In this document: piece by piece, positions 1-64,000 of the stretch | How the letters are laid out: the number at the start of each line of letters is the position of its first letter | Numbering within the stretch: position 1 is the stretch's first letter | From: Burkholderia sp. BCC0322 | GTDB lineage: Bacteria; Pseudomonadota; Gammaproteobacteria; Burkholderiales; Burkholderiaceae | Direction of reading: 5' to 3' | DNA: 64,000 nt | NCBI RefSeq assembly: GCF_902833045.1 | Contig: NZ_CADFDU010000014.1 | Location: 62,001 to 126,000 of the forward strand | Notes under the pieces: model-generated | What the model saw: the letters and a program-made list of their open reading frames with translations, nothing else | Told to the model about the DNA's origin: nothing | Database searches by the model: none | Made by a program: the position numbers and the translations under genes

Positions 1-2795
1 AAGCAGCGGCCGCACAGCGTCGGATGATCGGCGTGCGCGCCGACATCTTCACGGTAGTGCCAGCAGCGTTCACATTTCTGGTACTTCGACGCGGCCACGT
101 CGACGCTTTCCTGCGCTTCGTCGTCGACCTTGATGACCGTCGCCGCCGACGTGATCAGCACGAACTTGAGATCCTCGCCGAGGCTCGTGAGCGCGTCGTA
201 GCGTGCGCCGCTCGCATGCACGGTGACTTCGGCCTGCAGCGACGAACCGATGCGGTTCGCGGTGCGCGCTTCCTCGAGCGCCTTCGTCACGTTGCCGCGC
301 ACATCACGCAGCAGCGCCCACTTCTCGATCAGCGCGGCCGAGCCGTCGACTTCCGGATACGCGTAGTAGGTTTCCGTGAAGATCGTGTCGCTGGCGGGCT
401 GGAACACCTTCCACGCTTCTTCTGCCGTGAACGACAGGAACGGCGCGAGCACGCGCAGCAGGCCGTGCGTCAGGTGGTACAGCGCCGTCTGTGCGGAGCG
501 GCGTGCGCGCGAATCGGCCGCGCTCGTGTACAGGCGGTCTTTCAGCACGTCGAGGTAGAAGCCGCCGAGATCTTCCGAGCAGTACGTCTGCAGTTTCGCG
601 ACGACCGGGTGGAATTCGTACTTCTCGTAGTGGCCGAGCAGTTCCGTCTGCAGTTGCTGCGAGAACGCGACCGCATAGCGGTCGATCTCGAGCCATTCCT
701 CAACCGGCACCGCGTGCTGCGCGAAGTCGAAGTCCGACAGGTTCGCGAGCAGGAAGCGCAGCGTGTTGCGGATGCGGCGATAGCCTTCGGTCACGCGCTT
801 CAGGATTTCCTCGGAGATCGCGAGCTCGCCCGAATAGTCGGTCGACGCGATCCACAGGCGGATGATTTCCGCACCGAGGCGGTTCGCGACTTCATGCGGG
901 TCGATGCCGTTGCCGAGCGACTTGCTCATCTTGCGGCCTTCGCCGTCGACCGTGAAGCCGTGCGTGAGCAGGCCCTTGTACGGCGCGCGGCCGTCGATCA
1001 TCGATGCCGTGAGCAGCGACGAGTGGAACCAGCCGCGGTGCTGGTCCGAGCCTTCGAGGTACAAGTCGGCCGGGAACTGCAGCTGATCCTTGTGCGAGCC
1101 GCGCAGCACGTGCCAGTGCGTCGTGCCCGAGTCGAACCACACGTCGAGCGTGTCGCGATTCTTTTCGTACAGGTTCGCGTCGTCGCCGATCAGCTCGCGC
1201 GGGTCGAGCGTCTGCCACGCCTCGATGCCCGACTGCTCGACGCGCTTCGCGACTTCCTCGAGCAGCTCGAGCGTGCGCGGATGCAGCTCGCCGGTTTCCT
1301 TGTGCACGAAGAACGCCATCGGCACGCCCCATTGGCGTTGGCGCGACAGCGTCCAGTCGGGACGGTTCGCGATCATGCTGAACAGGCGCTGCTTGCCCCA
1401 CGACGGGTAGAACGCGGTCGCGTCGACGCCTTCGAGCGCCGTTTCGCGCAGCGTCTTGCCGCCGTCGCGCGGCGTGACGTCCATGCCGGCGAACCACTGC
1501 GACGTCGCACGGTAGATGATCGGCGTCTTGTGGCGCCAGCAGTGCATGTAGCTGTGCGTGTACTTCTCGCTGCGCAGCAGCGAGCCGGCCGCGTTCAGCG
1601 CGTCGACGATCTTCGGGTTCGCGTCCCAGATCGACAGGCCGCCGAACAACGGCAGCGATTCGATATAGCGGCCGTCGCCCATCACCGGGTTGATGAAGTC
1701 CGAGTCGGTCATCCCGTGCGCCTTGCAGGACATGAAGTCCTCGATGCCGTATGCGGGCGACGAGTGCACGACGCCGGTGCCGGTGTCGGTCGTCACGTAG
1801 TCGCCGAGGTAGACGGGCGCGGTGCGCTTGTAGCCGGGGTGGGCCGATGCGAGCGGGTGGTGGAAGCGCAGGTTCGCGAGCTTCACGCCCGGCGTGGTCG
1901 CAACGACGCGGCCGGTCAGCTTGAAGTCGGCCATGCATGCTTCGACGCGCTCTTGCGCGATGATCAGCAGCCCGCGCTCGGTGTCGACCAGCGCGTAGAC
2001 GATTTCCGGATGGAGGTTCAGCGCCTGGTTGGCGGGAATCGTCCACGGCGTGGTGGTCCAGATCACGATGCCGCCCTCGGCGCGCGGCAGGGCCGGCAGG
2101 CCGAACGCCTGCGCGGTCTTTTCCGGTTCCGCGAACGCGAACATCACGTCGATCGTCGGGTCGGTGCGGTCCTTGTACTCGACTTCCGCCTCTGCGAGCG
2201 CCGAGCCGCAGTCGAAGCACCAGTTCACCGGCTTCAGCCCGCGATACACGTAGCCCTTCTCGATGATCTTGCCGAGCGCGCGAATCTCTTCCGCCTCGTT
2301 GACGAAGTTCATCGTCTTGTACGGGTTGGCCCAGTCGCCGAGTACGCCCAGACGCTTGAAGCCGACCTTCTGCTTCTCGATCTGCTCGGTCGCGTACGCG
2401 CGCGCCTTGCTCATCACTTCGGCCGCCGGCAGCGACTTGCCGAACTGCTTCTCGATCTGGATCTCGATCGGCATCCCGTGGCAATCCCAGCCAGGCACGT
2501 ACGGTGCGTCGAAGCCGGCCATGTTGCGCGACTTGACGACGATGTCCTTCAGGATCTTGTTGACGGCGTGGCCGAGGTGGATGTCACCGTTCGCATACGG
2601 CGGGCCGTCATGCAGGATGAACTTCGGACGGCCGGCACTGGCCGCGCGGATCTTCTCGTAGATGCCGCGCTCTTCCCATTCCTTGACCCACTGCGGCTCG
2701 CGCTTGGGCAGGTCGCCGCGCATCGGGAACGGCGTGTCGAGCAGGTTGACCGGATACTTGGCCTGCGGTTTCGAATCGGCTTTCTTGTTGCTCAT
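1..2795 (-). CDS. ileS: Isoleucyl-tRNA synthetase (C-terminal end beyond the window edge)
   Basis: Cytosolic class I aminoacyl-tRNA synthetase that charges tRNA-Ile and edits valine. The minus-strand reading starts [19 protein letters not shown] at an ATG at 2793-2795. It contains the HIGH-type motif [12 protein letters not shown] near residue 65 and the KMSKS loop ([11 protein letters not shown], about 910-960). The zinc-binding [11 protein letters not shown] and LCGRC cysteines sit at the very edge, so only a few C-terminal residues are missing. About 930 residues are visible, close to the usual 940-950. It follows ribF on the same strand after about 105 bp, the common ribF-ileS(-lspA) order; lspA would lie outside the window. 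Confidence 0.97.
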
Positions 2796-2900
2796 GATGG
2801 GATCGCTATCTAAATCTCGGGGGACGCGCGAGCGTCGTGAATCGGGTATGCGCGCGAGTGAGCGGCGCGAGGGTGCGGCGCGAAGGCGCCGCCATCCGGA

Positions 2901-3893
2901 TCAGCTAATTCGGTCGGTGGCCGACGTCGAGAAGCCCGTGGCGCGGCTGCCCGGCGCACGGTCGCGCTCGATGAAATACGCGCGCGCATTCGCGACGTCC
3001 AGCGCGATCGCGCGCGACAGCGCCTCGAGATCGTCGAATTTGGCTTCGTCGCGCAGCTTCTTCAGGAATTCGACGCGGATGAGCTTGCCGTACGCGTCGC
3101 CGTGCCAGTCGAGCAGGTGGACTTCGAGCAGCACGCGGCCCGAATCGTCGACGGTCGGGCGCAGGCCGAGGCTTGCGACGCCCGGCAGCGGGGCGGGGCC
3201 GAGGCCGTGCACCTGCACGACGAAGATGCCCGCGAGCGCCGGCCGCTTGTGTGCGATCGGCAGGTTCAGCGTCGGGAAGCCGAGGTCGCGGCCGAGCTTC
3301 AGCCCGTGCGCGACGTGGCCGCTGATCGCATAGCCGTGGCCGAGCGCCTGCGCGGCCGCATCGAGATCGCCGGCCGCGAGCGCGGCGCGCACGCCCGAGC
3401 TCGAGATGCGCGTGCCGTCGCTGCCGGCCACCGTGCCCATCTGCTCGACCTCGAAGCCGTATTGCTCGCCGGCCGCCTTCAGCGTGTCGAAGGTGCCCGC
3501 GCGCTTCGCGCCGTAGCAGAAATCGTCGCCGACCATCATCCAGCGCGTGTGCAACCCGTTCACCAGCGTGCGTTCGACGAACGCCTGCGGCGACTGGCTC
3601 GCGAACGTATGGTTGAAGTGCTCGACGACCACGCGGTCGACACCGTGATCGCGCAGCGCCTCGAGCTTGTCGCGCAGCATCGCGATGCGCGGCGGCGCAC
3701 CGGCCGGGTTGAAGAATTCGCGCGGGTGCGGCTCGAACGTCATCACGCACACCGGCAGGCCGCGCGCGTCCGCTGCCGCGCGCACACGCGCGAGCAGGGC
3801 CTGGTGGCCGCGATGGACACCGTCGAAGTTGCCGATCGTCAGCGCGCACGGGGCGCGGCTCTCGGCGTTGGGCAGGCCGCGGAAGACTTTCAC
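2901..3893 (-). CDS. ribF: Bifunctional riboflavin kinase / FMN adenylyltransferase
   Basis: Phosphorylates riboflavin to FMN and adenylylates FMN to FAD in the cytosol. The product is 330 residues. The N-terminal nucleotidyltransferase half carries GNFDGVHRGH at residues 21-30. The C-terminal flavokinase half carries GFPTLNL after HGLKLGRDL. I chose a GTG start at 3893 because family homology begins with VKVFRGLP. The longer open frame upstream reads low-complexity Arg/Pro residues and overlaps the divergent purN. A TATAAT on the minus strand (3946-3951) is a possible -10 element. ileS follows and is probably cotranscribed. Confidence 0.95.
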   Translation of the reverse strand: MKVFRGLPNAESRAPCALTIGNFDGVHRGHQALLARVRAAADARGLPVCVMTFEPHPREFFNPAGAPPRIAMLRDKLEALRDHGVDRVVVEHFNHTFASQSPQAFVERTLVNGLHTRWMMVGDDFCYGAKRAGTFDTLKAAGEQYGFEVEQMGTVAGSDGTRISSSGVRAALAAGDLDAAAQALGHGYAISGHVAHGLKLGRDLGFPTLNLPIAHKRPALAGIFVVQVHGLGPAPLPGVASLGLRPTVDDSGRVLLEVHLLDWHGDAYGKLIRVEFLKKLRDEAKFDDLEALSRAIALDVANARAYFIERDRAPGSRATGFSTSATDRIS

Positions 3894-4000
3894 GATAGCG
3901 GATGCAGCGTCGGGGAATGGGCGGTGGGGTGCCGCAAAGCAGAAGATTATAAACGTTCGGGCGGGCCCGGGGCCGAGAAGGCGGGAAACGCGGGGGCGAA

Positions 4001-4009
4001 TGGTAAAAT
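4001..4009 (+). promoter_or_regulatory. Putative extended -10 promoter of purN
   Basis: The sequence TGGTAAAAT is a good extended -10 element (TGn followed by TAAAAT at 4004-4009). It lies only 6 bases before the purN ATG at 4016, which would place transcription initiation at or next to the start codon. No convincing -35 box is visible 17 bases upstream. Confidence 0.4.
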
Positions 4010-4015
4010 TCGCGG

Positions 4016-4678
4016 ATGAAAAAACTCGTGATCCTGATTTCCGGTCGCGGCAGCAACATGGAGGCCATCGTCCGCGCGTGCGCGCAGGAACGCTGGCCGG
4101 CCGAGGTTGCGGCCGTGATCGCCAACCGGCCCGATGCGGCCGGCCTGGCTTTTGCCGCGTCGCACGGGGTGGCGACGGCGGTGGTCGACCACCGGTCGTT
4201 CGACGGCCGCGACAGCTTCGACGCGGCGCTCGCCGCGGAGATCGACCGATTCGCACCCGATCTCGTTGTCCTCGCCGGCTTCATGCGCATCCTCACGCCC
4301 GCATTCGTCAGACGATACGAAGGCCGGCTGCTGAACATCCACCCGTCACTGTTGCCGAGCTTCAAGGGCATCCACACGCACCAGCAGGCGCTCGACGCGG
4401 GTGTCGCGCTGCATGGCGCGAGCGTGCATTTCGTGATTCCCGAGCTCGACAGCGGCGCGATCGTCGCGCAGGGCGCGGTGCCCGTGCGCGCGGGCGACGA
4501 CGCGGCCGCGCTCGCGCAGCGTGTGCTGACGGTCGAGCATGTGCTGTATCCGCGCGCGGTGCGCTGGTTCATCGAAGGCCGTCTGCGCCTCGAGAACGGC
4601 CGTGCAGTGGTCGCGCCGGAGGAGGCGCGCTGGATTTTCGCGGATCAACCGCATACCGAAACGAGTGAGGGCGTATGA
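4016..4678 (+). CDS. purN: Phosphoribosylglycinamide formyltransferase (GAR transformylase)
   Basis: Transfers a formyl group from 10-formyl-tetrahydrofolate to glycinamide ribonucleotide, the third step of de novo purine synthesis. The 220-residue product begins MKKLVILISGRGSNMEAI, with the substrate phosphate-binding SGRGSN loop. It contains the folate-site motif LLNIHPSLLPSFKG with the catalytic NIHPS, and the conserved ELDSGAIVAQ. Length matches the family. Its stop overlaps the start of the next gene by 4 bp (ATGA), so the two are translationally coupled. It is divergent from ribF. Confidence 0.96.
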   Translation: MKKLVILISGRGSNMEAIVRACAQERWPAEVAAVIANRPDAAGLAFAASHGVATAVVDHRSFDGRDSFDAALAAEIDRFAPDLVVLAGFMRILTPAFVRRYEGRLLNIHPSLLPSFKGIHTHQQALDAGVALHGASVHFVIPELDSGAIVAQGAVPVRAGDDAAALAQRVLTVEHVLYPRAVRWFIEGRLRLENGRAVVAPEEARWIFADQPHTETSEGV

Positions 4679-5940
4679 AACTGCACGGATTCCTGATCGG
4701 CCAGACCGAGACTTTGCTGGCCGAGGTGCTGAAGTTTGCCGGCCCCGCCGATGCGACGACGAGCCGGTTCTTCCGCGCGCATCCGAAGCTCGGGCATGCC
4801 GAGCGCGGCGTGATCGCCGAGGCCGTGTTCGCGGTGCTGCGCCGGAAGATGGAGTTTTCGCACCTCGCCGAGAGCGGTACCGGCACGCCCGCGCGGCGCC
4901 TCACGCTGCTCGGCCTGATGCAGACGGTCGGCCGCAATGCGCTGAGGCCGTTCCTGTCGGACACCGAGTCCGCGTGGCTCGAACACGTGTCGAAAATCGA
5001 CCCGGCGAGCCTGCCCGTGCGCATTCGCACGAACCTGCCCGACTGGATTTACCAGGCGCTGTCGGCCCGTTTCGACGGCGAGGAGCTCGCGCAGCTTGCC
5101 GCCGCGCTGAACTACCCGGCGCCGCTCGACCTGCGCGCAAACGCGCAGAAGGCGACGCGCGACCAGGTGATCGAAGCGCTGCGCGTGAGCGGCATCGATG
5201 CGGGCGCGACGCCGTTCGCGCCGTTCGGCGTGCGCGTGGTCGGCAAGCCGGCGCTGACGCGCCTGAAGCTGTTCGAGGAAGGCGCGATCGAGGTGCAGGA
5301 CGAAGGCAGCCAGCTGCTGTGCTCGCTGGTCGCGCCGCGCCGCGGGGAGATGATCGTCGATTTCTGCGCCGGTGCGGGCGGCAAGACGCTCGCGCTGGGC
5401 GCGATGATGCGCTCGACCGGGCGCCTCTATGCGTTCGACGTGTCGGAAAAGCGCTTGGCAAAGCTGAAGCCGCGCCTCGCGCGCAGCGGCTTGTCGAACG
5501 TGAACCCCGTGCTGATCGACAGCGAGCATGACGCGAAGATCAAGCGGCTCGCCGGCAAGATCGACCGCGTGCTGGTCGATGCGCCGTGCAGCGGCCTTGG
5601 CACGCTGCGCCGCAACCCGGATCTGAAGTGGCGCCAGACGCGCACGGCAATCGACGAGCTGACGCCGAAGCAGGCGTCGATCCTCGCGAGCGCCGCGCGC
5701 TTGGTGAAGAAGGGCGGCCGGCTCGTCTACGCGACCTGCAGCGTGCTCGACGCGGAGAACGAGCGCATCGTCGAACAGTTCCTGGCCGATCATCCCGAGT
5801 TCGTGCTGGTGCCGGCGCAGAAGGTGCTGGAAGACCAGCGCATCGAGCTGGAGACGGGCGACTACCTGTCGCTGTGGCCGCACCGTCACGCGACCGACGG
5901 CTTCTTCGCCGCGGTGCTCGAACGGCGCGCGGCGCAATAA
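4675..5940 (+). CDS. RsmB/NOP-family rRNA (cytosine-5) methyltransferase
   Basis: SAM-dependent m5C RNA methyltransferase of 421 residues. The N-terminal 140 residues are a helical RNA-binding region. The Rossmann domain has the SAM loop DFCAGAGGKTLALG, then DAPCSGLGTLRRNPDLKWR (motif IV cysteine) and YATCSVLDAEN (second cysteine, motif VI), the two-cysteine catalytic pair of the RsmB/RsmF/NOP2 family. RsmB (C967 of 16S rRNA) is the likeliest identity, but the sequence alone does not settle the target base. It is coupled to purN by an ATGA overlap. Confidence 0.88.
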   Translation: MKLHGFLIGQTETLLAEVLKFAGPADATTSRFFRAHPKLGHAERGVIAEAVFAVLRRKMEFSHLAESGTGTPARRLTLLGLMQTVGRNALRPFLSDTESAWLEHVSKIDPASLPVRIRTNLPDWIYQALSARFDGEELAQLAAALNYPAPLDLRANAQKATRDQVIEALRVSGIDAGATPFAPFGVRVVGKPALTRLKLFEEGAIEVQDEGSQLLCSLVAPRRGEMIVDFCAGAGGKTLALGAMMRSTGRLYAFDVSEKRLAKLKPRLARSGLSNVNPVLIDSEHDAKIKRLAGKIDRVLVDAPCSGLGTLRRNPDLKWRQTRTAIDELTPKQASILASAARLVKKGGRLVYATCSVLDAENERIVEQFLADHPEFVLVPAQKVLEDQRIELETGDYLSLWPHRHATDGFFAAVLERRAAQ

Positions 5941-5958
5941 CGGCGGGCCGGACGGACG

Positions 5959-7323
5959 ATGGAGAATCTGCAGAGCCGCCTGCTGTCGCACCGGCTGGCA
6001 TCGGTCATCCGCGATTTCCACCAGCCGGTGATGATCTGGCAGGCGGCGATCCTCATCGGCGCGCTGTGCTTCGCATGGGTGGCCGCGCGCTTCGTGCACG
6101 GCCGGATCGACGCGCGCCGCCGGGCGGCCGGACGTGCGCCCGGCGCGGGCGCGCAAAGCCTGAAGCGCGCGTTGTTCCCGTTGTTCGGCAGCGTGTTCGT
6201 GGGCGGCGCGCAGCTTGCGTTCGACCCGTTCATGTCGACGTCGCTGCTGTCGCTCGCGCTCGTGCCGCTGTTCGGCATCGGGCTGATCTACGTGCTGTTC
6301 TTCTTTGCGCGGCGCGTGTTCGCGCGCGATGGCCACACGCATGCGTGGCTGTCGATCGTCGAGAAGATCGTATCGACCGTCGTGTGGGCCGCGATGGTGC
6401 TGACCGTGCTCGGCATCCAGCGCGACGTGCTCGGCTGGCTCGACAGCGTGCAGTTCCGGGTCGCCAATGCGCACCTCACGCTGCTGTCGGTGATTTCCGG
6501 CGCGCTGTGGGTGTGCGTGACGCTGATGGTCGCGATGTGGCTCGGCTCGGTGCTCGAGGATCGTCTTACGCGCGCGACCACGCTCGACGCGAACCTGAAG
6601 GTCGTGCTGTCGCGGGTCGGCCGCGCGCTGCTCGTGTTCGCGGCGATCCTGATCGGGCTGTCGCTGGTCGGCATCGACGTGACGGTGCTCGGCGTGTTCG
6701 GCGGCGCGGTGGGTGTCGGCCTCGGTTTCGGGCTGCAGAAGATCGCCAGCAACTACGTGTCGGGCTTCATCATCCTGCTCGACCGCTCGCTGCGGCTCGG
6801 CGACGCGATCAGCGTCGGCGGGCTGCAGGGCGTCGTCACGCAGATCCGCACGCGCTACACGGTCGTGCGCGGCCTCGATGGCAACGAGACGCTGATCCCG
6901 AACGAAAAGCTGATCACCGACGTCGTGCAGAACCAGTCGTCGTACCTGACGCGCGGCTACGCGAAGGTCGCGGTGCAGGTCGCATACACGAGCGATGTCG
7001 AGCACGCGCTCACGCTGCTCGCCGATGCAGCCAAGGGCGTGCCGCGCGTGCTGGCGGAGCCCGCTCCGACCCCGTATCTGGTGGGTTTCGGTGCGGACGG
7101 GATCGACCTGGAGCTCGGTTTCTGGATCGAGGATTCGGCGAAAGGCACGTCCGGCGTGCGTTCGACCGTGAACCGCAACATTTGGCGCCTGTTCAGCGAG
7201 CACGGGATTTCGATTCCGTTCCCGCAGCGCGAAGTGCGCGTCGTCGGGTTGCCCGACGGCTTGTCCGCCGCGGGCGCGGCGGCCGGCAACGGCACCGTGA
7301 ACGGGCACGCACCGGCTGCATGA
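5959..7323 (+). CDS. MscS-family mechanosensitive ion channel
   Basis: Inner-membrane channel of 454 residues, probably relieving hypo-osmotic pressure. Several hydrophobic segments occupy roughly residues 25-240. The pore-lining signature is GAVGVGLGFGLQKIASNYVSGF, followed by the MscS beta domain beginning LLDRSLRLGDAISVGGLQG. The C-terminal cytoplasmic domain ends in an Ala/Gly-rich tail. It is longer than E. coli MscS (286 residues) because of extra N-terminal transmembrane segments, as in YbdG/YnaI-type members. It starts 18 bp after the methyltransferase gene and is probably in the same operon. Confidence 0.9.
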   Translation: MENLQSRLLSHRLASVIRDFHQPVMIWQAAILIGALCFAWVAARFVHGRIDARRRAAGRAPGAGAQSLKRALFPLFGSVFVGGAQLAFDPFMSTSLLSLALVPLFGIGLIYVLFFFARRVFARDGHTHAWLSIVEKIVSTVVWAAMVLTVLGIQRDVLGWLDSVQFRVANAHLTLLSVISGALWVCVTLMVAMWLGSVLEDRLTRATTLDANLKVVLSRVGRALLVFAAILIGLSLVGIDVTVLGVFGGAVGVGLGFGLQKIASNYVSGFIILLDRSLRLGDAISVGGLQGVVTQIRTRYTVVRGLDGNETLIPNEKLITDVVQNQSSYLTRGYAKVAVQVAYTSDVEHALTLLADAAKGVPRVLAEPAPTPYLVGFGADGIDLELGFWIEDSAKGTSGVRSTVNRNIWRLFSEHGISIPFPQREVRVVGLPDGLSAAGAAAGNGTVNGHAPAA

Positions 7324-7350
7324 CGCGCGCCGGTCGCCAATCGTATCGAC

Positions 7351-7379
7351 CCCGCGGCCGGAACCGGATCGCGGGCCTT
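7351..7379 (+). terminator. Weak terminator-like hairpin after the MscS gene
   Basis: Stem CCCGCG (7351-7356) pairs with CGCGGG (7370-7375), followed by a short pyrimidine run. The T-tract is poor, so this is only a weak candidate for the end of the purN-methyltransferase-mscS transcript. Confidence 0.3.
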
Positions 7380-7544
7380 TCCAAGTCCGCCCATGGACTG
7401 GGTTTGTTGCGTCAGGGCAAGAAAATGTTCATTTTTTACAAAGACTTGGAACGGTTGAAGTAAAATTCTGGTCTACACGCGGTATGCTTTCATTTTTCTG
7501 ACGTCTGGCGCGGGCCGGCGTCGCTCTCATCACGGGTAACTGCC

Positions 7545-8738
7545 TTGTTGAATTCCCTGCTCGATTTTCTTTCCCACGGGCTCCTGCATTTTTCGTGGTG
7601 GCAGGTCGCGCTGTTCGCGCTTGCCGTCACGCACGTCACGATCATCGGCGTGACGGTCTACCTGCACCGCTGCCAGGCGCACCGCGCGCTTGAACTGCAT
7701 CCGATCGCGAGCCACTTCTTCCGGCTCTGGCTGTGGATGACGACCGGCATGCTGACCGGTCAGTGGGCCGCGATTCACCGCAAGCACCACGCGAAGTGCG
7801 AGACCGAGGAAGATCCGCACAGCCCGCAGACGCGCGGCATCTGGAAGGTGTTCCTCGAAGGCGCGGAGCTGTATCGCGCGGAAGCGAAGAACGAAGAGAC
7901 GATGCGCAAGTTCAGCCACGGCACGCCGAACGACTGGATCGAGCGCAATATCTACTCGAAGTACCCGATCCTCGGCGTGAGCCTGATGATGGTGATCGAC
8001 GTCGCGCTGTTCGGCGTGCTCGGCCTCACCGTGTGGGCCGTGCAGATGGTCTGGATTCCGTTCTGGGCGGCTGGCGTCGTCAACGGCTTCGGTCACTTCT
8101 GGGGCTATCGCAACTTCAACTCGGCCGACGCGAGCACGAACCTGTTCCCGTGGGGCATCGTGATCGGCGGCGAAGAGCTGCACAACAACCACCACACGTT
8201 CGCGACGTCGGCGAAGCTGTCGAACAAGTGGTACGAGTTCGACATCGGCTGGATGTACATCCGCATCATGTCGGCGTTCGGTCTTGCGAAGGTGAAGAAG
8301 GTCGCGCCGACGCCGCGCCTGAACAAGCCGAAGACGGTGCTCGACCAGGAAACGCTGCAGGCCGTGCTGTCGAACCGCTACGAAGTGATGGCGCGCTACG
8401 GCAAGGCCGTGAAGCGTGCGTACCGTCAGGAGCTCGCCCACCTGAAGGAAATCGGCGGCGAGAAGTACCAGATGATGCGTGGCGCGCGCAAGTGGTTCCA
8501 CAAGGACGCCGACGGCCTCGACGAGCCGCAGAAGAAGCTGCTGCCGGAAATCTTCGCGAACAGCCAGAAGCTGCATACGTACTTCCAGCTGCGCCAGGAT
8601 CTCGCCGCGATCTGGGATCGTTCGACCGCATCGCGCGAACAGCTTCTCGCACAATTGCAGGATTGGTGCCATCGCGCAGAACAAAGCGGCATCAAGGCGC
8701 TGCAGGAATTTGCGACGCGCCTGCGCCGCTACGCCTGA
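7545..8738 (+). CDS. Membrane fatty-acid (acyl-CoA) desaturase
   Basis: Di-iron integral-membrane desaturase that introduces a double bond into acyl chains. The 397-residue product has three histidine boxes: HRCQAH (41-46), HRKHH (78-82) and HNNHH (213-217). Hydrophobic segments flank them (about 15-40, 60-75, 140-185). A C-terminal extension of roughly 150 residues is rich in charged helices. The best start is a TTG at 7545 (MLNSLLDFLSHG); no ATG fits upstream of the first membrane segment. It is monocistronic and followed by a strong terminator. Confidence 0.9.
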   Translation: MLNSLLDFLSHGLLHFSWWQVALFALAVTHVTIIGVTVYLHRCQAHRALELHPIASHFFRLWLWMTTGMLTGQWAAIHRKHHAKCETEEDPHSPQTRGIWKVFLEGAELYRAEAKNEETMRKFSHGTPNDWIERNIYSKYPILGVSLMMVIDVALFGVLGLTVWAVQMVWIPFWAAGVVNGFGHFWGYRNFNSADASTNLFPWGIVIGGEELHNNHHTFATSAKLSNKWYEFDIGWMYIRIMSAFGLAKVKKVAPTPRLNKPKTVLDQETLQAVLSNRYEVMARYGKAVKRAYRQELAHLKEIGGEKYQMMRGARKWFHKDADGLDEPQKKLLPEIFANSQKLHTYFQLRQDLAAIWDRSTASREQLLAQLQDWCHRAEQSGIKALQEFATRLRRYA

Positions 8739-8770
8739 TTCGAAATCGATTAGAATCTAAGGACGTCAAA

Positions 8771-8797
8771 AACCCCGCGTTGGCGGGGTTTTTTTTA
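8771..8797 (+). terminator. Rho-independent terminator of the desaturase gene
   Basis: AACCCCGC (8771-8778) and GCGGGGTT (8783-8790) form an 8-bp stem around GTTG and run into a T-tract. It lies about 30 bp after the desaturase stop codon. Confidence 0.93.
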
Positions 8798-8895
8798 TTT
8801 GGTCGGCCGGTTATTGAAGGGTGATCGGCAGGGCCGGATTGGTATGAGGCTTGGGGCAGCGTGGAAGTGTTGTTCCGGGGCGAGATCAGGGGATG

Positions 8896-9031
8896 GGATC
8901 AGAGTTGGCGCTAAGGCGCTGACTCGGATCGACCGCGAAGCATTGGATCAGAGTAAGCACTAAAGCGCGAACTCTGATCGACCGCGAAGCATGGGATCAG
9001 AGTAAGCGCTAAAGCGCTAACGCTGATCGAC
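8896..9031. repeat. Three tandem 49-bp hairpin repeats upstream of nadA
   Basis: Units start at 8896, 8945 and 8994, each beginning GGATCAGAG; the third is truncated at about 38 bp just before the nadA ribosome-binding site. Each unit contains a dyad: in unit 2 GATCAGAGT pairs perfectly with ACTCTGATC, and in unit 3 AGCGCT-AA-AGCGCT forms the inner stem. Units are joined by the linker GACCGCGAAGCAT. Together with the preceding terminator they fill the interval between the desaturase gene and nadA. The structure resembles a REP-like intergenic repeat. Confidence 0.9.
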
Positions 9032-9044
9032 AGGAGATATGGAG

Positions 9045-10181
9045 ATGCAATCGACGATCAAACCCGTCGAGTATGACCGGCCCGTTGCAGCAGGGACCGT
9101 GTGCGGCGTGGGGCAGGCATGGGCCAAGGTGCCCGAGGCACCGTCCGCCGAAGAGCGGGCTGCGCTCAAGGAGCGCATCAAGGCATTGCTCGTGCGTGAA
9201 AAGGCCGTGCTGGTCGCGCATTACTACGTCGACGCAGAGTTGCAGGAGCTCGCCGACGAAACGGGCGGTTGTGTCGCCGATTCGCTTGAAATGGCCCGCT
9301 TCGGCCGTGACCACGACGCGCAGACGCTGATCGTCGCCGGCGTGCGCTTCATGGGCGAAACTGCGAAGATCCTGAGCCCCAACAAACGAATCCTGATGCC
9401 CGATCTCGACGCGACCTGCTCGCTCGACCTCGGCTGCCCGGTCGACGAATTCTCGGCGTTCTGCGATGCGCATCCGGACCGCACCGTCGTCGTCTACGCG
9501 AATACGAGTGCCGCCGTGAAGGCGCGCGCGGACTGGATGGTCACGTCGTCGATCGGCCTCGAGATCGTGGCCGACCTGCACGCGCGCGGCGAGAAGATCA
9601 TCTGGGCACCCGATCGCCATCTCGGTAGCTACATCCAGAAGAAAACCGGCGCGGACATGCTGCTGTGGCAAGGCTCGTGCCTCGTTCACGACGAGTTCAA
9701 GGGCATCGAGCTCGACCTGCTGCGCGCCGAGTATCCGGACGCGAAGGTGCTCGTCCACCCCGAATCGCCGGAAAACGTCGTCGCGCAGGCCGATGTGGTC
9801 GGCTCGACCACGCAGCTGATCGACGCGGCGGTCAAGTTCGACGCGACGTATTTCATCGTCGCGACCGATCTCGGCATCCTGCACAAGATGCAGCTTGCGG
9901 CGCCCGGCAAGACCTTCATCGCCGCGCCGACGGCCGGCAACAGCGCCACCTGCAAGAGCTGCGCGCACTGCCCGTGGATGGCGATGAACGGCCTCGCGAA
10001 CCTTGCCGACGTGCTCGAACGCGGTCACAACGAGATTTTCGTCGATCCCGCGATCGGCGAGCGTGCACGCCTGCCGATCGACCGGATGCTCGATTTCGCA
10101 GCCGCGCACAAGAAGCGCGTACAGGCGAGCGGCGATCTGCAACGCGATCAGCAACTGTTTGCGAACGTGGGGGCTGCATGA
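9045..10181 (+). CDS. nadA: Quinolinate synthase
   Basis: [4Fe-4S] enzyme that condenses iminoaspartate with dihydroxyacetone phosphate to quinolinate in de novo NAD synthesis. The 378-residue product carries the cluster cysteines, including the C-terminal [15 protein letters not shown], plus [12 protein letters not shown] and [18 protein letters not shown]. Two in-frame ATGs occur at 9039 and 9045. The AGGAG at 9032-9036 is 2 bases from the first and 8 from the second, so 9045 ([13 protein letters not shown]) is preferred. Its stop overlaps the nadC start by 4 bp. Confidence 0.96.
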
Positions 10182-11062
10182 CGAGTTCGGCCGTATCCCC
10201 GCTGTTCAACCTCGTCCGCGAGCAATACGGCGCGGCATTCGACGACGCGATCGCGCGCAACGTGGCCGATGCGATCGCGGAAGACGTCGGCACCGGCGAC
10301 CAGACCGGGCGGCTCGTGCCGGCCGGCGAGCGTCGCCGTGCTCGCATCATCGTGCGCGAGGAAGCCGTGCTGTGCGGCGTGCCGTGGTTCGAGGCCGTGA
10401 TCGCCCGGATCGATCCGGCGATCGCCGTGCAATGGCGCTATCGCGAAGGCGACCGGATGGCGCCCGATTCGACCGTCTGCGAACTTGAAGGGCCGGCGCG
10501 CGCGCTGCTGACGGCCGAGCGCAACGGGCTGAATTTCCTGCAACTGCTGTCGGGCGTTGCGACCGCCACGCGTCGTTACGTCGATCGTGTCGAAGGCACG
10601 CGCACGAAGATCCTCGATACGCGCAAGACGCTGCCGGGCCTGCGGCTCGCGCAGAAGTACGCGGTGCGCGTCGGCGGCGGCGAGAACCAGCGTCTCGCGC
10701 TGTATGACGGCATCCTGATCAAGGAGAACCACATCGCGGCGGCAGGCGGGGTCGGCGAGGCGCTCGACGCGGCGTTCGCGCTGGATTCGGGCGTGCCCGT
10801 GCAGGTCGAAGTCGAGACGCTTGCGCAACTCGATACGGCGCTCGCGCATCGCGCGCAGTCGGTGCTGCTCGACAACTTCACGCTCGACATGATGCGTGAA
10901 GCGGTGCGCGTGGCGAACGGCAAGGCCGTGCTCGAAGTGTCGGGCGGCGTCAATTTGGATACGGTGCGTGCGTTCGCGGAGACGGGTGTCGACCGTATCT
11001 CGATCGGCGCGCTGACGAAGGACGTGCGCGCGACCGACTATTCGATGCGGATCGTCGACTGA
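10178..11062 (+). CDS. nadC: Nicotinate-nucleotide pyrophosphorylase (quinolinate phosphoribosyltransferase)
   Basis: Converts quinolinate and PRPP to nicotinate mononucleotide with CO2 release, the step after NadA. The product is 294 residues, the usual length. Motifs include [11 protein letters not shown] near the N-terminus, [41 protein letters not shown] and [30 protein letters not shown]. It starts at the ATG overlapping the nadA stop (ATGA) and is therefore translationally coupled to nadA. Confidence 0.96.
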
Positions 11063-11082
11063 CCGAGCCCCGTCGATCAGAC

Positions 11083-11121
11083 AAAAAAGCCGTTGGCGCT
11101 CAAACGCCAACGGCTTTTTTT
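11083..11121. terminator. Bidirectional terminator between nadC and nadB
   Basis: AGCCGTTGGCG (11089-11099) pairs with CGCCAACGGCT (11104-11114). Six A residues on the left and seven T residues on the right let it terminate both convergent transcripts. Confidence 0.93.
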
Positions 11122-11151
11122 GTGCGGCCACGGCCGGGGAGAGCGTACCGC

Positions 11152-12738
11152 TCAGCGACGCGCGCGCGGCGTGAGCACGCTCGGCAGCGCCTTCGGCAGC
11201 GAGTTGGGCCAGTCGCGGCTGTAGTGCAGCCCGCGGCTTTCGCGGCGCGAGTGCGCGCTCTTCACGATCAGCGTCGCCACGTCGACGAGGTTGCGCAGTT
11301 CGAGCAAGTCGCGCGTCACGCGGAAGTTCGCGTAGTACTCCTGGATCTCGTCGCGCAGCAGCGACAGCCGGTGCTTTGCGCGCTCGAGGCGCTTGTCGGT
11401 GCGCACGATGCCGACGTAGTTCCACATCAGGCGGCGCAACTCGTCCCAGTTGTGCGCAACGACGACTTCCTCGTCCGCATCCGACACGCGGCTTTCATCC
11501 CAAGCGGGCAGCGTGGCCGGCGTTTCGGTATCGAAGCCGGCTGCCTCGATCGCCTCGGCCGCTGCGCGGCCGATCACGAGGCATTCGAGCAGCGAGTTGC
11601 TGGCGAGGCGGTTCGCGCCGTGGAGCCCCGTGTACGACGTTTCTCCGACCGCATACAGGCCCGCGAGATCGGTGCGCCCGGCGAGGTCGGTGACCACGCC
11701 GCCGCACGTGTAGTGCGCGGCCGGCACGACGGGAATCGGCTCTTTCGCGATGTCGATGCCGAATTCGAGGCAGCGCGCGTGGATCGTCGGGAAGTGTTCG
11801 CGCAGGAACGCTTCCGGCTGGTGGCTGATGTCGAGATACACACAGTCGATCCCGCGCTTCTTGATCTCGAAGTCGATCGCGCGCGCGACGATGTCGCGTG
11901 GCGCGAGTTCGGCGCGCGGATCGTGCGCGGGCATGAAGCGCGTGCCGTCGGGCAGCTTCAACAGGCCGCCTTCGCCGCGTACGGCTTCCGAAATCAGGAA
12001 TGATTTCGCGTACGGATGGAACAGGCAGGTCGGATGGAACTGGATGAACTCCATGTTCGACACGCGGCAGCCCGCGCGCCACGCCATCGCGATGCCATCG
12101 CCGGTCGCGGTGTCGGGATTCGTCGTGTACAGGTAGACCTTGCCGGCGCCGCCCGTCGCGAGCACCGTATGCGGCGCCTCGATCGTGATCGTGCGGTCGT
12201 TGTCGACGTCGAGCACGTACAGGCCGTGACAGCGGCGGCCGGGCAGGCCGAGCCGGTCCGACGTGATCAGGTCGATCGCGTGGTGGTTTTCGAAGAACGT
12301 GATGTTCGGATGCTGGCGCGCACGCGCCGACAGCGTTGCGAGCACCGCATGGCCGGTCGCGTCGGCCGCGTGAATGATCCGGCGGTGGCTGTGGCCGCCT
12401 TCGCGTGTGAGGTGGAAGCCGAGCTCGGCCGCGTCGTCCTTCGTGAACGGCACGCCCTGCGAGATCAGCCATTCGATCGCTTCGCGTCCGTGCTCGACGA
12501 TATAGCGCGTCGCGCCTTCGTCGCACAGGCCGCCACCGGCGACCAGCGTGTCGTCGACGTGGTTCTCGATACTGTCTGCCGAATCGAGGACTGCCGCGAT
12601 GCCGCCCTGCGCGTTATCGCTTGCGCCCTCCATCATCGAACGTTTCGCGATCAGCGCGACACGTCGCGTGCTGGCCAGATTGAGTGCGACCGACAGCCCT
12701 GCCAGGCCGCTGCCGACGATCGCCACGTCGAATTTCAT
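11152..12738 (-). CDS. nadB: L-aspartate oxidase
   Basis: FAD enzyme that oxidises aspartate to iminoaspartate, the substrate of NadA. The 528-residue product begins [22 protein letters not shown] with the dinucleotide-binding GxGxxG. It contains [23 protein letters not shown] and the FAD motif [17 protein letters not shown]. The C-terminal helical domain is complete and ends with a basic tail. It is convergent with nadAC across a shared terminator, so the whole quinolinate pathway is contiguous here but not one operon. Confidence 0.96.
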
Positions 12739-12841
12739 GCTGCATCTCCATCGTTACGCTTTTGATCTTGTGCGTTCCGGCGGCCGTGGCCGCGGAAAGG
12801 GGAGAGCATACCGCGTCGGGCCCGAGCGTGCGCGCAAAACA

Positions 12842-12867
12842 AAAAGCCCCGCATGTGCGGGGCTTTT
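12842..12867 (-). terminator. Terminator of rpmB-rpmG
   Basis: AAAAGCCCCGC pairs with GCGGGGCTTTT around a short loop, 30 bp after the rpmG stop on the minus strand. A-rich sequence to its left provides the U-tract in the minus-strand transcript. Confidence 0.88.
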
Positions 12868-12898
12868 CGGTCGCCGTCAGGCTGGCAGAAACCGGAGA

Positions 12899-13066
12899 TT
12901 ACTTGATCTTGGTTTCTTTGTATTCCACATGCTTGCGGACGACGGGATCGAACTTCTTGATCGCCATCTTTTCCGGCATGTTGCGCTTGTTCTTCGTGGT
13001 CGTGTAGAAGTGACCCGTACCAGCGGTCGACTCGAGCTTGATCTTGTCGCGTGCGCCTTTTGCCAT
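12899..13066 (-). CDS. rpmG: 50S ribosomal protein L33
   Basis: Small basic large-subunit protein of 55 residues: [20 protein letters not shown], ending [10 protein letters not shown]. It includes the typical [15 protein letters not shown] segment and lacks the zinc-binding cysteine pairs of the C+ type, so it is the C-minus, zinc-independent form. GGAGCA precedes the ATG. It lies 17 bp downstream of rpmB, the usual two-gene ribosomal operon. Confidence 0.97.
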
Positions 13067-13083
13067 GATTGTGCTCCTTGGGC

Positions 13084-13317
13084 TTAGGCTTCGCCGCGTG
13101 CGCGCAGGTCAGCGAGCACGGAATCGATGCCGTTCTTGTCGATCAGGCGCAGGCCGGCGTTCGATACGCGCAGGCGCACCCACCGGTTTTCGCTCTCTAC
13201 CCAGAACCGGCGGTTTTGCAGGTTCGGCAGGAAGCGGCGCTTCGTCTTGTTGTTTGCGTGGGAAACGTTGTTGCCGCTCATCGGCGCTTTCCCAGTTACT
13301 TGGCATACGCGTGCCAT
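13084..13317 (-). CDS. rpmB: 50S ribosomal protein L28
   Basis: Large-subunit protein of 77 residues beginning [20 protein letters not shown], with the family segment [19 protein letters not shown] and C-terminal [26 protein letters not shown] lies 9 bases before the ATG. It is first in the rpmB-rpmG operon. The 237-bp AT-richer gap between it and radC (13318-13554) presumably carries the promoter, although I could not pick unambiguous -35/-10 boxes. Confidence 0.97.
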
Positions 13318-13554
13318 GAGAGCACTCCTAATACGCTAAATTCGGGGTTCGATCGCCGATGAAGGTTCCATCGTACCGCCACGTGATCCATGGCTGCACT
13401 CAGAACGCCGAAGCCCATACAGACAAGGCCCTTCGATGGCTAGAACTGGTTGGAAAAAAGACAGACGGCGATTCTAGCAGAAAAAGTTCAGAAAAATCAA
13501 ACCTAATTTCGCATCGCCGTTGCGGCGCCCTTGGGTGGGCCGCAACCGCACAGT

Positions 13555-14328
13555 CTACAGCCAACCGGCCCGTGCGAACGAAAAAGTATCACTGGTGCCG
13601 ATCACGACGTGGTCGAGCAGCCTGACATCGACGAGCGCGAGCGCGTCGTGCAGCACGCGGGTCAGGCGGCGATCTTCCGCGCTCGGCTGCACCGCGCCCG
13701 ACGGATGGTTGTGCGCGACGATCAGCGCCGCGGCATTGTGCACCATCGCGCGGCGCACGATCTCGCGCGGGTAGACGGCCATGCGCGTCAGCGAGCCGCG
13801 CGTGATTTCCTCCATGTCGATCAGGCCGTGGCGCGCGTCAAGGTATACCGCGGCGAATACTTCGTACGGGCGCGTGCCGATCTTCAGCCGCAGGTAGTCC
13901 TCGACCGCACCTGGCGAATCGATCTGCCTCTTCTCGTGCGCTTTCTCCCTCAGCATGCGCCGCGCGATCTCGGTGACCGCAACCAGCCGAGCGGAGCGCG
14001 CGGGGCCGATGCCGGGGTGTGCCTCGAAATCGTCGGCGGTCGCCTCGAGCAGCCCGTGCAACGACTTGAACTGCGTGACCAGTGCGCGGGCAGTGACGAA
14101 CACATCGTGCCCGGGCTTGCCCGTGCCGAGCAGCAGTGCGATCAGTTCGTCGTCGGTCAGCGCGGCCGGCCCGCGCTCCAGCAATCGCTCGCGCGGCAGC
14201 TCTGGCCGCCAGCCGCGCATGCGGCGCTTGCGGCGGTGGATCGGGAGGACACGGCCGGGCGGATCGGCCGGCTGGTCGGCGCTGTCGCGGCATTCGACGG
14301 GCGGCAGGGCTGGGCAGGGTGACAACAT
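13555..14328 (-). CDS. radC: RadC-family JAMM-domain protein
   Basis: Product of up to 257 residues. The N-terminal helix-hairpin-helix part carries [24 protein letters not shown] and [12 protein letters not shown]. The C-terminal MPN/JAMM metalloprotease-like fold carries the zinc motif [14 protein letters not shown]. The name reflects historical radiation-sensitivity data; the family's biochemical role is unresolved. The first 40 residues are Pro/Arg-rich and poorly conserved in character, so the true start may be an internal codon, for example near [13 protein letters not shown]. It is divergent from fkpB. Confidence 0.88.
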
Positions 14329-14463
14329 GCTTGAAACTCCGTTGGCGGGGGGCAGTCTGCGCGACGTCGTCGCACTTTCCGCCTTGCGCGCTCAGGTGAC
14401 TTACAATATTGGCTTTGCGCCGGGCCTTTCGGCCGTATCGGGCGCCGACTGAACGAGTAATTC

Positions 14464-14919
14464 ATGAGCCTCATCGATCTATCCGAAGTGAAGCCCGGTT
14501 CCCACGTCACGTTGCATTACCGGCTGGCACTGGCCGACGGCGCCGATATCGTCAACACCTTCACCGACAAGCCGGCCACGCTGCTGCTGGGTGCGGGGCA
14601 ACTGGCGCCGTCGCTGGAACAGATTCTGATCGGCCTCAGGATCGGCGACCATTCGACTTTTCAGCTATCGCCCGAACAGGGGTTCGGTCCCCGCAATCCC
14701 GACATGCTCCAGCGCGTCACGCTGTCGACGCTGCGCGAGAACGGGATGGTCGGCGACGATTTCACGCCGGGCGAACTGATCGAGTTCAACGCGCCGGACG
14801 GCGGCCGATACGCGGGGGTGCTGAAGGAAGTCAGCGAAACCTCGGCACTGTTCGACTTCAATCATCCGCTCGCGGGCCAAGCGCTCACGTTCGAAGTGAA
14901 AATCATCGGAATCCTGTAA
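14464..14919 (+). CDS. fkpB: FKBP-type peptidyl-prolyl cis-trans isomerase (SlpA-like)
   Basis: Cytosolic prolyl isomerase/chaperone of 151 residues. It begins [26 protein letters not shown] and includes [24 protein letters not shown] and the insert-in-flap stretch [15 protein letters not shown] typical of SlpA/SlyD relatives, but lacks SlyD's histidine-rich tail. A TACAAT about 60 bp upstream is a possible -10. It is 2 bp from ispH, and fkpB-ispH is a widely conserved pair. Confidence 0.93.
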
Positions 14920-14921
14920 TC

Positions 14922-15902
14922 ATGAGCACCACCGATACGCTGTCCGGGCAGACCGTCGCCGCCGATGCCGAAATCCTGCTGGCCCAGCCGCGCGGTTTTT
15001 GCGCGGGCGTCGATCGTGCGATCGAGATCGTCGAGCGCGCCATCGCGATGCACGGTGCGCCGATCTACGTTCGTCACGAGATCGTCCACAACAAGTACGT
15101 GGTCGAGGATCTGAAGAAGAAAGGCGCGATCTTCGTCGAGGAACTCGAGGAAGTGCCGGCCGGCAATACCGTGATCTTCAGCGCGCACGGCGTGTCGAAA
15201 GCCGTGCGCGACGAGGCCGACGTGCGCGGGTTGCGCATTTACGACGCAACCTGCCCGCTCGTCACGAAGGTGCACGTCGAAGTGGCGAAGATGCGCCAGG
15301 ACGGCGTCGACATCGTCATGATCGGGCACAAGGGCCATCCGGAAGTCGAGGGCACGATGGGGCAGGTCGAGCGCGGCATGCATCTCGTCGAGAGCGTCGA
15401 GGACGTGCAGAAGCTCGAGCTCGCCGATCCCGAGCGCATCGCGCTCGTCACGCAGACGACGCTGTCCGTCGACGACGCAGCCGAGATCATCGGGGCGTTG
15501 AAGGCCAAGTATCCGAAGATCCGCGAGCCGAAGAAGCAGGACATCTGCTATGCGACGCAGAACCGCCAGGACGCCGTGAAGTTCATGGCGCCGCAGTGCG
15601 ATGTCGTGATCGTCGTCGGCAGCCCGAACAGCTCGAATTCGAGCCGCCTGCGTGAAGTGGCCGAGAAGCGCGGCGTGGACGCGTACATGGTCGATGCGCC
15701 CGACCAGATCGATCCGGCATGGGTCGCAGGCAAGCGTCGTATCGGCGTGACGGCCGGCGCGTCGGCCCCCGAAGTGCTCGCCCAGGCCGTGATCGCGCGG
15801 CTGCGCGAGCTCGGTGTGCGCAATGTGCGCGCGCTCGACGGCATCGAGGAAAACGTGTCGTTTCCGCTGCCGCGCGGGTTGAACCTGCCGCCCGCTGCCT
15901 GA
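14922..15902 (+). CDS. ispH: 4-hydroxy-3-methylbut-2-enyl diphosphate reductase
   Basis: Last enzyme of the methylerythritol phosphate pathway, reducing HMBPP to IPP and DMAPP with a [4Fe-4S] cluster. The 326-residue product has the three cluster cysteines in [26 protein letters not shown] and [13 protein letters not shown], plus [13 protein letters not shown] and the catalytic TQTTLSVDD. Start at 14922, two bases after the fkpB stop. A terminator follows about 30 bp downstream. Confidence 0.97.
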
Positions 15903-15930
15903 TTGACGCATTGCACCTGCGGAACACCGA

Positions 15931-15957
15931 AGCGCGCCTTACGGCGCGCTTTTTTTT
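15931..15957 (+). terminator. Terminator of fkpB-ispH
   Basis: AGCGCGCC (15931-15938) pairs with GGCGCGCT (15943-15950) around TTAC, followed by seven T residues. Confidence 0.92.
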
Positions 15958-16080
15958 GCCTGTCGAAATGACGATCGCAACCAATATTCGGATTAATGGT
16001 GCAACCGGGTTGCTCTGAGTGTTTCCAAGCGTCTCTCAAAATTGGTTGCAATGCAGGAAAACCCCATCGAATCAGGATTA

Positions 16081-16107
16081 TTGGCGTCCTATAAATGGAG
16101 TTACAAT
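16081..16107 (+). promoter_or_regulatory. Putative promoter in front of the eroded binding-protein gene and liv genes
   Basis: TTGGCG (16081-16086) and TACAAT (16102-16107) resemble -35 and -10 boxes, with a slightly short 15-bp spacer. They lie 65 bp before the eroded substrate-binding frame. If active, the transcript would start near 16114 and could read towards livH. Confidence 0.4.
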
Positions 16108-16171
16108 GCGCCCGTTTTCAGGCCGGAATGGCCTTGAAATCGGGTTTTGGCAAGGCGCGGGAGACCACTCA

Positions 16172-16849
16172 ATGCATGTGAAGTTGGCTTACGCCGTGTC
16201 CGTCGCCGCGCCGGTTGCAATGCGTGCCGGCTGCAGCAAAAAGAGCGACGACGGGGCGGGGAGGGCGGCTGCGGTGTTCGCGGCACCGCCGACCTGCGGC
16301 GTGCGCGTCGCCGGAACCGGTCGTGCGGCACCGTTCGCGTGCTGCATCGCGCAATTGGGCAAGGACAGGGAAAACGGGGCACGTTTGGCGATCGAGGATA
16401 TCAACGCGCTTGGCCTGGCGAACGGTCAGGTTACGGGCACGCAGGTTGCAGCACCGCAGGCCGCCGGTCGTCGCTTGACAGCGACTGCCCGCGCCGCTCG
16501 ACGCAGGCCGGCCATGGCGCCCGGCGCTGCGGGCCGCGTGCCGATGTCGCCGGCCCCTTTTCATTTCGATTCGACGAAACGGCGCGTTGCCGCGAGCAAT
16601 GATGTCGCGGCACGCGGTCTGGTTCGTACGATGGATTCCGACGTAGTCCTGACGAATGTCGGGCGCGGCGTTCGCGGTGCCTTGCAAGGTAGCGCGGCTC
16701 GGAATCCGATCTGCCCGCGTGCGGGGCTTGCCTCGCACCGGACGGAAAAAGGCACGGATGCCGGGCAACCGGACGATGGCCGTCTCGGCATGCTGCCCTA
16801 CGACTTCAAGGAGGCCACGAACACCGTCCTCGATGTCGTGACGATTTAG
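16172..16849 (+). pseudogene. Eroded LIV-type periplasmic substrate-binding protein gene
   Basis: An open frame of 225 codons that matches a branched-chain amino-acid binding protein (LivJ/LivK family) only in patches. The N-terminus reads MHVKLAYAVSVAAPVAMRAG with a lipobox-like Cys and KKSDDG. An internal block reads AQLGKDRENGARLAIEDINA, the classic family motif. The last residues, GMLPYDFKEATNTVLDVVTI, match the family C-terminus. Between these blocks most of the roughly 380-residue protein is missing or unrecognisable and Arg/Ala-rich. The family's ITPLTG-like ligand motif is replaced by APFACCIAQ. It sits where an intact binding protein would precede livH. I infer a decayed, probably non-functional gene that has stayed open by chance in GC-rich DNA. 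Confidence 0.75.
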
Positions 16850-16863
16850 CGACGGGACTCATG

Positions 16864-16893
16864 ACGGCACCGGAACAGTGCGGTGCCGTTTTT
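16864..16893 (+). terminator. Terminator-like hairpin between the eroded binding-protein gene and livH
   Basis: ACGGCACC (16864-16871) pairs with GGTGCCGT (16882-16889) around a 10-base loop, followed by five T residues. In intact LIV operons a partial terminator here sets higher expression of the binding protein than of the permease. Confidence 0.75.
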
Positions 16894-17061
16894 GTATCCG
16901 CTCCGGCGGCAGGTCCGGCCGTACAGGCCGGGCGGCGCGCGCCGGGACGATCCACCCTTACCGGTATCGATTTAGTACCCGCAGTGTCGCCGAGAAGGCG
17001 CGATTCCTCGCTTACCCGCGGGGCGCAACGTCCTCCGGCAGCACGGGCCAAGGAGCTTTAA

Positions 17062-18012
17062 ATGGATATTTTCGTCCAGCAGGTTCTCAACGGGCTGGTG
17101 CTCGGCAGTGTGTACGCCATCATCGCGTTGGGCTATACGATGGTGTACGGCATTCTCGGCATCATCAACTTCGCGCATGGCGACGTGCTGATGATCGGCG
17201 CGATGGTCGCCCTGTCTGCCATCACCGTGCTGCAGAACCATTTCCCCGGACTCGGCAACGTCGCGACGCTGACGATCGGCCTGGGCATCGCCGCAGTCGT
17301 CTGTGCATTCGTCGGCTTCACGATCGAACGGGTCGCATACCGGCCGCTGCGTCGCGCACCGCGCCTCGCGCCGCTGATCACCGCCATCGGCGTGTCGATC
17401 CTGCTGCAGACCGCCGCGATGATCATCTGGTCGCGCAACCCGCTGCCGTTCCCGCAATTGCTGCCGACCGATCCGATCAACGTGATCAAGGCGACCGACA
17501 CGACGCCCGGCGCCGTGATCTCGGTGACTGAAATCGTGATCATCGCGGTGGCGTTCATCGTGATGGCCGGCCTGCTGCTGCTCGTGCACAAGACCAAGCT
17601 CGGCCGTGCGATGCGCGCGATCGCCGAAAGCCCGAACACCGCGAGCCTGATGGGCGTGAACCCGAACTTCGTGATCTCCGCGACGTTCATGATCGGCTCC
17701 GCGCTCGCCGCGCTGGCCGGCGTGATGATCGCGTCCGAATACGGCAACGTGCACTTCTACATGGGCTTCATCCCCGGCATGAAGGCATTCACGGCCGCGG
17801 TGCTGGGCGGGATCGGCAACCTCGGCGGTGCGATGGTCGGCGGCGTGCTGCTCGGCCTGATCGAGCAGCTTGGGGCCGGCTACATCGGCAACCTCACGGG
17901 TGGCGTATTCGGCAGTAACTACCAGGACGTGTTCGCCTTCATCGTGCTGATCATCGTGCTGGTGTTCCGTCCGTCCGGCCTGCTGGGCGAACGTGTCGCG
18001 GATCGCGCGTAA
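17062..18012 (+). CDS. livH: High-affinity branched-chain amino-acid ABC transporter permease LivH
   Basis: Inner-membrane permease of 316 residues, with about eight hydrophobic segments. It begins MDIFVQQVLNGLVLGSVYAI and carries ALGYTMVYGILGIINFAHGD, the LivH signature. A cytoplasmic loop, GRAMRAIAESPNTASLMGVN, contacts the ATPases. AGGAG precedes the ATG by 7 bases. It is the first intact gene of livHMGF; its binding protein upstream is decayed. Confidence 0.95.
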   Translation: MDIFVQQVLNGLVLGSVYAIIALGYTMVYGILGIINFAHGDVLMIGAMVALSAITVLQNHFPGLGNVATLTIGLGIAAVVCAFVGFTIERVAYRPLRRAPRLAPLITAIGVSILLQTAAMIIWSRNPLPFPQLLPTDPINVIKATDTTPGAVISVTEIVIIAVAFIVMAGLLLLVHKTKLGRAMRAIAESPNTASLMGVNPNFVISATFMIGSALAALAGVMIASEYGNVHFYMGFIPGMKAFTAAVLGGIGNLGGAMVGGVLLGLIEQLGAGYIGNLTGGVFGSNYQDVFAFIVLIIVLVFRPSGLLGERVADRA

Positions 18013-18030
18013 CGGAAGGGAGCAAACAAC

Positions 18031-19200
<1,170 letters not shown>

Positions 19201-19224
19201 CCTACGGACACTGGGGATACACAC

Positions 19225-20000
19225 ATGAGCGACAAACAAATCCGACTGTCCGTCAAAGGCGTGAACAAGCGCTTCGGTGGCCTGCAGGCGCTGTCCGACG
19301 TCGGCCTCGAGATCAAGGAAGGCGAGATTTACGGGCTGATCGGCCCGAACGGCGCCGGCAAGACGACGTTCTTCAACGTGATCACGGGCCTCTACACGCC
19401 GGACTCCGGCGAGTTCAAGCTCGACGGCACGGAATACAAGCCGACCGCGGTGCATCAGGTCGCGAAGACGGGTATCGCGCGCACGTTCCAGAACATCCGC
19501 CTGTTCGGCGGGATGACGGCCCTCGAGAACGTGATGGTGGGCCGCCACGTGCGCACCAAGCACGGGCTGCTCGGCGCGGTGTTCCAGACGCCGGCCGAAC
19601 GCCAGGAAGAGCGCGAGATCAAGGAACGCGCGATCGAGCTGCTCGAATACGTCGGCGTGCTGCAGTACGCGGACTACACGTCGCGCAACCTGTCGTATGG
19701 CCACCAGCGCCGTCTCGAGATCGCGCGCGCGCTGGCAACCGATCCGAAGCTGCTCGCGCTCGACGAGCCGGCGGCCGGGATGAACGCGACCGAGAAAGTC
19801 GAACTCACGCGCCTGCTCGACAAGATCCGCTCGGACGGCCGCACGATTCTCCTGATCGAGCACGACGTGAAGCTCGTGATGGGGCTGTGCAACCGGATGA
19901 CGGTGCTCGATTACGGCAAGGTGATCGCCGAGGGTCTGCCGCAGGACGTGCAGAAGAATCCGAAGGTGATTGAGGCATATCTCGGCGCAGGGGTGCACTG

Positions 20001-20001
<1 letters not shown>
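19225..20001 (+). CDS. livG: Branched-chain amino-acid ABC transporter ATP-binding protein LivG
   Basis: Cytoplasmic ATPase subunit of 258 residues. Walker A is GPNGAGKTT (about residues 41-49), the Q-loop follows in ARTFQNIRLF, the signature is LSYGHQRRLEIARAL, Walker B is LLALDEPAAGMN and the H-loop is LIEHDVKLVM. The YGHQR variant of the ABC signature is typical of LivG. Its TGA shares one base with the livF ATG (TGATG). Confidence 0.96.
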
Positions 20002-20717
<716 letters not shown>

Positions 20718-20787
20718 GTGAGTGAATGAGCGGGCCCGGTGGCGTGCGACGGCAGGTGCCGGGCGCGCCGCACACGGGCTTTCGAAA

Positions 20788-20821
20788 GGCTGTCACGGGA
20801 TGCCGTGACAGCCTTTTTTTT
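20788..20821 (+). terminator. Terminator of livHMGF
   Basis: An 11-bp perfect stem, GGCTGTCACGG (20788-20798) with CCGTGACAGCC (20803-20813), is followed by eight T residues. Confidence 0.95.
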
Positions 20822-20990
20822 CGTGTCATGCGATTCGGGTCGAACTTGTGCGCGCGAGCGCGACTCCATTCGACTGGCGCGCCGCGCACGCGGCGCGGGA
20901 ACGATCGGGCGGCGGCCCGTTGCCGGTCGCCCGCAAACCGACACACGGGCCGTGCAGCATCGACAGCCCATCGCGACACGGAGAGCACGC

Positions 20991-21662
20991 ATGAGTCTGG
21001 ACTACGGTTTCGTGAAGGCGAAGGTGACATCGGTGGCGAAGCTGAAGGGCTCGCCGCACGGCAGCGAGATCCAGTATCACGTCCACCTGACGCTGGCGCT
21101 GCCCGGCGGCGACTGGGACGTCGCGATCAACGTCGGCACCAACGACGCGGACGACCTGCTGAACTACAAGCTCGTCTACGATTTCCACCACCCGATCACG
21201 CAGACCCTCGCGGCCGCGGCCGAAGGCTATACGGACCTGACGGGGCAGGCCGCGCTGCCCGCGCTCGACTACCTGCGCAGCGACATCCTGAACGAAACGG
21301 GCGCGTGGCGCCCGAGCGCCGTGATGGACGGCACGGAGAATCAGGAGCCGATCCCGTCGCTGCTGCGGCTGGTGAACGCCGCGCAGTCGCAAGGGCTCGA
21401 CGTCGTCGTGTTCGGCCGCTCGTATAGCGAAGGCAACGGCATCCACGACACGCACATGAACCAGGGTTCGACCGGTTCGAACTACCTGCATCGCGCAGGC
21501 GACGACCACAACGACCACAACGACATCTGGCAGGATGGCGCGCTGATCGTGCGCGTGAGCGACACGCAGTGGGCCGCGTATTTCGCCGCGTTCGAGCAGC
21601 AGGCCGTGCCGACCGACGCGCTCGGCAATCCGCTGCCGGGCGCGGGGCCGATTACCCGCTGA
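20991..21662 (+). CDS. DUF2278 (YukJ-like) family protein
   Basis: Predicted cytosolic protein of 223 residues with no signal peptide or membrane segment. It begins MSLDYGFVKAKVTSVAKLKG and contains the family features YHVHLTLALPGGDWDVAINVGTND, DGTENQEPIP and a histidine/aspartate-rich stretch, HDTHMNQGSTGSN followed by DDHNDHNDIWQDGAL. The clustered His/Asp residues suggest a metal site, but the family's activity is not established. GGAGA lies before the ATG. It stands alone between the liv terminator and a convergent acetyltransferase gene; nothing else is visible in the 273-bp gap upstream. Confidence 0.85.
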   Translation: MSLDYGFVKAKVTSVAKLKGSPHGSEIQYHVHLTLALPGGDWDVAINVGTNDADDLLNYKLVYDFHHPITQTLAAAAEGYTDLTGQAALPALDYLRSDILNETGAWRPSAVMDGTENQEPIPSLLRLVNAAQSQGLDVVVFGRSYSEGNGIHDTHMNQGSTGSNYLHRAGDDHNDHNDIWQDGALIVRVSDTQWAAYFAAFEQQAVPTDALGNPLPGAGPITR

Positions 21663-21686
21663 AGTGGCGGGCTGCCGGCCTTCGCT

Positions 21687-22142
21687 TCATGCGGCCGGCA
21701 GCGCCTTGCCGAACGAGATGCGTTCCTCGACTCGATAGCCGAGCGCCGCGTAGAAGCGGCACGCATCGTCGTTGCCGGGCAGCACCTGAAGATTGATCTT
21801 CAGGCAGCCGCGCGCGGCGAGCGCGCGTTCCGCATGCGCGATCAGTGCGCGGCCGATGCCGAGCCGCCGCGCGTCGTTCGATACGCCGAACGAGTAGAGC
21901 CAGCCGCGATGCCCGTCGAAACCCGCCATCAGCGTGCCGACCACGCGTGCGCCGCTGGTCGCGACGAAGAACAGTTCCGGCTGCGTCGCGAGCTTCAGCT
22001 CGATGGATCGCAGCGGATTGCGGTGCGGTGGCGCGTCGGCGTCTTCGTACTGCGGGAACGCGTCGCGCCATACCGCGAGCACGGCATCGGTGTCGGCGCG
22101 TTCGAACGGGCGGATGGCGACAGCATCGGCGGCGGCATGCAT
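21687..22142 (-). CDS. GNAT-family N-acetyltransferase (YpeA-like)
   Basis: Acetyl-CoA-dependent acetyltransferase of 151 residues. It begins IRPFERADTDAVLAVWRDAFP after a short N-terminus. The acetyl-CoA loop is SNDARRLGIGRALIAHAE (a Q/RxxGxG/A variant), and LKINLQVLPGNDDACRFYAALGY is typical of the YpeA subgroup. The substrate is unknown. It lies 13 bp downstream of the argD-like gene and is probably cotranscribed with it. Confidence 0.88.
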   Translation of the reverse strand: MHAAADAVAIRPFERADTDAVLAVWRDAFPQYEDADAPPHRNPLRSIELKLATQPELFFVATSGARVVGTLMAGFDGHRGWLYSFGVSNDARRLGIGRALIAHAERALAARGCLKINLQVLPGNDDACRFYAALGYRVEERISFGKALPAA

Positions 22143-22155
22143 CGGCGGGCTCTCC

Positions 22156-23340
22156 TTAGAGCGTGTCGAGGACCGACCGCAGCATCGCCATCATCTGGTC
22201 GATTTCCTCGGTCGTCACGTTCAGTGCGGGCATGAAGCGCAGCAGGTTCGGCCGCGCGGCGTTCAGCAGCAGGCCGTCGGGCTGCATGTCGCGCGCCTTC
22301 TCGACGATCTGCGGGCCGATGTCCTTGCCGAGCAGCAGCGCGCGCAGCAGGCCTTCGCCGCGTTCGCCTTCGAAGCCACGCTCTTCCGACAGCTCGAGCA
22401 GCTTGCGTTTCAGGTATTCGCTGCGCGCACGCACACCTTCGAGGAAGCCCGGTGCGACGAGCTGCGAGATCACCGAATAGCCGACCGCCGTCATCAGCGG
22501 GTTGCCGTTGTACGTGCCGCCCTGGTCGCCGGCCTCGAACACCGCGACCTCGGCCTTCGACAGAAGCGCGCCGAGCGGGGCGCCGCCGCCGATGCCTTTC
22601 GCGAGCGTCATGACGTCCGGCTCGATGCCGGACAGCTCGTACGCGAACAGCGTGCCCGCCCGGCCGCAGCCGCTTTGCACTTCGTCGACGATCAGCAGCA
22701 GGTTGTGCTGCTTCGTCAGTGCGCGCAGCGCCTGCATGAATTCACGCGTGGCGGGAATCACGCCCCCTTCACCCTGGATCGGCTCGAGCATCACCGCGAC
22801 GGTCTTGTCGGTGATCAACTTCTCGACCGAGTTGATGTCGTTCAGCTCGGCCTTCGGGAAGCCCGGCACCTGGGGTGCGTAGATCGTGTCCCAGCCCGGC
22901 TTGCCGCTGGCCGACATCGTCGCGAGCGTGCGGCCGTGGAAGCTGTGGTCGAACGTGATGATCTCGTACGCGCCGTTCTTGAACTTGCGGCCCCACTTGC
23001 GTGCGAGCTTGATCGCGCCTTCGTTCGCTTCCGCGCCGCTGTTCGTGAAGAACACCTTGTCGAACACGCTGTGCTGCGTGAGCAGGCCCGCGAGCTTCGC
23101 CATCGGTTCGTTGTAGAACGCGGGCGACGGGTTCAGCAGCTTTTCCGCCTGCGTCTTCAGCGCTTCGACGATGCCTTCGTTGCAGTGGCCGAGGCTGTTG
23201 ACGGCCCAGCCCTGGATGAAGTCCAGATAGCGCTTGCCCGTGTGATCGTAGAGCCACGAACCCTTTCCGTGCGTAAACACGATGTCGGGGCGGTTCGTGA
23301 TGTACATCAGCGAGTCGATCGGATAATCGTTCAGGGGCAT
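22156..23340 (-). CDS. argD: Acetylornithine aminotransferase-type class III aminotransferase
   Basis: PLP-dependent aminotransferase of 394 residues, probably converting N-acetylglutamate semialdehyde to N-acetylornithine in arginine synthesis. Motifs include FTNSGAEANEGAIKLARKWG (PLP phosphate region), TFDHSFHGRTLATMSASG, AVMLEPIQGEGG, LLLIVDEVQSGCGRAG and the PLP lysine in MTLAKGIGGGAPLGA. Related enzymes act on succinylornithine or 4-aminobutyrate, so identity rests partly on context: the 5' leader encodes an arginine-rich peptide followed by a terminator. Start at 23340, with GGAG 9 bases upstream. Confidence 0.85.
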   Translation of the reverse strand: MPLNDYPIDSLMYITNRPDIVFTHGKGSWLYDHTGKRYLDFIQGWAVNSLGHCNEGIVEALKTQAEKLLNPSPAFYNEPMAKLAGLLTQHSVFDKVFFTNSGAEANEGAIKLARKWGRKFKNGAYEIITFDHSFHGRTLATMSASGKPGWDTIYAPQVPGFPKAELNDINSVEKLITDKTVAVMLEPIQGEGGVIPATREFMQALRALTKQHNLLLIVDEVQSGCGRAGTLFAYELSGIEPDVMTLAKGIGGGAPLGALLSKAEVAVFEAGDQGGTYNGNPLMTAVGYSVISQLVAPGFLEGVRARSEYLKRKLLELSEERGFEGERGEGLLRALLLGKDIGPQIVEKARDMQPDGLLLNAARPNLLRFMPALNVTTEEIDQMMAMLRSVLDTL

Positions 23341-23380
23341 GGCGGCAGACTCCAGCGGAGGGTGGACGGAAACGGGCAAT

Positions 23381-23404
23381 AAAAAAGCCACGGAAGGCCG
23401 TGGC
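23381..23404 (-). terminator. Intrinsic terminator in the leader of the argD-like gene (candidate attenuator)
   Basis: GCCACGG (23387-23393) and CCGTGGC (23398-23404) form a 7-bp stem with a 4-base loop. On the minus strand it is followed by six T residues (23386-23381). It ends 40 bp before the argD-like start codon and 47 bp after the leader-peptide stop. Confidence 0.85.
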
Positions 23405-23424
23405 TGGTGGGTCGAACAGCTTGT

Positions 23425-23456
23425 GCGTAACCGATGAAGCAGTGTGGGGGTTACGC
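23425..23456 (-). promoter_or_regulatory. Dyad overlapping the leader-peptide stop codon
   Basis: GCGTAACC (23425-23432) and GGTTACGC (23449-23456) are perfect 8-base complements separated by 16 bases. The right arm contains the leader ORF stop (TAA, complement at 23451-23453). A ribosome finishing the leader would therefore cover one arm, as expected for a pause hairpin. Confidence 0.6.
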
Positions 23457-23534
23457 GCGAGTCCGTGACGAGCCTGCGGCATCCGGGCGGAGCGGCGAGC
23501 GGCGACGTCGAAGGGCGGACAGGAAGCAGTTCAT
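23451..23534 (-). CDS. Putative arginine-rich leader peptide of the argD-like gene
   Basis: A 27-codon ORF in the 5' leader. It begins MNCFLSALRRRRSPLRP and ends DAAGSSRTRA. Seven of 27 residues are arginine, four of them consecutive (CGA CGT CGC CGC), and CGA is rare in GC-rich Burkholderia. A possible earlier in-frame ATG lies 12 bases upstream. No Shine-Dalgarno sequence is seen and the predicted transcription start is adjacent to the ATG, so translation may be leaderless. Position, composition and the downstream terminator suggest ribosome-mediated attenuation by arginyl-tRNA supply. This is inferred, with no homology support available to me. Confidence 0.55.
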   Translation of the reverse strand: MNCFLSALRRRRSPLRPDAAGSSRTRA

Positions 23535-23541
23535 GTGCGCA

Positions 23542-23571
23542 AGCATAAGGCATCCCGCGCCTCACTGTAAA
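23542..23571 (-). promoter_or_regulatory. Putative sigma-70 promoter of the argD-like leader
   Basis: On the minus strand TTTACA (complement of 23566-23571) and TATGCT (complement of 23542-23547) are separated by 18 bp. The transcript would start around 23535, at the leader ATG. Confidence 0.5.
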
Positions 23572-23632
23572 CCGCCGCGATGCCACGGATGTGACATCGC
23601 GGCGCGCAGTGCCGTACGCGGATGGGCGGACC

Positions 23633-24664
23633 TTAGACCGGATGGGCGAGATCGGCGGCGCTCGTAAACGAGTCCGCGTAGAACTCGTCGGCGGGCAGCG
23701 CGTGGTGTTGCGTGAAATCGCGCTGCGCGGATTCGACCATCACCGGCGCGCCGCATGCATACACCTGGTGGCCCGACAGATCGGGCAGGTCCTCGATCAC
23801 CGCGCGATGGACGAAGCCGGTGCGGCCCGTCCACTGGTCGCCGGCGTCCGGCTCGGAGAGCACCGGCACGTACTTGAAGTTCGGGATCTCGCGCGCCCAC
23901 TGCTCGGCGAGCTCGCCGAGGTAGATGTCCTTCTTGCGGCGTGCGCCCCAGTAGAGGGTCATCGGGCGTGTGATGCCCGTGTGCTTCACGTGCTCGATGA
24001 TCGCCTTGATCGGCGCGAAGCCCGTGCCCGATGCGAGCAGCACGATCGGCTTGTCGGAATCCTCGCGCAGGAAGAACGTGCCGAGCGGGCCTTCGAAGCG
24101 CAGGATGTCGCGCTCCTTCATCGCGCCGAACACGTGGTCGGTGAACTTGCCGCCCGGCATGTGGCGGATGTGCAGCTCGATCGGGCCTTCCTCGTGCGGC
24201 GCGTTCGCCATCGAGTAGCTGCGGCGCGAGCCGTCCTTCAGGATGAACTCGACGTACTGGCCGGCGAGATACTGCAGGCGTTCGTTGGCGGGCAACTGGA
24301 GCTTCACGACCATCACGTCGTCGGCCTTGCGCTCGAGTGCGGCGATCCGGCACGGCAGCTTCTTGACCTGCACGCCGTCGACGCCGGCGATTTCGCGCAC
24401 GTCGATCTCGAGATCGCACTGCGCCTTCGAGCAGCACAGCAGCGCGAGGCCGCGCGTGCGCTCGTCGTTGGACAGTGCCGACGCGGCGTGGGGGCCCTGT
24501 TCGATCTGGCCCGACACGATCTGGCCCTTGCAGGAGCCGCACGCGCCGTTCTTGCAGCCGTACGGCAGGTGGACGTTCTGGCGCAGCGCAGCGGCCAGCA
24601 CGGTTTCGTCCGACTCGACCTGGAATTGCCGGCCGCTTTGCTTGAGAGTGACGTTGAATGCCAT
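23633..24664 (-). CDS. 2Fe-2S ferredoxin / FAD / NAD(P)H oxidoreductase (CDP-6-deoxy-glucoseen reductase-like)
   Basis: Single-chain electron-transfer reductase of 343 residues. The N-terminal plant-type ferredoxin domain binds a [2Fe-2S] cluster (PYGCKNGACGSCKGQIV, with a later Cys in LLCCSKAQ). Then comes an FAD domain with RSYSMANAP, and an NAD(P) domain with LLASGTGFAPIKAI and a C-terminal VYACGAPVMVESAQ. Architecture matches the AscD/DdhD and phenol-hydroxylase-reductase families. No partner oxygenase or dehydratase is adjacent, so its physiological electron acceptor is unclear. It is 98 bp from the argD leader promoter and divergent from an epimerase gene. Confidence 0.88.
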   Translation of the reverse strand: MAFNVTLKQSGRQFQVESDETVLAAALRQNVHLPYGCKNGACGSCKGQIVSGQIEQGPHAASALSNDERTRGLALLCCSKAQCDLEIDVREIAGVDGVQVKKLPCRIAALERKADDVMVVKLQLPANERLQYLAGQYVEFILKDGSRRSYSMANAPHEEGPIELHIRHMPGGKFTDHVFGAMKERDILRFEGPLGTFFLREDSDKPIVLLASGTGFAPIKAIIEHVKHTGITRPMTLYWGARRKKDIYLGELAEQWAREIPNFKYVPVLSEPDAGDQWTGRTGFVHRAVIEDLPDLSGHQVYACGAPVMVESAQRDFTQHHALPADEFYADSFTSAADLAHPV

Positions 24665-24715
24665 AGAACCAAACTAGAACAAAATGTGGGGACCGTGCAT
24701 GTCGAGCACGGCAGC

Positions 24716-24748
24716 TACAATGCAAACCCGTTGCGCGTCGCGCAACGG
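24716..24748 (+). promoter_or_regulatory. TACAAT box with a 21-bp palindrome at the expected transcription start
   Basis: TACAAT (24716-24721) is a possible -10. Six bases later begins a perfect palindrome: CCGTTGCGCG (24728-24737), one central base, then CGCGCAACGG (24739-24748). It could be an operator at +1 or an mRNA 5' hairpin of the epimerase gene. Confidence 0.45.
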
Positions 24749-24771
24749 TGGCTACTGATTTCGCAACCAAC

Positions 24772-25809
24772 ATGATCGCGACTCGAATCCTGCGCCGGCC
24801 GCGCGCACTGATCGTCGGCTGTGGCGACGTCGGCATGCGCTGCGTCGCGCAATGGCGCGACACGCGCCGCAACCTGCGGGTCTTCGCGCTGACGAGCCAT
24901 CCGGCCCGCCGCGACGAACTGCGCGCCGCGGGCGCGACACCGATCGTCGGCGATCTCGATCGCCGGGCGACGCTCGGCCGCCTCGCGGGGCTGGCCCGCA
25001 CGATCCTGCATCTCGCACCGCCGCAGTCCGATGGCCGCGACGACCGGCGCACACGTGCGCTGATCGCCGCAACGACCGTGCCTGCACGACGGCCACCGGT
25101 GCCGCCGGCTCCGGCGGTCGGCCGGCTCCGAACGCTGCGCATCGCTGCCCGACAGGCCGGCGCGCCCGTTCGGGCAGCGCGTATTGTACCCGACGGCCCT
25201 TATGCGCCGAGGCTCGTCTACGCCAGTACGACGGGCGTTTACGGCGACTGCGGTGGCGCGCGCATCGACGAGACGCATCCGCTGCGCCCCGCGAATCCGC
25301 GCGCGTTCCGGCGCGTGTCGGCCGAGCGGCAACTGCGTGCGGCGACGGTGCGCGGCGTGCTGTCCGCACGCATCGTGCGCATTCCGGGCATCTACGCGGC
25401 AAACCGTCTGCCGGTCGCACGGCTCGAGCGCGGCACGCCGGCGCTCGAACCGGCCGACGACGTCTACACGAACCACATCCACGCGGACGATCTCGCGGCG
25501 ATCCTGCGCCGTGCGGCCGAGCGGGGCAAGCCGGCGCGCGCCGTGCATGCGTCGGACGACAGCGAACTGCGGATGGGGGAGTATTTCGACCGGGTCGCGC
25601 AGGTGCTCGGCCTGCCGAGGCCGCCACGCGTCAGCCGCGCGGACGCCGAGCGTCAACTCGAACCGACACTGCTGTCGTTCATGCGCGAGTCGCGGCGCCT
25701 GTCCAACGCACGGCTGAAGGCCGAATTGTGCGTGACGTTGCGCTATCCGACCGTAGACGATTTCCTTCAAACGCTCGCGCCGGGCAGCGCGTCAGGTCAG
25801 CGCCGGTAA
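24772..25809 (+). CDS. NAD(P)-dependent epimerase/dehydratase-like protein (YeeZ type)
   Basis: Extended-SDR Rossmann protein of 345 residues. It begins RALIVGCGDVGMRCVAQWRD (NAD loop GxGxxG) and carries RLVYASTTGVYGDCGG, RFRRVSAERQLR-like and RIVRIPGIYAANRLP segments. A Pro/Arg/Ala-rich insertion of about 50 residues (roughly 100-140) interrupts the core before the active-site strand. The usual YxxxK tyrosine is not obvious, as in other YeeZ relatives, so catalysis is uncertain. An in-frame GTG at 24748 is an alternative start; I prefer the ATG at 24772. Its end overlaps the convergent small membrane-protein gene by 18 bp. Confidence 0.8.
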   Translation: MIATRILRRPRALIVGCGDVGMRCVAQWRDTRRNLRVFALTSHPARRDELRAAGATPIVGDLDRRATLGRLAGLARTILHLAPPQSDGRDDRRTRALIAATTVPARRPPVPPAPAVGRLRTLRIAARQAGAPVRAARIVPDGPYAPRLVYASTTGVYGDCGGARIDETHPLRPANPRAFRRVSAERQLRAATVRGVLSARIVRIPGIYAANRLPVARLERGTPALEPADDVYTNHIHADDLAAILRRAAERGKPARAVHASDDSELRMGEYFDRVAQVLGLPRPPRVSRADAERQLEPTLLSFMRESRRLSNARLKAELCVTLRYPTVDDFLQTLAPGSASGQRR

Positions 25810-25980
25810 CGCCTCGATCAGCAGGAAGCACAACAGCGCGCCGATCAGCGCGCCAATCAGGTTCGGATGATATTTGTGCTTCAGGTGCATCGCGGCCAGC
25901 AGCCCGCCGATCACGATGACACCGACGACCGCGAACGCGATCGTCACGGACGACAGTTCAAAAGAATGGTTGATGTTCAT
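25792..25980 (-). CDS. Small two-helix membrane protein
   Basis: Product of 62 residues, beginning MNINHSFELSS. Two hydrophobic helices (about 12-33, VTIAFAVVGVIVIGGLLAAM, and 42-60, GALIGALLCFLLIEALPAL) flank a short basic loop, HLKHKYHPN. I do not recognise a family. GGGGAGAC before the ATG is a plausible ribosome-binding site. The 3' end overlaps the convergent epimerase gene by 18 bp. Confidence 0.7.
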   Translation of the reverse strand: MNINHSFELSSVTIAFAVVGVIVIGGLLAAMHLKHKYHPNLIGALIGALLCFLLIEALPALT

Positions 25981-26085
25981 GATGTCTCCCCTGCATCGCT
26001 GCTCGTACAGCTTGTGATTCGAGTATAGCGGGGGAACATACGGCCGAGATGCGGCCGGGCGTCGAACGGTCGTGCGGATTTTCCC

Positions 26086-26802
26086 TTACAGGGTTTTGAC
26101 GGGATTGCGCAGCGCTGAAAGGTCGGCGCCATCGAGCCAGCGCCACGCACCCGGTGCGAGATCGCCCGGCAGCGCAAAGCCGCCGATGCTTTCGCGATGC
26201 AGCGCTTCGACGCGATTGCTCGCCGCCGCGACCATGCGCTTGACCTGGTGATACTTGCCTTCGAGGACGGTCAGCACGAGTGCGTGCGTGTCGCGCGCGT
26301 CGGCGGCGACCGCCGCGATCGGCTTCGGCTCGCCGTGCAGCTGCACGCCGGTGCGCAGCATGTTCAGTTGCGTGTCGTCGAGCGGGTGGCGCACGGTTGC
26401 CACGTAGGTCTTCGGCACCTTGCGCTTCGGCGACGTGTACGCGTGCACGAACTGGCCGTCGTCGGACAACAGCAGCAGGCCCGTCGTGTCCTGGTCGAGA
26501 CGACCGACGCACTGCACGCCGCGCGCGACGAGCGGCGCTGGCAGCAGGCTGAACACGCTCGCGTGGTGTTGCGGATCGCGCGAACACTCGTAGCCGGCCG
26601 GCTTGTTGAGCGCGAGATACGCGTGCGCGTGGAACGGCCACGCCGTATCGTCGACCGAGAACACGAGGCCGTCGGTATCGAACCCGGCGTCGGGGTCGGT
26701 CGTGCTGGCGCCCGCCACGGTGACGCGGCCCGCTTCGATCAGGCCGCGGCACTGGCGGCGCGAGCCGAAGCCCTGGGTGTAGAGAATGCTTTCGAGATCC
26801 AT
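26086..26802 (-). CDS. rsuA: 16S rRNA pseudouridine synthase (RsuA family)
   Basis: Isomerises a uridine in rRNA, U516 of 16S rRNA for RsuA proper. The product is 238 residues. The N-terminal S4-like domain (LESILYTQGFGSRRQCRGLIEAGRV) precedes the catalytic domain with the GRLDQDTTGLLLLSDDG motif, whose aspartate is catalytic. YLALNKPAGYECSRD and YHQVKRM are family motifs. The RsuA/RluB/E/F subfamilies share these, so the exact target is inferred from best resemblance. Confidence 0.87.
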   Translation of the reverse strand: MDLESILYTQGFGSRRQCRGLIEAGRVTVAGASTTDPDAGFDTDGLVFSVDDTAWPFHAHAYLALNKPAGYECSRDPQHHASVFSLLPAPLVARGVQCVGRLDQDTTGLLLLSDDGQFVHAYTSPKRKVPKTYVATVRHPLDDTQLNMLRTGVQLHGEPKPIAAVAADARDTHALVLTVLEGKYHQVKRMVAAASNRVEALHRESIGGFALPGDLAPGAWRWLDGADLSALRNPVKTL

Positions 26803-26916
26803 AGCGCGCGCATTCTATCAAGCGACGGCGCGCGACCGGCATGAACGCGCATGCGCTGGTAAGCTGCCGGTACGCCGCGCGGCGCGCGGCGCCCGTTCAT
26901 TCTTCACGGAAAGTCC

Positions 26917-27291
26917 ATGCCCTTTGCTTCGTTCCCGTTCGGCCGCAAGGCCGCCGCCGTCATCGTTGCCGCGACCGTATCGTCGGCCGCGTTCGCGCAC
27001 GCGCACCTCGCGAAGAGCGATCCGGCGGCGGGCGCGGCGGTGGCGGCCGCACCGGCCGCCGTCACGATCGACTTCACCGAGCCGCTGGAGCCGGCGTTCA
27101 GCTCGATCGTCGTCGTCGACGGCGACGGCAAGACGGTGTCGGACGGCCGCGCGCGCATCGACGCGTCGAACCGCAAGCAGATGACGGTGCCGCTCAAGGC
27201 GGTCGGCGCGGGTGCCTATACGGTGAAATGGGTGGCCGTCGCGACCGACGGGCACCGCACGCAGGGCGCGTACGGCTTCAGCGTGAAGTGA
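26917..27291 (+). CDS. CopC-type periplasmic copper-binding protein
   Basis: Secreted beta-barrel protein of 124 residues. The signal peptide ends AAFA at residue 27, giving a mature N-terminus HAHLAKSDPAAGA that starts with the copper-ligating histidine of CopC proteins. The fold motif TIDFTEPLEPAFSSI and the second copper site region TDGHRTQGAYGFSVK follow. It stands alone: no CopD membrane partner is present in the window. Confidence 0.88.
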   Translation: MPFASFPFGRKAAAVIVAATVSSAAFAHAHLAKSDPAAGAAVAAAPAAVTIDFTEPLEPAFSSIVVVDGDGKTVSDGRARIDASNRKQMTVPLKAVGAGAYTVKWVAVATDGHRTQGAYGFSVK

Positions 27292-27354
27292 CGCAACGGC
27301 GGCGGCAGGCCCGTGCCAGGGCTGCCGCCGCTCCTATCCGACAGGGAGTTCCGC

Positions 27355-27855
27355 ATGAATCCGACGACGCTCGACGCACTCGCCGATTTCCCCCGTCAGC
27401 TCGAAGCTCATTTCGCGGCCGTACCCGACGGCTACGCGCGCTGGACGCCCGACGACTGGGCCGGGATTCCGAGCGAGCACTTTTCGCCGCTCGGGCAGCT
27501 CTGCCACGTGCGCGACATCGAGATCGACGGTTATCACGTGCGGCTGCGGCGGATGCTCGACGAAGACCGGCCGCTGCTCGCGTCGATCGATGGCGACGCG
27601 CTCGCGATCGAGCGCCGCTACAACGACGCGTATGCGTCCGACGTGCTCGCGGCGATCCGCGAAGCGCGGCGCGAGACGCTGGACCTCGTGTCGCGCCTCA
27701 CGCCCGAACAGCTCGCGCGTACCGGGGTGTTCGACGGCTACGGTTCGCTGACCGTGCGCGGGCTCGTCCACTACCTGTGCAGCCACGACCAGCAGCATCT
27801 GGCCGGCATGCAATGGCTGCTCGGCAAGATCGACGCGACGCTGTACGCGCGCTGA
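27355..27855 (+). CDS. DinB-family protein
   Basis: Predicted four-helix-bundle metal protein of 166 residues (MNPTTLDALADFPRQLEAHF). Histidines that could form the DinB metal triad are in QLCHVRDIEIDGYH and in HYLCSHDQQHLAGMQWLLG. The family includes thiol-dependent transferases and proteins of unknown role; the substrate here is unknown. AGGGAG precedes the ATG. Confidence 0.8.
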   Translation: MNPTTLDALADFPRQLEAHFAAVPDGYARWTPDDWAGIPSEHFSPLGQLCHVRDIEIDGYHVRLRRMLDEDRPLLASIDGDALAIERRYNDAYASDVLAAIREARRETLDLVSRLTPEQLARTGVFDGYGSLTVRGLVHYLCSHDQQHLAGMQWLLGKIDATLYAR

Positions 27856-27949
27856 GCCGGCCGGCATTGGCGCAATCCATCGATCGCAGATTCCGGCGCG
27901 GTTGTCGGTGCGGCAGGCCGCACAGCCGCGCTTCGATTGGATCGTTTTT

Positions 27950-28005
27950 CTGGATAATCCATCCAGTCGCGACCGGCTGACCGGTGCGTCGCGCGTGCCT
28001 ACACT
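27950..28005 (+). promoter_or_regulatory. Putative LysR-type operator and promoter of the SDR gene
   Basis: CTGGAT (27950-27955) and ATCCAG (27961-27966) form a perfect dyad with a 5-base centre, fitting the T-N11-A LysR box. Downstream, CTGACC (27977-27982) and TACACT (28000-28005), 17 bp apart, are plausible -35 and -10 boxes. The dyad lies upstream of the -35, an activator arrangement. Confidence 0.45.
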
Positions 28006-28038
28006 CCAAGCTTCGTTCAACGAGAAAAGGAGTCAACC

Positions 28039-28812
28039 GTGGCAACTCATACGCTCGCAGGTAAGGTCGTCCTGATCGCAGGCGGTGCAAAGAATCTCGG
28101 CGGCCTGATCGCGCGGGATCTCGCGAGCCACGGCGCGAAGGCCGTGGCGATTCACTACAACAGTGCCGCATCGCAGGCGCAGGCCGAGGAGACGGCCGCC
28201 GCGGTGCGTGCGGCCGGCGCGGAAGCGGCAACGTTCCAGGGCGACCTGACGACGGCCGCCGCGGTCGAGAAACTGTTCGACGACGCGAAGCAGCGCTTCG
28301 GCAAGATCGACATCGCGATCAACACGGTCGGCAAGGTGCTGAAGAAGCCGTTCACCGAGATCAGCGAGGCCGAGTACGACGACATGTTCGCGGTCAACAG
28401 CAAGTCGGCGTTCTTCTTCATCAAGGAAGCGGGGCGGCACCTCGAGGATCACGGCAAGCTCGTCACGCTCGTGACGTCGCTGCTCGGCGCGTTCACGCCG
28501 TTCTATGCGGCGTACGAAGGGTCGAAGGCGCCGGTCGAGCATTTCACGCGCGCGGCGTCGAAGGAATACGGCGCGCGCGGAATCTCGGTGACGGCCGTCG
28601 GGCCGGGCCCGATGGACACGCCGTTCTTCTACCCGGCCGAAGGCGCCGATGCGGTCGCGTATCACAAGACGGCGGCCGCACTGTCGCCGTTCAGCAAGAC
28701 GGGCCTGACCGACATCGAGGACGTCGTGCCGTTCATCCGCCATCTCGTCACGGACGGCTGGTGGATCACGGGCCAGACGATCCTGATCAACGGCGGCTAT
28801 ACGACCAAGTAA
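28039..28812 (+). CDS. SDR-family NAD(P)-dependent oxidoreductase
   Basis: Classical short-chain dehydrogenase of 257 residues with a GTG start at 28039 (AAAGGAG upstream). The cofactor loop is IAGGAKNLGGLIARDLASHGA, and INTVGK replaces the usual NNAG. The catalytic serine is in VTLVTSLLGAFTPFYAAYEGSKAP, which holds the YxxxK-type pair as YEGSK. The C-terminus reads WWITGQTILINGGY. The substrate is unknown. A LysR gene follows on the same strand, probably its regulator. Confidence 0.87.
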   Translation: MATHTLAGKVVLIAGGAKNLGGLIARDLASHGAKAVAIHYNSAASQAQAEETAAAVRAAGAEAATFQGDLTTAAAVEKLFDDAKQRFGKIDIAINTVGKVLKKPFTEISEAEYDDMFAVNSKSAFFFIKEAGRHLEDHGKLVTLVTSLLGAFTPFYAAYEGSKAPVEHFTRAASKEYGARGISVTAVGPGPMDTPFFYPAEGADAVAYHKTAAALSPFSKTGLTDIEDVVPFIRHLVTDGWWITGQTILINGGYTTK

Positions 28813-28978
28813 CCGACCCGGCAACGGGCCGCGCGGCGCACCGCAATGGCGCGTTTGCGTGGACAATGGACGGGCGCATGGCCTCGCGGCTGCGCGCCCG
28901 TTTGCTCTGTGCCGCCGGACCTCGCCGCGACCCGCGACGGCTGGCGGCGGCGTTCGTCCGAATCTACGTTCCCTGCCG

Positions 28979-29914
28979 ATGGACAAGCTGGATCAGGTCA
29001 GAATCTTCCTGCAGGTTGCCGAGATGGGCAGCTTCATCAAGGCCGCGCATGCGCTCGACGTGCCGCGCGCGACCGTGTCGGCGGCTGTCCAGCAGCTCGA
29101 GATGGGGCTCGGTACACGTCTCTTGCATCGCACGACACGCCAGGTGCAATTGACCGCCGACGGCGCGCTGTTGCTCGAACGCGGCCGGCGCCTGCTCTCG
29201 GAGGCCGACGAACTCGACCGCCTGTTCCGCCGCCGCGACCGCGACGTGATCGGCCGGCTGAACGTCGACGTGCCGAGCCGGATCGCGCGCCGCGTGGTCG
29301 CGCCCGCGCTGCCGTCGCTGTTTCACCGGTACCCGAAGCTGCAACTGTCGCTTGGTTCGACGGATCGTTCGATCGATCTCGTGCAGGAAGGCGTCGACTG
29401 CGCGATCCGTGTGGGGCGGCTTGCGGACAGCAGCCTCGTCGTGCGGCCGCTCGGGCAGTTCACGCTGATCAACTGCGCGAGCCCCGACTACCTGCGCGAA
29501 TGCGGCGTGCCCGAGCATCCCGATGCGCTCGCGCACGGGCACTGGGCGATCGGCTATGCGTCGCCGACGACCGGGCGCGAGCTCGGGTGGGAATACTGGG
29601 TGGACGGCGAGCGGCACACGCTGACACTGCCGAGCCGCGTGATCGTCAACAACGCCGAAACCTATATCGCCAGCTGTATCGCCGGGATGGGGCTGATCCA
29701 GATTCCGCGCTTCGACGTGGAGCATCTGCTCGACAGCGGCGCGCTCGTCGACGTGATGCCCGGCCACCGCGCCGAGCCGATGGACGTGTCGGCCGTGTAT
29801 CCGCACCGGCGGCACCGGTCGCGCCGGCTCAATGCATTCGTCGATTGGTTCGGGGAGCTGATGGCGGACGCGTTGACCGGGGCAGCGGCCGGGAAGGGCG
29901 CGGAAGGCGACTGA
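28979..29914 (+). CDS. LysR-family transcriptional regulator
   Basis: DNA-binding regulator of 311 residues. The winged HTH is at 1-60 (MDKLDQVRIFLQVAEMGSF, with DVPRATVSAAVQQLE as recognition helix). The effector domain resembles the subgroup that ends with SAVYPHRRHRSRRLNAFVDW. It lies 166 bp after the SDR gene in the same direction. Most LysR genes are divergent from targets, so autoregulation through the 27950-27966 site is possible but inferred. Confidence 0.9.
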   Translation: MDKLDQVRIFLQVAEMGSFIKAAHALDVPRATVSAAVQQLEMGLGTRLLHRTTRQVQLTADGALLLERGRRLLSEADELDRLFRRRDRDVIGRLNVDVPSRIARRVVAPALPSLFHRYPKLQLSLGSTDRSIDLVQEGVDCAIRVGRLADSSLVVRPLGQFTLINCASPDYLRECGVPEHPDALAHGHWAIGYASPTTGRELGWEYWVDGERHTLTLPSRVIVNNAETYIASCIAGMGLIQIPRFDVEHLLDSGALVDVMPGHRAEPMDVSAVYPHRRHRSRRLNAFVDWFGELMADALTGAAAGKGAEGD

Positions 29915-29954
29915 TCGGGTCGGTTGGCGTGCGCCGCATACCGACGCGCTTGTT

Positions 29955-30098
29955 TCAGTCTGCCAGCGCCGCGAACCGCCGGCTTCGCCCGGTTTCCCGC
30001 ACGGCGTCGATCAATGCCGCGCCGACGCGGAACACCTCCTCCGCGCCGTCCTGCGCCGGATCGACGAACACACGGTACGGGCGCTTGCCGGCTGATGG
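29955..30098 (-). pseudogene. C-terminal remnant of an unidentified gene
   Basis: Minus-strand reading AGKRPYRVFVDPAQDG followed by AEEVFRVGAALIDAVRETGR, ending FAALAD and a stop (complement at 29955-29957). An in-frame stop closes the frame immediately upstream, so no complete gene is present. The tail looks like genuine protein sequence, but I cannot assign its family securely. It abuts the plus-strand LysR remnant at an 11-bp direct repeat. Confidence 0.45.
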
Positions 30099-30318
30099 TC
30101 AACGGTACGGGCTTGCTGCTTGGCGCGTGGCTCTGCGGCGCGGGGATCGCGCAGTTGCTGGAATTCTATGCGCGCGACATCCTCGCCGCACGAGTGGCTG
30201 GCGCTGCTGCCGGAATGGGCGGACGAGACGTTTCCGCTCTATGCGTATCCCCCCGTCCAATCTCGTTTCCGCGAAAGTGCGCGTGTTTCTCGACTTCGTG
30301 CGGGCGCTGATGGCCTGA
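30095..30318 (+). pseudogene. Frameshifted C-terminal fragment of a LysR-family regulator
   Basis: Three consecutive frames each encode part of a LysR effector-domain C-terminus: CGAGIAQLLEFYARDILA, then EWLALLPEWADETFPLYAYP, then SNLVSAKVRVFLDFVRALMA with a stop at 30316-30318. At least two frameshifts separate them and no start or DNA-binding domain exists. ACGGTACGGGC occurs at both 30072-30082 and 30102-30112, at its junction with the minus-strand remnant, suggesting a deletion endpoint. Confidence 0.8.
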
Positions 30319-30347
30319 GTGGGCAGGCGCGGGGCGGTCCCGCGCGT

Positions 30348-30515
30348 TCATTCGGTGCGATGCGGAATGCTGTCCGGGAACGGATAGGGCGCGTGCGGGC
30401 TCGGCCAGTCGGGCACCGGCGGCGCGGTCAGTACGTCGCACCCGGCCAGCATGAGCGCCAACGCCCCGGCGAGCGCGCGGCGGCAGAGCGAAGATGAAAT
30501 CGTGCGCATGGACAT
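30348..30515 (-). CDS. Small lipoprotein (55 residues)
   Basis: A short gene with a strong ribosome-binding site (GGAGG, complement of 30522-30526, 6 bases before the ATG). The product begins MSMRTISSSLCRRALAGALA and continues LMLAGCDVLTAPPVPDWPSP, giving a charged N-terminus, a hydrophobic core and a perfect LAGC lipobox with Asp at +2. Asp at +2 would favour inner-membrane retention by enterobacterial rules. The mature part is only about 30 residues and Pro-rich. No family is recognised. Confidence 0.7.
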   Translation of the reverse strand: MSMRTISSSLCRRALAGALALMLAGCDVLTAPPVPDWPSPHAPYPFPDSIPHRTE

Positions 30516-30600
30516 AGCGTGCCTCCGTGTCGCGCATCCTCATGATGCTTGAGACCGTTGAGCGGGGGCACGCGTTGCGGCGCGCACGGCAAAAACAAAA

Positions 30601-30630
30601 AACCCGCGAAGCGGCGAGCTTGCGCGGGTT
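30601..30630 (-). terminator. Terminator of the tRNA-Leu gene
   Basis: AACCCGCG (30601-30608) pairs with CGCGGGTT (30623-30630), and A-rich DNA on the left (30591-30600) provides a U-tract on the minus-strand transcript, 35 bp past the tRNA 3' end. Confidence 0.85.
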
Positions 30631-30664
30631 TCGGGAGGCGCAGCGCGTCACGCTGCGAGAGTGC

Positions 30665-30749
30665 TGGTGCCCAGGGCCGGAATCGAACCGGCACGCCTTG
30701 CGGCGGGGGATTTTGAGTCCCCTGCGTCTACCAATTTCACCACCTGGGC
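30665..30749 (-). tRNA. tRNA-Leu (anticodon CAA)
   Basis: An 85-base cloverleaf on the minus strand. The acceptor stem is GCCCAGG/CCTGGGC with encoded CCA. The anticodon loop CTCAAAA sits on a GGGGA/TCCCC stem and gives anticodon CAA. It has a long class II variable arm and the T-arm GCCGG-TTCGATT-CCGGC. It decodes UUG leucine codons. Confidence 0.97.
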
Positions 30750-30845
30750 TTGATCCTGACCGCGCATGTGATCGTGCGCGGCGAAGCGCGGATTATGTCC
30801 GAAATTCCGACGCCGGGCAAGCAACCCGGTTGCCCGGCACATACG

Positions 30846-32003
30846 TCACTGGCTCAGGTAGACGAACCGGCCCTGTTTGACGATTCCCATCACGCTCGCG
30901 CGCTGGTCGAGCCCCACATGATCCTTGTCGCTCGTGTTGACGACGCCGTTCGGCACGACGAGCTCGTGCGCGCGTTCCAGCTCGCGCCGCAGTGCCGCGC
31001 GGAACGCGGGCGTGCCGGGCTGCGCGGACTTCAACGCGCGGCCGACCGCGTCGGCGAGGCGCGGGTAGACCCCCGCCGCGTCTCCCGCGAACTGCGTGAC
31101 CGTGCCGACGCCGTACTTCGCCTCGTATGCGTCGACGAACGCGAGTGCGGCCTTGCGGGCCGGATGATCGGCCGGCAGCGTGCGCGCGACGACCACCGGC
31201 TGGGTCGGGAACAGCGTCCCGTCGACGTCCTTGCCGCCAAGCTTGATGAATTCGGGCGTCGCGATCCCGTGGGTCTGGTAGACCGGGCCCTTGTAGCCGC
31301 GTTCGATCAGCGTGCGTTGCGGCAGTACGGCCGGCGTGCCGGAGCCCGCGACCAGGATCGCGTCGGGCTTCGCCGCGATCAGCTTCAGCGCCTGGCCCGT
31401 GACGCTCGCGTCGGTGCGGTTGAAACGCTCGGTCGCGACGACGCGGATCTTGCGCAGGTCCGCGAAGCGCGTGAACTCGTTCAGCCAACTGTCGCCATAG
31501 CTGTCCGCGAAGCCGATGAAGCCGACCGTCTTCACGCCGTGGTTGGCCATGTAGCGCGTCATCACGTCGGCCATCGCCCGGTCGCTCTGCGCCATCTTGA
31601 ATGCCCAGGTCCGCGCGCCTTCCTGCGGCTCGACGATCGCGCCGGAGCCGACCAGCGTAATCATCGGCGTCTGCCCGGCGGCCACCGCATCGAGCGCCGC
31701 GAGCGCGGCCGGCGTGATGTTCGGCCCGACCACGACGTCGACATGATCCTCGTCGACCAGCTTGCGGATGTTGCGCACCGCGGTGCCCGGGTCGGACGCA
31801 TCGTCGAGCACCGTCACCTGGACGGGCTGCCCGGCGATCGTCTTCGGCCACATCAGGATTGCGTTCTTGCTCGTGATGCCGATTGCGGCGGCCGGGCCGG
31901 TCGACGACAGGTCGACGCCGACCTTCAGGTCGGCATGCGCGGTGGCGCAGGCCAATACGAGGGCGCCGGCCGTGGCGCGGCGCAACAGGGCGGTAAGCGT
32001 CAT
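30846..32003 (-). CDS. Periplasmic amino-acid-type ABC transporter substrate-binding protein
   Basis: Periplasmic binding protein of the LivJ/LivK (Peripla_BP_6) family, 385 residues. The signal peptide, about 23 residues, ends ACATAHA before DLKVGVDLSSTGPAAAIGI. The family segments DDASDPGTAVRNIRKLVDEDH and VVVGPNITPAALAAL follow. Start at 32003, preceded by GGAG. No permease or ATPase is adjacent; it lies between the tRNA and cysB, with a terminator separating it from cysB. Its ligand is unknown. Confidence 0.88.
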   Translation of the reverse strand: MTLTALLRRATAGALVLACATAHADLKVGVDLSSTGPAAAIGITSKNAILMWPKTIAGQPVQVTVLDDASDPGTAVRNIRKLVDEDHVDVVVGPNITPAALAALDAVAAGQTPMITLVGSGAIVEPQEGARTWAFKMAQSDRAMADVMTRYMANHGVKTVGFIGFADSYGDSWLNEFTRFADLRKIRVVATERFNRTDASVTGQALKLIAAKPDAILVAGSGTPAVLPQRTLIERGYKGPVYQTHGIATPEFIKLGGKDVDGTLFPTQPVVVARTLPADHPARKAALAFVDAYEAKYGVGTVTQFAGDAAGVYPRLADAVGRALKSAQPGTPAFRAALRRELERAHELVVPNGVVNTSDKDHVGLDQRASVMGIVKQGRFVYLSQ

Positions 32004-32025
32004 GCGGAATTCTCCGTCGGACAGC

Positions 32026-32049
32026 AAAAAGGGGCGCGATGTGCGCCCC
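32026..32049 (-). terminator. Terminator of cysB
   Basis: GGGGCGC (32031-32037) and GCGCCCC (32043-32049) form the stem. Five A residues to the left (32026-32030) give the U-tract on the minus strand. Confidence 0.85.
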
Positions 32050-32067
32050 CGTGTTTATACACGCCGC

Positions 32068-33009
32068 TCAGAGTTCGTACGATTCGGATTCGCCCTTGAG
32101 CGCCTGCTCGATCAGCTTGCGGTTCAGCGTCGGCGACAGCAGTTCGACGAGCGTATACACATAGCTGCGCAGGTAGGCGCCCTGCTTGAGCGCGACGCGC
32201 GTCACATTACTGCCGAACAGGTGGCCGACCGGGATCAGCCGCAGGTTGCGGTCGCGCTCGGGATTGAACGCGATGTCCGCCATGATGCCGACGCCGAGGC
32301 CGAGTTCGACGTAGGTCTTGATCACGTCGGCGTCGATCGCCTCCAGCACGATGTCCGGCGACAGTCCGCGCAGCGCGAACGCATGGTTGATCTTCTTGCG
32401 GCCCGCGAACGCATCGTCGTACGTGATCAGCGGGTACTGCGCGAGATCGTCGAGCGTGACCGGCTTGCGTTCGAGCAGCGGATGGTCGGCCGGCACGACG
32501 GCCGCGTGGTGCCACTGGAAGCAGGGCAGCGACACGAGTTCCTTGTAGTCGGAGATCGCCTCGGTCGCGATCGCGAGATCGGCCTGGTCGTGGATCACCA
32601 TCTCGGCCACCTGCGTCGGGCTGCCTTGCAGGATCGACAGGTGCACCTTCGGGAAGCGCTTCTTGAACTCGGCGATCGCGGCCGGCAGCGAATAGCGGGC
32701 CTGCGTGTGGGTCGCGGCGATGGTCAGGTTGCCCTGATCCTGCGCTGCATAATCTTTTCCGACCCTTTTTAGGCTTTCAACCTCCTGGAGAATCCGCTCG
32801 ACCGACGCAAGGATGATCCTGCCCGGCTCGGTGAGCGAGCGCACGCGCTTGCCGTGCCGCGTGAAGATCTCCACGCCGAGCTCGTCCTCGAGCTCGATGA
32901 TCGCTTTCGATACCCCCGGTTGCGACGTGTAGAGCGCCTTGGCGGCCTCGGTGAGGTTGAAATTCTGCCGGACGGCCTCGCGCACGAAGCGAAATTGGTG
33001 CAGGTTCAT
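32068..33009 (-). CDS. cysB: CysB-type LysR regulator of sulfur assimilation
   Basis: LysR regulator of 313 residues. The HTH is near residues 18-40 (NLTEAAKALYTSQPGVSKAI) and the N-terminus MNLHQFRFVREAVRQ is characteristic of CysB/Cbl. The effector domain carries ATHTQARYSLP and LGVGIMADIAF. CysB responds to acetylserine or sulfate in other bacteria. It is divergent from the cys operon across a 215-bp AT-rich intergenic region (33010-33224), which should contain its binding sites. Burkholderia also encodes the paralogue SsuR, so the assignment rests on this position. Confidence 0.88.
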   Translation of the reverse strand: MNLHQFRFVREAVRQNFNLTEAAKALYTSQPGVSKAIIELEDELGVEIFTRHGKRVRSLTEPGRIILASVERILQEVESLKRVGKDYAAQDQGNLTIAATHTQARYSLPAAIAEFKKRFPKVHLSILQGSPTQVAEMVIHDQADLAIATEAISDYKELVSLPCFQWHHAAVVPADHPLLERKPVTLDDLAQYPLITYDDAFAGRKKINHAFALRGLSPDIVLEAIDADVIKTYVELGLGVGIMADIAFNPERDRNLRLIPVGHLFGSNVTRVALKQGAYLRSYVYTLVELLSPTLNRKLIEQALKGESESYEL

Positions 33010-33224
33010 TTATAACCCTTCCGCATATCAACAGAATTTTTTAGTCGTTTGAAATATAAGGCGAGTTTATTACGATTCACCGGAGTTTTTCAAATATGGA
33101 TATCTGTTTTCGTCATTAGCAATCCACCCGGCAGCGGATGGCGGCAGTGACGGCGGAACGGAGATTCGGGCGCGACGTGGCTAGGACGTCGCGCGGTCAC
33201 CACGAAAACCCCTGGGGTCCCCGA

Positions 33225-34904
33225 ATGTATCAGTACGACCAATACGACCAGACGATCGTCGACGAGCGTGTCGCGCAGTACCGCGATCAGGTGCGCCGCC
33301 GCCTGTCGGGCGAGCTGAGCGAAGACGAGTTCCGTCCGCTGCGTCTGCAGAACGGCCTGTACATGCAACGCCACGCGTACATGCACCGCATCGCGATTCC
33401 GTACGGCAACCTGCGCAGCGACCAGCTCCGGATGCTGGCGCGCATCGCCCGCGAACACGACCGCGGCTACGGCCATTTCTCGACCCGCTCGAACATCCAG
33501 TTCAACTGGATTCAGCTCGAAGACACGCCCGAGATCCTCGCGAAGCTCGCGTCGGTGCAGATGCACGGCATCCAGACCTCGGGCAACTGCATCCGCAACA
33601 TCACGGCGGACCAGTTCGCGGGCGTCGCGCAGGACGAGGAGATCGATCCGCGTCCGTGGTCGGAAATCCTGCGCCAGTGGTCGACGTTCCATCCCGAATT
33701 CGCGTGGCTGCCGCGCAAGTTCAAGATCGCGGTGTCGGGCTCGACGCACGATCGCGCGGCCGTGCAGATCCACGACCTCGGCGTGTACCTGAAGAAGAAC
33801 GCGCAGGGCGAGGTGGTCGCGAGCATCCTCGCGGGCGGCGGCCTCGGCCGTACGCCGATCATCGGCGCGGTGATCAAGGAAGACCTGCCGTGGCAGCACC
33901 TGCTCACGTACTGCGAAGCCGTGCTGCGCGTGTACAACCGCTACGGCCGCCGCGACAACCTGTACAAGGCGCGCATCAAGATCCTCGTGAAGGCGCTGTC
34001 GCCCGCGAAGTTCGCGCAGCAGGTCGAGGAAGAGTGGCAGCACCTGAAGGACGGCCCGTCGACGCTCACGCAGGCGGAAGTCGATCGCGTGTCGCAGTAC
34101 TTCCAGCCGCCCGTCTACGAGAAGCTGGCCGACACCGACGCATCGTTCGAACAGCACCTGCTCGAGAACAAGGCGTTCGCGCGCTGGGTCGAGCGTAACG
34201 TCGCACCGCACAAGGTGGCCGGCTATGCAGCCGTCACGCTGTCGCTGAAGGATCACCGTGTCGCGCCGGGCGATGCGACCGACCAGCAGATGGATCTGGT
34301 GGCCGACTGGGCCGACGCGTACTCGTTCGGCGAGTTGCGCGTGTCGCACGAGCAGAACCTGATTCTCGCGAACGTGAAGAAGCGCGACCTGTTCGCGCTG
34401 TGGGAAAAGGCGAAGGCAGCCGGCTTCGCGACGCCGAACATCGGCCTGCTGACCGACATCATCGCGTGCCCGGGCGGCGACTTCTGCTCGCTCGCGAACG
34501 CGAAGTCGATCCCGATCGCGCTGGCGATCCAGCAGCGATTCGACGATCTCGACTATGTGTACGACCTCGGCGACCTGTCGCTGAACATTTCCGGTTGCAT
34601 GAACTCGTGCGGTCACCACCACGTCGGCAACATCGGCATCCTCGGCGTCGACAAGGACGGCGCCGAGTGGTACCAGGTGTCGCTCGGCGGCGAGCAGGGC
34701 ACGGGCCGGAACGGCGCGCGCCTCGGCCGCGTGATCGGGCCGTCGTTCTCGGCGGAAGAAGTGCCCGACGTGATCGCGAAGCTGATCGACACGTTCGTCG
34801 AATCGCGCATCGACGGCGAGCGCTTCGTCGAGACGTACGACCGCATCGGCATCACGCCGTTCAAGGAGCGCGTGTATGCGGCGCGTCAGGCAGTGAACGC
34901 GTAA
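33225..34904 (+). CDS. cysI: Sulfite reductase hemoprotein (nitrite/sulfite reductase family)
   Basis: Siroheme-[4Fe-4S] enzyme of 559 residues that reduces sulfite to sulfide. Two ferredoxin-like half-domains precede the cluster motifs: IACPGGDFCSLANAKS (C-x5-C) and NISGCMNSCGHHHVGNIG (C-x3-C). TSGNCIRNITADQ and HFSTRSNIQFNWI line the siroheme site. I start at the ATG at 33225 (MYQYDQYDQTIVDER). No CysJ flavoprotein is encoded in the cluster. It is the first gene of cysI-DUF934-cysH-cysD-cysN. Confidence 0.94.
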   Translation: MYQYDQYDQTIVDERVAQYRDQVRRRLSGELSEDEFRPLRLQNGLYMQRHAYMHRIAIPYGNLRSDQLRMLARIAREHDRGYGHFSTRSNIQFNWIQLEDTPEILAKLASVQMHGIQTSGNCIRNITADQFAGVAQDEEIDPRPWSEILRQWSTFHPEFAWLPRKFKIAVSGSTHDRAAVQIHDLGVYLKKNAQGEVVASILAGGGLGRTPIIGAVIKEDLPWQHLLTYCEAVLRVYNRYGRRDNLYKARIKILVKALSPAKFAQQVEEEWQHLKDGPSTLTQAEVDRVSQYFQPPVYEKLADTDASFEQHLLENKAFARWVERNVAPHKVAGYAAVTLSLKDHRVAPGDATDQQMDLVADWADAYSFGELRVSHEQNLILANVKKRDLFALWEKAKAAGFATPNIGLLTDIIACPGGDFCSLANAKSIPIALAIQQRFDDLDYVYDLGDLSLNISGCMNSCGHHHVGNIGILGVDKDGAEWYQVSLGGEQGTGRNGARLGRVIGPSFSAEEVPDVIAKLIDTFVESRIDGERFVETYDRIGITPFKERVYAARQAVNA

Positions 34905-34929
34905 CCAACCGGGTAGAAGGAATTAGCAG

Positions 34930-35472
34930 ATGGCTTCGATTATCAAGAACCGTGCAGTGATCGACGATGCATGGCAGGTCGTGCGCGCGGCGGAAGACGG
35001 CGCACTGCCCGCGGTCGACGCGTTGCCGGCCGGCAAGGTGCTGGTGCCGCTCGCATTGTGGCAGGCCGAGCGCGCCGAGCTCGTCGCCGCGAAGACGCAG
35101 GACGAGCTCGGCGTGTGGCTCGCACCGGACAGCGAGCCGGCCGATCTCGCGGCCGATTTCGGCGCGATTTCGCTGGTTGCCGTCGACTTCCCGCGCTTCG
35201 CGGACGGCCGCGGCTACAGCATCGCGCGCCTGCTGCGCGAGCGCCACGGCTGGACGGGCGAGCTGCGCGCGATCGGCGACGTGCTGCGCGACCAGTTGCT
35301 GTACATGTCGCGCTGCGGCTTCGACGCATTCGCGGTGCGCGCCGACAAGGACATCCACGACGCGCTGAATGCGTTCACGGAATTCACGCAGCGCTACCAG
35401 GGCGCGTTCGACGAGCCGGCGCCGCTGTTTCGCCGCCGCGCTGCCGCGGCCGACGCCGAGGTGAACGCATGA
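34930..35472 (+). CDS. DUF934 family protein of the sulfate-assimilation operon
   Basis: Soluble protein of 180 residues with no recognisable catalytic motif (MASIIKNRAVIDDAWQVVR). It contains the family segments LPAGKVLVPLALWQ, DFPRFADGRGYSIARLLRER and ELRAIGDVLRDQLLYMSRCGFDAF. In many proteobacteria lacking cysJ this gene sits directly after cysI, which suggests an accessory or electron-transfer role; that is inference from context. It overlaps cysH by 4 bp. Confidence 0.88.
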   Translation: MASIIKNRAVIDDAWQVVRAAEDGALPAVDALPAGKVLVPLALWQAERAELVAAKTQDELGVWLAPDSEPADLAADFGAISLVAVDFPRFADGRGYSIARLLRERHGWTGELRAIGDVLRDQLLYMSRCGFDAFAVRADKDIHDALNAFTEFTQRYQGAFDEPAPLFRRRAAAADAEVNA

Positions 35473-36215
35473 GCGCCGCGACCGCTACCACGCTGACGCC
35501 GGAACTCGCCGCGAAGGTCGAGCGCCTCGACGCGCTGCTCGCGCAGATCGGCGCACGTCACGAGAAGGTGAAATTCGCGAGCAGCCTTGCCGCGGAAGAC
35601 ATGCTGCTCACGCATGCGATCCTGTCGAAGGGCGTGCGAATCGGCATCTTCTCGCTGAACACGGGCCGCCTGCACGCGGAAACGCTCGGCATGATCGACC
35701 GCGTGCGCGAGCGCTACGGCTACGAGATCGAGCAGTTCCATCCGCAGCAGGATGCGGTTGACCAGTATGTTGCGGAGCATGGCCTGAACGCGTTCTACGA
35801 GAGCGTCGAACTGCGCAAGTCGTGCTGCCACATCCGCAAGGTCGAGCTGCTGAATCGCGCGCTCGCGGACGTCGGCGCATGGGTCACGGGCCAGCGCCGC
35901 GAGCAGTCGGTCACGCGTGCCGAGCTGCACGAGGAAGAACAGGACGAAGCGCGCGGGATCGCGAAGTACAATCCGCTCGCTGACTGGACCGAGAGCGATG
36001 TGTGGGCGTACCTTAAAGCGTTTGACGTGCCGGTGAACCCGCTGCATGCGCGCGGCTACCCGAGCATCGGCTGCGAGCCGTGTACGCGGGCGATCCGTCC
36101 CGGCGAGGACAGCCGCGCGGGCCGCTGGTGGTGGGAGTCCCGCGATACAAAGGAATGCGGGCTGCACATCACGACGATCACGCCGATTCCCGCGGAAGCC
36201 GGCGCCACGCACTGA
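35469..36215 (+). CDS. cysH: Assimilatory adenylylsulfate (APS) reductase
   Basis: Thioredoxin- or glutathione-dependent reductase of 248 residues that converts APS to sulfite. The PP-loop-like KFASSLAAEDM and SLNTGRLHAET bind the nucleotide. Cysteine motifs SCCHIRKVE and GCEPCTRAIRPGEDSRAGRWWW are the CC...CxxC set that ligates a [4Fe-4S] cluster, the hallmark of APS- rather than PAPS-type enzymes. The C-terminal redox cysteine is in KECGLH. The operon's lack of a cysC kinase agrees with APS being the substrate. Confidence 0.94.
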   Translation: MSAATATTLTPELAAKVERLDALLAQIGARHEKVKFASSLAAEDMLLTHAILSKGVRIGIFSLNTGRLHAETLGMIDRVRERYGYEIEQFHPQQDAVDQYVAEHGLNAFYESVELRKSCCHIRKVELLNRALADVGAWVTGQRREQSVTRAELHEEEQDEARGIAKYNPLADWTESDVWAYLKAFDVPVNPLHARGYPSIGCEPCTRAIRPGEDSRAGRWWWESRDTKECGLHITTITPIPAEAGATH

Positions 36216-36291
36216 AAGCCTGACAAGAAACTGAATATTGCGCCGCCTGCGACAGCGGGCGGCACGAACCCAGAAGAGAAGGACTGAAATC

Positions 36292-37254
36292 ATGAGCACG
36301 ACGCTCGAGCAATCCGCCTTTGCCCCGCCCGCCGGTGCCGACAGCCGCATGGGCCACCTCGACTGGCTCGAAGCCGAGTCGATCCACATCCTGCGCGAAC
36401 TGGTCGCCGAATGCAGCAAGCCGGCGCTGTTGTTCTCGGGCGGCAAGGATTCGGTCGTCGTGCTGCATCTGGCACTGAAAGCATTCGGCCTCGGCGCGAA
36501 CCGCAAGACGACGCTGCCGTTCCCGCTCGTGCACATCGACACGGGCCACAACTACGAAGAAGTGATCGACTTCCGCGATCGCCGCGCGAAAGAACTCGGC
36601 GCCGAGCTGGTTGTCGGCCACGTCGAGGATTCGATCAAGCGCGGCACGGTCGTGCTGCGCCGCGAAACCGATTCGCGCAATGCCGCGCAGGCCGTCACGC
36701 TGCTCGAGACGATCGAGCAGCACGGCTACACCGCGCTGATCGGCGGCGCGCGCCGCGACGAAGAGAAGGCGCGTGCGAAGGAGCGCATCTTCTCGTTCCG
36801 CGACGAATTCGGCCAGTGGGACCCGAAGGCACAGCGCCCGGAACTGTGGAGCCTGTACAACGCCCGCCTGCACAAGGGCGAGCACCTGCGCGTGTTCCCG
36901 ATCTCGAACTGGACCGAGCTCGACGTGTGGCAGTACATCGCGCGCGAGAACCTCGAGCTGCCGTCGATCTATTACGCGCACGAGCGCGAGATCGTGCGCC
37001 GCAACGGGCTGCTCGTGCCCGTCACGCCGCTCACGCCGATGCGTGACGGCGAGACGAGCGAGGTTGCCCAGGTGCGCTTCCGCACCGTCGGCGACATTTC
37101 CTGCACGTGCCCGGTCGAGAGCGACGCGGACGACGTCGAGAAGATCATCGCCGAGACGGCGGTGACCGAGATCACCGAGCGCGGCGCAACGCGGATGGAC
37201 GACCAGACCTCCGAAGCCGCGATGGAACAGCGCAAGAAGCAAGGTTATTTCTGA
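36292..37254 (+). CDS. cysD: Sulfate adenylyltransferase subunit 2
   Basis: Catalytic subunit of ATP sulfurylase, 320 residues; forms APS from sulfate and ATP together with CysN. The PP-loop LLFSGGKDSVVVLHL is near residues 41-55, followed by LVHIDTGHNYEEVIDFRDRR and LIGGARRDEEKARAKERIFSFRD. The C-terminus SEAAMEQRKKQGYF is typical of the family. Its start follows AGAGAAGGAC. It lies 76 bp after cysH, and a GCCGCC/GGGCGGC dyad is present in that gap. Confidence 0.96.
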   Translation: MSTTLEQSAFAPPAGADSRMGHLDWLEAESIHILRELVAECSKPALLFSGGKDSVVVLHLALKAFGLGANRKTTLPFPLVHIDTGHNYEEVIDFRDRRAKELGAELVVGHVEDSIKRGTVVLRRETDSRNAAQAVTLLETIEQHGYTALIGGARRDEEKARAKERIFSFRDEFGQWDPKAQRPELWSLYNARLHKGEHLRVFPISNWTELDVWQYIARENLELPSIYYAHEREIVRRNGLLVPVTPLTPMRDGETSEVAQVRFRTVGDISCTCPVESDADDVEKIIAETAVTEITERGATRMDDQTSEAAMEQRKKQGYF

Positions 37255-37276
37255 AGCACACGAGGACATTCACATC

Positions 37277-38593
37277 ATGAGCATCATCGAAAATCACGAA
37301 GACCTCGGCGTGCTGCGCTTCATTACCGCGGGCAGCGTCGACGACGGCAAGAGCACGCTGATCGGCCGCCTGCTGTACGACAGCAAGGCCGTGCTGTCCG
37401 ACCAGCTGTCCGCGCTGTCGCGTGCGAAGAACAAGCGCACGGTCGGCGACGAGCTCGACCTCGCGCTGCTGACCGACGGTCTCGAAGCCGAGCGCGAGCA
37501 GGGCATCACGATCGACGTCGCGTACCGCTACTTCGCGACCGCGAAGCGCAAGTTCATCATCGCCGATACGCCCGGCCACGAGCAGTACACGCGCAACATG
37601 GTGACGGGTGCATCGACCGCGCACGCGGCGATCATCCTGGTCGACGCGACGCGCGTGACGGTCGAGAACGGCGTGGCCGACCTGCTGCCGCAGACCAAGC
37701 GCCACAGCGCGATCGTCAAGCTGCTCGCGCTGCAGCACGTGATCGTCGCGATCAACAAGATGGATCTCGTCGACTACAGCGAAGCGCGCTTCAACGAGAT
37801 CCGCGATGCGTACGTCACGCTCGCGAAGCAGCTCGGCCTCGCCGACGTGCGCTTCGTGCCGGTGTCGGCGCTGAAGGGCGACAACATCGTCGGCGCGAGC
37901 GAGCGCATGCCGTGGTACGCGGGCGAGCCGCTGCTCGACGTGCTCGAATCGCTGCCGGTCGAGACGCAGGCGCACGACGCGCTGCGCTTCCCGGTGCAAT
38001 GGGTCGCGCGCCAGGACGGCAGCTCGGCCGACGATTTCCGCGGCTACATGGGCCGTATCGAGTCGGGTGAAGTGAAGGTCGGCGACGAGATCGTCGTGCT
38101 GCCGTCGAACCGCACGGCGACGATCGCCGAGATCGTCGCGCCGGTGCCGGGCGGCACTGCGTCCGTCCCGCAAGCGTTCGCAGGCCAGACGGTGACGATC
38201 CGTCTCGAACAGGATGTCGACGTGTCGCGCGGCGACATGTTCGTCACGACCGCCGAGCCGGTCGAGCCGGCCAAGAAGCTCGAAGCCGATTTGTGCTGGT
38301 TCGACGAGACGCCGTTGTCGCCGCAGCGCAAGTACCTGCTGAAGCAGACCACCAGCACGGTGTTCGCGAAGATCGGCGGGGTCAAGCAGGTGCTCGACGT
38401 GCATACGCTGTCGCACGCGACCGACCGTCACGAGCTGAAGATGAACGACATCGGCCGCGTCGCGCTGACGCTGCAGAAGCCGATCGTTTGCGACACGTAC
38501 GACGCGCATCCGGGTACCGGCGCGTTCGTGCTGATCGACGAGGCGACGCATCACACGGTTGCCGCAGGGATGATCCGGGCGTTCTCGGCGTAA
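37277..38593 (+). CDS. cysN: Sulfate adenylyltransferase subunit 1 (GTPase)
   Basis: EF-Tu-like GTPase subunit, 438 residues, that couples GTP hydrolysis to APS formation. The G1 motif is GSVDDGKSTLIGRLLYD, G3 is DTPGHEQYTRNM and G4 is NKMDLVDYS. Two beta-barrel domains follow. It ends without a fused CysC (APS kinase) domain, consistent with the APS-reductase route. It lies 22 bp after cysD. Confidence 0.95.
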   Translation: MSIIENHEDLGVLRFITAGSVDDGKSTLIGRLLYDSKAVLSDQLSALSRAKNKRTVGDELDLALLTDGLEAEREQGITIDVAYRYFATAKRKFIIADTPGHEQYTRNMVTGASTAHAAIILVDATRVTVENGVADLLPQTKRHSAIVKLLALQHVIVAINKMDLVDYSEARFNEIRDAYVTLAKQLGLADVRFVPVSALKGDNIVGASERMPWYAGEPLLDVLESLPVETQAHDALRFPVQWVARQDGSSADDFRGYMGRIESGEVKVGDEIVVLPSNRTATIAEIVAPVPGGTASVPQAFAGQTVTIRLEQDVDVSRGDMFVTTAEPVEPAKKLEADLCWFDETPLSPQRKYLLKQTTSTVFAKIGGVKQVLDVHTLSHATDRHELKMNDIGRVALTLQKPIVCDTYDAHPGTGAFVLIDEATHHTVAAGMIRAFSA

Positions 38594-38663
38594 CCGGGCA
38601 ACCGCGCCGCTTTGCGGCGGCGCGGGCCGGAGCCGACGCCTGCTGGAAGGTGAAGCGACAAAC

Positions 38664-39413
38664 ATGGGCAAGGTGTATCTGATCGGAGCAGGGCCGGGCG
38701 CGGCCGACCTCATCACGGTGCGCGGCGCGCGGCTGCTCGAGCAGGCGGACGTCGTGCTGCACGACGCGCTCGTCGAGCCCGCGATGCTCGACTACGCGCC
38801 GAATGCGCGCAAGATCGCGGTCGGCAAGCGCTGCGGGCAGCGCTCGACCGCGCAGCACTTCATCAACAAGCAGATCGTCGATGCGGCACGCGAGCATGCG
38901 TGCGTCGTGCGGTTGAAGGGCGGCGACCCGATGCTGTTCGGTCGCGCCGAAGAGGAGATGCGCGCGCTGGAAGCGGCCGGTATCGACTACGAGGTCGTGC
39001 CGGGCATCACCGCGGCGCTGGCCGGGGCGGCGACGTTGAAGCGTTCGCTGACGTTGCGCGGCGTGTCGCGCAGCGTCGCGTTCGCGACGCACAGCCGCGC
39101 GCCGGGCAGCGACGAGATTCGCGAAGCCGCGCGCGCCGATTCGATCGTCTACTACATGGGCCGCGACAGCGCGCCCGGCATCGCGCAGGAGCTGATCGAC
39201 GCAGGCCGTGCGCCGGCGACGCCCGTGGCGATCGTCGAGGCGTGCAGCACCGCGCGCGAGCGCACGCTGACGCTGACGCTCGCGCAGATGGCGGCGGGCG
39301 ACGCGCAGGCGTGGCTCGATCCCTCGGAACCGAGCCTGCTGATGATCGGCGATGCGTTCGCCGAGCGCGCCGAGCAGGCAAAAGCCGGCGATCCACTGCG
39401 GAATGCCGCCTGA
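38664..39413 (+). CDS. cobA: Uroporphyrinogen-III C-methyltransferase
   Basis: SAM-dependent methyltransferase of 249 residues that makes precorrin-2, the branch intermediate for siroheme. It begins MGKVYLIGAGPGAADLITVRGA and has the family motifs VVRLKGGDPMLFGRAEEE and VVPGITAALAGAATL. It is the stand-alone SUMT form, without the CysG dehydrogenase/ferrochelatase domain. It is 70 bp after cysN and likely cotranscribed, supplying siroheme to CysI. Confidence 0.93.
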   Translation: MGKVYLIGAGPGAADLITVRGARLLEQADVVLHDALVEPAMLDYAPNARKIAVGKRCGQRSTAQHFINKQIVDAAREHACVVRLKGGDPMLFGRAEEEMRALEAAGIDYEVVPGITAALAGAATLKRSLTLRGVSRSVAFATHSRAPGSDEIREAARADSIVYYMGRDSAPGIAQELIDAGRAPATPVAIVEACSTARERTLTLTLAQMAAGDAQAWLDPSEPSLLMIGDAFAERAEQAKAGDPLRNAA

Positions 39414-39440
39414 GCGGAATCCGGCTGGAGTCCCAAACGA

Positions 39441-39470
39441 AAAAAGCGCTGGCGGAAGCCAGCGCTTTTT
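39441..39470. terminator. Bidirectional terminator between cobA and cbiX
   Basis: AGCGCTGGC (39445-39453) pairs with GCCAGCGCT (39458-39466) around GGAA, with A and T runs on both sides for the two convergent genes. Confidence 0.93.
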
Positions 39471-39494
39471 CTTTGTGGGCCGTGAATGCGTGGC

Positions 39495-39878
39495 TTACGC
39501 GCCGTCGCCGATCTGGTCGATGCAGTAGCGCGCGATCGCGTCGAGCACGCCGTCGTCCTCGCCGACGGCCGTGGCGCAACGGATCTCGACACCGGGATGC
39601 GCGACGCGGCATGCGTCGACGAGCTGCGGCAGGTCGCGGCGGACATGGCCGCCCTGGCCGAAGAACACGGGCACCACGGTGATGTGCGAGCAGCCGGCCG
39701 CGACCTGCGCGGCAACCGCGTCACCGAGCGACGGCGTCATCAGTTCGAGGAACGCGAGCGACACGTGTGCAGCAGGGGAGGGGGCGCCGCGCAGCCGCGC
39801 GGCGAGCCGCTCGAACGGCTCGGCCCACCGCGGGTCGCGGGCGCCGTGGCCGAACAGGACGATGCCGTGCGAACTCAT
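39495..39878 (-). CDS. cbiX: Sirohydrochlorin chelatase, small CbiX type
   Basis: Single-domain chelatase of 127 residues. It begins MSSHGIVLFGHGARDPRW, with the active-site histidine in FGHGARD. The second motif is HITVVPVFFGQGGHVRRDLPQLV, which carries the other metal-ligating histidine. By size it is the short (CbiXS) form that works as a homodimer. Placed opposite cobA, it most likely inserts Fe2+ for siroheme; cobalt insertion is the alternative. The precorrin-2 dehydrogenase needed between them is not in the window. Confidence 0.85.
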   Translation of the reverse strand: MSSHGIVLFGHGARDPRWAEPFERLAARLRGAPSPAAHVSLAFLELMTPSLGDAVAAQVAAGCSHITVVPVFFGQGGHVRRDLPQLVDACRVAHPGVEIRCATAVGEDDGVLDAIARYCIDQIGDGA

Positions 39879-39905
39879 GTCGAAGCCTCCGTCGTGACGC
39901 GGCGC

Positions 39906-41054
39906 TCAGTGCCGATCGACCCACTTGAGTGCGAACAGGCCGAGCGCGAGATAGATCAGGCCCGGCGTCGCCGCGGTGAGCGGCGCGGGCCACGTGTTCA
40001 GCGTGCCGATGTGCGAGAACAGCGTATTGAGGAGCTGGAAGCTCATGCCGAGCATGATGCCGCCGAACACCTTCACGCCGACCACGCCCGCACGCGTGTG
40101 CAGGTACGCGAACGGCAGCGACAGCACGAGCATCACGAACACCGCGAACGGATACAGCAACTTGCGCCACAGCGCGATGTCGTAGCGCTGCGTGTCCTGC
40201 TGGTTCTCGCGCAAGTGCTGGATGTAGCGGAACAGGTTGATGATCGACATGCGCTCCGGCGACACGAGCAGCACCGACAGGATCTGCGGAGTGAGGTCCG
40301 AGCGCAACCGGTATTCGGGCAGCGATACTTGCTGCGACCGGTAAACGGGGTTCAGCGCGTCGGCCGGCTGGCCGCTGATCGGCTTGATCGGCGTCAGCTC
40401 GGTCTCGCTGACGCCTTTCAACAGCCAGTGGCCGGGCGGCTCGTAGCGGCCCGTCTGCGCGATCCGCACGTTGCGCAGCTGGAATTTCGAATCGAATTCG
40501 TAGATGCGCACGTTGGTGATCGTCGAATCGGGCGACAGGCTGCCGACGTTGACGAAGCGCGTGACCTGCTCGCCGTTTTCACGGGCCGCGAGCGTGTCCT
40601 TCACCCACACGCCCGACTGGAAATTCGACGACACCGATGCGCCGAGCGCCTGCAGCCGCACGCGCTCGGACAGCTGGTCGGCGTACGGGCCGACGAACTC
40701 GCCGATCAGGTAGGTGACGATCACGAGCGGCACGCCGATCTTCAGGAGCGAGCGCAGCGCCTGGTTGGTCGCGAGGCCCGACACGCGGAAGATCGTGAAT
40801 TCCGAGTTCGCGGCCATCTGCGCGAACACGTAGATCGCACTGATCAGCGCGGCGACCGGGATGATTTCGTAGAAGCGCGACGGTGTCTGCAGCGCGACAC
40901 GCAACACCGCGTAGCCGAACTTGTAGTTGCCGTGCCCGACCGAGTTCAGTTCGCTGATCAGGTCGAAGAAGAAGAACAGGCCCGAGAACGCGAACAGGAT
41001 GAAGACGAACGTGACGTAGATCTGCCGCGCGAAGTACTTTTCATAGAGCCGCAT
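39906..41054 (-). CDS. lptG: LPS export ABC transporter permease LptG
   Basis: Inner-membrane subunit of the LptB2FGC extractor, 382 residues. It begins MRLYEKYFARQIYVTFVFIL with about three N-terminal membrane segments, then a periplasmic beta-jellyroll domain (about 120-270) and three C-terminal segments ending LGLFALKWVDRH. The family motif AANSEFTIFRVSG is present. It lies 3 bp downstream of lptF. Confidence 0.94.
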   Translation of the reverse strand: MRLYEKYFARQIYVTFVFILFAFSGLFFFFDLISELNSVGHGNYKFGYAVLRVALQTPSRFYEIIPVAALISAIYVFAQMAANSEFTIFRVSGLATNQALRSLLKIGVPLVIVTYLIGEFVGPYADQLSERVRLQALGASVSSNFQSGVWVKDTLAARENGEQVTRFVNVGSLSPDSTITNVRIYEFDSKFQLRNVRIAQTGRYEPPGHWLLKGVSETELTPIKPISGQPADALNPVYRSQQVSLPEYRLRSDLTPQILSVLLVSPERMSIINLFRYIQHLRENQQDTQRYDIALWRKLLYPFAVFVMLVLSLPFAYLHTRAGVVGVKVFGGIMLGMSFQLLNTLFSHIGTLNTWPAPLTAATPGLIYLALGLFALKWVDRH

Positions 41055-41057
41055 CGA

Positions 41058-42149
41058 TCATGCTCCCGAGCGGCCGAACAGCGCGCGTGTGAACAGCGGA
41101 CGATTGCGCACGCGCAACCAGAAGATGAACGCGACGATTGCCGCGACGACCAGATGCAGGCCAACGAGCCCGACGCCGAACGACAGCTTGCCCTGCTCGA
41201 TCTGCGCCTGCACGACGTTCAGCAGGTTCGAGTACGTCAGGTAGATCAGCACGGCCATCACGAGGTTGATCGTGCGGCTGCGGCGCGGGTTCTGGTACGA
41301 CAGCGGGATGCCGAGCACCATCAGGTTGATCGCGATCAGCGGCAGCCCCGCGCGCCACGCGAATTCCGCGAGATTGTCGCGCGTCGGGTTGCGCAGCAGG
41401 TCCGGCGTCGGTGTGCTGTTGGTGGTCGGCACGTTGGTGACCGGCGTGCTCGTGATCTTCACGCCATAGCGCTCGAACTCCATGATCTTGAAGTTCGGCT
41501 GGCCGGGCGTGCCGTCGTAGCGGCGGCCGTCCTCCAGGACGACGAAGCGGCTGCCGTCGCGTGTTTCCGTGTGCCCCGTCTGCGACACGACCACGTTGAC
41601 CTTGCCGTTCTCGGTCGAGGTCACGAATACGTTCTGCACCTTGCTCTGGTCGGGCGTCATCTTCTCGATGAAGAACACGCGGTGGTTCGCGGCCGACTCG
41701 CGGAACTGGCCCGGCGCGAGCAGCGAGATCTCGTCGCGCTGCTGGAAGCGTGCCTTGATCATCTTGCTTTGCTGGTTCGACCACGGCCAGCCGACGAACG
41801 CGAAGAAGGCGATCAGCAGGATGATCGGCGTGGCGAATACGCCGATCGGCTTGATGAGGCGCGTGAGGCTCACGCCCGACGCGAGCCACACGACCATTTC
41901 GGAGTCCCGGTACCACCGGGTCAGCACGAACAGGATCGACACGAACAGCGTGACGACGAGCATCACGGCGAGGTAGCCGATCACGGTGAGGCCGATCAGC
42001 ACGAGGACGTCCCGCGGATCGATTTCACCGGACGCGGCGTAGCCGACGATGCGGATCATCATCGTCGTGAGCATGATCGTGAGCAGCACCATGAACACGG
42101 CGCCAGCCGTATACGCAAGCTCGCGCTGGAGGGAGCGTTCGAAGATCAT
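41058..42149 (-). CDS. lptF: LPS export ABC transporter permease LptF
   Basis: Partner permease of LptG, 363 residues. It begins MIFERSLQRELAYTAGAVFM and has the coupling motif WYRDSEMVVWLASGVS. A periplasmic domain (about 125-260) separates two groups of three membrane segments. The true start is 42149; a longer open frame upstream encodes only Arg/Pro-rich sequence. It is divergent from pepA, an arrangement conserved in many proteobacteria. Confidence 0.94.
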   Translation of the reverse strand: MIFERSLQRELAYTAGAVFMVLLTIMLTTMMIRIVGYAASGEIDPRDVLVLIGLTVIGYLAVMLVVTLFVSILFVLTRWYRDSEMVVWLASGVSLTRLIKPIGVFATPIILLIAFFAFVGWPWSNQQSKMIKARFQQRDEISLLAPGQFRESAANHRVFFIEKMTPDQSKVQNVFVTSTENGKVNVVVSQTGHTETRDGSRFVVLEDGRRYDGTPGQPNFKIMEFERYGVKITSTPVTNVPTTNSTPTPDLLRNPTRDNLAEFAWRAGLPLIAINLMVLGIPLSYQNPRRSRTINLVMAVLIYLTYSNLLNVVQAQIEQGKLSFGVGLVGLHLVVAAIVAFIFWLRVRNRPLFTRALFGRSGA

Positions 42150-42271
42150 TCTTGATGAGAAGAGGGCGGGAGGCTGCGCACGCGTGGTGGAGCGCTCGCG
42201 CCGCCACGGGAAAAATAGCGGATAATTGCGGCTTTCATCCTTAGCCCAGATTTTATCCGAGGACAAGCGCG

Positions 42272-43783
42272 ATGGACTTTAGCATAAAAGGCTGTGATTG
42301 GAGCAAAGGCGAGGCGAAGGGGTTCCTGACCGGGAAGTCCGACTGCATCGTGCTCGGCATCTTCGAGGCGCAGACCCTTTCGGGCGCGGCGCTCGACATC
42401 GACACGGCCACCAAGGGGCTGATCTCGCGCGTGGTGAAGGCCGGCGACATGGACGGCAAGCGCGGCAAGACGTTGTTCCTGCACGAAGTGTCGGGTATCG
42501 GCGCGTCGCGTGTGCTGCTCGTCGGCCTCGGCAAGCAGGATGCTTTCAACCAGAAAGCCTATAACGATGCCGCGACGGCCGCATGGCGCGCGCTGCTGGC
42601 GACCAAGGTCGTCCAGGTCACGTTCACGCTCGCGCAACTGCCGGTCGACGAGCGCAGCTCCGACTGGGGCGTGCGCGCGGCGATTCTCGCGCTGCGCAAC
42701 GAGACCTACCGCTTCACGCAGATGAAGAGCAAGCCGGAACCGGCGTCGCACACGCTCAAGCGCGTCGTGTTCAGCGTCGATCCGTCCGACGAAAAGGCCG
42801 CGAAGGTCGCGGTCAAGCAGGCCGTCGCGCTCGCGAACGGGATGGATCTCACCCGCGACCTCGGCAACCTGCCGGGCAACGTCTGCACGCCGACCTACCT
42901 CGGCAATACCGCGAAGAAGATCGCGAAGGATTGGGGCCTGAAGGCAGAGGTGCTCGGGCTCAAGCAGATCCAGGCGCTGAAGATGGGCTCGTTCCTGTCG
43001 GTCGCGCGCGCATCGGTCGAGCCGCCGCAGTTCATCGTGCTGCACTACCAGGGCGCCGCCGCGAAGGCCGCGCCGGTCGTGCTGGTCGGCAAGGGCATCA
43101 CGTTCGACACGGGCGGCATCTCGCTGAAGCCGGGCGAGGGCATGGACGAGATGAAGTACGACATGTGCGGCGCCGGCTCGGTGCTCGGCACGATGCGTGC
43201 GGTCGCCGAGATGGGCCTGAAGATCAACGTCGTCGCGATCGTGCCGACCTGCGAGAACATGCCGGGCGGCAACGCGACGAAGCCGGGCGACATCGTCACG
43301 AGCATGAAGGGCCTGACGATCGAGGTGCTGAACACCGACGCCGAAGGCCGTCTGATCCTGTGCGACGCGCTCACGTATGCCGAGCGCTTCAAGCCGGCCG
43401 CCGTGATCGACGTTGCCACGCTGACGGGCGCATGCGTGATCGCGCTGGGCGGCCACAACAGCGGCCTGTTCTCGACGGACGACGCGCTCGCGGGCGAACT
43501 GCTCGACGCGTCGCGCGAAGCGAACGACCCGGCGTGGCGCATGCCGCTCGACGACGAGTACCAGGATCAGCTGAAGTCGAATTTCGCGGATCTCGCGAAC
43601 ATCGGCGGGCGCCCGGCCGGCGCCGTGACGGCCGCGTGCTTCCTGTCGCGCTTCACCGAGAGCTATCCGTGGGCCCACCTCGACATCGCGGGCACCGCGT
43701 GGAAGGGGGGGGCGGCGAAGGGCGCGACGGGCCGTCCAGTGCCGCTGCTCGCGCAGTTCCTGATCGACCGCGCCGGCCAGTGA
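42272..43783 (+). CDS. pepA: Cytosol aminopeptidase (leucyl aminopeptidase, M17)
   Basis: Two-zinc aminopeptidase of 503 residues; PepA proteins can also act as DNA-binding accessory factors. The catalytic C-terminal domain has [30 protein letters not shown] and the signature [14 protein letters not shown]. The N-terminal alpha/beta domain occupies about residues 1-165. Full length for the family. The run of eight G residues near 43709 keeps frame. Start ATG 42272 after GAGGAC. Confidence 0.96.
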
Positions 43784-43817
43784 TGGCGGTGTTGACGACG
43801 CTGCGGGTACGCGGGCA

Positions 43818-44234
43818 ATGACGCGGATCGATTTCCACTCGAACGTCGGCGATTCGCTCGCGTACGCGTGCCGGCTGCTGCGCAAGGCCTACCTGGCCGG
43901 GCAGCCGGTCGTCGTGCTCGCCGAGCCCGCGCGCCTGCGCGCGCTCGACGAGCGGCTCTGGACGTTCTCGCCGCTCGATTTCATCCCGCATTGCGGTGTC
44001 GACAGCGAGCACGCAGCCGGCACGCCGATCGTGCTGGCCGCGGATCTCGACCGCGCGCCGCATCATCACGTGCTGCTGAACCTCGGTGCGACCGTGCCCG
44101 CGCAGTTCGCCCGCTTCGAGCGCCTGCTCGAGGTGGTCGGCAATGCGCCGGACGAGCTGGCCGCGGGCCGCGACCGCTACCGGTTCTATCGCGACCGCGG
44201 ATACGCGCTGAACAACTACAAGCAGGGCAGCTAG
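43818..44234 (+). CDS. holC: DNA polymerase III chi subunit
   Basis: Small clamp-loader accessory protein of 138 residues that links the holoenzyme to SSB. It begins MTRIDFHSNVGDSLAYACRLLRKAY and includes LDERLWTFSPLDFIPH and RFYRDRGYALNNYKQGS, both typical of chi. pepA-holC adjacency is widely conserved (34-bp gap). Confidence 0.93.
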   Translation: MTRIDFHSNVGDSLAYACRLLRKAYLAGQPVVVLAEPARLRALDERLWTFSPLDFIPHCGVDSEHAAGTPIVLAADLDRAPHHHVLLNLGATVPAQFARFERLLEVVGNAPDELAAGRDRYRFYRDRGYALNNYKQGS

Positions 44235-44259
44235 CCGCAACCGTCAACGGAGTGTTCCC

Positions 44260-45027
44260 GTGACAGAAGTCGATTCATCCTCGATCCCGACGCTGACCGA
44301 CGTGCTGGTGCCGGGCAAGCCGGTGCCGGCGCGCGTGCCCGCGCCCGACGCACCGCGGCCGCCCGCCAGCGCGGCGATTCCGGTGCTCACCGACGCGGTC
44401 GCGCCGCACGCAGCGGCACTGGCCGATGCCTCGCAAAGTGAACGTGATCCCGATTCCGTCGTGGTCGAACGCGTGCCGACGCCGCACGTGCCGGCGGTCG
44501 AACTGCCGGGCGACGTGACGAGAACCGCCGCGGCGATGGGTGAAACCGATGCGCCGGCCGAACCCGGCGCCGCGGAGCATGTGGTCGCCGAAGATTCGGC
44601 GGCAATGAGTGCGCCGCTGCAATCGTCGCTGGCCGGAAATGACGTGCCGCAACCCGTGTTCGCCGCGGTGCCGCATGAGGCGGTGGCGCACGAGGCGGTG
44701 GGGCACGCGCGTGCAGCACACATGCCCGAAGCCGTCGTACCGGCCGCTGCGGCGCAGCCGGATACGCAGGCCGCAGCCGGGCTGACGCCGGAAGATGCCC
44801 AGCACATCGCCGAGCGCCTGCGCAATCGCCTGACGAACTATCTGACGGGGGAAGGGCGCGATGCCATCGAAGCCCGCTGTCGCGACGCGTTGCATGAGCA
44901 TTCGGCCTGGCTGGTCGGCCAGATCACGCGCGAAGTGGCACTTGCGCTGGAAACCGAGGTGATGGACTGGGTCCGCGACGCGGTCGACGAAGAGATCGCA
45001 CGCCGCCGCACCGGTCATTCCGGCTAA
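44260..45027 (+). CDS. Hypothetical protein, DUF2486-like
   Basis: Product of 255 residues with a GTG start at 44260, 25 bp after holC. The first 190 residues are low-complexity, rich in Ala, Pro, Val and Glu (SSIPTLTDVLVPGKPVPARV, with SAAIPVLTDAV repeating the IPxLTD pattern). The last 70 residues look folded and helical: DAQHIAERLRNRLTNYL, then ARCRDALHEHSAWLVGQITR and EVMDWVRDAVDEEIARR. It resembles the Burkholderia DUF2486 group, of unknown function. There is no signal peptide or membrane helix. Confidence 0.72.
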   Translation: MTEVDSSSIPTLTDVLVPGKPVPARVPAPDAPRPPASAAIPVLTDAVAPHAAALADASQSERDPDSVVVERVPTPHVPAVELPGDVTRTAAAMGETDAPAEPGAAEHVVAEDSAAMSAPLQSSLAGNDVPQPVFAAVPHEAVAHEAVGHARAAHMPEAVVPAAAAQPDTQAAAGLTPEDAQHIAERLRNRLTNYLTGEGRDAIEARCRDALHEHSAWLVGQITREVALALETEVMDWVRDAVDEEIARRRTGHSG

Positions 45028-45169
45028 GCGCACGGACGTCCCTGTGGAAAACAGGGTGCGATTTCAGTCAAAGCCGATGAAGCGACTGGCGACACTTCAC
45101 GGGTAGCCGGGGCGTGCCCGGCAGGTGGCGGAATCCGGCAGGTCGGCTATTCCGCCCGGGCCGTCCGGT

Positions 45170-45496
45170 TCAGCGCACCGACAGCACCCATTGCGCGAGC
45201 GTGTGGGCTTCCGTGTTCGTCAATTGCGTATTGGCGGGCATCGGCACGCTGCCCCATACGCCGACGCTGCCTTTCACGATCGACTGGGCAAGGTAATCGA
45301 CGGCGTCGCCGCGCGCCGTGTACTTGCCGGCGATGTCGCGGAACGACGGCCCCATCAGCGGCTTGCCGATCGCGTGGCAGGCCATGCAGTTCTTGCGCTG
45401 GGCAAGCGCGAGCCCGTCGACCTGGTCGGCGCGCGCCGCCGCCGCGCTGCCGATCGTCAGCGTGGCGAGCAGGACGCGCAATATCGAGTGTTTCAT
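45170..45496 (-). CDS. Periplasmic class I cytochrome c
   Basis: Small c-type cytochrome of 108 residues. The signal peptide MKHSILRVLLATLTIGSAAA ends ARA before DQVDGLALAQ. The heme-binding motif is CMACH and the axial methionine is in GSVPMPAN. Size and pattern match cytochrome c551/c552, a soluble electron carrier. GGAG lies upstream of the ATG at 45496. Confidence 0.92.
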   Translation of the reverse strand: MKHSILRVLLATLTIGSAAAARADQVDGLALAQRKNCMACHAIGKPLMGPSFRDIAGKYTARGDAVDYLAQSIVKGSVGVWGSVPMPANTQLTNTEAHTLAQWVLSVR

Positions 45497-45545
45497 GCGG
45501 TTCTCCGCCGGCGGGAGCGGCCGGCTACATGGTCCGCGCATTATA

Positions 45546-45578
45546 AAAGCAAAGGGAAGGCGCGTTTTGCGCGTTCCC
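45546..45578 (-). terminator. Hairpin upstream of cytochrome c, downstream of ilvD
   Basis: GGGAAGGCGCG and GCGCGTTCCC (within 45554-45578) form a stem with a TTTT loop, 45 bp past the ilvD stop. The adjacent minus-strand sequence is T-rich (CTTTGCTTTTA). Confidence 0.6.
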
Positions 45579-45622
45579 GGGCGGCCATGTTTATTGGGGT
45601 CACATTTTTTGATGCACCCGTA

Positions 45623-47296
45623 TCAACCCGTGACGGCGCCCTGGTTCGCGGGCCGGGCGAGGGCCGCGAATTTCGCGAGCACGCCACGCGTATAGCGCGG
45701 CGCCGGCTGTTTCCACGCGGCGCGACGGCGCGCGAGCTCGGCATCGTCGACGTTCAACTGCAGCAGCAGCCGGTGCGCATCGATCGTGATCGAGTCGCCT
45801 TCCTGCACGAGCGCGATCGTGCCGCCGACGAACGCCTCGGGCGCGACGTGGCCGACCACCATGCCCCAGGTTCCGCCCGAGAAGCGGCCGTCCGTGATGA
45901 AGCCGACCGATTCGCCGAGCCCCTTGCCGATGATCGCCGACGTCGGCGCGAGCATTTCCGGCATGCCGGGGCCGCCCTTCGGGCCGAGGTAGCGCAGCAC
46001 GAGGATGTCTCCGGCACGGATCCGGTCGCCGAGAATCGCATCCATCGCGCTCTGCTCGTCGTCGAACACCCGTGCCGGGCCCGTGATCACCGGGTTCTTC
46101 AGGCCGGTGATCTTCGCGACCGCGCCGTCTTCCGCGAGATTGCCTTTCAGGATGGCAAGGTGGCCTTCCTTGTACAGCGCGCGGTCGATCGGGAAGATCA
46201 CGTCCTGGTCCGCGCGCGGCACGCTCGGCACGTCCTTCAGTTCGTCGGCGATCGTGCGGCCGGTGATCGTCATGCAGTCGCCGTGCAGCAGCCCCGCGTC
46301 GAGCAGGATCTTCAGCACCTGCGGAATCCCGCCGGCCCGGTGCAGGTCGGTCGCGACGTACTTCCCCGACGGCTTCAGGTCGCAGATCACGGGCACGCGC
46401 TTGCGGATGCGCTCGAAGTCCTCGATCGTCCAGTCGACCTCGGCCGCGTGCGCGATCGCGAGGTAGTGCAGCACCGCGTTGGTCGAGCCGCCCGTCGCCA
46501 TGATCACCGACACCGCGTTCTCGATCGACGCCTTCGTGATGATGTCGCGCGGCTTCAGGTCGCGCTTCACGGCCTCGACGAGCACGCGTGCCGATTCGGC
46601 GGCCGAATCGACCTTCTCCTGGTCGGGGTTCGCCATCGTCGACGAGTACAGCAGCGACATCCCGAGCGCCTCGAACGACGAACTCATCGTGTTCGCGGTG
46701 TACATCCCGCCGCACGACCCCGACGTCGGGCATGCGTTCTGCTCGACGCCTTCGAAATCCTCCTGCGACATCCGGCCCGCGGTGAACTCGCCGACGGCCT
46801 CGAACGACGACACGATCGTCAGGTCCCGGCCTTTCCAGTTGCCGGGGCGGATCGTGCCGCCGTACACGTAGATGCCCGGCACGTTCAGGCGCGCGAGCGC
46901 GATCATGCCGCCCGGCATGTTCTTGTCGCAGCCGCCGACGACGACCACGCCGTCCATCCATTGGCCCTGCACGCAGGTCTCGATGCAGTCGGCGATTACC
47001 TCGCGCGACACGAGCGAGTACTTCATGCCTTCGGTACCCATCGACATGCCGTCCGAAATCGTCGGCGTGCCGAAGATCTGCGGGTTCGCGTCGGCGGCCT
47101 TCACGGCCGCGACGGCCGCGTCCGACAGGCGCTGCAGGCCGGAATTGCACGGCGTGATCGTCGAATGGCCGTTCGCGATGCCGATCATCGGCTTGTCGAA
47201 ATCGTCCTTCTGGTAGCCGAGTGCGTAATACATCGAGCGGTTCGGCGATCGGGCCACGCCTTGCGTGATGTGCTTCGAGCGACGGTTGTAAGCCAT
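45623..47296 (-). CDS. ilvD: Dihydroxy-acid dehydratase
   Basis: Fe-S dehydratase of 557 residues that makes the 2-keto acids for valine and isoleucine, and pantoate precursors. Cluster and metal motifs are [23 protein letters not shown] and [18 protein letters not shown]. The active-site region [20 protein letters not shown] lies near the C-terminus. I use the ATG at 47296 ([13 protein letters not shown]): GGAG in the alternative upstream start ATGGAG is spaced 8 bases from it. It is divergent from a LysR gene. Confidence 0.96.
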
Positions 47297-47372
47297 GGGG
47301 GACTCCATCGTTGTCTGGGCGATGCCGGTGAGCGGCGCGCCGGTTCGGATCAATCAAGAATGGAGTTTCCGG

Positions 47373-47387
47373 ATTGGGATGTCCAAT
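47373..47387. promoter_or_regulatory. Putative LysR operator between ilvD and its divergent regulator
   Basis: ATTGG (47373-47377) and CCAAT (47383-47387) flank five bases in a perfect dyad containing a T-N11-A core, in the AT-rich 135-bp divergent intergenic region. Confidence 0.5.
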
Positions 47388-47431
47388 ATATTATTTGTCG
47401 CTTACTAAGTTGTTTTCCGAATGAATAACGC

Positions 47432-48346
47432 ATGGCTGATCCGACGCCCGACCTGCGCCAGTGGCGCTATTTCGTGACCGTCGCCGACGAGCGTCATTTC
47501 GGCCGCGCGGCCGAACGCCTGTCGATGACGCAGCCGCCGCTGTCACAGGCGATCCGTGCGCTCGAGGATGCGCTCGGCGTCGCGCTGTTCGCGCGCACCA
47601 AGCGCTCGGTGGCGCTGACCGCGGTCGGGGCGGCGCTGCTGCCCGACGTGCGCCGGCTGCTTGCATCGGCCGATGCGTTGCCGCCGCTTGCGCGACGGCT
47701 CGCGCGCGGCGAGGCCGGCTCGCTGTCGCTCGCGTTCGTGTCGACCGCCGATTACGGGCTGCTGCCTGCGCTGCTGCGCGCATTCGGCGCGCGCTATCCG
47801 CAGGTGCGGCTGCAACTCGCGGAGGCGACGAGCGACGTGCAGATCGACGAACTCGTCGCGGGCCACATCGACGCGGGGCTCGTCATTCCGCCCGTGCCGC
47901 CACGCCACGCGGCCGGGCTGTCGTACCTGCCCGTCGTGCGCGAGCCGTTGGTGGTGGCGATGCCGGCCGCGGCGAGCGATGCGCCGGAAGACGAGCCCGT
48001 CCGTCTCGCCGAGATCGCCGCGTTGCCGCTCGTGATCTTTCCGCGTCGTTTGGCGCCCGGCTTTTATGACATCATTACGGGCTGCTACGGCGCGGCGGGG
48101 GAAACTCCGCACATCGGCCAGGAGGCGATCCAGATGCAGACGATCGTCAGCCTCGTGTCGGCCGGCATGGGCGTCGCACTGGTGCCGCAATCGCTGCGTA
48201 ACCTGCGGCGCACCGGCGTGGTCTACCGGCCGCTCGCCGGTCACGCGCCGGTCGTCGAGACGGGCCTCGTGTGGCGCACCGGCGACGTGAGCCCCGTGCT
48301 GGCCGGCTTCATCGACGTCGTGCGCGCGCACGCCCTCGTCACGTGA
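47432..48346 (+). CDS. LysR-family transcriptional regulator divergent from ilvD
   Basis: Regulator of 304 residues. The HTH reads DERHFGRAAERLSMTQPPLS, followed by QAIRALEDALGVALFARTKR. The effector domain contains SLVSAGMGVALVPQSLRNL, characteristic of the CatR/BenM/IlvY-type group. Divergent orientation and the palindrome between the genes make ilvD the likely target, by analogy with IlvY-type regulators. Confidence 0.9.
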   Translation: MADPTPDLRQWRYFVTVADERHFGRAAERLSMTQPPLSQAIRALEDALGVALFARTKRSVALTAVGAALLPDVRRLLASADALPPLARRLARGEAGSLSLAFVSTADYGLLPALLRAFGARYPQVRLQLAEATSDVQIDELVAGHIDAGLVIPPVPPRHAAGLSYLPVVREPLVVAMPAAASDAPEDEPVRLAEIAALPLVIFPRRLAPGFYDIITGCYGAAGETPHIGQEAIQMQTIVSLVSAGMGVALVPQSLRNLRRTGVVYRPLAGHAPVVETGLVWRTGDVSPVLAGFIDVVRAHALVT

Positions 48347-48435
48347 CGTGAACGATGGCGCGCCGGTGCCGTCCAAAGCGCGGCGCCGCGCGTTTGCGAC
48401 GGCCGTACCGCATTCGAAAACTTCTTCGCTAACCC

Positions 48436-49326
48436 ATGATCATTCACCCGAATTTCGACCCCGTTGCGATCCATCTCGGGCCGCTGGCCGTGCGCTGGTA
48501 CGGGCTCATGTATCTCGTCGGCTTCATCGCGGCGATCGTCGTCGGCCGGATCCGGCTGAAGTTGCCGCACGTCGCGGCACAAGGCTGGACCGCGAAGGAC
48601 ATCGACGACATGATGTTCTACGGCGTGCTCGGCACCGTGCTCGGCGGCCGGCTCGGCTATGTGCTGTTCTACAAGGCCGATTTCTATTTCTCGCATCCGC
48701 TCGACGTGTTCAAGGTGTGGGAAGGCGGCATGTCGTTTCACGGCGGCTTCCTCGGCGTGACGCTCGCGATGATGCTGTTCGCGTGGCAGCGCAAGCGCCA
48801 CTGGTTGCAGGTCACCGATTTCGTCGCGCCGATGGTGCCGACCGGGCTCGCGGCCGGGCGGCTCGGCAACTTCATCAACGGCGAACTGTGGGGCCGCGTG
48901 ACCGATCCTTCCGCACCGTGGGCGATGCTGTTCCCGGGTGCGATGCGCGACGATGCGGCATGGTTGCCGAAGCATCCGGAACTCGTCGAGAAATGGCATC
49001 TCGCCGACGTGTTCATGCAGTACCAGATGCTGCCGCGACATCCTTCGCAGCTCTATGAAATTGCGCTCGAAGGCATCGCGCTGTTCTTCGCGCTGTTCTT
49101 CTTCTCGCGCAAGTCGCGGCCGATGGGCGCCGTGTCCGCGCTGTTCCTGATCGGCTACGGGCTCGCACGCTTCACGGTCGAGTTCGCTCGCGAGCCCGAC
49201 GACTTCCTCGGCCTGCTTGCGCTCGGCCTGTCGATGGGGCAGTGGCTGTCGCTGCCGATGATCCTCGGGGGCGTCGCACTGATGGTCTGGGCGTATCGCC
49301 GTCGCGCGGCGCATGCCGCTGCATGA
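48436..49326 (+). CDS. lgt: Prolipoprotein diacylglyceryl transferase
   Basis: Inner-membrane enzyme of 296 residues that attaches diacylglycerol to the lipobox cysteine of prolipoproteins. It has seven hydrophobic segments, the signature [14 protein letters not shown], and the essential residues of YHxxFL-type region SFHGGFLGV. The C-terminus ends [11 protein letters not shown]. Likely substrates in this window include the small LAGC lipoprotein at 30.4 kb. Confidence 0.95.
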
Positions 49327-49381
49327 TGCGATGCCGATGCACGTGCGATCGGCGCGTGCATCGACAACACGCGCGCAAATG

Positions 49382-49411
49382 AAAAACGCCGGCCCGAGGG
49401 CCGGCGTTTTT
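49382..49411. terminator. Bidirectional terminator between lgt and the SIMPL gene
   Basis: AAAAACGCCGGCCC and GGGCCGGCGTTTTT pair around GA(G), within 49382-49411, with A/T runs on both flanks. Confidence 0.93.
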
Positions 49412-49437
49412 CATTTCGGACTGCCGTGTGCTGCGCG

Positions 49438-50178
49438 TTACTTCATCTGCACGGAGCCGTTGACGGTGACCGATACGGTGGCCTTGCCGCCTTCGACCGC
49501 GATCGGTGCGCTCATCTTTGCGCTGTCCATCGGCGCGGCGGCCATCGCCATCATGCGCGGGTACGGCTGCACGTTGCGGCCACCGCCGACGTTCACGTCG
49601 CGGATCGTGTAGCTGCTGTAACCGAATGCCTTCGCGGCTTCGTCCGCGCGGGCGCGGAACGACTTGATCGCCTCGGTCGTCAGCTTCTGTTCGGCCGCGC
49701 GCTGCGCTTCGGGGGACAGCGAGAACTCGACGTTCGCGACCTGCATCAGGTTCGACAGCTGGCCCGCGAGCTTCGACGCTGCAGCGAAATCGCGCGATTC
49801 GAGTGCGACTTCGGTGCGGCCGCGCCACGCGGAAATCTTGCCGTCGCGATCGGTGCTCGGGTACACGGAGAATGCGCCCGTGTGTGCGGTGACGCCCGAT
49901 ACGCCCTTCGCCTGCGACAGCGCTGCGTCGGCGCGCTGGTTCAACTGCGCGGTGAGGCTGCCCGGATCCTTGGCTTGCTGCTCGTAGAACAGCGTGATGT
50001 GGATGATGTCCTGCGGCACGTCGGCGCTGGCCTGCGACGACAGCGACAGCACGCCTGCCGGCTCCGGAAAGTGCGGGTTCGCGGTTTGCGCGTGCGCGGT
50101 GGTCGACGCGAGCGTCAGCGCGACGGGAACGGCGGCGGCAAGGGCGAGCGACAGCGCGAGTGCGGATTTCTTGGTCAT
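49438..50178 (-). CDS. Periplasmic SIMPL (DUF541) domain protein
   Basis: Secreted protein of 246 residues. The signal peptide, about 30 residues (MTKKSALALSLALAAAVPVA), ends TTAHA before QTANPHFPEP. The SIMPL domain follows: PEPAGVLSLSSQASADVPQD, ITLFYEQQAKDPGSLTAQLN, and YTIRDVNVGGGR near the end. E. coli YggE is a relative linked to oxidative stress. Function is unproven. It is monocistronic, with AAGGAG upstream of the ATG. Confidence 0.88.
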   Translation of the reverse strand: MTKKSALALSLALAAAVPVALTLASTTAHAQTANPHFPEPAGVLSLSSQASADVPQDIIHITLFYEQQAKDPGSLTAQLNQRADAALSQAKGVSGVTAHTGAFSVYPSTDRDGKISAWRGRTEVALESRDFAAASKLAGQLSNLMQVANVEFSLSPEAQRAAEQKLTTEAIKSFRARADEAAKAFGYSSYTIRDVNVGGGRNVQPYPRMMAMAAAPMDSAKMSAPIAVEGGKATVSVTVNGSVQMK

Positions 50179-50359
50179 TGTTGGACTCCTTGTGCGAGGG
50201 CGTGCACGCGGATCGCGCGTGCACGACGCGGGCGTACCGCGCGACGAAAAAACGACGGCCGGCCTGATCGGCGCGACAGCGGTTGCTTAGGCCGCGCGAC
50301 AGTGCCGCGAGTTCCGTGGCGGCGGCGCGTACTGACCAGATTTGACCTTTGGCGTGTGC

Positions 50360-50821
50360 CTACTTCATCAGCTTTTCGGTGATGAAGCGCCATTCGGCGC
50401 GCGTGACAGGCGTGATCGACAGCCGGTTGCCGCGTGCGAGCACGCGCATGTCGGCGAGTTCGTCGTGTTCGCGCAGCGCGGCAAGCGGCACGAGCGGCGT
50501 TTTTTTCACGTAGCGCACGTCGACGAGCAGCCAGCGCGGTGCTTCCTGAGTCGACTTCGGGTCGTAATAGGGGCTTTTCGGATCGAACTGCGTGGGGTCG
50601 GGGTAGGGCGTCGACGACACTTCGGCGAGACCCGCGATGCCCGGCTCGGGGCAGCTCGAATGATAGAACAGCACGCCGTCGCCGATCTTCATCGTGTCGC
50701 GCATGAAATTGCGCGCCTGATAGTTACGCACGCCCGTCCACGGCAGCAAGCGCTGCGGTGCGTTGGCGAGATCGTCGATGCTTGCTTCGTCCGGTTCGGA
50801 CTTCATCAGCCAGTATTGCAT
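50360..50821 (-). CDS. EVE-domain protein
   Basis: PUA-like EVE domain protein of 153 residues, beginning MQYWLMKSEPDEASIDDLAN. It contains the signature WTGVRNYQARNFMRDTMKIGDGVLFYHSSC and GIAGLAEVSS. EVE domains bind modified bases and may sense modified nucleic acids; no partner gene is adjacent. It lies downstream of the 6S RNA on the same strand. Confidence 0.92.
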   Translation of the reverse strand: MQYWLMKSEPDEASIDDLANAPQRLLPWTGVRNYQARNFMRDTMKIGDGVLFYHSSCPEPGIAGLAEVSSTPYPDPTQFDPKSPYYDPKSTQEAPRWLLVDVRYVKKTPLVPLAALREHDELADMRVLARGNRLSITPVTRAEWRFITEKLMK

Positions 50822-50856
50822 GGATCGTGATCGACGCAGAAAGAGGCTGCTACAAA

Positions 50857-50890
50857 AGAAAACGGCACCGGGCTTCGCCCGATGCCGTTG
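50857..50890 (-). terminator. Terminator after the 6S RNA gene
   Basis: AACGGCACCGGGC (50861-50873) and GCCCGATGCCGTT (50878-50890) form a long stem with one G-U or mismatch position. The minus strand then reads TTTTCTTTTG. Confidence 0.85.
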
Positions 50891-50892
50891 GA

Positions 50893-51072
50893 TAGGCCCC
50901 CGCCTTGGCCGCTAGGCCGGCATCCTGAACCTGAGGTTCAGAATTGGTCGCAGTTAGCAGCACTTCGGGTACATCAGACAGAGTGACGCGCGCGCCCGTG
51001 CTACAAATTTCCGCAACCGTGCACATGGCATTGGTTCAAGGAATATATGACCTTGGCGAACCAGGCAGGGAA
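50893..51072 (-). ncRNA. ssrS: 6S RNA
   Basis: About 180 nt immediately downstream of zapA, the conserved location of ssrS. In the transcript, CCTGCCTGGTTCG near the 5' end pairs with GGCCAAGGCGGGGG near the 3' end as the closing stem. A long irregular helix flanks a central unpaired bubble. CTGCGACCAATTCTGAACCT, followed by CAGGTTCAG, resembles the 3' half of E. coli 6S RNA. It would bind housekeeping RNA polymerase by mimicking an open promoter. Ends are approximate. Confidence 0.82.
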
Positions 51073-51155
51073 GCTGACTGAACTGTGATTCGATGCGCCA
51101 ATTTGACCACCGTTGATCGCCGAGATCAAGGGGAATCGACGCATCGATTGAAACG

Positions 51156-51470
51156 TTACTGCGTCTCGTGCTGTGCGAGCACCGCGCCGAGCTGTTCATT
51201 CATCTGGTGCATTGTACGACGGATTTCCTCCGCCGGAAATGCTTCACCGTGCCGCACGCTCGTTTGCAGCCGCAGCAATTCGGACGCGAGCGACAGCGCC
51301 GCCATCACGGCGATGCGATCGGTGCCGCGTACCGAGCTGTTCGAGCGGATTTTCGACATTTCGGCATCGACGCGCGCGACCGCTTCGAGCAGTGCCGCTT
51401 CGGTCTCGGCCGAGCAGGCGAGCCGATAGGCCTGACCGAGAATCGAGACTTCGATCTGCTTGGTGCTCAT
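51156..51470 (-). CDS. zapA: Cell division protein ZapA
   Basis: FtsZ-associated protein of 104 residues. It begins MSTKQIEVSILGQAYRLACS with the N-terminal beta-domain. A helical coiled-coil C-terminus follows (DRIAVMAALSLASELLRLQ, then a charged tail ending AVLAQHETQ). It overlaps the upstream coiled-coil gene by 4 bp (ATGA) and is followed by 6S RNA. Confidence 0.92.
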   Translation of the reverse strand: MSTKQIEVSILGQAYRLACSAETEAALLEAVARVDAEMSKIRSNSSVRGTDRIAVMAALSLASELLRLQTSVRHGEAFPAEEIRRTMHQMNEQLGAVLAQHETQ

Positions 51471-51817
51471 GCATGTTCTCCGTGGCTGGCCGCGTCATCG
51501 CCATCCGTACGCGCCTGCCCATCCAGCAGGTCGAGCTGGTTGTCGGCTTGCTCCGCACTTTTCGAGCGCGGCAGCTTTTCGAGAATCGCGTTCAGTTTCA
51601 CCTGGGCGTCGTCGATCTTTGCCGACAGCGTGTCACGTTCGGCCGCAAGTGCATTGCGTTCGTCGCGCAGTTGCGCGAGTTCCGCGCGGACAGTGTCCGC
51701 ATCCGCGCGCAATTGCGCGACCTGCTCCTCGAGCGCGAGCCGTTCCGAGTGATAGCGCTTGTTCAGCGAAATCAGACGGCCAATATTTTGAGATAGGGTT
51801 TCGAGTTCGTTGAGCAT
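51467..51817 (-). CDS. ZapB-like coiled-coil protein
   Basis: Product of 116 residues, almost entirely one coiled coil from residue 1 to about 85 (MLNELETLSQNIGRLISLNK, with heptads through RLALEEQVAQLRADADTVRA). The C-terminal tail is acidic and polar (LDLLDGQARTDGDD). Translational coupling to zapA makes a division role likely; beta-proteobacterial ZapB relatives occupy this place. Similarity to E. coli ZapB is structural rather than by motif. Confidence 0.8.
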   Translation of the reverse strand: MLNELETLSQNIGRLISLNKRYHSERLALEEQVAQLRADADTVRAELAQLRDERNALAAERDTLSAKIDDAQVKLNAILEKLPRSKSAEQADNQLDLLDGQARTDGDDAASHGEHA

Positions 51818-51983
51818 TTGCTGCGTCCTCTAAAGACCCAGCATTTTAGCGCGGAATAACGCGCAATCCGACATCTGTAACGTTTCCAGTCGTAACACCC
51901 CTGCTTCTTGCCGCGAATCGGCGCGTCCCGTGCACGTCCGGACGCTTCCTTGACGCTCGCGCGACCCGCTCCTAAACTGGCGC

Positions 51984-52210
51984 CGCCTCGGTGCTCGCGC
52001 GTGGAACGCGCGGTTAAACGGGAAGCAGGGCGCGGGCGCCGGAAGCCTGCCAACCTGCGCTGCCCCCGCAACGGTAAGCGGCCGCGTCCCGTGACGCAGG
52101 CCGGCTCGGGCGCGTTTCGCGTGCAAGTCTTGCATGCGGACGCGGGCCACTGCGCGTCATTGCGCGGGAAGGCGAGCCGGACCGCCGCCAGCCCGGATAC
52201 CGGCCGAGAC
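51984..52210 (+). promoter_or_regulatory. Cobalamin riboswitch
   Basis: AdoCbl-type aptamer upstream of the B12 transport/assembly operon. Diagnostic elements in order are: CGGTGC near 51989, GGTTAAACGGGAAGC (52012-52026), CTGCCCCCGCAACGGTAAG (52060-52078), CCGTGACGCAGGCCGG, GCCACTGCG, GGGAAGGCGAGCCGG and the B12 box GCCAGCCCGGATACCGGCC (52187-52205). A GAGCCCG/CGGGCTT hairpin directly after it may be the expression platform. Expected to repress the downstream genes when cobalamin is plentiful. Confidence 0.96.
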
Positions 52211-52286
52211 GGGGAGCCCGCACGGGCTTCGTGACGCGCGGCCTGCGGGGAGGCGGGGCGCGCAACGCTTCACGGAATCTTCTTCG

Positions 52287-52385
52287 ATGCTGACCCCAAT
52301 CGTCCGCGCGGCGCTCACGTCACGACCGGCCAGCGGCCGCAAGCGGGGGCGCCGCACGTCGTGTGCAGCGCCGCGCGCGGCATGA
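52287..52385 (+). CDS. Possible 32-codon upstream ORF overlapping the btuC start
   Basis: Between the riboswitch and btuC, an ORF beginning MLTPIVRAALTSRPASGRKR and ending CAAPRAA stops in the ATGA that starts btuC. The encoded peptide is basic and low-complexity, and only a weak ACGGAA precedes it. It may couple translation to the permease or be chance. Confidence 0.25.
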   Translation: MLTPIVRAALTSRPASGRKRGRRTSCAAPRAA

Positions 52386-53380
52386 GCGCCGCGCGCGCCA
52401 CCGCGATCTGGGCCGCGCTGGCTGCGGCGGTCGCGTTGCTGTTCGTCGCGTCGCTGTCGATCGGCAGCGTGCCGATGTCGCCCTGGCAGGCGCTCGCGTC
52501 GCTCGTGCCGCATGGCGGCGACGCGCTGTTCGCCGATATCGTCCGCACGTTGCGCCTGCCGCGCGCGCTCGCCGGCTTCGCATGCGGCGCGCTGCTCGCG
52601 CTGGCCGGTGCACTGCTGCAGGTGCTGTTGCGCAATCCGCTCGCGGAACCGTACGTACTCGGCGTGTCGGGTGGCGCGGCCGGCTTCGCGCTCGTCGCGA
52701 TGATCGCGGGCGGCGCGTGGTGGCTCGTCGATGCGTCGGCGTTCGCCGGCTCGCTCGTGTCGGTCGCGCTCGTGCTCGGTCTCGCACGCCGCGAGCTGTG
52801 GCGCGGCGAAGCGCGCGATGCGTCGCCGCGGCTGCTGCTCACGGGCGTCGTGATCGCGGCGGGGTGGGGCGCACTCGTCACGCTGCTGCTGTCGCTCGCG
52901 CCCGATGCACGGCTGCGCGGGATCATCTTCTGGCTGACCGGCGACCTGAACGGCGTGACCACGCCGTGGTTCGCGTGGGGGGCGCTGTTGCTGGCCGCAT
53001 GCGTCGCGCTGCCGGCCGCGCCGCAACTGAACGTGCTGCTGCGCGGCGACGCGACCGCGCTCGCGCTCGGCGTGCCCGTTGCGCGCCTGCGCGTGCGGAT
53101 CTATCTCGTCGCGTCGCTGGCCGCCGCGGCCGCGGTGACGACGGCCGGCACGATCGGTTTCGTCGGCCTCGTCGTGCCGCATGCGCTGCGGCTCGCCTTC
53201 GGCAATGACCAGCGCATGCTGCTGCCGGCCGCGATGCTCGCGGGCGGCGGCGGCGTGATGGCGGCCGACCTGCTCGCACGTACCGTGATCGCGCCCGCGC
53301 AACTGCCGGTCGGCGTGATGACCGCGCTGATCGGCGTGCCGGTGTTCCTGTGGATGTTGTTGAGGAGGCCGATGCGATGA
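52382..53380 (+). CDS. btuC: Cobalamin-type ABC transporter permease (FecCD family)
   Basis: Inner-membrane permease of 332 residues with about ten hydrophobic segments. Family motifs include LRLPRALAGFACGALLALAG, LLRNPLAEPYVLGVSGGAAG and GTIGFVGLVVPHALRL. FecCD permeases import siderophores, heme or B12; the cobalamin riboswitch and flanking cob genes specify B12 or cobinamide. It overlaps the ATPase gene by 4 bp. Confidence 0.9.
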   Translation: MSAARATAIWAALAAAVALLFVASLSIGSVPMSPWQALASLVPHGGDALFADIVRTLRLPRALAGFACGALLALAGALLQVLLRNPLAEPYVLGVSGGAAGFALVAMIAGGAWWLVDASAFAGSLVSVALVLGLARRELWRGEARDASPRLLLTGVVIAAGWGALVTLLLSLAPDARLRGIIFWLTGDLNGVTTPWFAWGALLLAACVALPAAPQLNVLLRGDATALALGVPVARLRVRIYLVASLAAAAAVTTAGTIGFVGLVVPHALRLAFGNDQRMLLPAAMLAGGGGVMAADLLARTVIAPAQLPVGVMTALIGVPVFLWMLLRRPMR

Positions 53381-54192
53381 CGGGGGCCGCACTGCATGCC
53401 ACTGCCGGCGACATGAACTACGCGGCCGTCGGCCTGACGCTGAAGGCCGGTGCGCGCACGCTGCTCGACGGCTTTACCCGGGCATTCCGTCCCGGCGAGA
53501 TCTGGTGCGTCGCCGGACCCAACGGCGCGGGCAAGACGACGCTGCTCGCGACCCTCGCCGGGCTGCAGCCGCCGGCCGGCGGACACGTCGAGATCGGCGG
53601 CCGCCCGCTTGCCGCATGGCCACCCGGGCAACTCGCGCAGCGTCGCGCGCTGATGCCGCAGCAACTGCACGACGCCTTCAGCGCGACCGTCTTCGACACG
53701 GTGCTGCTCAACCGCTTTCCGTACCTCGGCGGCTGGGGATGGGAGCGCGACGGCGACCGCGCGGCCGCGCGCGACGCGCTGGCGACATTCGACCTGACCG
53801 CGCTCGCTTCTCGCGACGTGCTGTCGCTGTCGGGCGGCGAGCGGCAGCGCGTCGCGCTGGCCGCGACGCTGTGCCAGGACGCGCCGTTGATGCTGCTCGA
53901 CGAGCCGCTCGCGCATCTCGACCTGCATCACCAGATCGATTGCCTGACCGCGCTGGCCGCATGGCTCGACGCAGGCCCGCGCACGGTGCTGTTCTCGTGC
54001 CATGATCTGAATCTCGCGCGGCGTTTCGCGACGCATGCGCTGTTGCTCGACGGCCGCGGCCATGCGTGGGCCGGCCCCGTGCACGACGTGCTGACGCCGG
54101 AGCGCGCGAGCGATGCGTTCGGTTATCCGCTCGTGCTGATCCGCGAGAACGGCCGCGATGCGCTGCTGCCCGCATGGCCCGAGCGACAATGA
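53377..54192 (+). CDS. btuD: Cobalamin-type ABC transporter ATP-binding protein
   Basis: ATPase subunit of 271 residues, partner of the preceding permease. Walker A is GPNGAGKTTLLATLAG, the signature is LSGGERQRVALAATL, Walker B is LMLLDEPLAHLD and the H-loop is LFSCHDLNLA. The start at 53377 lies 8 bases after GGAGG. The C-terminal tail DAFGYPLVLIRENGRDALLP is typical of B12 and siderophore ATPases. Confidence 0.9.
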   Translation: MTGAALHATAGDMNYAAVGLTLKAGARTLLDGFTRAFRPGEIWCVAGPNGAGKTTLLATLAGLQPPAGGHVEIGGRPLAAWPPGQLAQRRALMPQQLHDAFSATVFDTVLLNRFPYLGGWGWERDGDRAAARDALATFDLTALASRDVLSLSGGERQRVALAATLCQDAPLMLLDEPLAHLDLHHQIDCLTALAAWLDAGPRTVLFSCHDLNLARRFATHALLLDGRGHAWAGPVHDVLTPERASDAFGYPLVLIRENGRDALLPAWPERQ

Positions 54193-54244
54193 CCTTTTCT
54201 TATCCGATGCGCGGCGCACACCGCGCCAACGACCCGGCACTTCG

Positions 54245-55300
54245 ATGACGACCCCAACCCACTTCCCGCCCGCGATCGCACCGCTCGACGACGTGCTGCG
54301 CAAGCGCCTGCAGCACGTGATCGACCACAAGACCAAGCCGCCCGGCAGCCTCGGCCAGCTCGAGGCGATCGCGCTGCAGATCGGTCTGATCCAGCACACG
54401 GAACGGCCGGTCGTGCGGCGTCCCGTGATGATCGTGTTTGCCGGCGATCACGGGATTGCCGCCGAGGGCGTGAGTCCTTATCCGCAAGCGGTGACCGCGC
54501 AGATGGTCGCGAACTTCCTCGCCGGCGGGGCGGCGATCAACGCGTTCTCGGGCGTCGCGCAGAGCACGCTGGAGATCGTCGATGCGGGCGTCGCGTCGCC
54601 GCTGCCGCTGTCCGACCGGCTGGTGTCGCTGCCGGTCGCGCGCGGCACGCGCAACTTCGCGGCGGAGCCGGCGATGACGCGCGACGAGGCTATGACGGCG
54701 CTCGCGGCCGGCGCGGCGCGCGTGCGCCTGCATGCGTCGCTCGGCACGAACGTGATCGGCTTCGGCGAGATGGGAATCGCGAACACGTCGTCGGCCGCGT
54801 GCCTGATGAGCCGCCTGCTCAGCGTGCCGATCGACGCGTGCGTCGGGCGCGGCACGGGCCTCGACGACCAGGGCCTCGCGCACAAGCGTGCGGTGCTCGG
54901 ACGCGCGCTCGTCAAGCACTCGCACGCGATTGCGCCGCTCGATGTGCTCGCGACGTTCGGCGGCTTCGAGATCGCGATGATGACGGGCGCCTATCTCGCG
55001 GCCGCGAGCGAGCGGATGACGATTCTCGTCGACGGCTTCATCGCGACGGCCGCGCTGCTCGTCGCCGAGCGCATCGTGCCGGGCGTGCGCGACTACTGCG
55101 TGTTCTCGCATACGTCGCACGAGGCCGGGCACCGGCGCATGCTCGAGCATTTCGGCGCGAAGCCGCTGCTCGCGCTCGACCTGCGGCTTGGCGAAGGCAC
55201 GGGTGCGGCGCTCGCGCTGCCGCTCGTGCGTGCGGCTGCCGCATTCCTCACCGAGATGGCGAGCTTCGAATCCGCCGGCGTCGACAATCGTGGCGCCTGA
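54245..55300 (+). CDS. cobT: Nicotinate-nucleotide-dimethylbenzimidazole phosphoribosyltransferase
   Basis: Activates the lower ligand by transferring phosphoribose from NaMN to dimethylbenzimidazole, giving alpha-ribazole phosphate. The product is 351 residues. Motifs are KTKPPGSLGQLE, FAGDHGIAAEGVSPYPQ, GEMGIANTSSAAC, VGRGTGLDDQGLAHK and the catalytic glutamate in LDLRLGEGTGAALA. It overlaps cobS by 11 bp. Its NaMN substrate is made by NadC, encoded 44 kb away. Confidence 0.96.
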   Translation: MTTPTHFPPAIAPLDDVLRKRLQHVIDHKTKPPGSLGQLEAIALQIGLIQHTERPVVRRPVMIVFAGDHGIAAEGVSPYPQAVTAQMVANFLAGGAAINAFSGVAQSTLEIVDAGVASPLPLSDRLVSLPVARGTRNFAAEPAMTRDEAMTALAAGAARVRLHASLGTNVIGFGEMGIANTSSAACLMSRLLSVPIDACVGRGTGLDDQGLAHKRAVLGRALVKHSHAIAPLDVLATFGGFEIAMMTGAYLAAASERMTILVDGFIATAALLVAERIVPGVRDYCVFSHTSHEAGHRRMLEHFGAKPLLALDLRLGEGTGAALALPLVRAAAAFLTEMASFESAGVDNRGA

Positions 55301-56066
55301 TCGCGCGCGCGGCGTGCGGGCTGAACTGCGTTACTTCTTTGTCGCGCTCGGCTATTTCACCCGCGTGCCCGTGCCGCGCACGATCGGCTACGCAGCCGGC
55401 GATCTCGACCAGGCCGCGCGTTATTTCCCGCTCGTCGGCGCAGCGGTCGGCGCATGGGGCGCGCTCGTCTATCTCGCTGCGTTGCGCGTGCTGCCGCCGT
55501 CGATCGCGGTCGGGTTGTCGATGGCCGCGACGCTGCTCGCAACGGGCGCCTTTCACGAGGACGGCCTGGCCGACAGCTGCGATGCATTCGGCGGCGGCTA
55601 TACGCGCGACGACGTGCTGCGCATCATGCACGACTCGCGGATCGGTACGTTCGGCGCAGTCGCGCTCGTGATCTCGCTTGGCGTGAAATGGCAGGCGCTT
55701 GCGTCCCTGCTGCCGTTGCGTGCCGCGTGGACGATGATCGCCGCCCATGCGGCGAGCCGCGCGGCGGCGGTGAGCCTGCTGATGACGCTCGACTACGTGC
55801 GGCCCGAAGGCAAGGCGAAACCGGTTGCGCAACGGATGGGCACACGCGCGGCGTGCGTCGCGGCGCTATTCGGATTGCCCTGGCTGTTCTGGCCCGACTG
55901 GCGCATGGGCGTCGCCGCATGCGGTGCGCTCGTGCTGGTGCGCGCGTGGGCCGCCCGCTATTTCGTGAAGCGGATCGGCGGCTATACGGGCGACTGTCTC
56001 GGCTTCACACAGCAACTGTGCGAACTGGCGATCTACCTCGTGGTGCTCGGATGGACGTCGTCCTGA
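55290..56066 (+). CDS. cobS: Adenosylcobinamide-GDP ribazoletransferase (cobalamin synthase)
   Basis: Integral-membrane enzyme of 258 residues that joins AdoCbi-GDP and alpha-ribazole (phosphate). It begins from a GTG at 55290 (APDRARGVRAELRYFFVALG) with FTRVPVP soon after. The metal-binding motif is HEDGLADSCDAFGGGYTR. Hydrophobic segments follow to the end (LCELAIYLVVLGW). It overlaps cobT by 11 bp and the phosphatase gene by 16 bp. Confidence 0.94.
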   Translation: MAPDRARGVRAELRYFFVALGYFTRVPVPRTIGYAAGDLDQAARYFPLVGAAVGAWGALVYLAALRVLPPSIAVGLSMAATLLATGAFHEDGLADSCDAFGGGYTRDDVLRIMHDSRIGTFGAVALVISLGVKWQALASLLPLRAAWTMIAAHAASRAAAVSLLMTLDYVRPEGKAKPVAQRMGTRAACVAALFGLPWLFWPDWRMGVAACGALVLVRAWAARYFVKRIGGYTGDCLGFTQQLCELAIYLVVLGWTSS

Positions 56067-56635
56067 TCCGTCATCCCGCCGTCGGCGTCGAGCCGGGCAT
56101 CTGCTACGGACGCAGCGACGTGCCGCTCGCCGCACCGGCCGACGCCGGCACGCAGGCCGTGCGCGCGCATTTGTCGGCACTCCGCGTGCCGCTTCCCGAA
56201 CAGGTCTGGACGAGCCCGCTGACGCGTTGCGCGTCGGTGGCCGAACGGCTCGCGCAGGCGTGCGGCGTGCCATTACGGTGCGACGCTGGCTGGCAGGAAA
56301 TGGATTTCGGCGCGTGGGAAATGCGGCGCTGGGACGATATCGATCGCGCGGCGCTCGATGCGTGGGCGGCGGACCTGATGCATGCGCGTACGCATGGCGG
56401 CGAAAGCGTTGCACGATTTGCCGCGCGGGTCGCGGGGCGGGTCGACGCAGTGGTGCAGTTCGACCGGCCGCAATGGGTCGTCACGCATGCGGGCGTGATT
56501 CGTACCTTTGCATCGCATGTACTGCGCGTGCCGCTCGATACGTTGCTGTCGCGACCCGTACCGCCAGGTGGTGTCGTCTGGCTGCGCGCGGATGCCGCCA
56601 CGCGAATGTGGGAAGCGGTGCACTGGGACGAATAG
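56051..56635 (+). CDS. cobC: Histidine phosphatase, alpha-ribazole phosphatase type
   Basis: Phosphoglycerate-mutase-fold phosphatase of 194 residues that dephosphorylates alpha-ribazole 5'-phosphate or cobalamin 5'-phosphate. The catalytic histidine lies in LIRHPAVGVEPGICYGRSD; RHP replaces the more common RHG/RHT. The second histidine is in WVVTHAGVIRTFASH. The phosphohistidine core is complete. It overlaps cobS by 16 bp and is last in the riboswitch operon. Confidence 0.88.
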   Translation: MDVVLIRHPAVGVEPGICYGRSDVPLAAPADAGTQAVRAHLSALRVPLPEQVWTSPLTRCASVAERLAQACGVPLRCDAGWQEMDFGAWEMRRWDDIDRAALDAWAADLMHARTHGGESVARFAARVAGRVDAVVQFDRPQWVVTHAGVIRTFASHVLRVPLDTLLSRPVPPGGVVWLRADAATRMWEAVHWDE

Positions 56636-56724
56636 GCGCGCTGGCAACCGCGTGCGAGCGGCGCAGCGCGCGGTCAATTCGTCTCAGGCATCTGACGCGC
56701 GATACACGCGCAAGTCGCCGGCAA

Positions 56725-57639
56725 TCAGTGCGGCCGCCGCGCACGCGCGGTATCGAGATCCTCGCACAGCGCAGCTGCGCCCAGCGCGATCCGCGGCGAC
56801 GGCCGCGTCAGCAGATCGCCGTCGATCGCGAACAGGTTGTTGCGTGCCGCGGCCGTCAGTGCGGGCCACGTGCGCCAGCGCGCCAGGCTCGGCAGCGGTT
56901 CGTCCGTCCGCGACGCCCCCACGCCGGTCGTCACGATCGCCTCCGGATTCGCCGCGAGCACAGCCTCGTCGGTGACGGTCGGCACGAGCGGCTTGAGCGA
57001 CGCGAATACGTTGCGGCCGCCGCACAGCTCGATCACGTCGTTGATAAGGTGCGCACCGTTGAGCGTCATCAGCGGCCGATCCCAGACCTGGAAGAACATC
57101 GTGACCGGCGTGCGCGCGGCATAACGCGCGCGCAGCGCCGCGATGTCGCGCGTATAGGCGGCCGCGGCCGCATCGGCAGCCGGTTGCGTGCCGAGCAGCG
57201 TGCCGAGCCGGCGCAGCGACGACGATACGTCGTCGAGACGCTTCGGTTCGCTGAAGAACAACGGGATGTGCAGCGCACGCAGCGCGTCGGTCTGCCGCTC
57301 GGCGTTGCCGTGCCGCCAGACGACGATCAGGTCGGGCTTCAGCGCGGCGATCCGCTCGAGGTCGAGCGCCTTGTTGTCGCCAACGCGCGGTATCGCTTGC
57401 GCGGCGGGCGGATAGTCGCTGTACGTGACGGTGCCGACGAGCTTCGCGCCGCCGCCGGCCGCGTAGACCAGCTCGGTCGCGTGCGGCGCAAGACTGATCA
57501 CGCGCTGCGCGGGCGCGGGCAACGTGACCGTATTGCCGGCGTCGTCGCGTGCCGTGACATCGGCTTGGACGAGTGGCGCGTCAGCAAGCGCGGCCAGTAG
57601 CGCGACTCGCGCGAGCCGGCGAAACATGGACGGATTCAT
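56725..57639 (-). CDS. btuF: Periplasmic cobalamin/corrinoid-binding protein
   Basis: Binding protein of the BtuF/FepB fold, 304 residues. The signal peptide (FRRLARVALLAALADAPLVQ) precedes DVTARDDAGNTVTLPAPAQR. Motifs are RVISLAPHATELVYAAGGG, VGDNKALDLERIAALKPDL and FQVWDRPLMTLNGAHL. No lipobox is present. It overlaps cobD by 4 bp. It should deliver corrinoid to BtuC/BtuD, which are on the opposite strand in a separate operon. Confidence 0.88.
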   Translation of the reverse strand: MNPSMFRRLARVALLAALADAPLVQADVTARDDAGNTVTLPAPAQRVISLAPHATELVYAAGGGAKLVGTVTYSDYPPAAQAIPRVGDNKALDLERIAALKPDLIVVWRHGNAERQTDALRALHIPLFFSEPKRLDDVSSSLRRLGTLLGTQPAADAAAAAYTRDIAALRARYAARTPVTMFFQVWDRPLMTLNGAHLINDVIELCGGRNVFASLKPLVPTVTDEAVLAANPEAIVTTGVGASRTDEPLPSLARWRTWPALTAAARNNLFAIDGDLLTRPSPRIALGAAALCEDLDTARARRPH

Positions 57640-58655
57640 GCGGATTCCCGTTGCAGCGTCGGCACGCAGTGCGCGAGCGCGTCGCCGAGGCGCTGCCATT
57701 CCGCTTCGCTCCCCGGCAGACCGACGCGTACGCTCGACGGTGTCGGGAAGTGCCGCGTCCAGACCCCGCGTGCCGCGAGTGCCGCATGCAGCGCCGCGGC
57801 GCGCGGGTCGTCGGTCCAGCTGAAGAGCGGCGTCGCGCGAACCGCGAAGCCGTGCGCGCGCAGCAAGCCGGCCAGCCGCTCGCCGTCGGCCGCGAGCCGT
57901 TCGCGGGCGGCGGCCTGCCAGGCGCGATCGGCGAACGCCGCGGCGACCGCGTGGCGGGCGGGGCCGCCGACCGTCCAAGCGCCGAGCAGGTCGCGCAGCG
58001 CGACGATCCGGTCTGGGCACGCGAGCACGAAGCCGGCGCGGATGCCGGCGAGCCCGAAGAACTTGCCGACCGAGCGCAGCACGATGAGCCCAGGACGATC
58101 GACGTGCGGCGCGAGCGAGCGCGTCGCGCCCGTATCGGCGAATGCCTCGTCGACGATCAGCGTGCCGCCGCGTGACGCCAGTTGCGCGTGCCAATCGAGC
58201 AGGCGCCCGGCCGGCACGAATTCGGCAGTCGGGTTGTTCGGATTCCCGACGATGACGTGGCGCAGCGTCGCAGGCAGCGTATCTGCATCGATATCGAGCG
58301 CGACGACGCGATGGCCGTGGCGTGTGAAGGCAGGCGCGTATTCGCCGTACGCGAGCGGCGCGACGCCGGCGTCGCCGGTCGGCAGCAACGCGGGCAACGC
58401 GCGGATCGCGGCCTGGCTGCCGGCAACCGGCAGCACGTGTGCGGGATCGGGTGCGTGGTAGTACTGCGCGGCGCAGGCCGCGAGGCCGTCGCCGTCGTCG
58501 GGCAGCCGGCGCCATGCGTCGGCCGGGACGGGCGGGACCGGATAGCCGACCGGATTGATGCCGGTCGACAGGTCGAGCCACGTGTCGTACGGAATGCCGT
58601 GGCGGCGCGCGGCTTCGTGCAGGTTGCCGCCGTGCGCGATGCGGGTGTCAGACAT
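57636..58655 (-). CDS. cobD: Threonine-phosphate decarboxylase (L-Thr-O-3-P)
   Basis: PLP enzyme of the class I/II aminotransferase fold, 339 residues, that produces the (R)-1-amino-2-propanol O-2-phosphate arm of cobalamin. It begins MSDTRIAHGGNLHEAARRHG and has YDTWLDLSTGINPVGYP, GNPNNPTAEF and the PLP lysine in LRSVGKFFGLAGIRAGF. In Pseudomonas nomenclature it is CobC. The start overlaps cbiB by 8 bp and the end overlaps btuF by 4 bp. Confidence 0.93.
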   Translation of the reverse strand: MSDTRIAHGGNLHEAARRHGIPYDTWLDLSTGINPVGYPVPPVPADAWRRLPDDGDGLAACAAQYYHAPDPAHVLPVAGSQAAIRALPALLPTGDAGVAPLAYGEYAPAFTRHGHRVVALDIDADTLPATLRHVIVGNPNNPTAEFVPAGRLLDWHAQLASRGGTLIVDEAFADTGATRSLAPHVDRPGLIVLRSVGKFFGLAGIRAGFVLACPDRIVALRDLLGAWTVGGPARHAVAAAFADRAWQAAARERLAADGERLAGLLRAHGFAVRATPLFSWTDDPRAAALHAALAARGVWTRHFPTPSSVRVGLPGSEAEWQRLGDALAHCVPTLQRESA

Positions 58656-59592
58656 GATGGGTGGCCATGGCGAGTGCGCCGCTCGCGACCAGCAGCGCGA
58701 GCCACAGGGCAAGTGTGCGCGTGACGAGCGACAGCGCGGCGACGATGTGAATGGCGGTCGCCGTTGCGCCGGTGCCGAGCGCGGGACGGTCCTCGATCTC
58801 ACCGTGATAGACGGCGGGGCCGCCGAGCTGCACGTTCAGGCTGCCGGCGCCGGCAGCCATCACCGGGCCCGCGTTGGGGCTGTCCCAGTGGCGCGCCTGC
58901 GTGCGCCAGCAGCGCCATGCGGCGGCCGTGTCGCCGAGCAGCGCGTAGCTCGCGGCCGTGAGGCGCGCGGGAATCCAGTTCAGCGCATCGTCGAGGCGCG
59001 CGGCGGCCCAGCCGAAGGTCAGGAAGCGCGGCGTGCGGTAGCCCCACATCGCATCGAGCGTATTCGCGAGCCGGAACAGCAGCGCGCCGGGGCCGCCTGC
59101 GACGACGAACCAGAACAGCGCGCCGAAGATCGCGTCGTTGCCGTTCTCGAGCGCCGATTCGACGGCCGCGCGCGACAGCGCGCCTTCGTCGGCATCGCTC
59201 GTGTCGCGCGACACGATGCGCGCGGTCAGCGCGCGGGCGGCGCCGAGGTCATGCCGCAGCAAGGCAGCCGCGATCGGCGCGACGTGGTCCGTGAGGCTTT
59301 TCGCGCCGAGGGCGAACCACAGCAGCGCGATGTGCAGCGCGGCCGCAAGCGGCCACGGCAGCACGGCCGTGAACCATGCCGCGATGGCGACCGGCGGCAC
59401 GACCGCCGCGATCCACGCGACGACGCCGACCATGCGGCCGCGCCGGCCCGTGTTCAGCGCGCCTTCGATGCGCGCGGCGAGGCGGCCGAACGCGACGAGC
59501 GGATGCCAGCCGGCCGGTTCGCCGATCGCCCGGTCGATGATCGCGGCCGCGACCGCGAACATCGCGACGACGGGCAGCGACAGCATCAGCAT
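58648..59592 (-). CDS. cbiB: Adenosylcobinamide-phosphate synthase (CbiB/CobD family)
   Basis: Membrane protein of 314 residues that attaches the aminopropanol phosphate made by the neighbouring decarboxylase to adenosylcobyric acid. Motifs are IIDRAIGEPAGWHPLVAFGR, VSRDTSDADEGALSRAAVES, ENGNDAIFGALFWFVVAGGP and a C-terminal hydrophobic helix. It overlaps cobU by 7 bp and cobD by 8 bp. Confidence 0.93.
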   Translation of the reverse strand: MLMLSLPVVAMFAVAAAIIDRAIGEPAGWHPLVAFGRLAARIEGALNTGRRGRMVGVVAWIAAVVPPVAIAAWFTAVLPWPLAAALHIALLWFALGAKSLTDHVAPIAAALLRHDLGAARALTARIVSRDTSDADEGALSRAAVESALENGNDAIFGALFWFVVAGGPGALLFRLANTLDAMWGYRTPRFLTFGWAAARLDDALNWIPARLTAASYALLGDTAAAWRCWRTQARHWDSPNAGPVMAAGAGSLNVQLGGPAVYHGEIEDRPALGTGATATAIHIVAALSLVTRTLALWLALLVASGALAMATHHV

Positions 59593-60140
59593 GACGGCGC
59601 TCCCGTCTTGAGGTCGAGCGGCAGCCCGGCGACGAGCAGCGTCGCGCGCGTCGCGAGCGCGGCGACGCGCTGGTTCAGGCGGCCGAGTTCATCGACGTAG
59701 CGGCGCGTGACCGACCCGAGCGGCACGACGCCGAGCCCGATCTCGTTGCTGACGACGATCACCTTGGCGTGCGCGCTGCGCAACGCGTGCTCGAGCCGGT
59801 CGACCTGCGCCGCGTACTGCGCATCGTCGAGCGGTTCGCCGTCGGCCGGGCACAGCAGGTTCGTGAGCCACAGCGTCAGGCAGTCGACGAGCAGGCACGC
59901 GTGCGGATCGTCGAGCCGCGCGAGCGTGCCGGCGAGATCGACGGGCGCGTCCGCGAAACCCCAGTCGGCCGGCCGGCGCGCGCGATGGTGCGCGATGCGC
60001 TGCGCGAATTCGGCATCGGCGGCGGTTGCGGTCGCGATGTAGGTGACGGGGCGGCCGCTGTCGGCGGCGAGCCGCTCGGCATACGCGCTCTTGCCCGAGC
60101 GCGCGCCGCCGAGGACGAAGGTGAGGTCGTGCGGAATCAT
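59586..60140 (-). CDS. cobU: Adenosylcobinamide kinase / adenosylcobinamide-phosphate guanylyltransferase
   Basis: Bifunctional enzyme of 184 residues that phosphorylates adenosylcobinamide and transfers GMP. The P-loop is [18 protein letters not shown] (about residues 8-25), followed by [15 protein letters not shown] with the guanylylated histidine, [15 protein letters not shown] and [14 protein letters not shown]. First gene of cobU-cbiB-cobD-btuF, all overlapping. A minus-strand TACAAT (complement of 60147-60152) lies 6 bases before the start codon. No riboswitch precedes this operon. Confidence 0.95.
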
Positions 60141-60214
60141 CGCGTGATTGTAACGGCGCGGGCATAGCGGCGCAGGGGATAATGCGGCCTTTGCCTCGCG
60201 ATGACCTTTACACG

Positions 60215-61717
60215 ATGAATGCACCCGAGCCGCGGCCGCGCGGCACGCTGATGATCCAGGGCACGACGTCCGACGCGGGCAAGAGCACGCTGGTTGCCGG
60301 CCTGTGCCGGCTGGCACGCCGCGCCGGCGCGCGCGTCGCGCCGTTCAAGCCGCAGAACATGGCGCTCAACAGCGCGGTGACGGCCGACGGCGGCGAGATC
60401 GGCCGCGCGCAGGCGCTGCAGGCACTGGCCGCGGGCGTCGCGCCGCATACGGATTTCAACCCCGTGCTGCTGAAGCCGACGAGCGACCGCGGCGCGCAGG
60501 TGATCATTCACGGCAAGGCGCGCATGAATCTCGACGCACGCGCTTATCACGACTACAAGCCGGTCGCGTTCGACGCGGTGCTCGAGTCGTACGCGCGTCT
60601 GCGTGCCGGCTACGACACGGTGATCGTCGAGGGCGCGGGCAGCCCGGCGGAGGTCAACCTGCGCGATGGCGACATCGCGAACATGGGTTTTGCCGAACGT
60701 GTCGACTGCCCGGTCGTGCTCGTCGCCGATATCGACCGCGGCGGCGTGTTCGCGCACCTGGTCGGCACGCTCGCGTGCCTGTCGGACAGCGAACGTGCGC
60801 GCGTACGCGGCTTCGTGATCAACCGCTTCCGCGGCGATATCAAGCTGCTCGAACCGGGGCTCGACTGGCTGCGCGCGCAAACGGGCAAGCCCGTGTTCGG
60901 CGTGCTGCCGTACCTGCACGGGCTGCTGCTCGACGCCGAGGACATGCTGCCCGCACAGGCGCGCAGCGCAGCCGCACGGGGCGACGCCGGCGTGCTGCGG
61001 GTTGTCGTGCCGGCGCTGCCGCGCATCAGCAACCACACCGATTTCGATCCGCTGCGTGCGCATCCGCAGGTCGAATTCACGTACTGGAAGAGCGGCCCCG
61101 TGCCGGACGCCGACCTCCTGATCCTGCCCGGTTCGAAGAGCGTGCAGCGCGATCTCGCATGGCTGCGCGACGCGGGCTGGGACACGCTGATCCGTCGCCA
61201 CCTGCGCTACGGCGGGAAGGTGATCGGCATATGCGGCGGGATGCAGATGCTCGGCCGCTCGCTCGACGATCCGCTCGGCCTCGAAGGCGCGCCCGGTAGC
61301 GTGCCGGGGCTCGGCTTGCTCGATTTCGACACGACGCTGCAGCCCGACAAGACGCTGAAGAACGTGACGGGGCGCCTCGCGCTGCCGGGCGGGGCTGCCG
61401 TGCGTGGATACGAGATCCACATGGGCGATACGCAAGGGCCTGCGCTCGAATCGCCCGCACTGGCGCTGGCAGCCGACGCCGCGCAGGACGGCACACGCCC
61501 CGACGGCGCGGTTTCCGGCGATGGCCAGATCCTCGCGACCTACGTGCACGGGCTGTTCGACTCGCCGGACGCCTGCACGGCGCTGCTCGCGTGGGCCGGG
61601 CTCGACGGCGCCGAGCGCATCGACTATCCGGCGCTGCGCGAGGCATCGCTCGAGCGGCTGGCCGACACGTTCGCCGACCATCTCGACCTCGACGCGCTGT
61701 ACGCCGAGTTTCGCTGA
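60215..61717 (+). CDS. cobQ: Cobyric acid synthase
   Basis: Glutamine- and ATP-dependent amidase of 500 residues that makes four side-chain amides of the corrin. The N-terminal dethiobiotin-synthetase-like domain has [20 protein letters not shown]. The C-terminal glutamine amidotransferase-like domain has the catalytic cysteine in [13 protein letters not shown] and the histidine in YVHGLFDS. I choose the ATG at 60215. The alternative at 60182 overlaps a GATAAT -10-like sequence (60178-60183). It is divergent from cobU across only 74 bp. Confidence 0.93.
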
Positions 61718-61774
61718 CGCGGAGCGGGCCGTGCTCGCTTTTTCCGCTGGATCGCGTACAACACAGGAGGGCGG

Positions 61775-61939
61775 ATGTCCGCCTGGAGGAGTGCGGCGAT
61801 GAAGGCTCGATGGTGGTGGAGCGTGCTGCTCGCGGCGCTGCTGGGCGCGTCGGCGGTTGCGCACGCGTGCGATTCGTACGCGCCGGGCGGCAGCCAGTCC
61901 GGTTCCGGCGACGCCACGCAAGGCAAGAGCGGTTACTGA
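61775..61939 (+). CDS. Small secreted peptide downstream of cobQ
   Basis: Two in-frame starts, ATG 61775 (GGAGG 4 bases before) and ATG 61799 (GGAGGA 8 bases before, the better spacing). The shorter form has 46 residues: MKARWWWSVLLAALLGASAV, then AHACDSYAPGGSQSGSG and DATQGKSGY. A signal peptide with likely cleavage after AHA leaves a mature peptide of about 23 residues starting CDSYAPGG, Gly/Ser-rich. No lipobox fits well, as histidine is at -2. No family recognised. A terminator follows. Confidence 0.6.
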   Translation: MSAWRSAAMKARWWWSVLLAALLGASAVAHACDSYAPGGSQSGSGDATQGKSGY

Positions 61940-61949
61940 AGCTGGTCAC

Positions 61950-61977
61950 GGGGCATGATCGGTCATGCCCCTTTTTT
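61950..61977 (+). terminator. Terminator after cobQ and the small secreted peptide gene
   Basis: GGGGCATGA (61950-61958) pairs with TCATGCCCC (61963-61971) around TCGG, followed by six T residues. Confidence 0.93.
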
Positions 61978-61986
61978 ACGCCCCAA

Positions 61987-62047
61987 TTAACTCTTCAAAG
62001 GAATCAGTTAAAGCGAATTGGCGCGTTTATCGGTCGAATCGATTCGA
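61987..62047 (+). promoter_or_regulatory. Two dyads upstream of doxX
   Basis: TTAACT (61987-61992) and AGTTAA (62006-62011) form an inverted repeat with a 13-base spacer. TCGAATCGATTCGA (62034-62047) is a perfect 14-bp palindrome. Both lie within 105 bp of the DoxX gene and are AT-richer than surroundings; they are candidate operators. Confidence 0.45.
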
Positions 62048-62089
62048 ATAGAGTGCGATCCATTCACACCACTCACGAAGGAATTCGCC

Positions 62090-62503
62090 ATGAACCCCAA
62101 TCGCCTCAACGAATGTGCCGCGACCCTGCTGCGCGTCACGCTCGGCGTGCTGTACCTCGCGCACGTCGCGCAGAAGGTGTTCGTCTTCACGCTGCCCGGC
62201 ACCGCTCAGTTCTTTGCGTCGATCGGCTTGCCGGGCTGGCTCGCTTACCTGACGACGTTCGTCGAACTGGCTGGCGGCGTTGCGCTGCTCGCGGGCTTGC
62301 GCGTGCGCGTCGCCGCGCTCGTGCTGCTGCCGTTCATGCTCGGCGCGACCGCCGCGCATCTGCCGAACGGCTGGAGCTTCGCATCACCGAACGGCGGCTG
62401 GGAATATCCGGCGTTCTGGGCCGTCACGCTTGCCGTGCAAGCGCTGCTGGGCGGCGGCGCGTTCGCGCTCGGCGCACGGGAGGCCGCGGTTCGGCGTGTG
62501 TAA
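62090..62503 (+). CDS. DoxX-family membrane protein
   Basis: Product of 137 residues with four hydrophobic helices. It begins MNPNRLNECAATLLRVTLGV and continues LYLAHVAQKVFVFTLPGTAQ, with GWLAYLTTFVELAGGVALLAGL and NGGWEYPAFWAV. DoxX relatives are quinol-oxidase subunits or thiol/redox-stress membrane proteins; function here is unassigned. AAGGAATT lies before the ATG. Confidence 0.88.
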   Translation: MNPNRLNECAATLLRVTLGVLYLAHVAQKVFVFTLPGTAQFFASIGLPGWLAYLTTFVELAGGVALLAGLRVRVAALVLLPFMLGATAAHLPNGWSFASPNGGWEYPAFWAVTLAVQALLGGGAFALGAREAAVRRV

Positions 62504-62639
62504 GGAGAAAGTAAGCAGACGCGGCGCGGTGCAACCCGTTCCGGTGACCCCCCGTTTGCCGATATCATCGCTCCCTGTATCCGCAATCGAGCGGCGCCTG
62601 CCATGCGGCCGGCGCCGCGCGGTTCTTTCGGGGGAATTC

Positions 62640-63308
62640 ATGACGGTGATCGTGGTGGCGAATCCGAAGGGCGGCGTGGGAAAGAGCACGCTGTCCACCA
62701 ATCTTGCCGGCTTTTTCGCGGCGCAGGGCGCGTGGGTCGCGCTCGCCGACCTGGACCGGCAGCAGTCCGCGCATGCGTGGCTCGACCTGCGGCCGGCCGG
62801 ATTGCCGGCGATCGAGGCATGGGAGCTTGATCCGGATGCGCCGACGAAGCCGCCGCGCGGCCTCGAATATGCCGTGATCGACACGCCGGCCGGCCTGCAC
62901 GGCAACCGGCTCAACGTCGCGCTGCAACTGGCGGACAAGGTGATCGTGCCGCTGCAGCCGTCGATGTTCGATATTCTGGCCACGCAGCAGTTTCTGGAGC
63001 GCCTCGCCGGCGAGAAGGCCGTGCGCAAGGGCAGCGTCGAGGTCGGGATCGTCGGGATGCGGGTCGATGCACGCACGCGCTCGTCGGACCAGCTTCACCG
63101 GTTCGTCGAGGGGCTCGGCCTGCCGGTGCTCGGCTTCGTGCGCGACACGCAGAACTACGTGCAGATCGCCGCGCACGGCCTCACGCTGTGGGACGTCGCG
63201 AAGAGCCGGGTCGAGAAGGATCTCGAACAGTGGCGGCCGATCGTCGAATGGGCCGAACGCCGGGCGCCCAAGGCAGAGAAGGCGGAGAAGGCCGCCAAGG
63301 CGTCCTGA
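62640..63308 (+). CDS. ParA/MinD-family ATPase
   Basis: Deviant-Walker ATPase of 222 residues. It begins MTVIVVANPKGGVGKSTLST with the signature lysine (KGGVGKST), then LADLDRQQSAHAWLDLR, EYAVIDTPAGLHGNRLN and VIVPLQPSMFDILAT. The C-terminus is a Lys/Ala/Glu tail (APKAEKAEKAAKAS). It has no HTH domain and no adjacent parB, so it is not the chromosome-partition pair. It resembles orphan ParA proteins that position cellular cargo. Confidence 0.88.
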   Translation: MTVIVVANPKGGVGKSTLSTNLAGFFAAQGAWVALADLDRQQSAHAWLDLRPAGLPAIEAWELDPDAPTKPPRGLEYAVIDTPAGLHGNRLNVALQLADKVIVPLQPSMFDILATQQFLERLAGEKAVRKGSVEVGIVGMRVDARTRSSDQLHRFVEGLGLPVLGFVRDTQNYVQIAAHGLTLWDVAKSRVEKDLEQWRPIVEWAERRAPKAEKAEKAAKAS

Positions 63309-63344
63309 TCGCGCGGCCGCCGGACCGGCGCACGATGCAATAAG

Positions 63345-63382
63345 AAAGGGCCGGGTTCCGTGGCGTACGGAATCCGGCCCTT
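63345..63382. terminator. Terminator between the parA-like gene and panD
   Basis: GGGCCGGGTTCCG (63348-63360) pairs with CGGAATCCGGCCC (63368-63380), allowing one G-T. A short A run on the left gives a U-tract for panD on the minus strand. Confidence 0.8.
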
Positions 63383-63439
63383 CGACCACGAGCGGCGCGG
63401 CTGCTCCCGCGCACCAGGCTGCGCGGATGGCCGTTCAGG

Positions 63440-63826
63440 TCAGGTCCAGTTCTGCGTCGGCACGTGATCGCGGTGGCCCTTGATCTTGTTGCCGTCGTCG
63501 ATGAACACGAGCTTCGGCTTCCAGCCGGCCTGCAGCTCGGCATCGTCGACCATCGCGAATGCCGCGATGATCACGAGGTCGCCGAGTTGCGCGCGACGCG
63601 CGGCCGAGCCGTTCAGCGAGATCATCCCGCTGCCGCGCTCACCCTTGATCGCGTACGTCGAGAAGCGCTCGCCGTTGTTGATGTTCCAGATGTCGATCCG
63701 TTCGTTTTCGATGATGCCCGATGCTTCGAGCAGGTCTTCGTCGATCGCGCACGAGCCTTCGTAGTGCAGCTCGCAGTGCGTGACGGCCGCGCGATGGATC
63801 TTCGATTTGAGCATGTGGCGCTGCAT
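63440..63826 (-). CDS. panD: Aspartate 1-decarboxylase
   Basis: Pyruvoyl enzyme of 128 residues that makes beta-alanine for pantothenate. It begins [20 protein letters not shown] and carries the self-cleavage site YEGSCAID, where cleavage between Gly24 and Ser25 generates the pyruvoyl group. Further motifs are [20 protein letters not shown] and [20 protein letters not shown]. It lies 45 bp after panC on the same strand. Confidence 0.97.
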
Positions 63827-63871
63827 GGTGTCTCCGTGATGCGTCGTGAGAGGCGCGGGCGGGGCGGCCCG

Positions 63872-64000
<129 letters not shown>

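Follow-up and report, generated by a model that had tools for sequence, protein, structure and literature searches.

On the minus strand of the window (the whole stretch of DNA that was analysed, 64 kb), a leader region lies between a ferredoxin-type reductase gene and argD, and argD is followed by a GNAT acetyltransferase gene. The features were placed as follows, from upstream to downstream, and the RNA elements among them are putative.

24664-23633, minus strand: ferredoxin-type reductase gene, upstream of the leader and on the same strand as argD.
23542..23571, minus strand: sigma-70-like promoter TTTACA-18-TATGCT (TTTACA at 23571-23566, TATGCT at 23547-23542).
23381..23548, minus strand: match to the whole model of Rfam RF02884, BcKCsr7 (163.7 bits, gathering 59).
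23451..23534, minus strand: leader peptide ORF MNCFLSALRRRRSPLRPDAAGSSRTRA, 27 codons and a stop (ATG at 23534-23532, stop at 23453-23451).
23499..23510, minus strand: control codons CGA CGU CGC CGC (CGACGTCGCCGC), codons 9-12 of the leader ORF.
23471..23480, minus strand: antiterminator segment (region 2) GCCGCAGGCU, complementary to the terminator 5' arm AGCCACGGC.
23449..23470, minus strand: 5' arm of an inner helix that lies inside the antiterminator and across the leader stop codon.
23413..23432, minus strand: 3' arm of the inner helix.
23386..23405, minus strand: intrinsic terminator hairpin AGCCACGG-CCTT-CCGTGGCT, with its 5' arm (23405-23398) as region 3.
23381..23386, minus strand: terminator run of six U.
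22156..23340, minus strand: argD, acetylornithine transaminase, the proposed regulated gene (NF002985 (PRK03715), 815.7 bits, cut-off 568).
21687..22142, minus strand: GNAT acetyltransferase gene (NF002959 (PRK03624)), starting 13 bp behind argD.

The leader ATG lies 7 nt downstream of the -10 and opens an ORF with seven Arg codons, in which codons for the end-product amino acid are clustered. A dyad, GCGTAACC (23456-23449) with GGTTACGC (23432-23425), spans the leader stop codon. The intrinsic terminator sits between the leader ORF and argD, its 3' arm including the start of the U run reads CCGUGGCU, and 40 bp separate its end from the argD ATG (23340). The preliminary description had given the same promoter, 27-codon ORF with seven Arg, dyad, terminator and 40-bp gap, and each of these was recovered. 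The gene downstream of the leader (argD, NF002985) makes the amino acid that the leader would sense, and the GNAT gene is probably co-transcribed with argD and hence would fall under the same putative attenuator.

The segment 22000-25000 was scanned on both strands for promoters, and a single promoter-like site was found, ahead of the leader ORF (0.2 expected from shuffles). Terminator-like patterns on their own occurred at the chance rate (2 seen vs. 2.2 expected in the scan of that segment); promoter, leader ORF and terminator as a combination are above chance. A leader scan (TAnnnT 6-9 nt ahead of an ATG, ORF of 9-45 codons, RR) returned 2 matches in the entire window, the argD leader and one at 47420, and 3 matches in 126 kb of argF, argG and argC loci. 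The match at 47420-47476 (plus strand) consists of an ORF with two adjacent Arg codons, preceded by a -10-like box; it shares sequence with the beginning of a lysR-type gene that stands opposite an ilvD-like gene. It was regarded as chance, as was an Rfam sbcD match at 23761-23571 (E 0.72). No CGACG leader was found in 10 argF and 10 argG loci (one of them, L360, ends upstream at a contig end). The RR-scan matches at L345 (argF) and at L372 and L376 (argC search, in which the family cut-off was passed in 4/10 genomes) were taken as chance, as none opens with CGACG.

RF02884 is typed 'Gene; sRNA' in Rfam and is not catalogued there as an attenuator; in its structure line the terminator folds on itself, and an antiterminator is absent. 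The review PMC10987360 treats Bc_KC_sr7, nc5U30 and RIT34 as one RNA, mapped in B. cenocepacia J2315 to 2967641-2967787 of chromosome 1 (147 nt), and reports that its expression was verified in strain KC-01 of B. cenocepacia. Short transcripts from 82 5'UTRs, arising via processing or attenuation, are given by Sass et al. 2017 (PMC5688073), and nc5U30 would, going by its name, belong to this short-5'UTR class. In B. cenocepacia NCTC13227 the stretch that opens with the leader AUG and closes with the terminator stem measures 147 nt, the same as the RIT34 length, where the published 3' end is assumed to be the stem end and J2315 to equal NCTC13227. RF02884 was above cut-off in 37/37 genomes of the genus, with one match each. 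Across the family, 121/200 genomes had a match at E<=0.001, 82 above cut-off, and a few weak matches sit away from argD.

At the RF02884 loci fetched (a subset of the matches), argD was present in 126/126, with ArgD identity of at least 69% over the aligned part of the first 200 residues at all 126. Leader and terminator were seen in 124/126 of these regions, with the leader ATG 167-267 nt ahead of argD. Rfam and the Burkholderia sRNA papers file the sequence as a trans-acting small RNA, for which the proximity of argD would be incidental. This is very unlikely: the Rfam typing and the expression in KC-01 speak for it, whereas the constant argD neighbour, the single match per genome throughout the genus and an in-frame Arg run with a matching antiterminator (below) speak against it, and an additional trans product would be compatible with all of them.

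To remove the bias of an RNA-based search, argD orthologues were used as a second query and the upstream DNA was read. Leader and terminator were found in 23/40 family regions fetched by argD alone, which represent some, not all, of the family genomes without an RF02884 match at argD, and in 21/47 argD-fetched regions from other families of the order. Under a strict criterion (TAnnnT 5-9 nt before ATG, 9-45 codons, RR; CGA not required) the leader was called in 150/181 regions. Under a relaxed criterion (CGACG and terminator required) the element was called in 175/226 argD regions and was missing from 51/226, the negatives including L121 (ambiguous base in the start codon), L126 (broken leader) and L179 (contig end). 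Sixteen loci were dropped from both sets for low ArgD identity (<50% for the 226-region set, <60% for the set of 181 out of 197). Six genomes are counted twice among the 226 regions and related species are abundant in the sets, and this relatedness inflates all comparative statistics of the leader analysis. A pattern scan gave 99 stretches, and all 80 among the matches listed are named Burkholderia or Paraburkholderia; a terminator of the same type lay within 230 nt of the leader ATG at 96/99 of these loci (terminator not required). The leader is present in Paraburkholderia xenovorans LB400 (L268), one of the species in which control of arginine synthesis can be tested directly. When 632 kb from the 80 named loci were put through the leader scan, the argD leader was returned in 80/80, which had been fetched by it, together with 5 other matches.

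The element is absent in some Paraburkholderia argD regions. Two of these (L177, L178) are from 4.1-Mb genomes, smaller and of leader-bearing genera, and have no leader; another of these smaller genomes (L126, 4.2 Mb) has a broken leader and an intact terminator. At eight loci, from several genera (L165, L166, L169, L170, L172, L173, L195, L196) argD lies almost directly behind the reductase gene, and leader and terminator are absent. In lineages of this arrangement, the element was either lost or originally absent.

In the preliminary description ArgR was taken as the default control of arginine synthesis, which does not fit this family: PF01316 was found in 0/100 family genomes and 0/100 order genomes, with 9/14 control genomes positive. 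This agrees with PMC5343134, according to which groups of gammaproteobacteria have kept ArgR, whereas it is missing from other classes. With PF01316 absent among the relatives' genomes examined, the locus does not qualify as part of an ArgR regulon. Because ArgR is absent in these family and order genomes, the attenuator may be what controls argD in its place, not an oddity beside a repressor.

The reading frame of the leader was assessed blind, by taking the promoter-proximal ATG and the nearest CGACG with frame ignored. The distance between them was divisible by three in 87/87 distinct leaders, at six values (18, 21, 24, 27, 30 or 39 nt), and a pair of this kind was met in 1/226 regions in the reverse-strand control. 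This result indicates that the leader ORF is translated. The ORF is considered coding because of the frame test, as the substitution figures alone show no coding signal: variable leader sites were evenly spread over codon positions (81/73/85), and purifying selection on the leader peptide was not found (synonymous share 0.33 in frame vs. 0.31 and 0.26 out of frame, p 0.14).

The first Arg codon of the run was CGA in 150/150 strict leaders, most of them fetched via RF02884, whose consensus contains CGACG, and in 23/23 strict family leaders fetched by argD alone; the second was CGU or CGC. Conservation of the Arg codons among relatives, put forward earlier as a check on the attenuator, thus holds in this comparison. 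CGA is rare locally (3/118 Arg codons in seven genes of the window), and CGACG may be conserved partly as an RNA sequence, through pairing, rather than as codons.

Leader peptides as called were 15 to 37 residues long. Across genera the peptide drifts, with little kept beyond the Arg run, as had been anticipated for the remaining leader codons; within Burkholderia its sequence is nearly fixed. Drift around a fixed Arg run points to a sensor of codons, and away from a small protein under conservation or an arrest peptide. An arrest peptide, of which fungal AAP and SpeFL are examples, would sense arginine or a related metabolite in the ribosome tunnel instead of codon starvation. It would draw on the Arg-rich sequence, the conserved start and the near fixity within Burkholderia, but we give it hardly any credence in view of the variable length, the lack of codon-position bias in the substitutions and the retention of mainly the Arg run across genera.

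Three further observations were made on the leaders. In four distant ones (L238, L230, L053, L056) a second Arg cluster stands near the stop codon, over or beside the antiterminator segment. A CUCC...GGA-type complementarity between the Arg run and the antiterminator segment is present at 23510-23471 and in many other leaders. Many leaders also have a proline codon a few codons after the Arg run.

The -10-to-ATG spacing was 6-9 nt in the 150 strict leaders (7 nt in 112), where the search criterion already demanded 5-9 nt; this spacing and the 147-nt B. cenocepacia transcript are compatible with a transcription start at the AUG. Because the -10-to-AUG distance is short, there is no room for a Shine-Dalgarno site. 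The leader mRNA is probably leaderless, with its AUG at or beside the transcription start.

At this locus the leader block GCCGCNGGCU pairs with the terminator 5' arm AGCCACGGC, and the region 2 pairing would be closed over the inner helix that contains the stop-codon dyad; taken alone, the region 2 / 5' arm pairing here is modest (p 0.23 vs. shuffles). At several distant loci both sides have changed and still match: GUGCGGCC with GGCCGCAC or GGCCGCAU (L054, L231), CUCGUGCGCC with GGCCACGAG (L058), and CCGUGGC with GCCACGG (L060). Pairing was compared over 35 non-redundant leaders, differing by at least 20%. Pairing with the leader's own terminator 5' arm beat the shuffle mean in 32/35 (Wilcoxon 2e-8; 9 individually p<=0.05), and 0/20,000 random leader-arm pairings reached the observed pairing sum, by duplex and permutation tests that are blind to the tree and are not tree-aware covariation. 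The comparison supports an antiterminator exclusive with the terminator. The antiterminator of the preliminary description had UCACGG pair with CCGUGG of the terminator 3' arm; the existence of an antiterminator is upheld, but that pairing was rejected as the main one (24/35 above shuffle means, Wilcoxon 6e-4, 2 with p<=0.05). The stop-codon dyad is likewise present, as the top of the inner helix nested in the antiterminator, but its sequence is not common to all genera. The inner helix, the arms of which differ among genera, was discarded as a universal element and retained as a Burkholderia-type part only.

The same hairpin bears on two other explanations. Under Rho- or translation-level control via the leader ORF, the intrinsic hairpin would be secondary; in Salmonella speF, a pair of adjacent Arg codons lets orf34 read arginine, and the response involves termination by Rho and decay of the mRNA (PMC6386406). 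Such control is most improbable here, as hairpin and U run accompany the leader in 175 regions (where required) and at 96/99 loci (where not required), and the hairpin arm matches the leader. That the hairpin is the terminator of the reductase gene and the ORF a product of chance is scarcely conceivable: the reductase gene lies on the same strand, with its end at 23633, and argD directly follows the reductase in some leader-free lineages, but a promoter-like site lies between that gene and the hairpin, the ORF, CGA-first run and frame recur across many genera, and a leader segment matches its own terminator arm.

For the fold switch, nascent RNA was folded as far as the terminator loop with a ribosome-sized stretch masked (footprint edges assumed at 12-15 nt back and 12-13 nt forward). 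P(antiterminator) was scored as region 2 or the adjacent leader stretch paired with the terminator arm. A ribosome on the Arg run gave a predicted P(antiterminator) >0.5 in 35/35 leaders, the mean of 0.83 exceeding the 0.57 of shuffled sequences (p 7e-10). For a ribosome at the stop codon the predicted mean was 0.48 (<0.5 in 17/35), and with no ribosome 0.49. The predicted values for this locus were 0.84 stalled, 0.18 at the stop and 0.04 without a ribosome. When the ribosome was walked along the leader, the modelled mean peaked on the Arg run or the codons directly after it (0.74-0.79), was 0.60-0.77 before the run, stayed high until ~6 codons past the first run codon and was 0.41-0.59 from 7 codons after the run start (run vs. 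later positions: 30/35 leaders, p 3e-8). At this locus, a ribosome at codons 1-7, before the run, gave a predicted 0.64-0.73. The folding model separates the Arg run from later, not from earlier, ribosome positions. Modelled switching went the wrong way in three leaders (L082, L171, L239) and was small or nil in five (L231, L054, L241, L174, L053). In silico, ribosome position would decide the fold at this locus and on average, and the effect is weak or absent in some leaders.

Very probably, argD is controlled here by a transcription attenuator of the ribosome-mediated type, with charged tRNA-Arg as the signal. The reading draws on the anatomy, the wide conservation, the reading frame, the match of region 2 to its own terminator arm and the predicted fold switch. 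The preliminary description had suggested that argD has an attenuator with Arg codons, whose ORF begins at or beside the transcription start, and the comparative data favour this.

In the mechanism that we infer, leaderless initiation, ribosome stalling and a response to arginine would be combined. The first transcribed nucleotide would be the A of the leader AUG or one adjacent to it; ribosomes would thus read the leader as a leaderless mRNA behind the advancing RNA polymerase. With Arg-tRNA scarce, the ribosome would stall on CGA CGU CGC CGC, the whole of which is presumably decoded by one tRNA-Arg(ICG). The stall would free region 2 to pair with the terminator 5' arm (in Burkholderia closed over the inner helix), and with the antiterminator formed, polymerase would read into argD. 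With arginine sufficient, the ribosome would reach the stop codon and cover or displace the antiterminator, and the terminator would form; with no ribosome nearby, the upstream leader would hold region 2 and the terminator would again form. Termination would release an RNA of ~150 nt, which would be the recorded 'sRNA'. A wider proposal, possible but doubtful, is that the leaderless Arg attenuator is the ancestral argD switch in ArgR-less Burkholderiales, with the invariant rare CGA as a stall trap for a single tRNA-Arg, and with the terminated RNA and the peptide (BcKCsr7) carrying the arginine signal in trans.

The trp, his, leu, ilv, thr and phe attenuators of Proteobacteria have control codons, antiterminator/terminator alternatives and a downstream gene for the same amino acid. 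The argD leader resembles them in its control codons, putative alternative folds and own-amino-acid gene, and differs as an Arg member, on argD, with a -10-to-AUG distance that leaves no room for Shine-Dalgarno. A precedent for the leaderless start is the Sinorhizobium meliloti trp attenuator (rnTrpL / peTrpL), where the leader RNA begins at the ORF AUG (PMC7298713) and, as proposed here, the terminated leader is an sRNA with a biosynthetic gene downstream; unlike the argD leader, rnTrpL senses Trp, belongs to Alphaproteobacteria, and has trans functions shown for RNA and peptide. Salmonella speF orf34 likewise reads arginine supply by consecutive Arg codons in a leader ORF (PMC6386406), but it belongs to gammaproteobacteria and controls an ornithine decarboxylase gene, through Rho, decay of the RNA and access to the RBS. 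The cysS uORFC-8-2 motif of Rhodobacterales is, as described in PMC8632094, a predicted ribosome-mediated attenuator with tandem control codons and a terminator, but with Cys codons, a tRNA synthetase gene and an alphaproteobacterial host. In S. aureus rbfL, Arg codons of a leader peptide sense arginine restriction (PMC13009471), but what is controlled is how a regulator is translated, via RBS occlusion, and not how an arginine gene is transcribed. Rfam RF02884 BcKCsr7 is the same sequence, and differs in its sRNA annotation and in a structure that lacks the antiterminator. The kind of attenuator is classical. What is new is that it would serve arginine, that it is widespread among bacteria lacking ArgR, and that its mRNA is probably leaderless.

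No report of an argD or arginine transcription attenuator was found by searches of the open-access PMC literature, and term searches returned no mention of argD in the main text of PMC2965389, PMC4035088 and PMC5719362. On that literature, the putative attenuator adds arginine to the amino acids with terminator-type attenuation of their own biosynthesis. It most likely accounts for the Rfam sRNA family RF02884 and for the recorded short B. cenocepacia transcript, and among leader peptides that are probably leaderless it is a clear example of one conserved across many genera. For ArgR-less bacteria, it would partly answer how arginine synthesis is controlled, and it makes that question directly testable.
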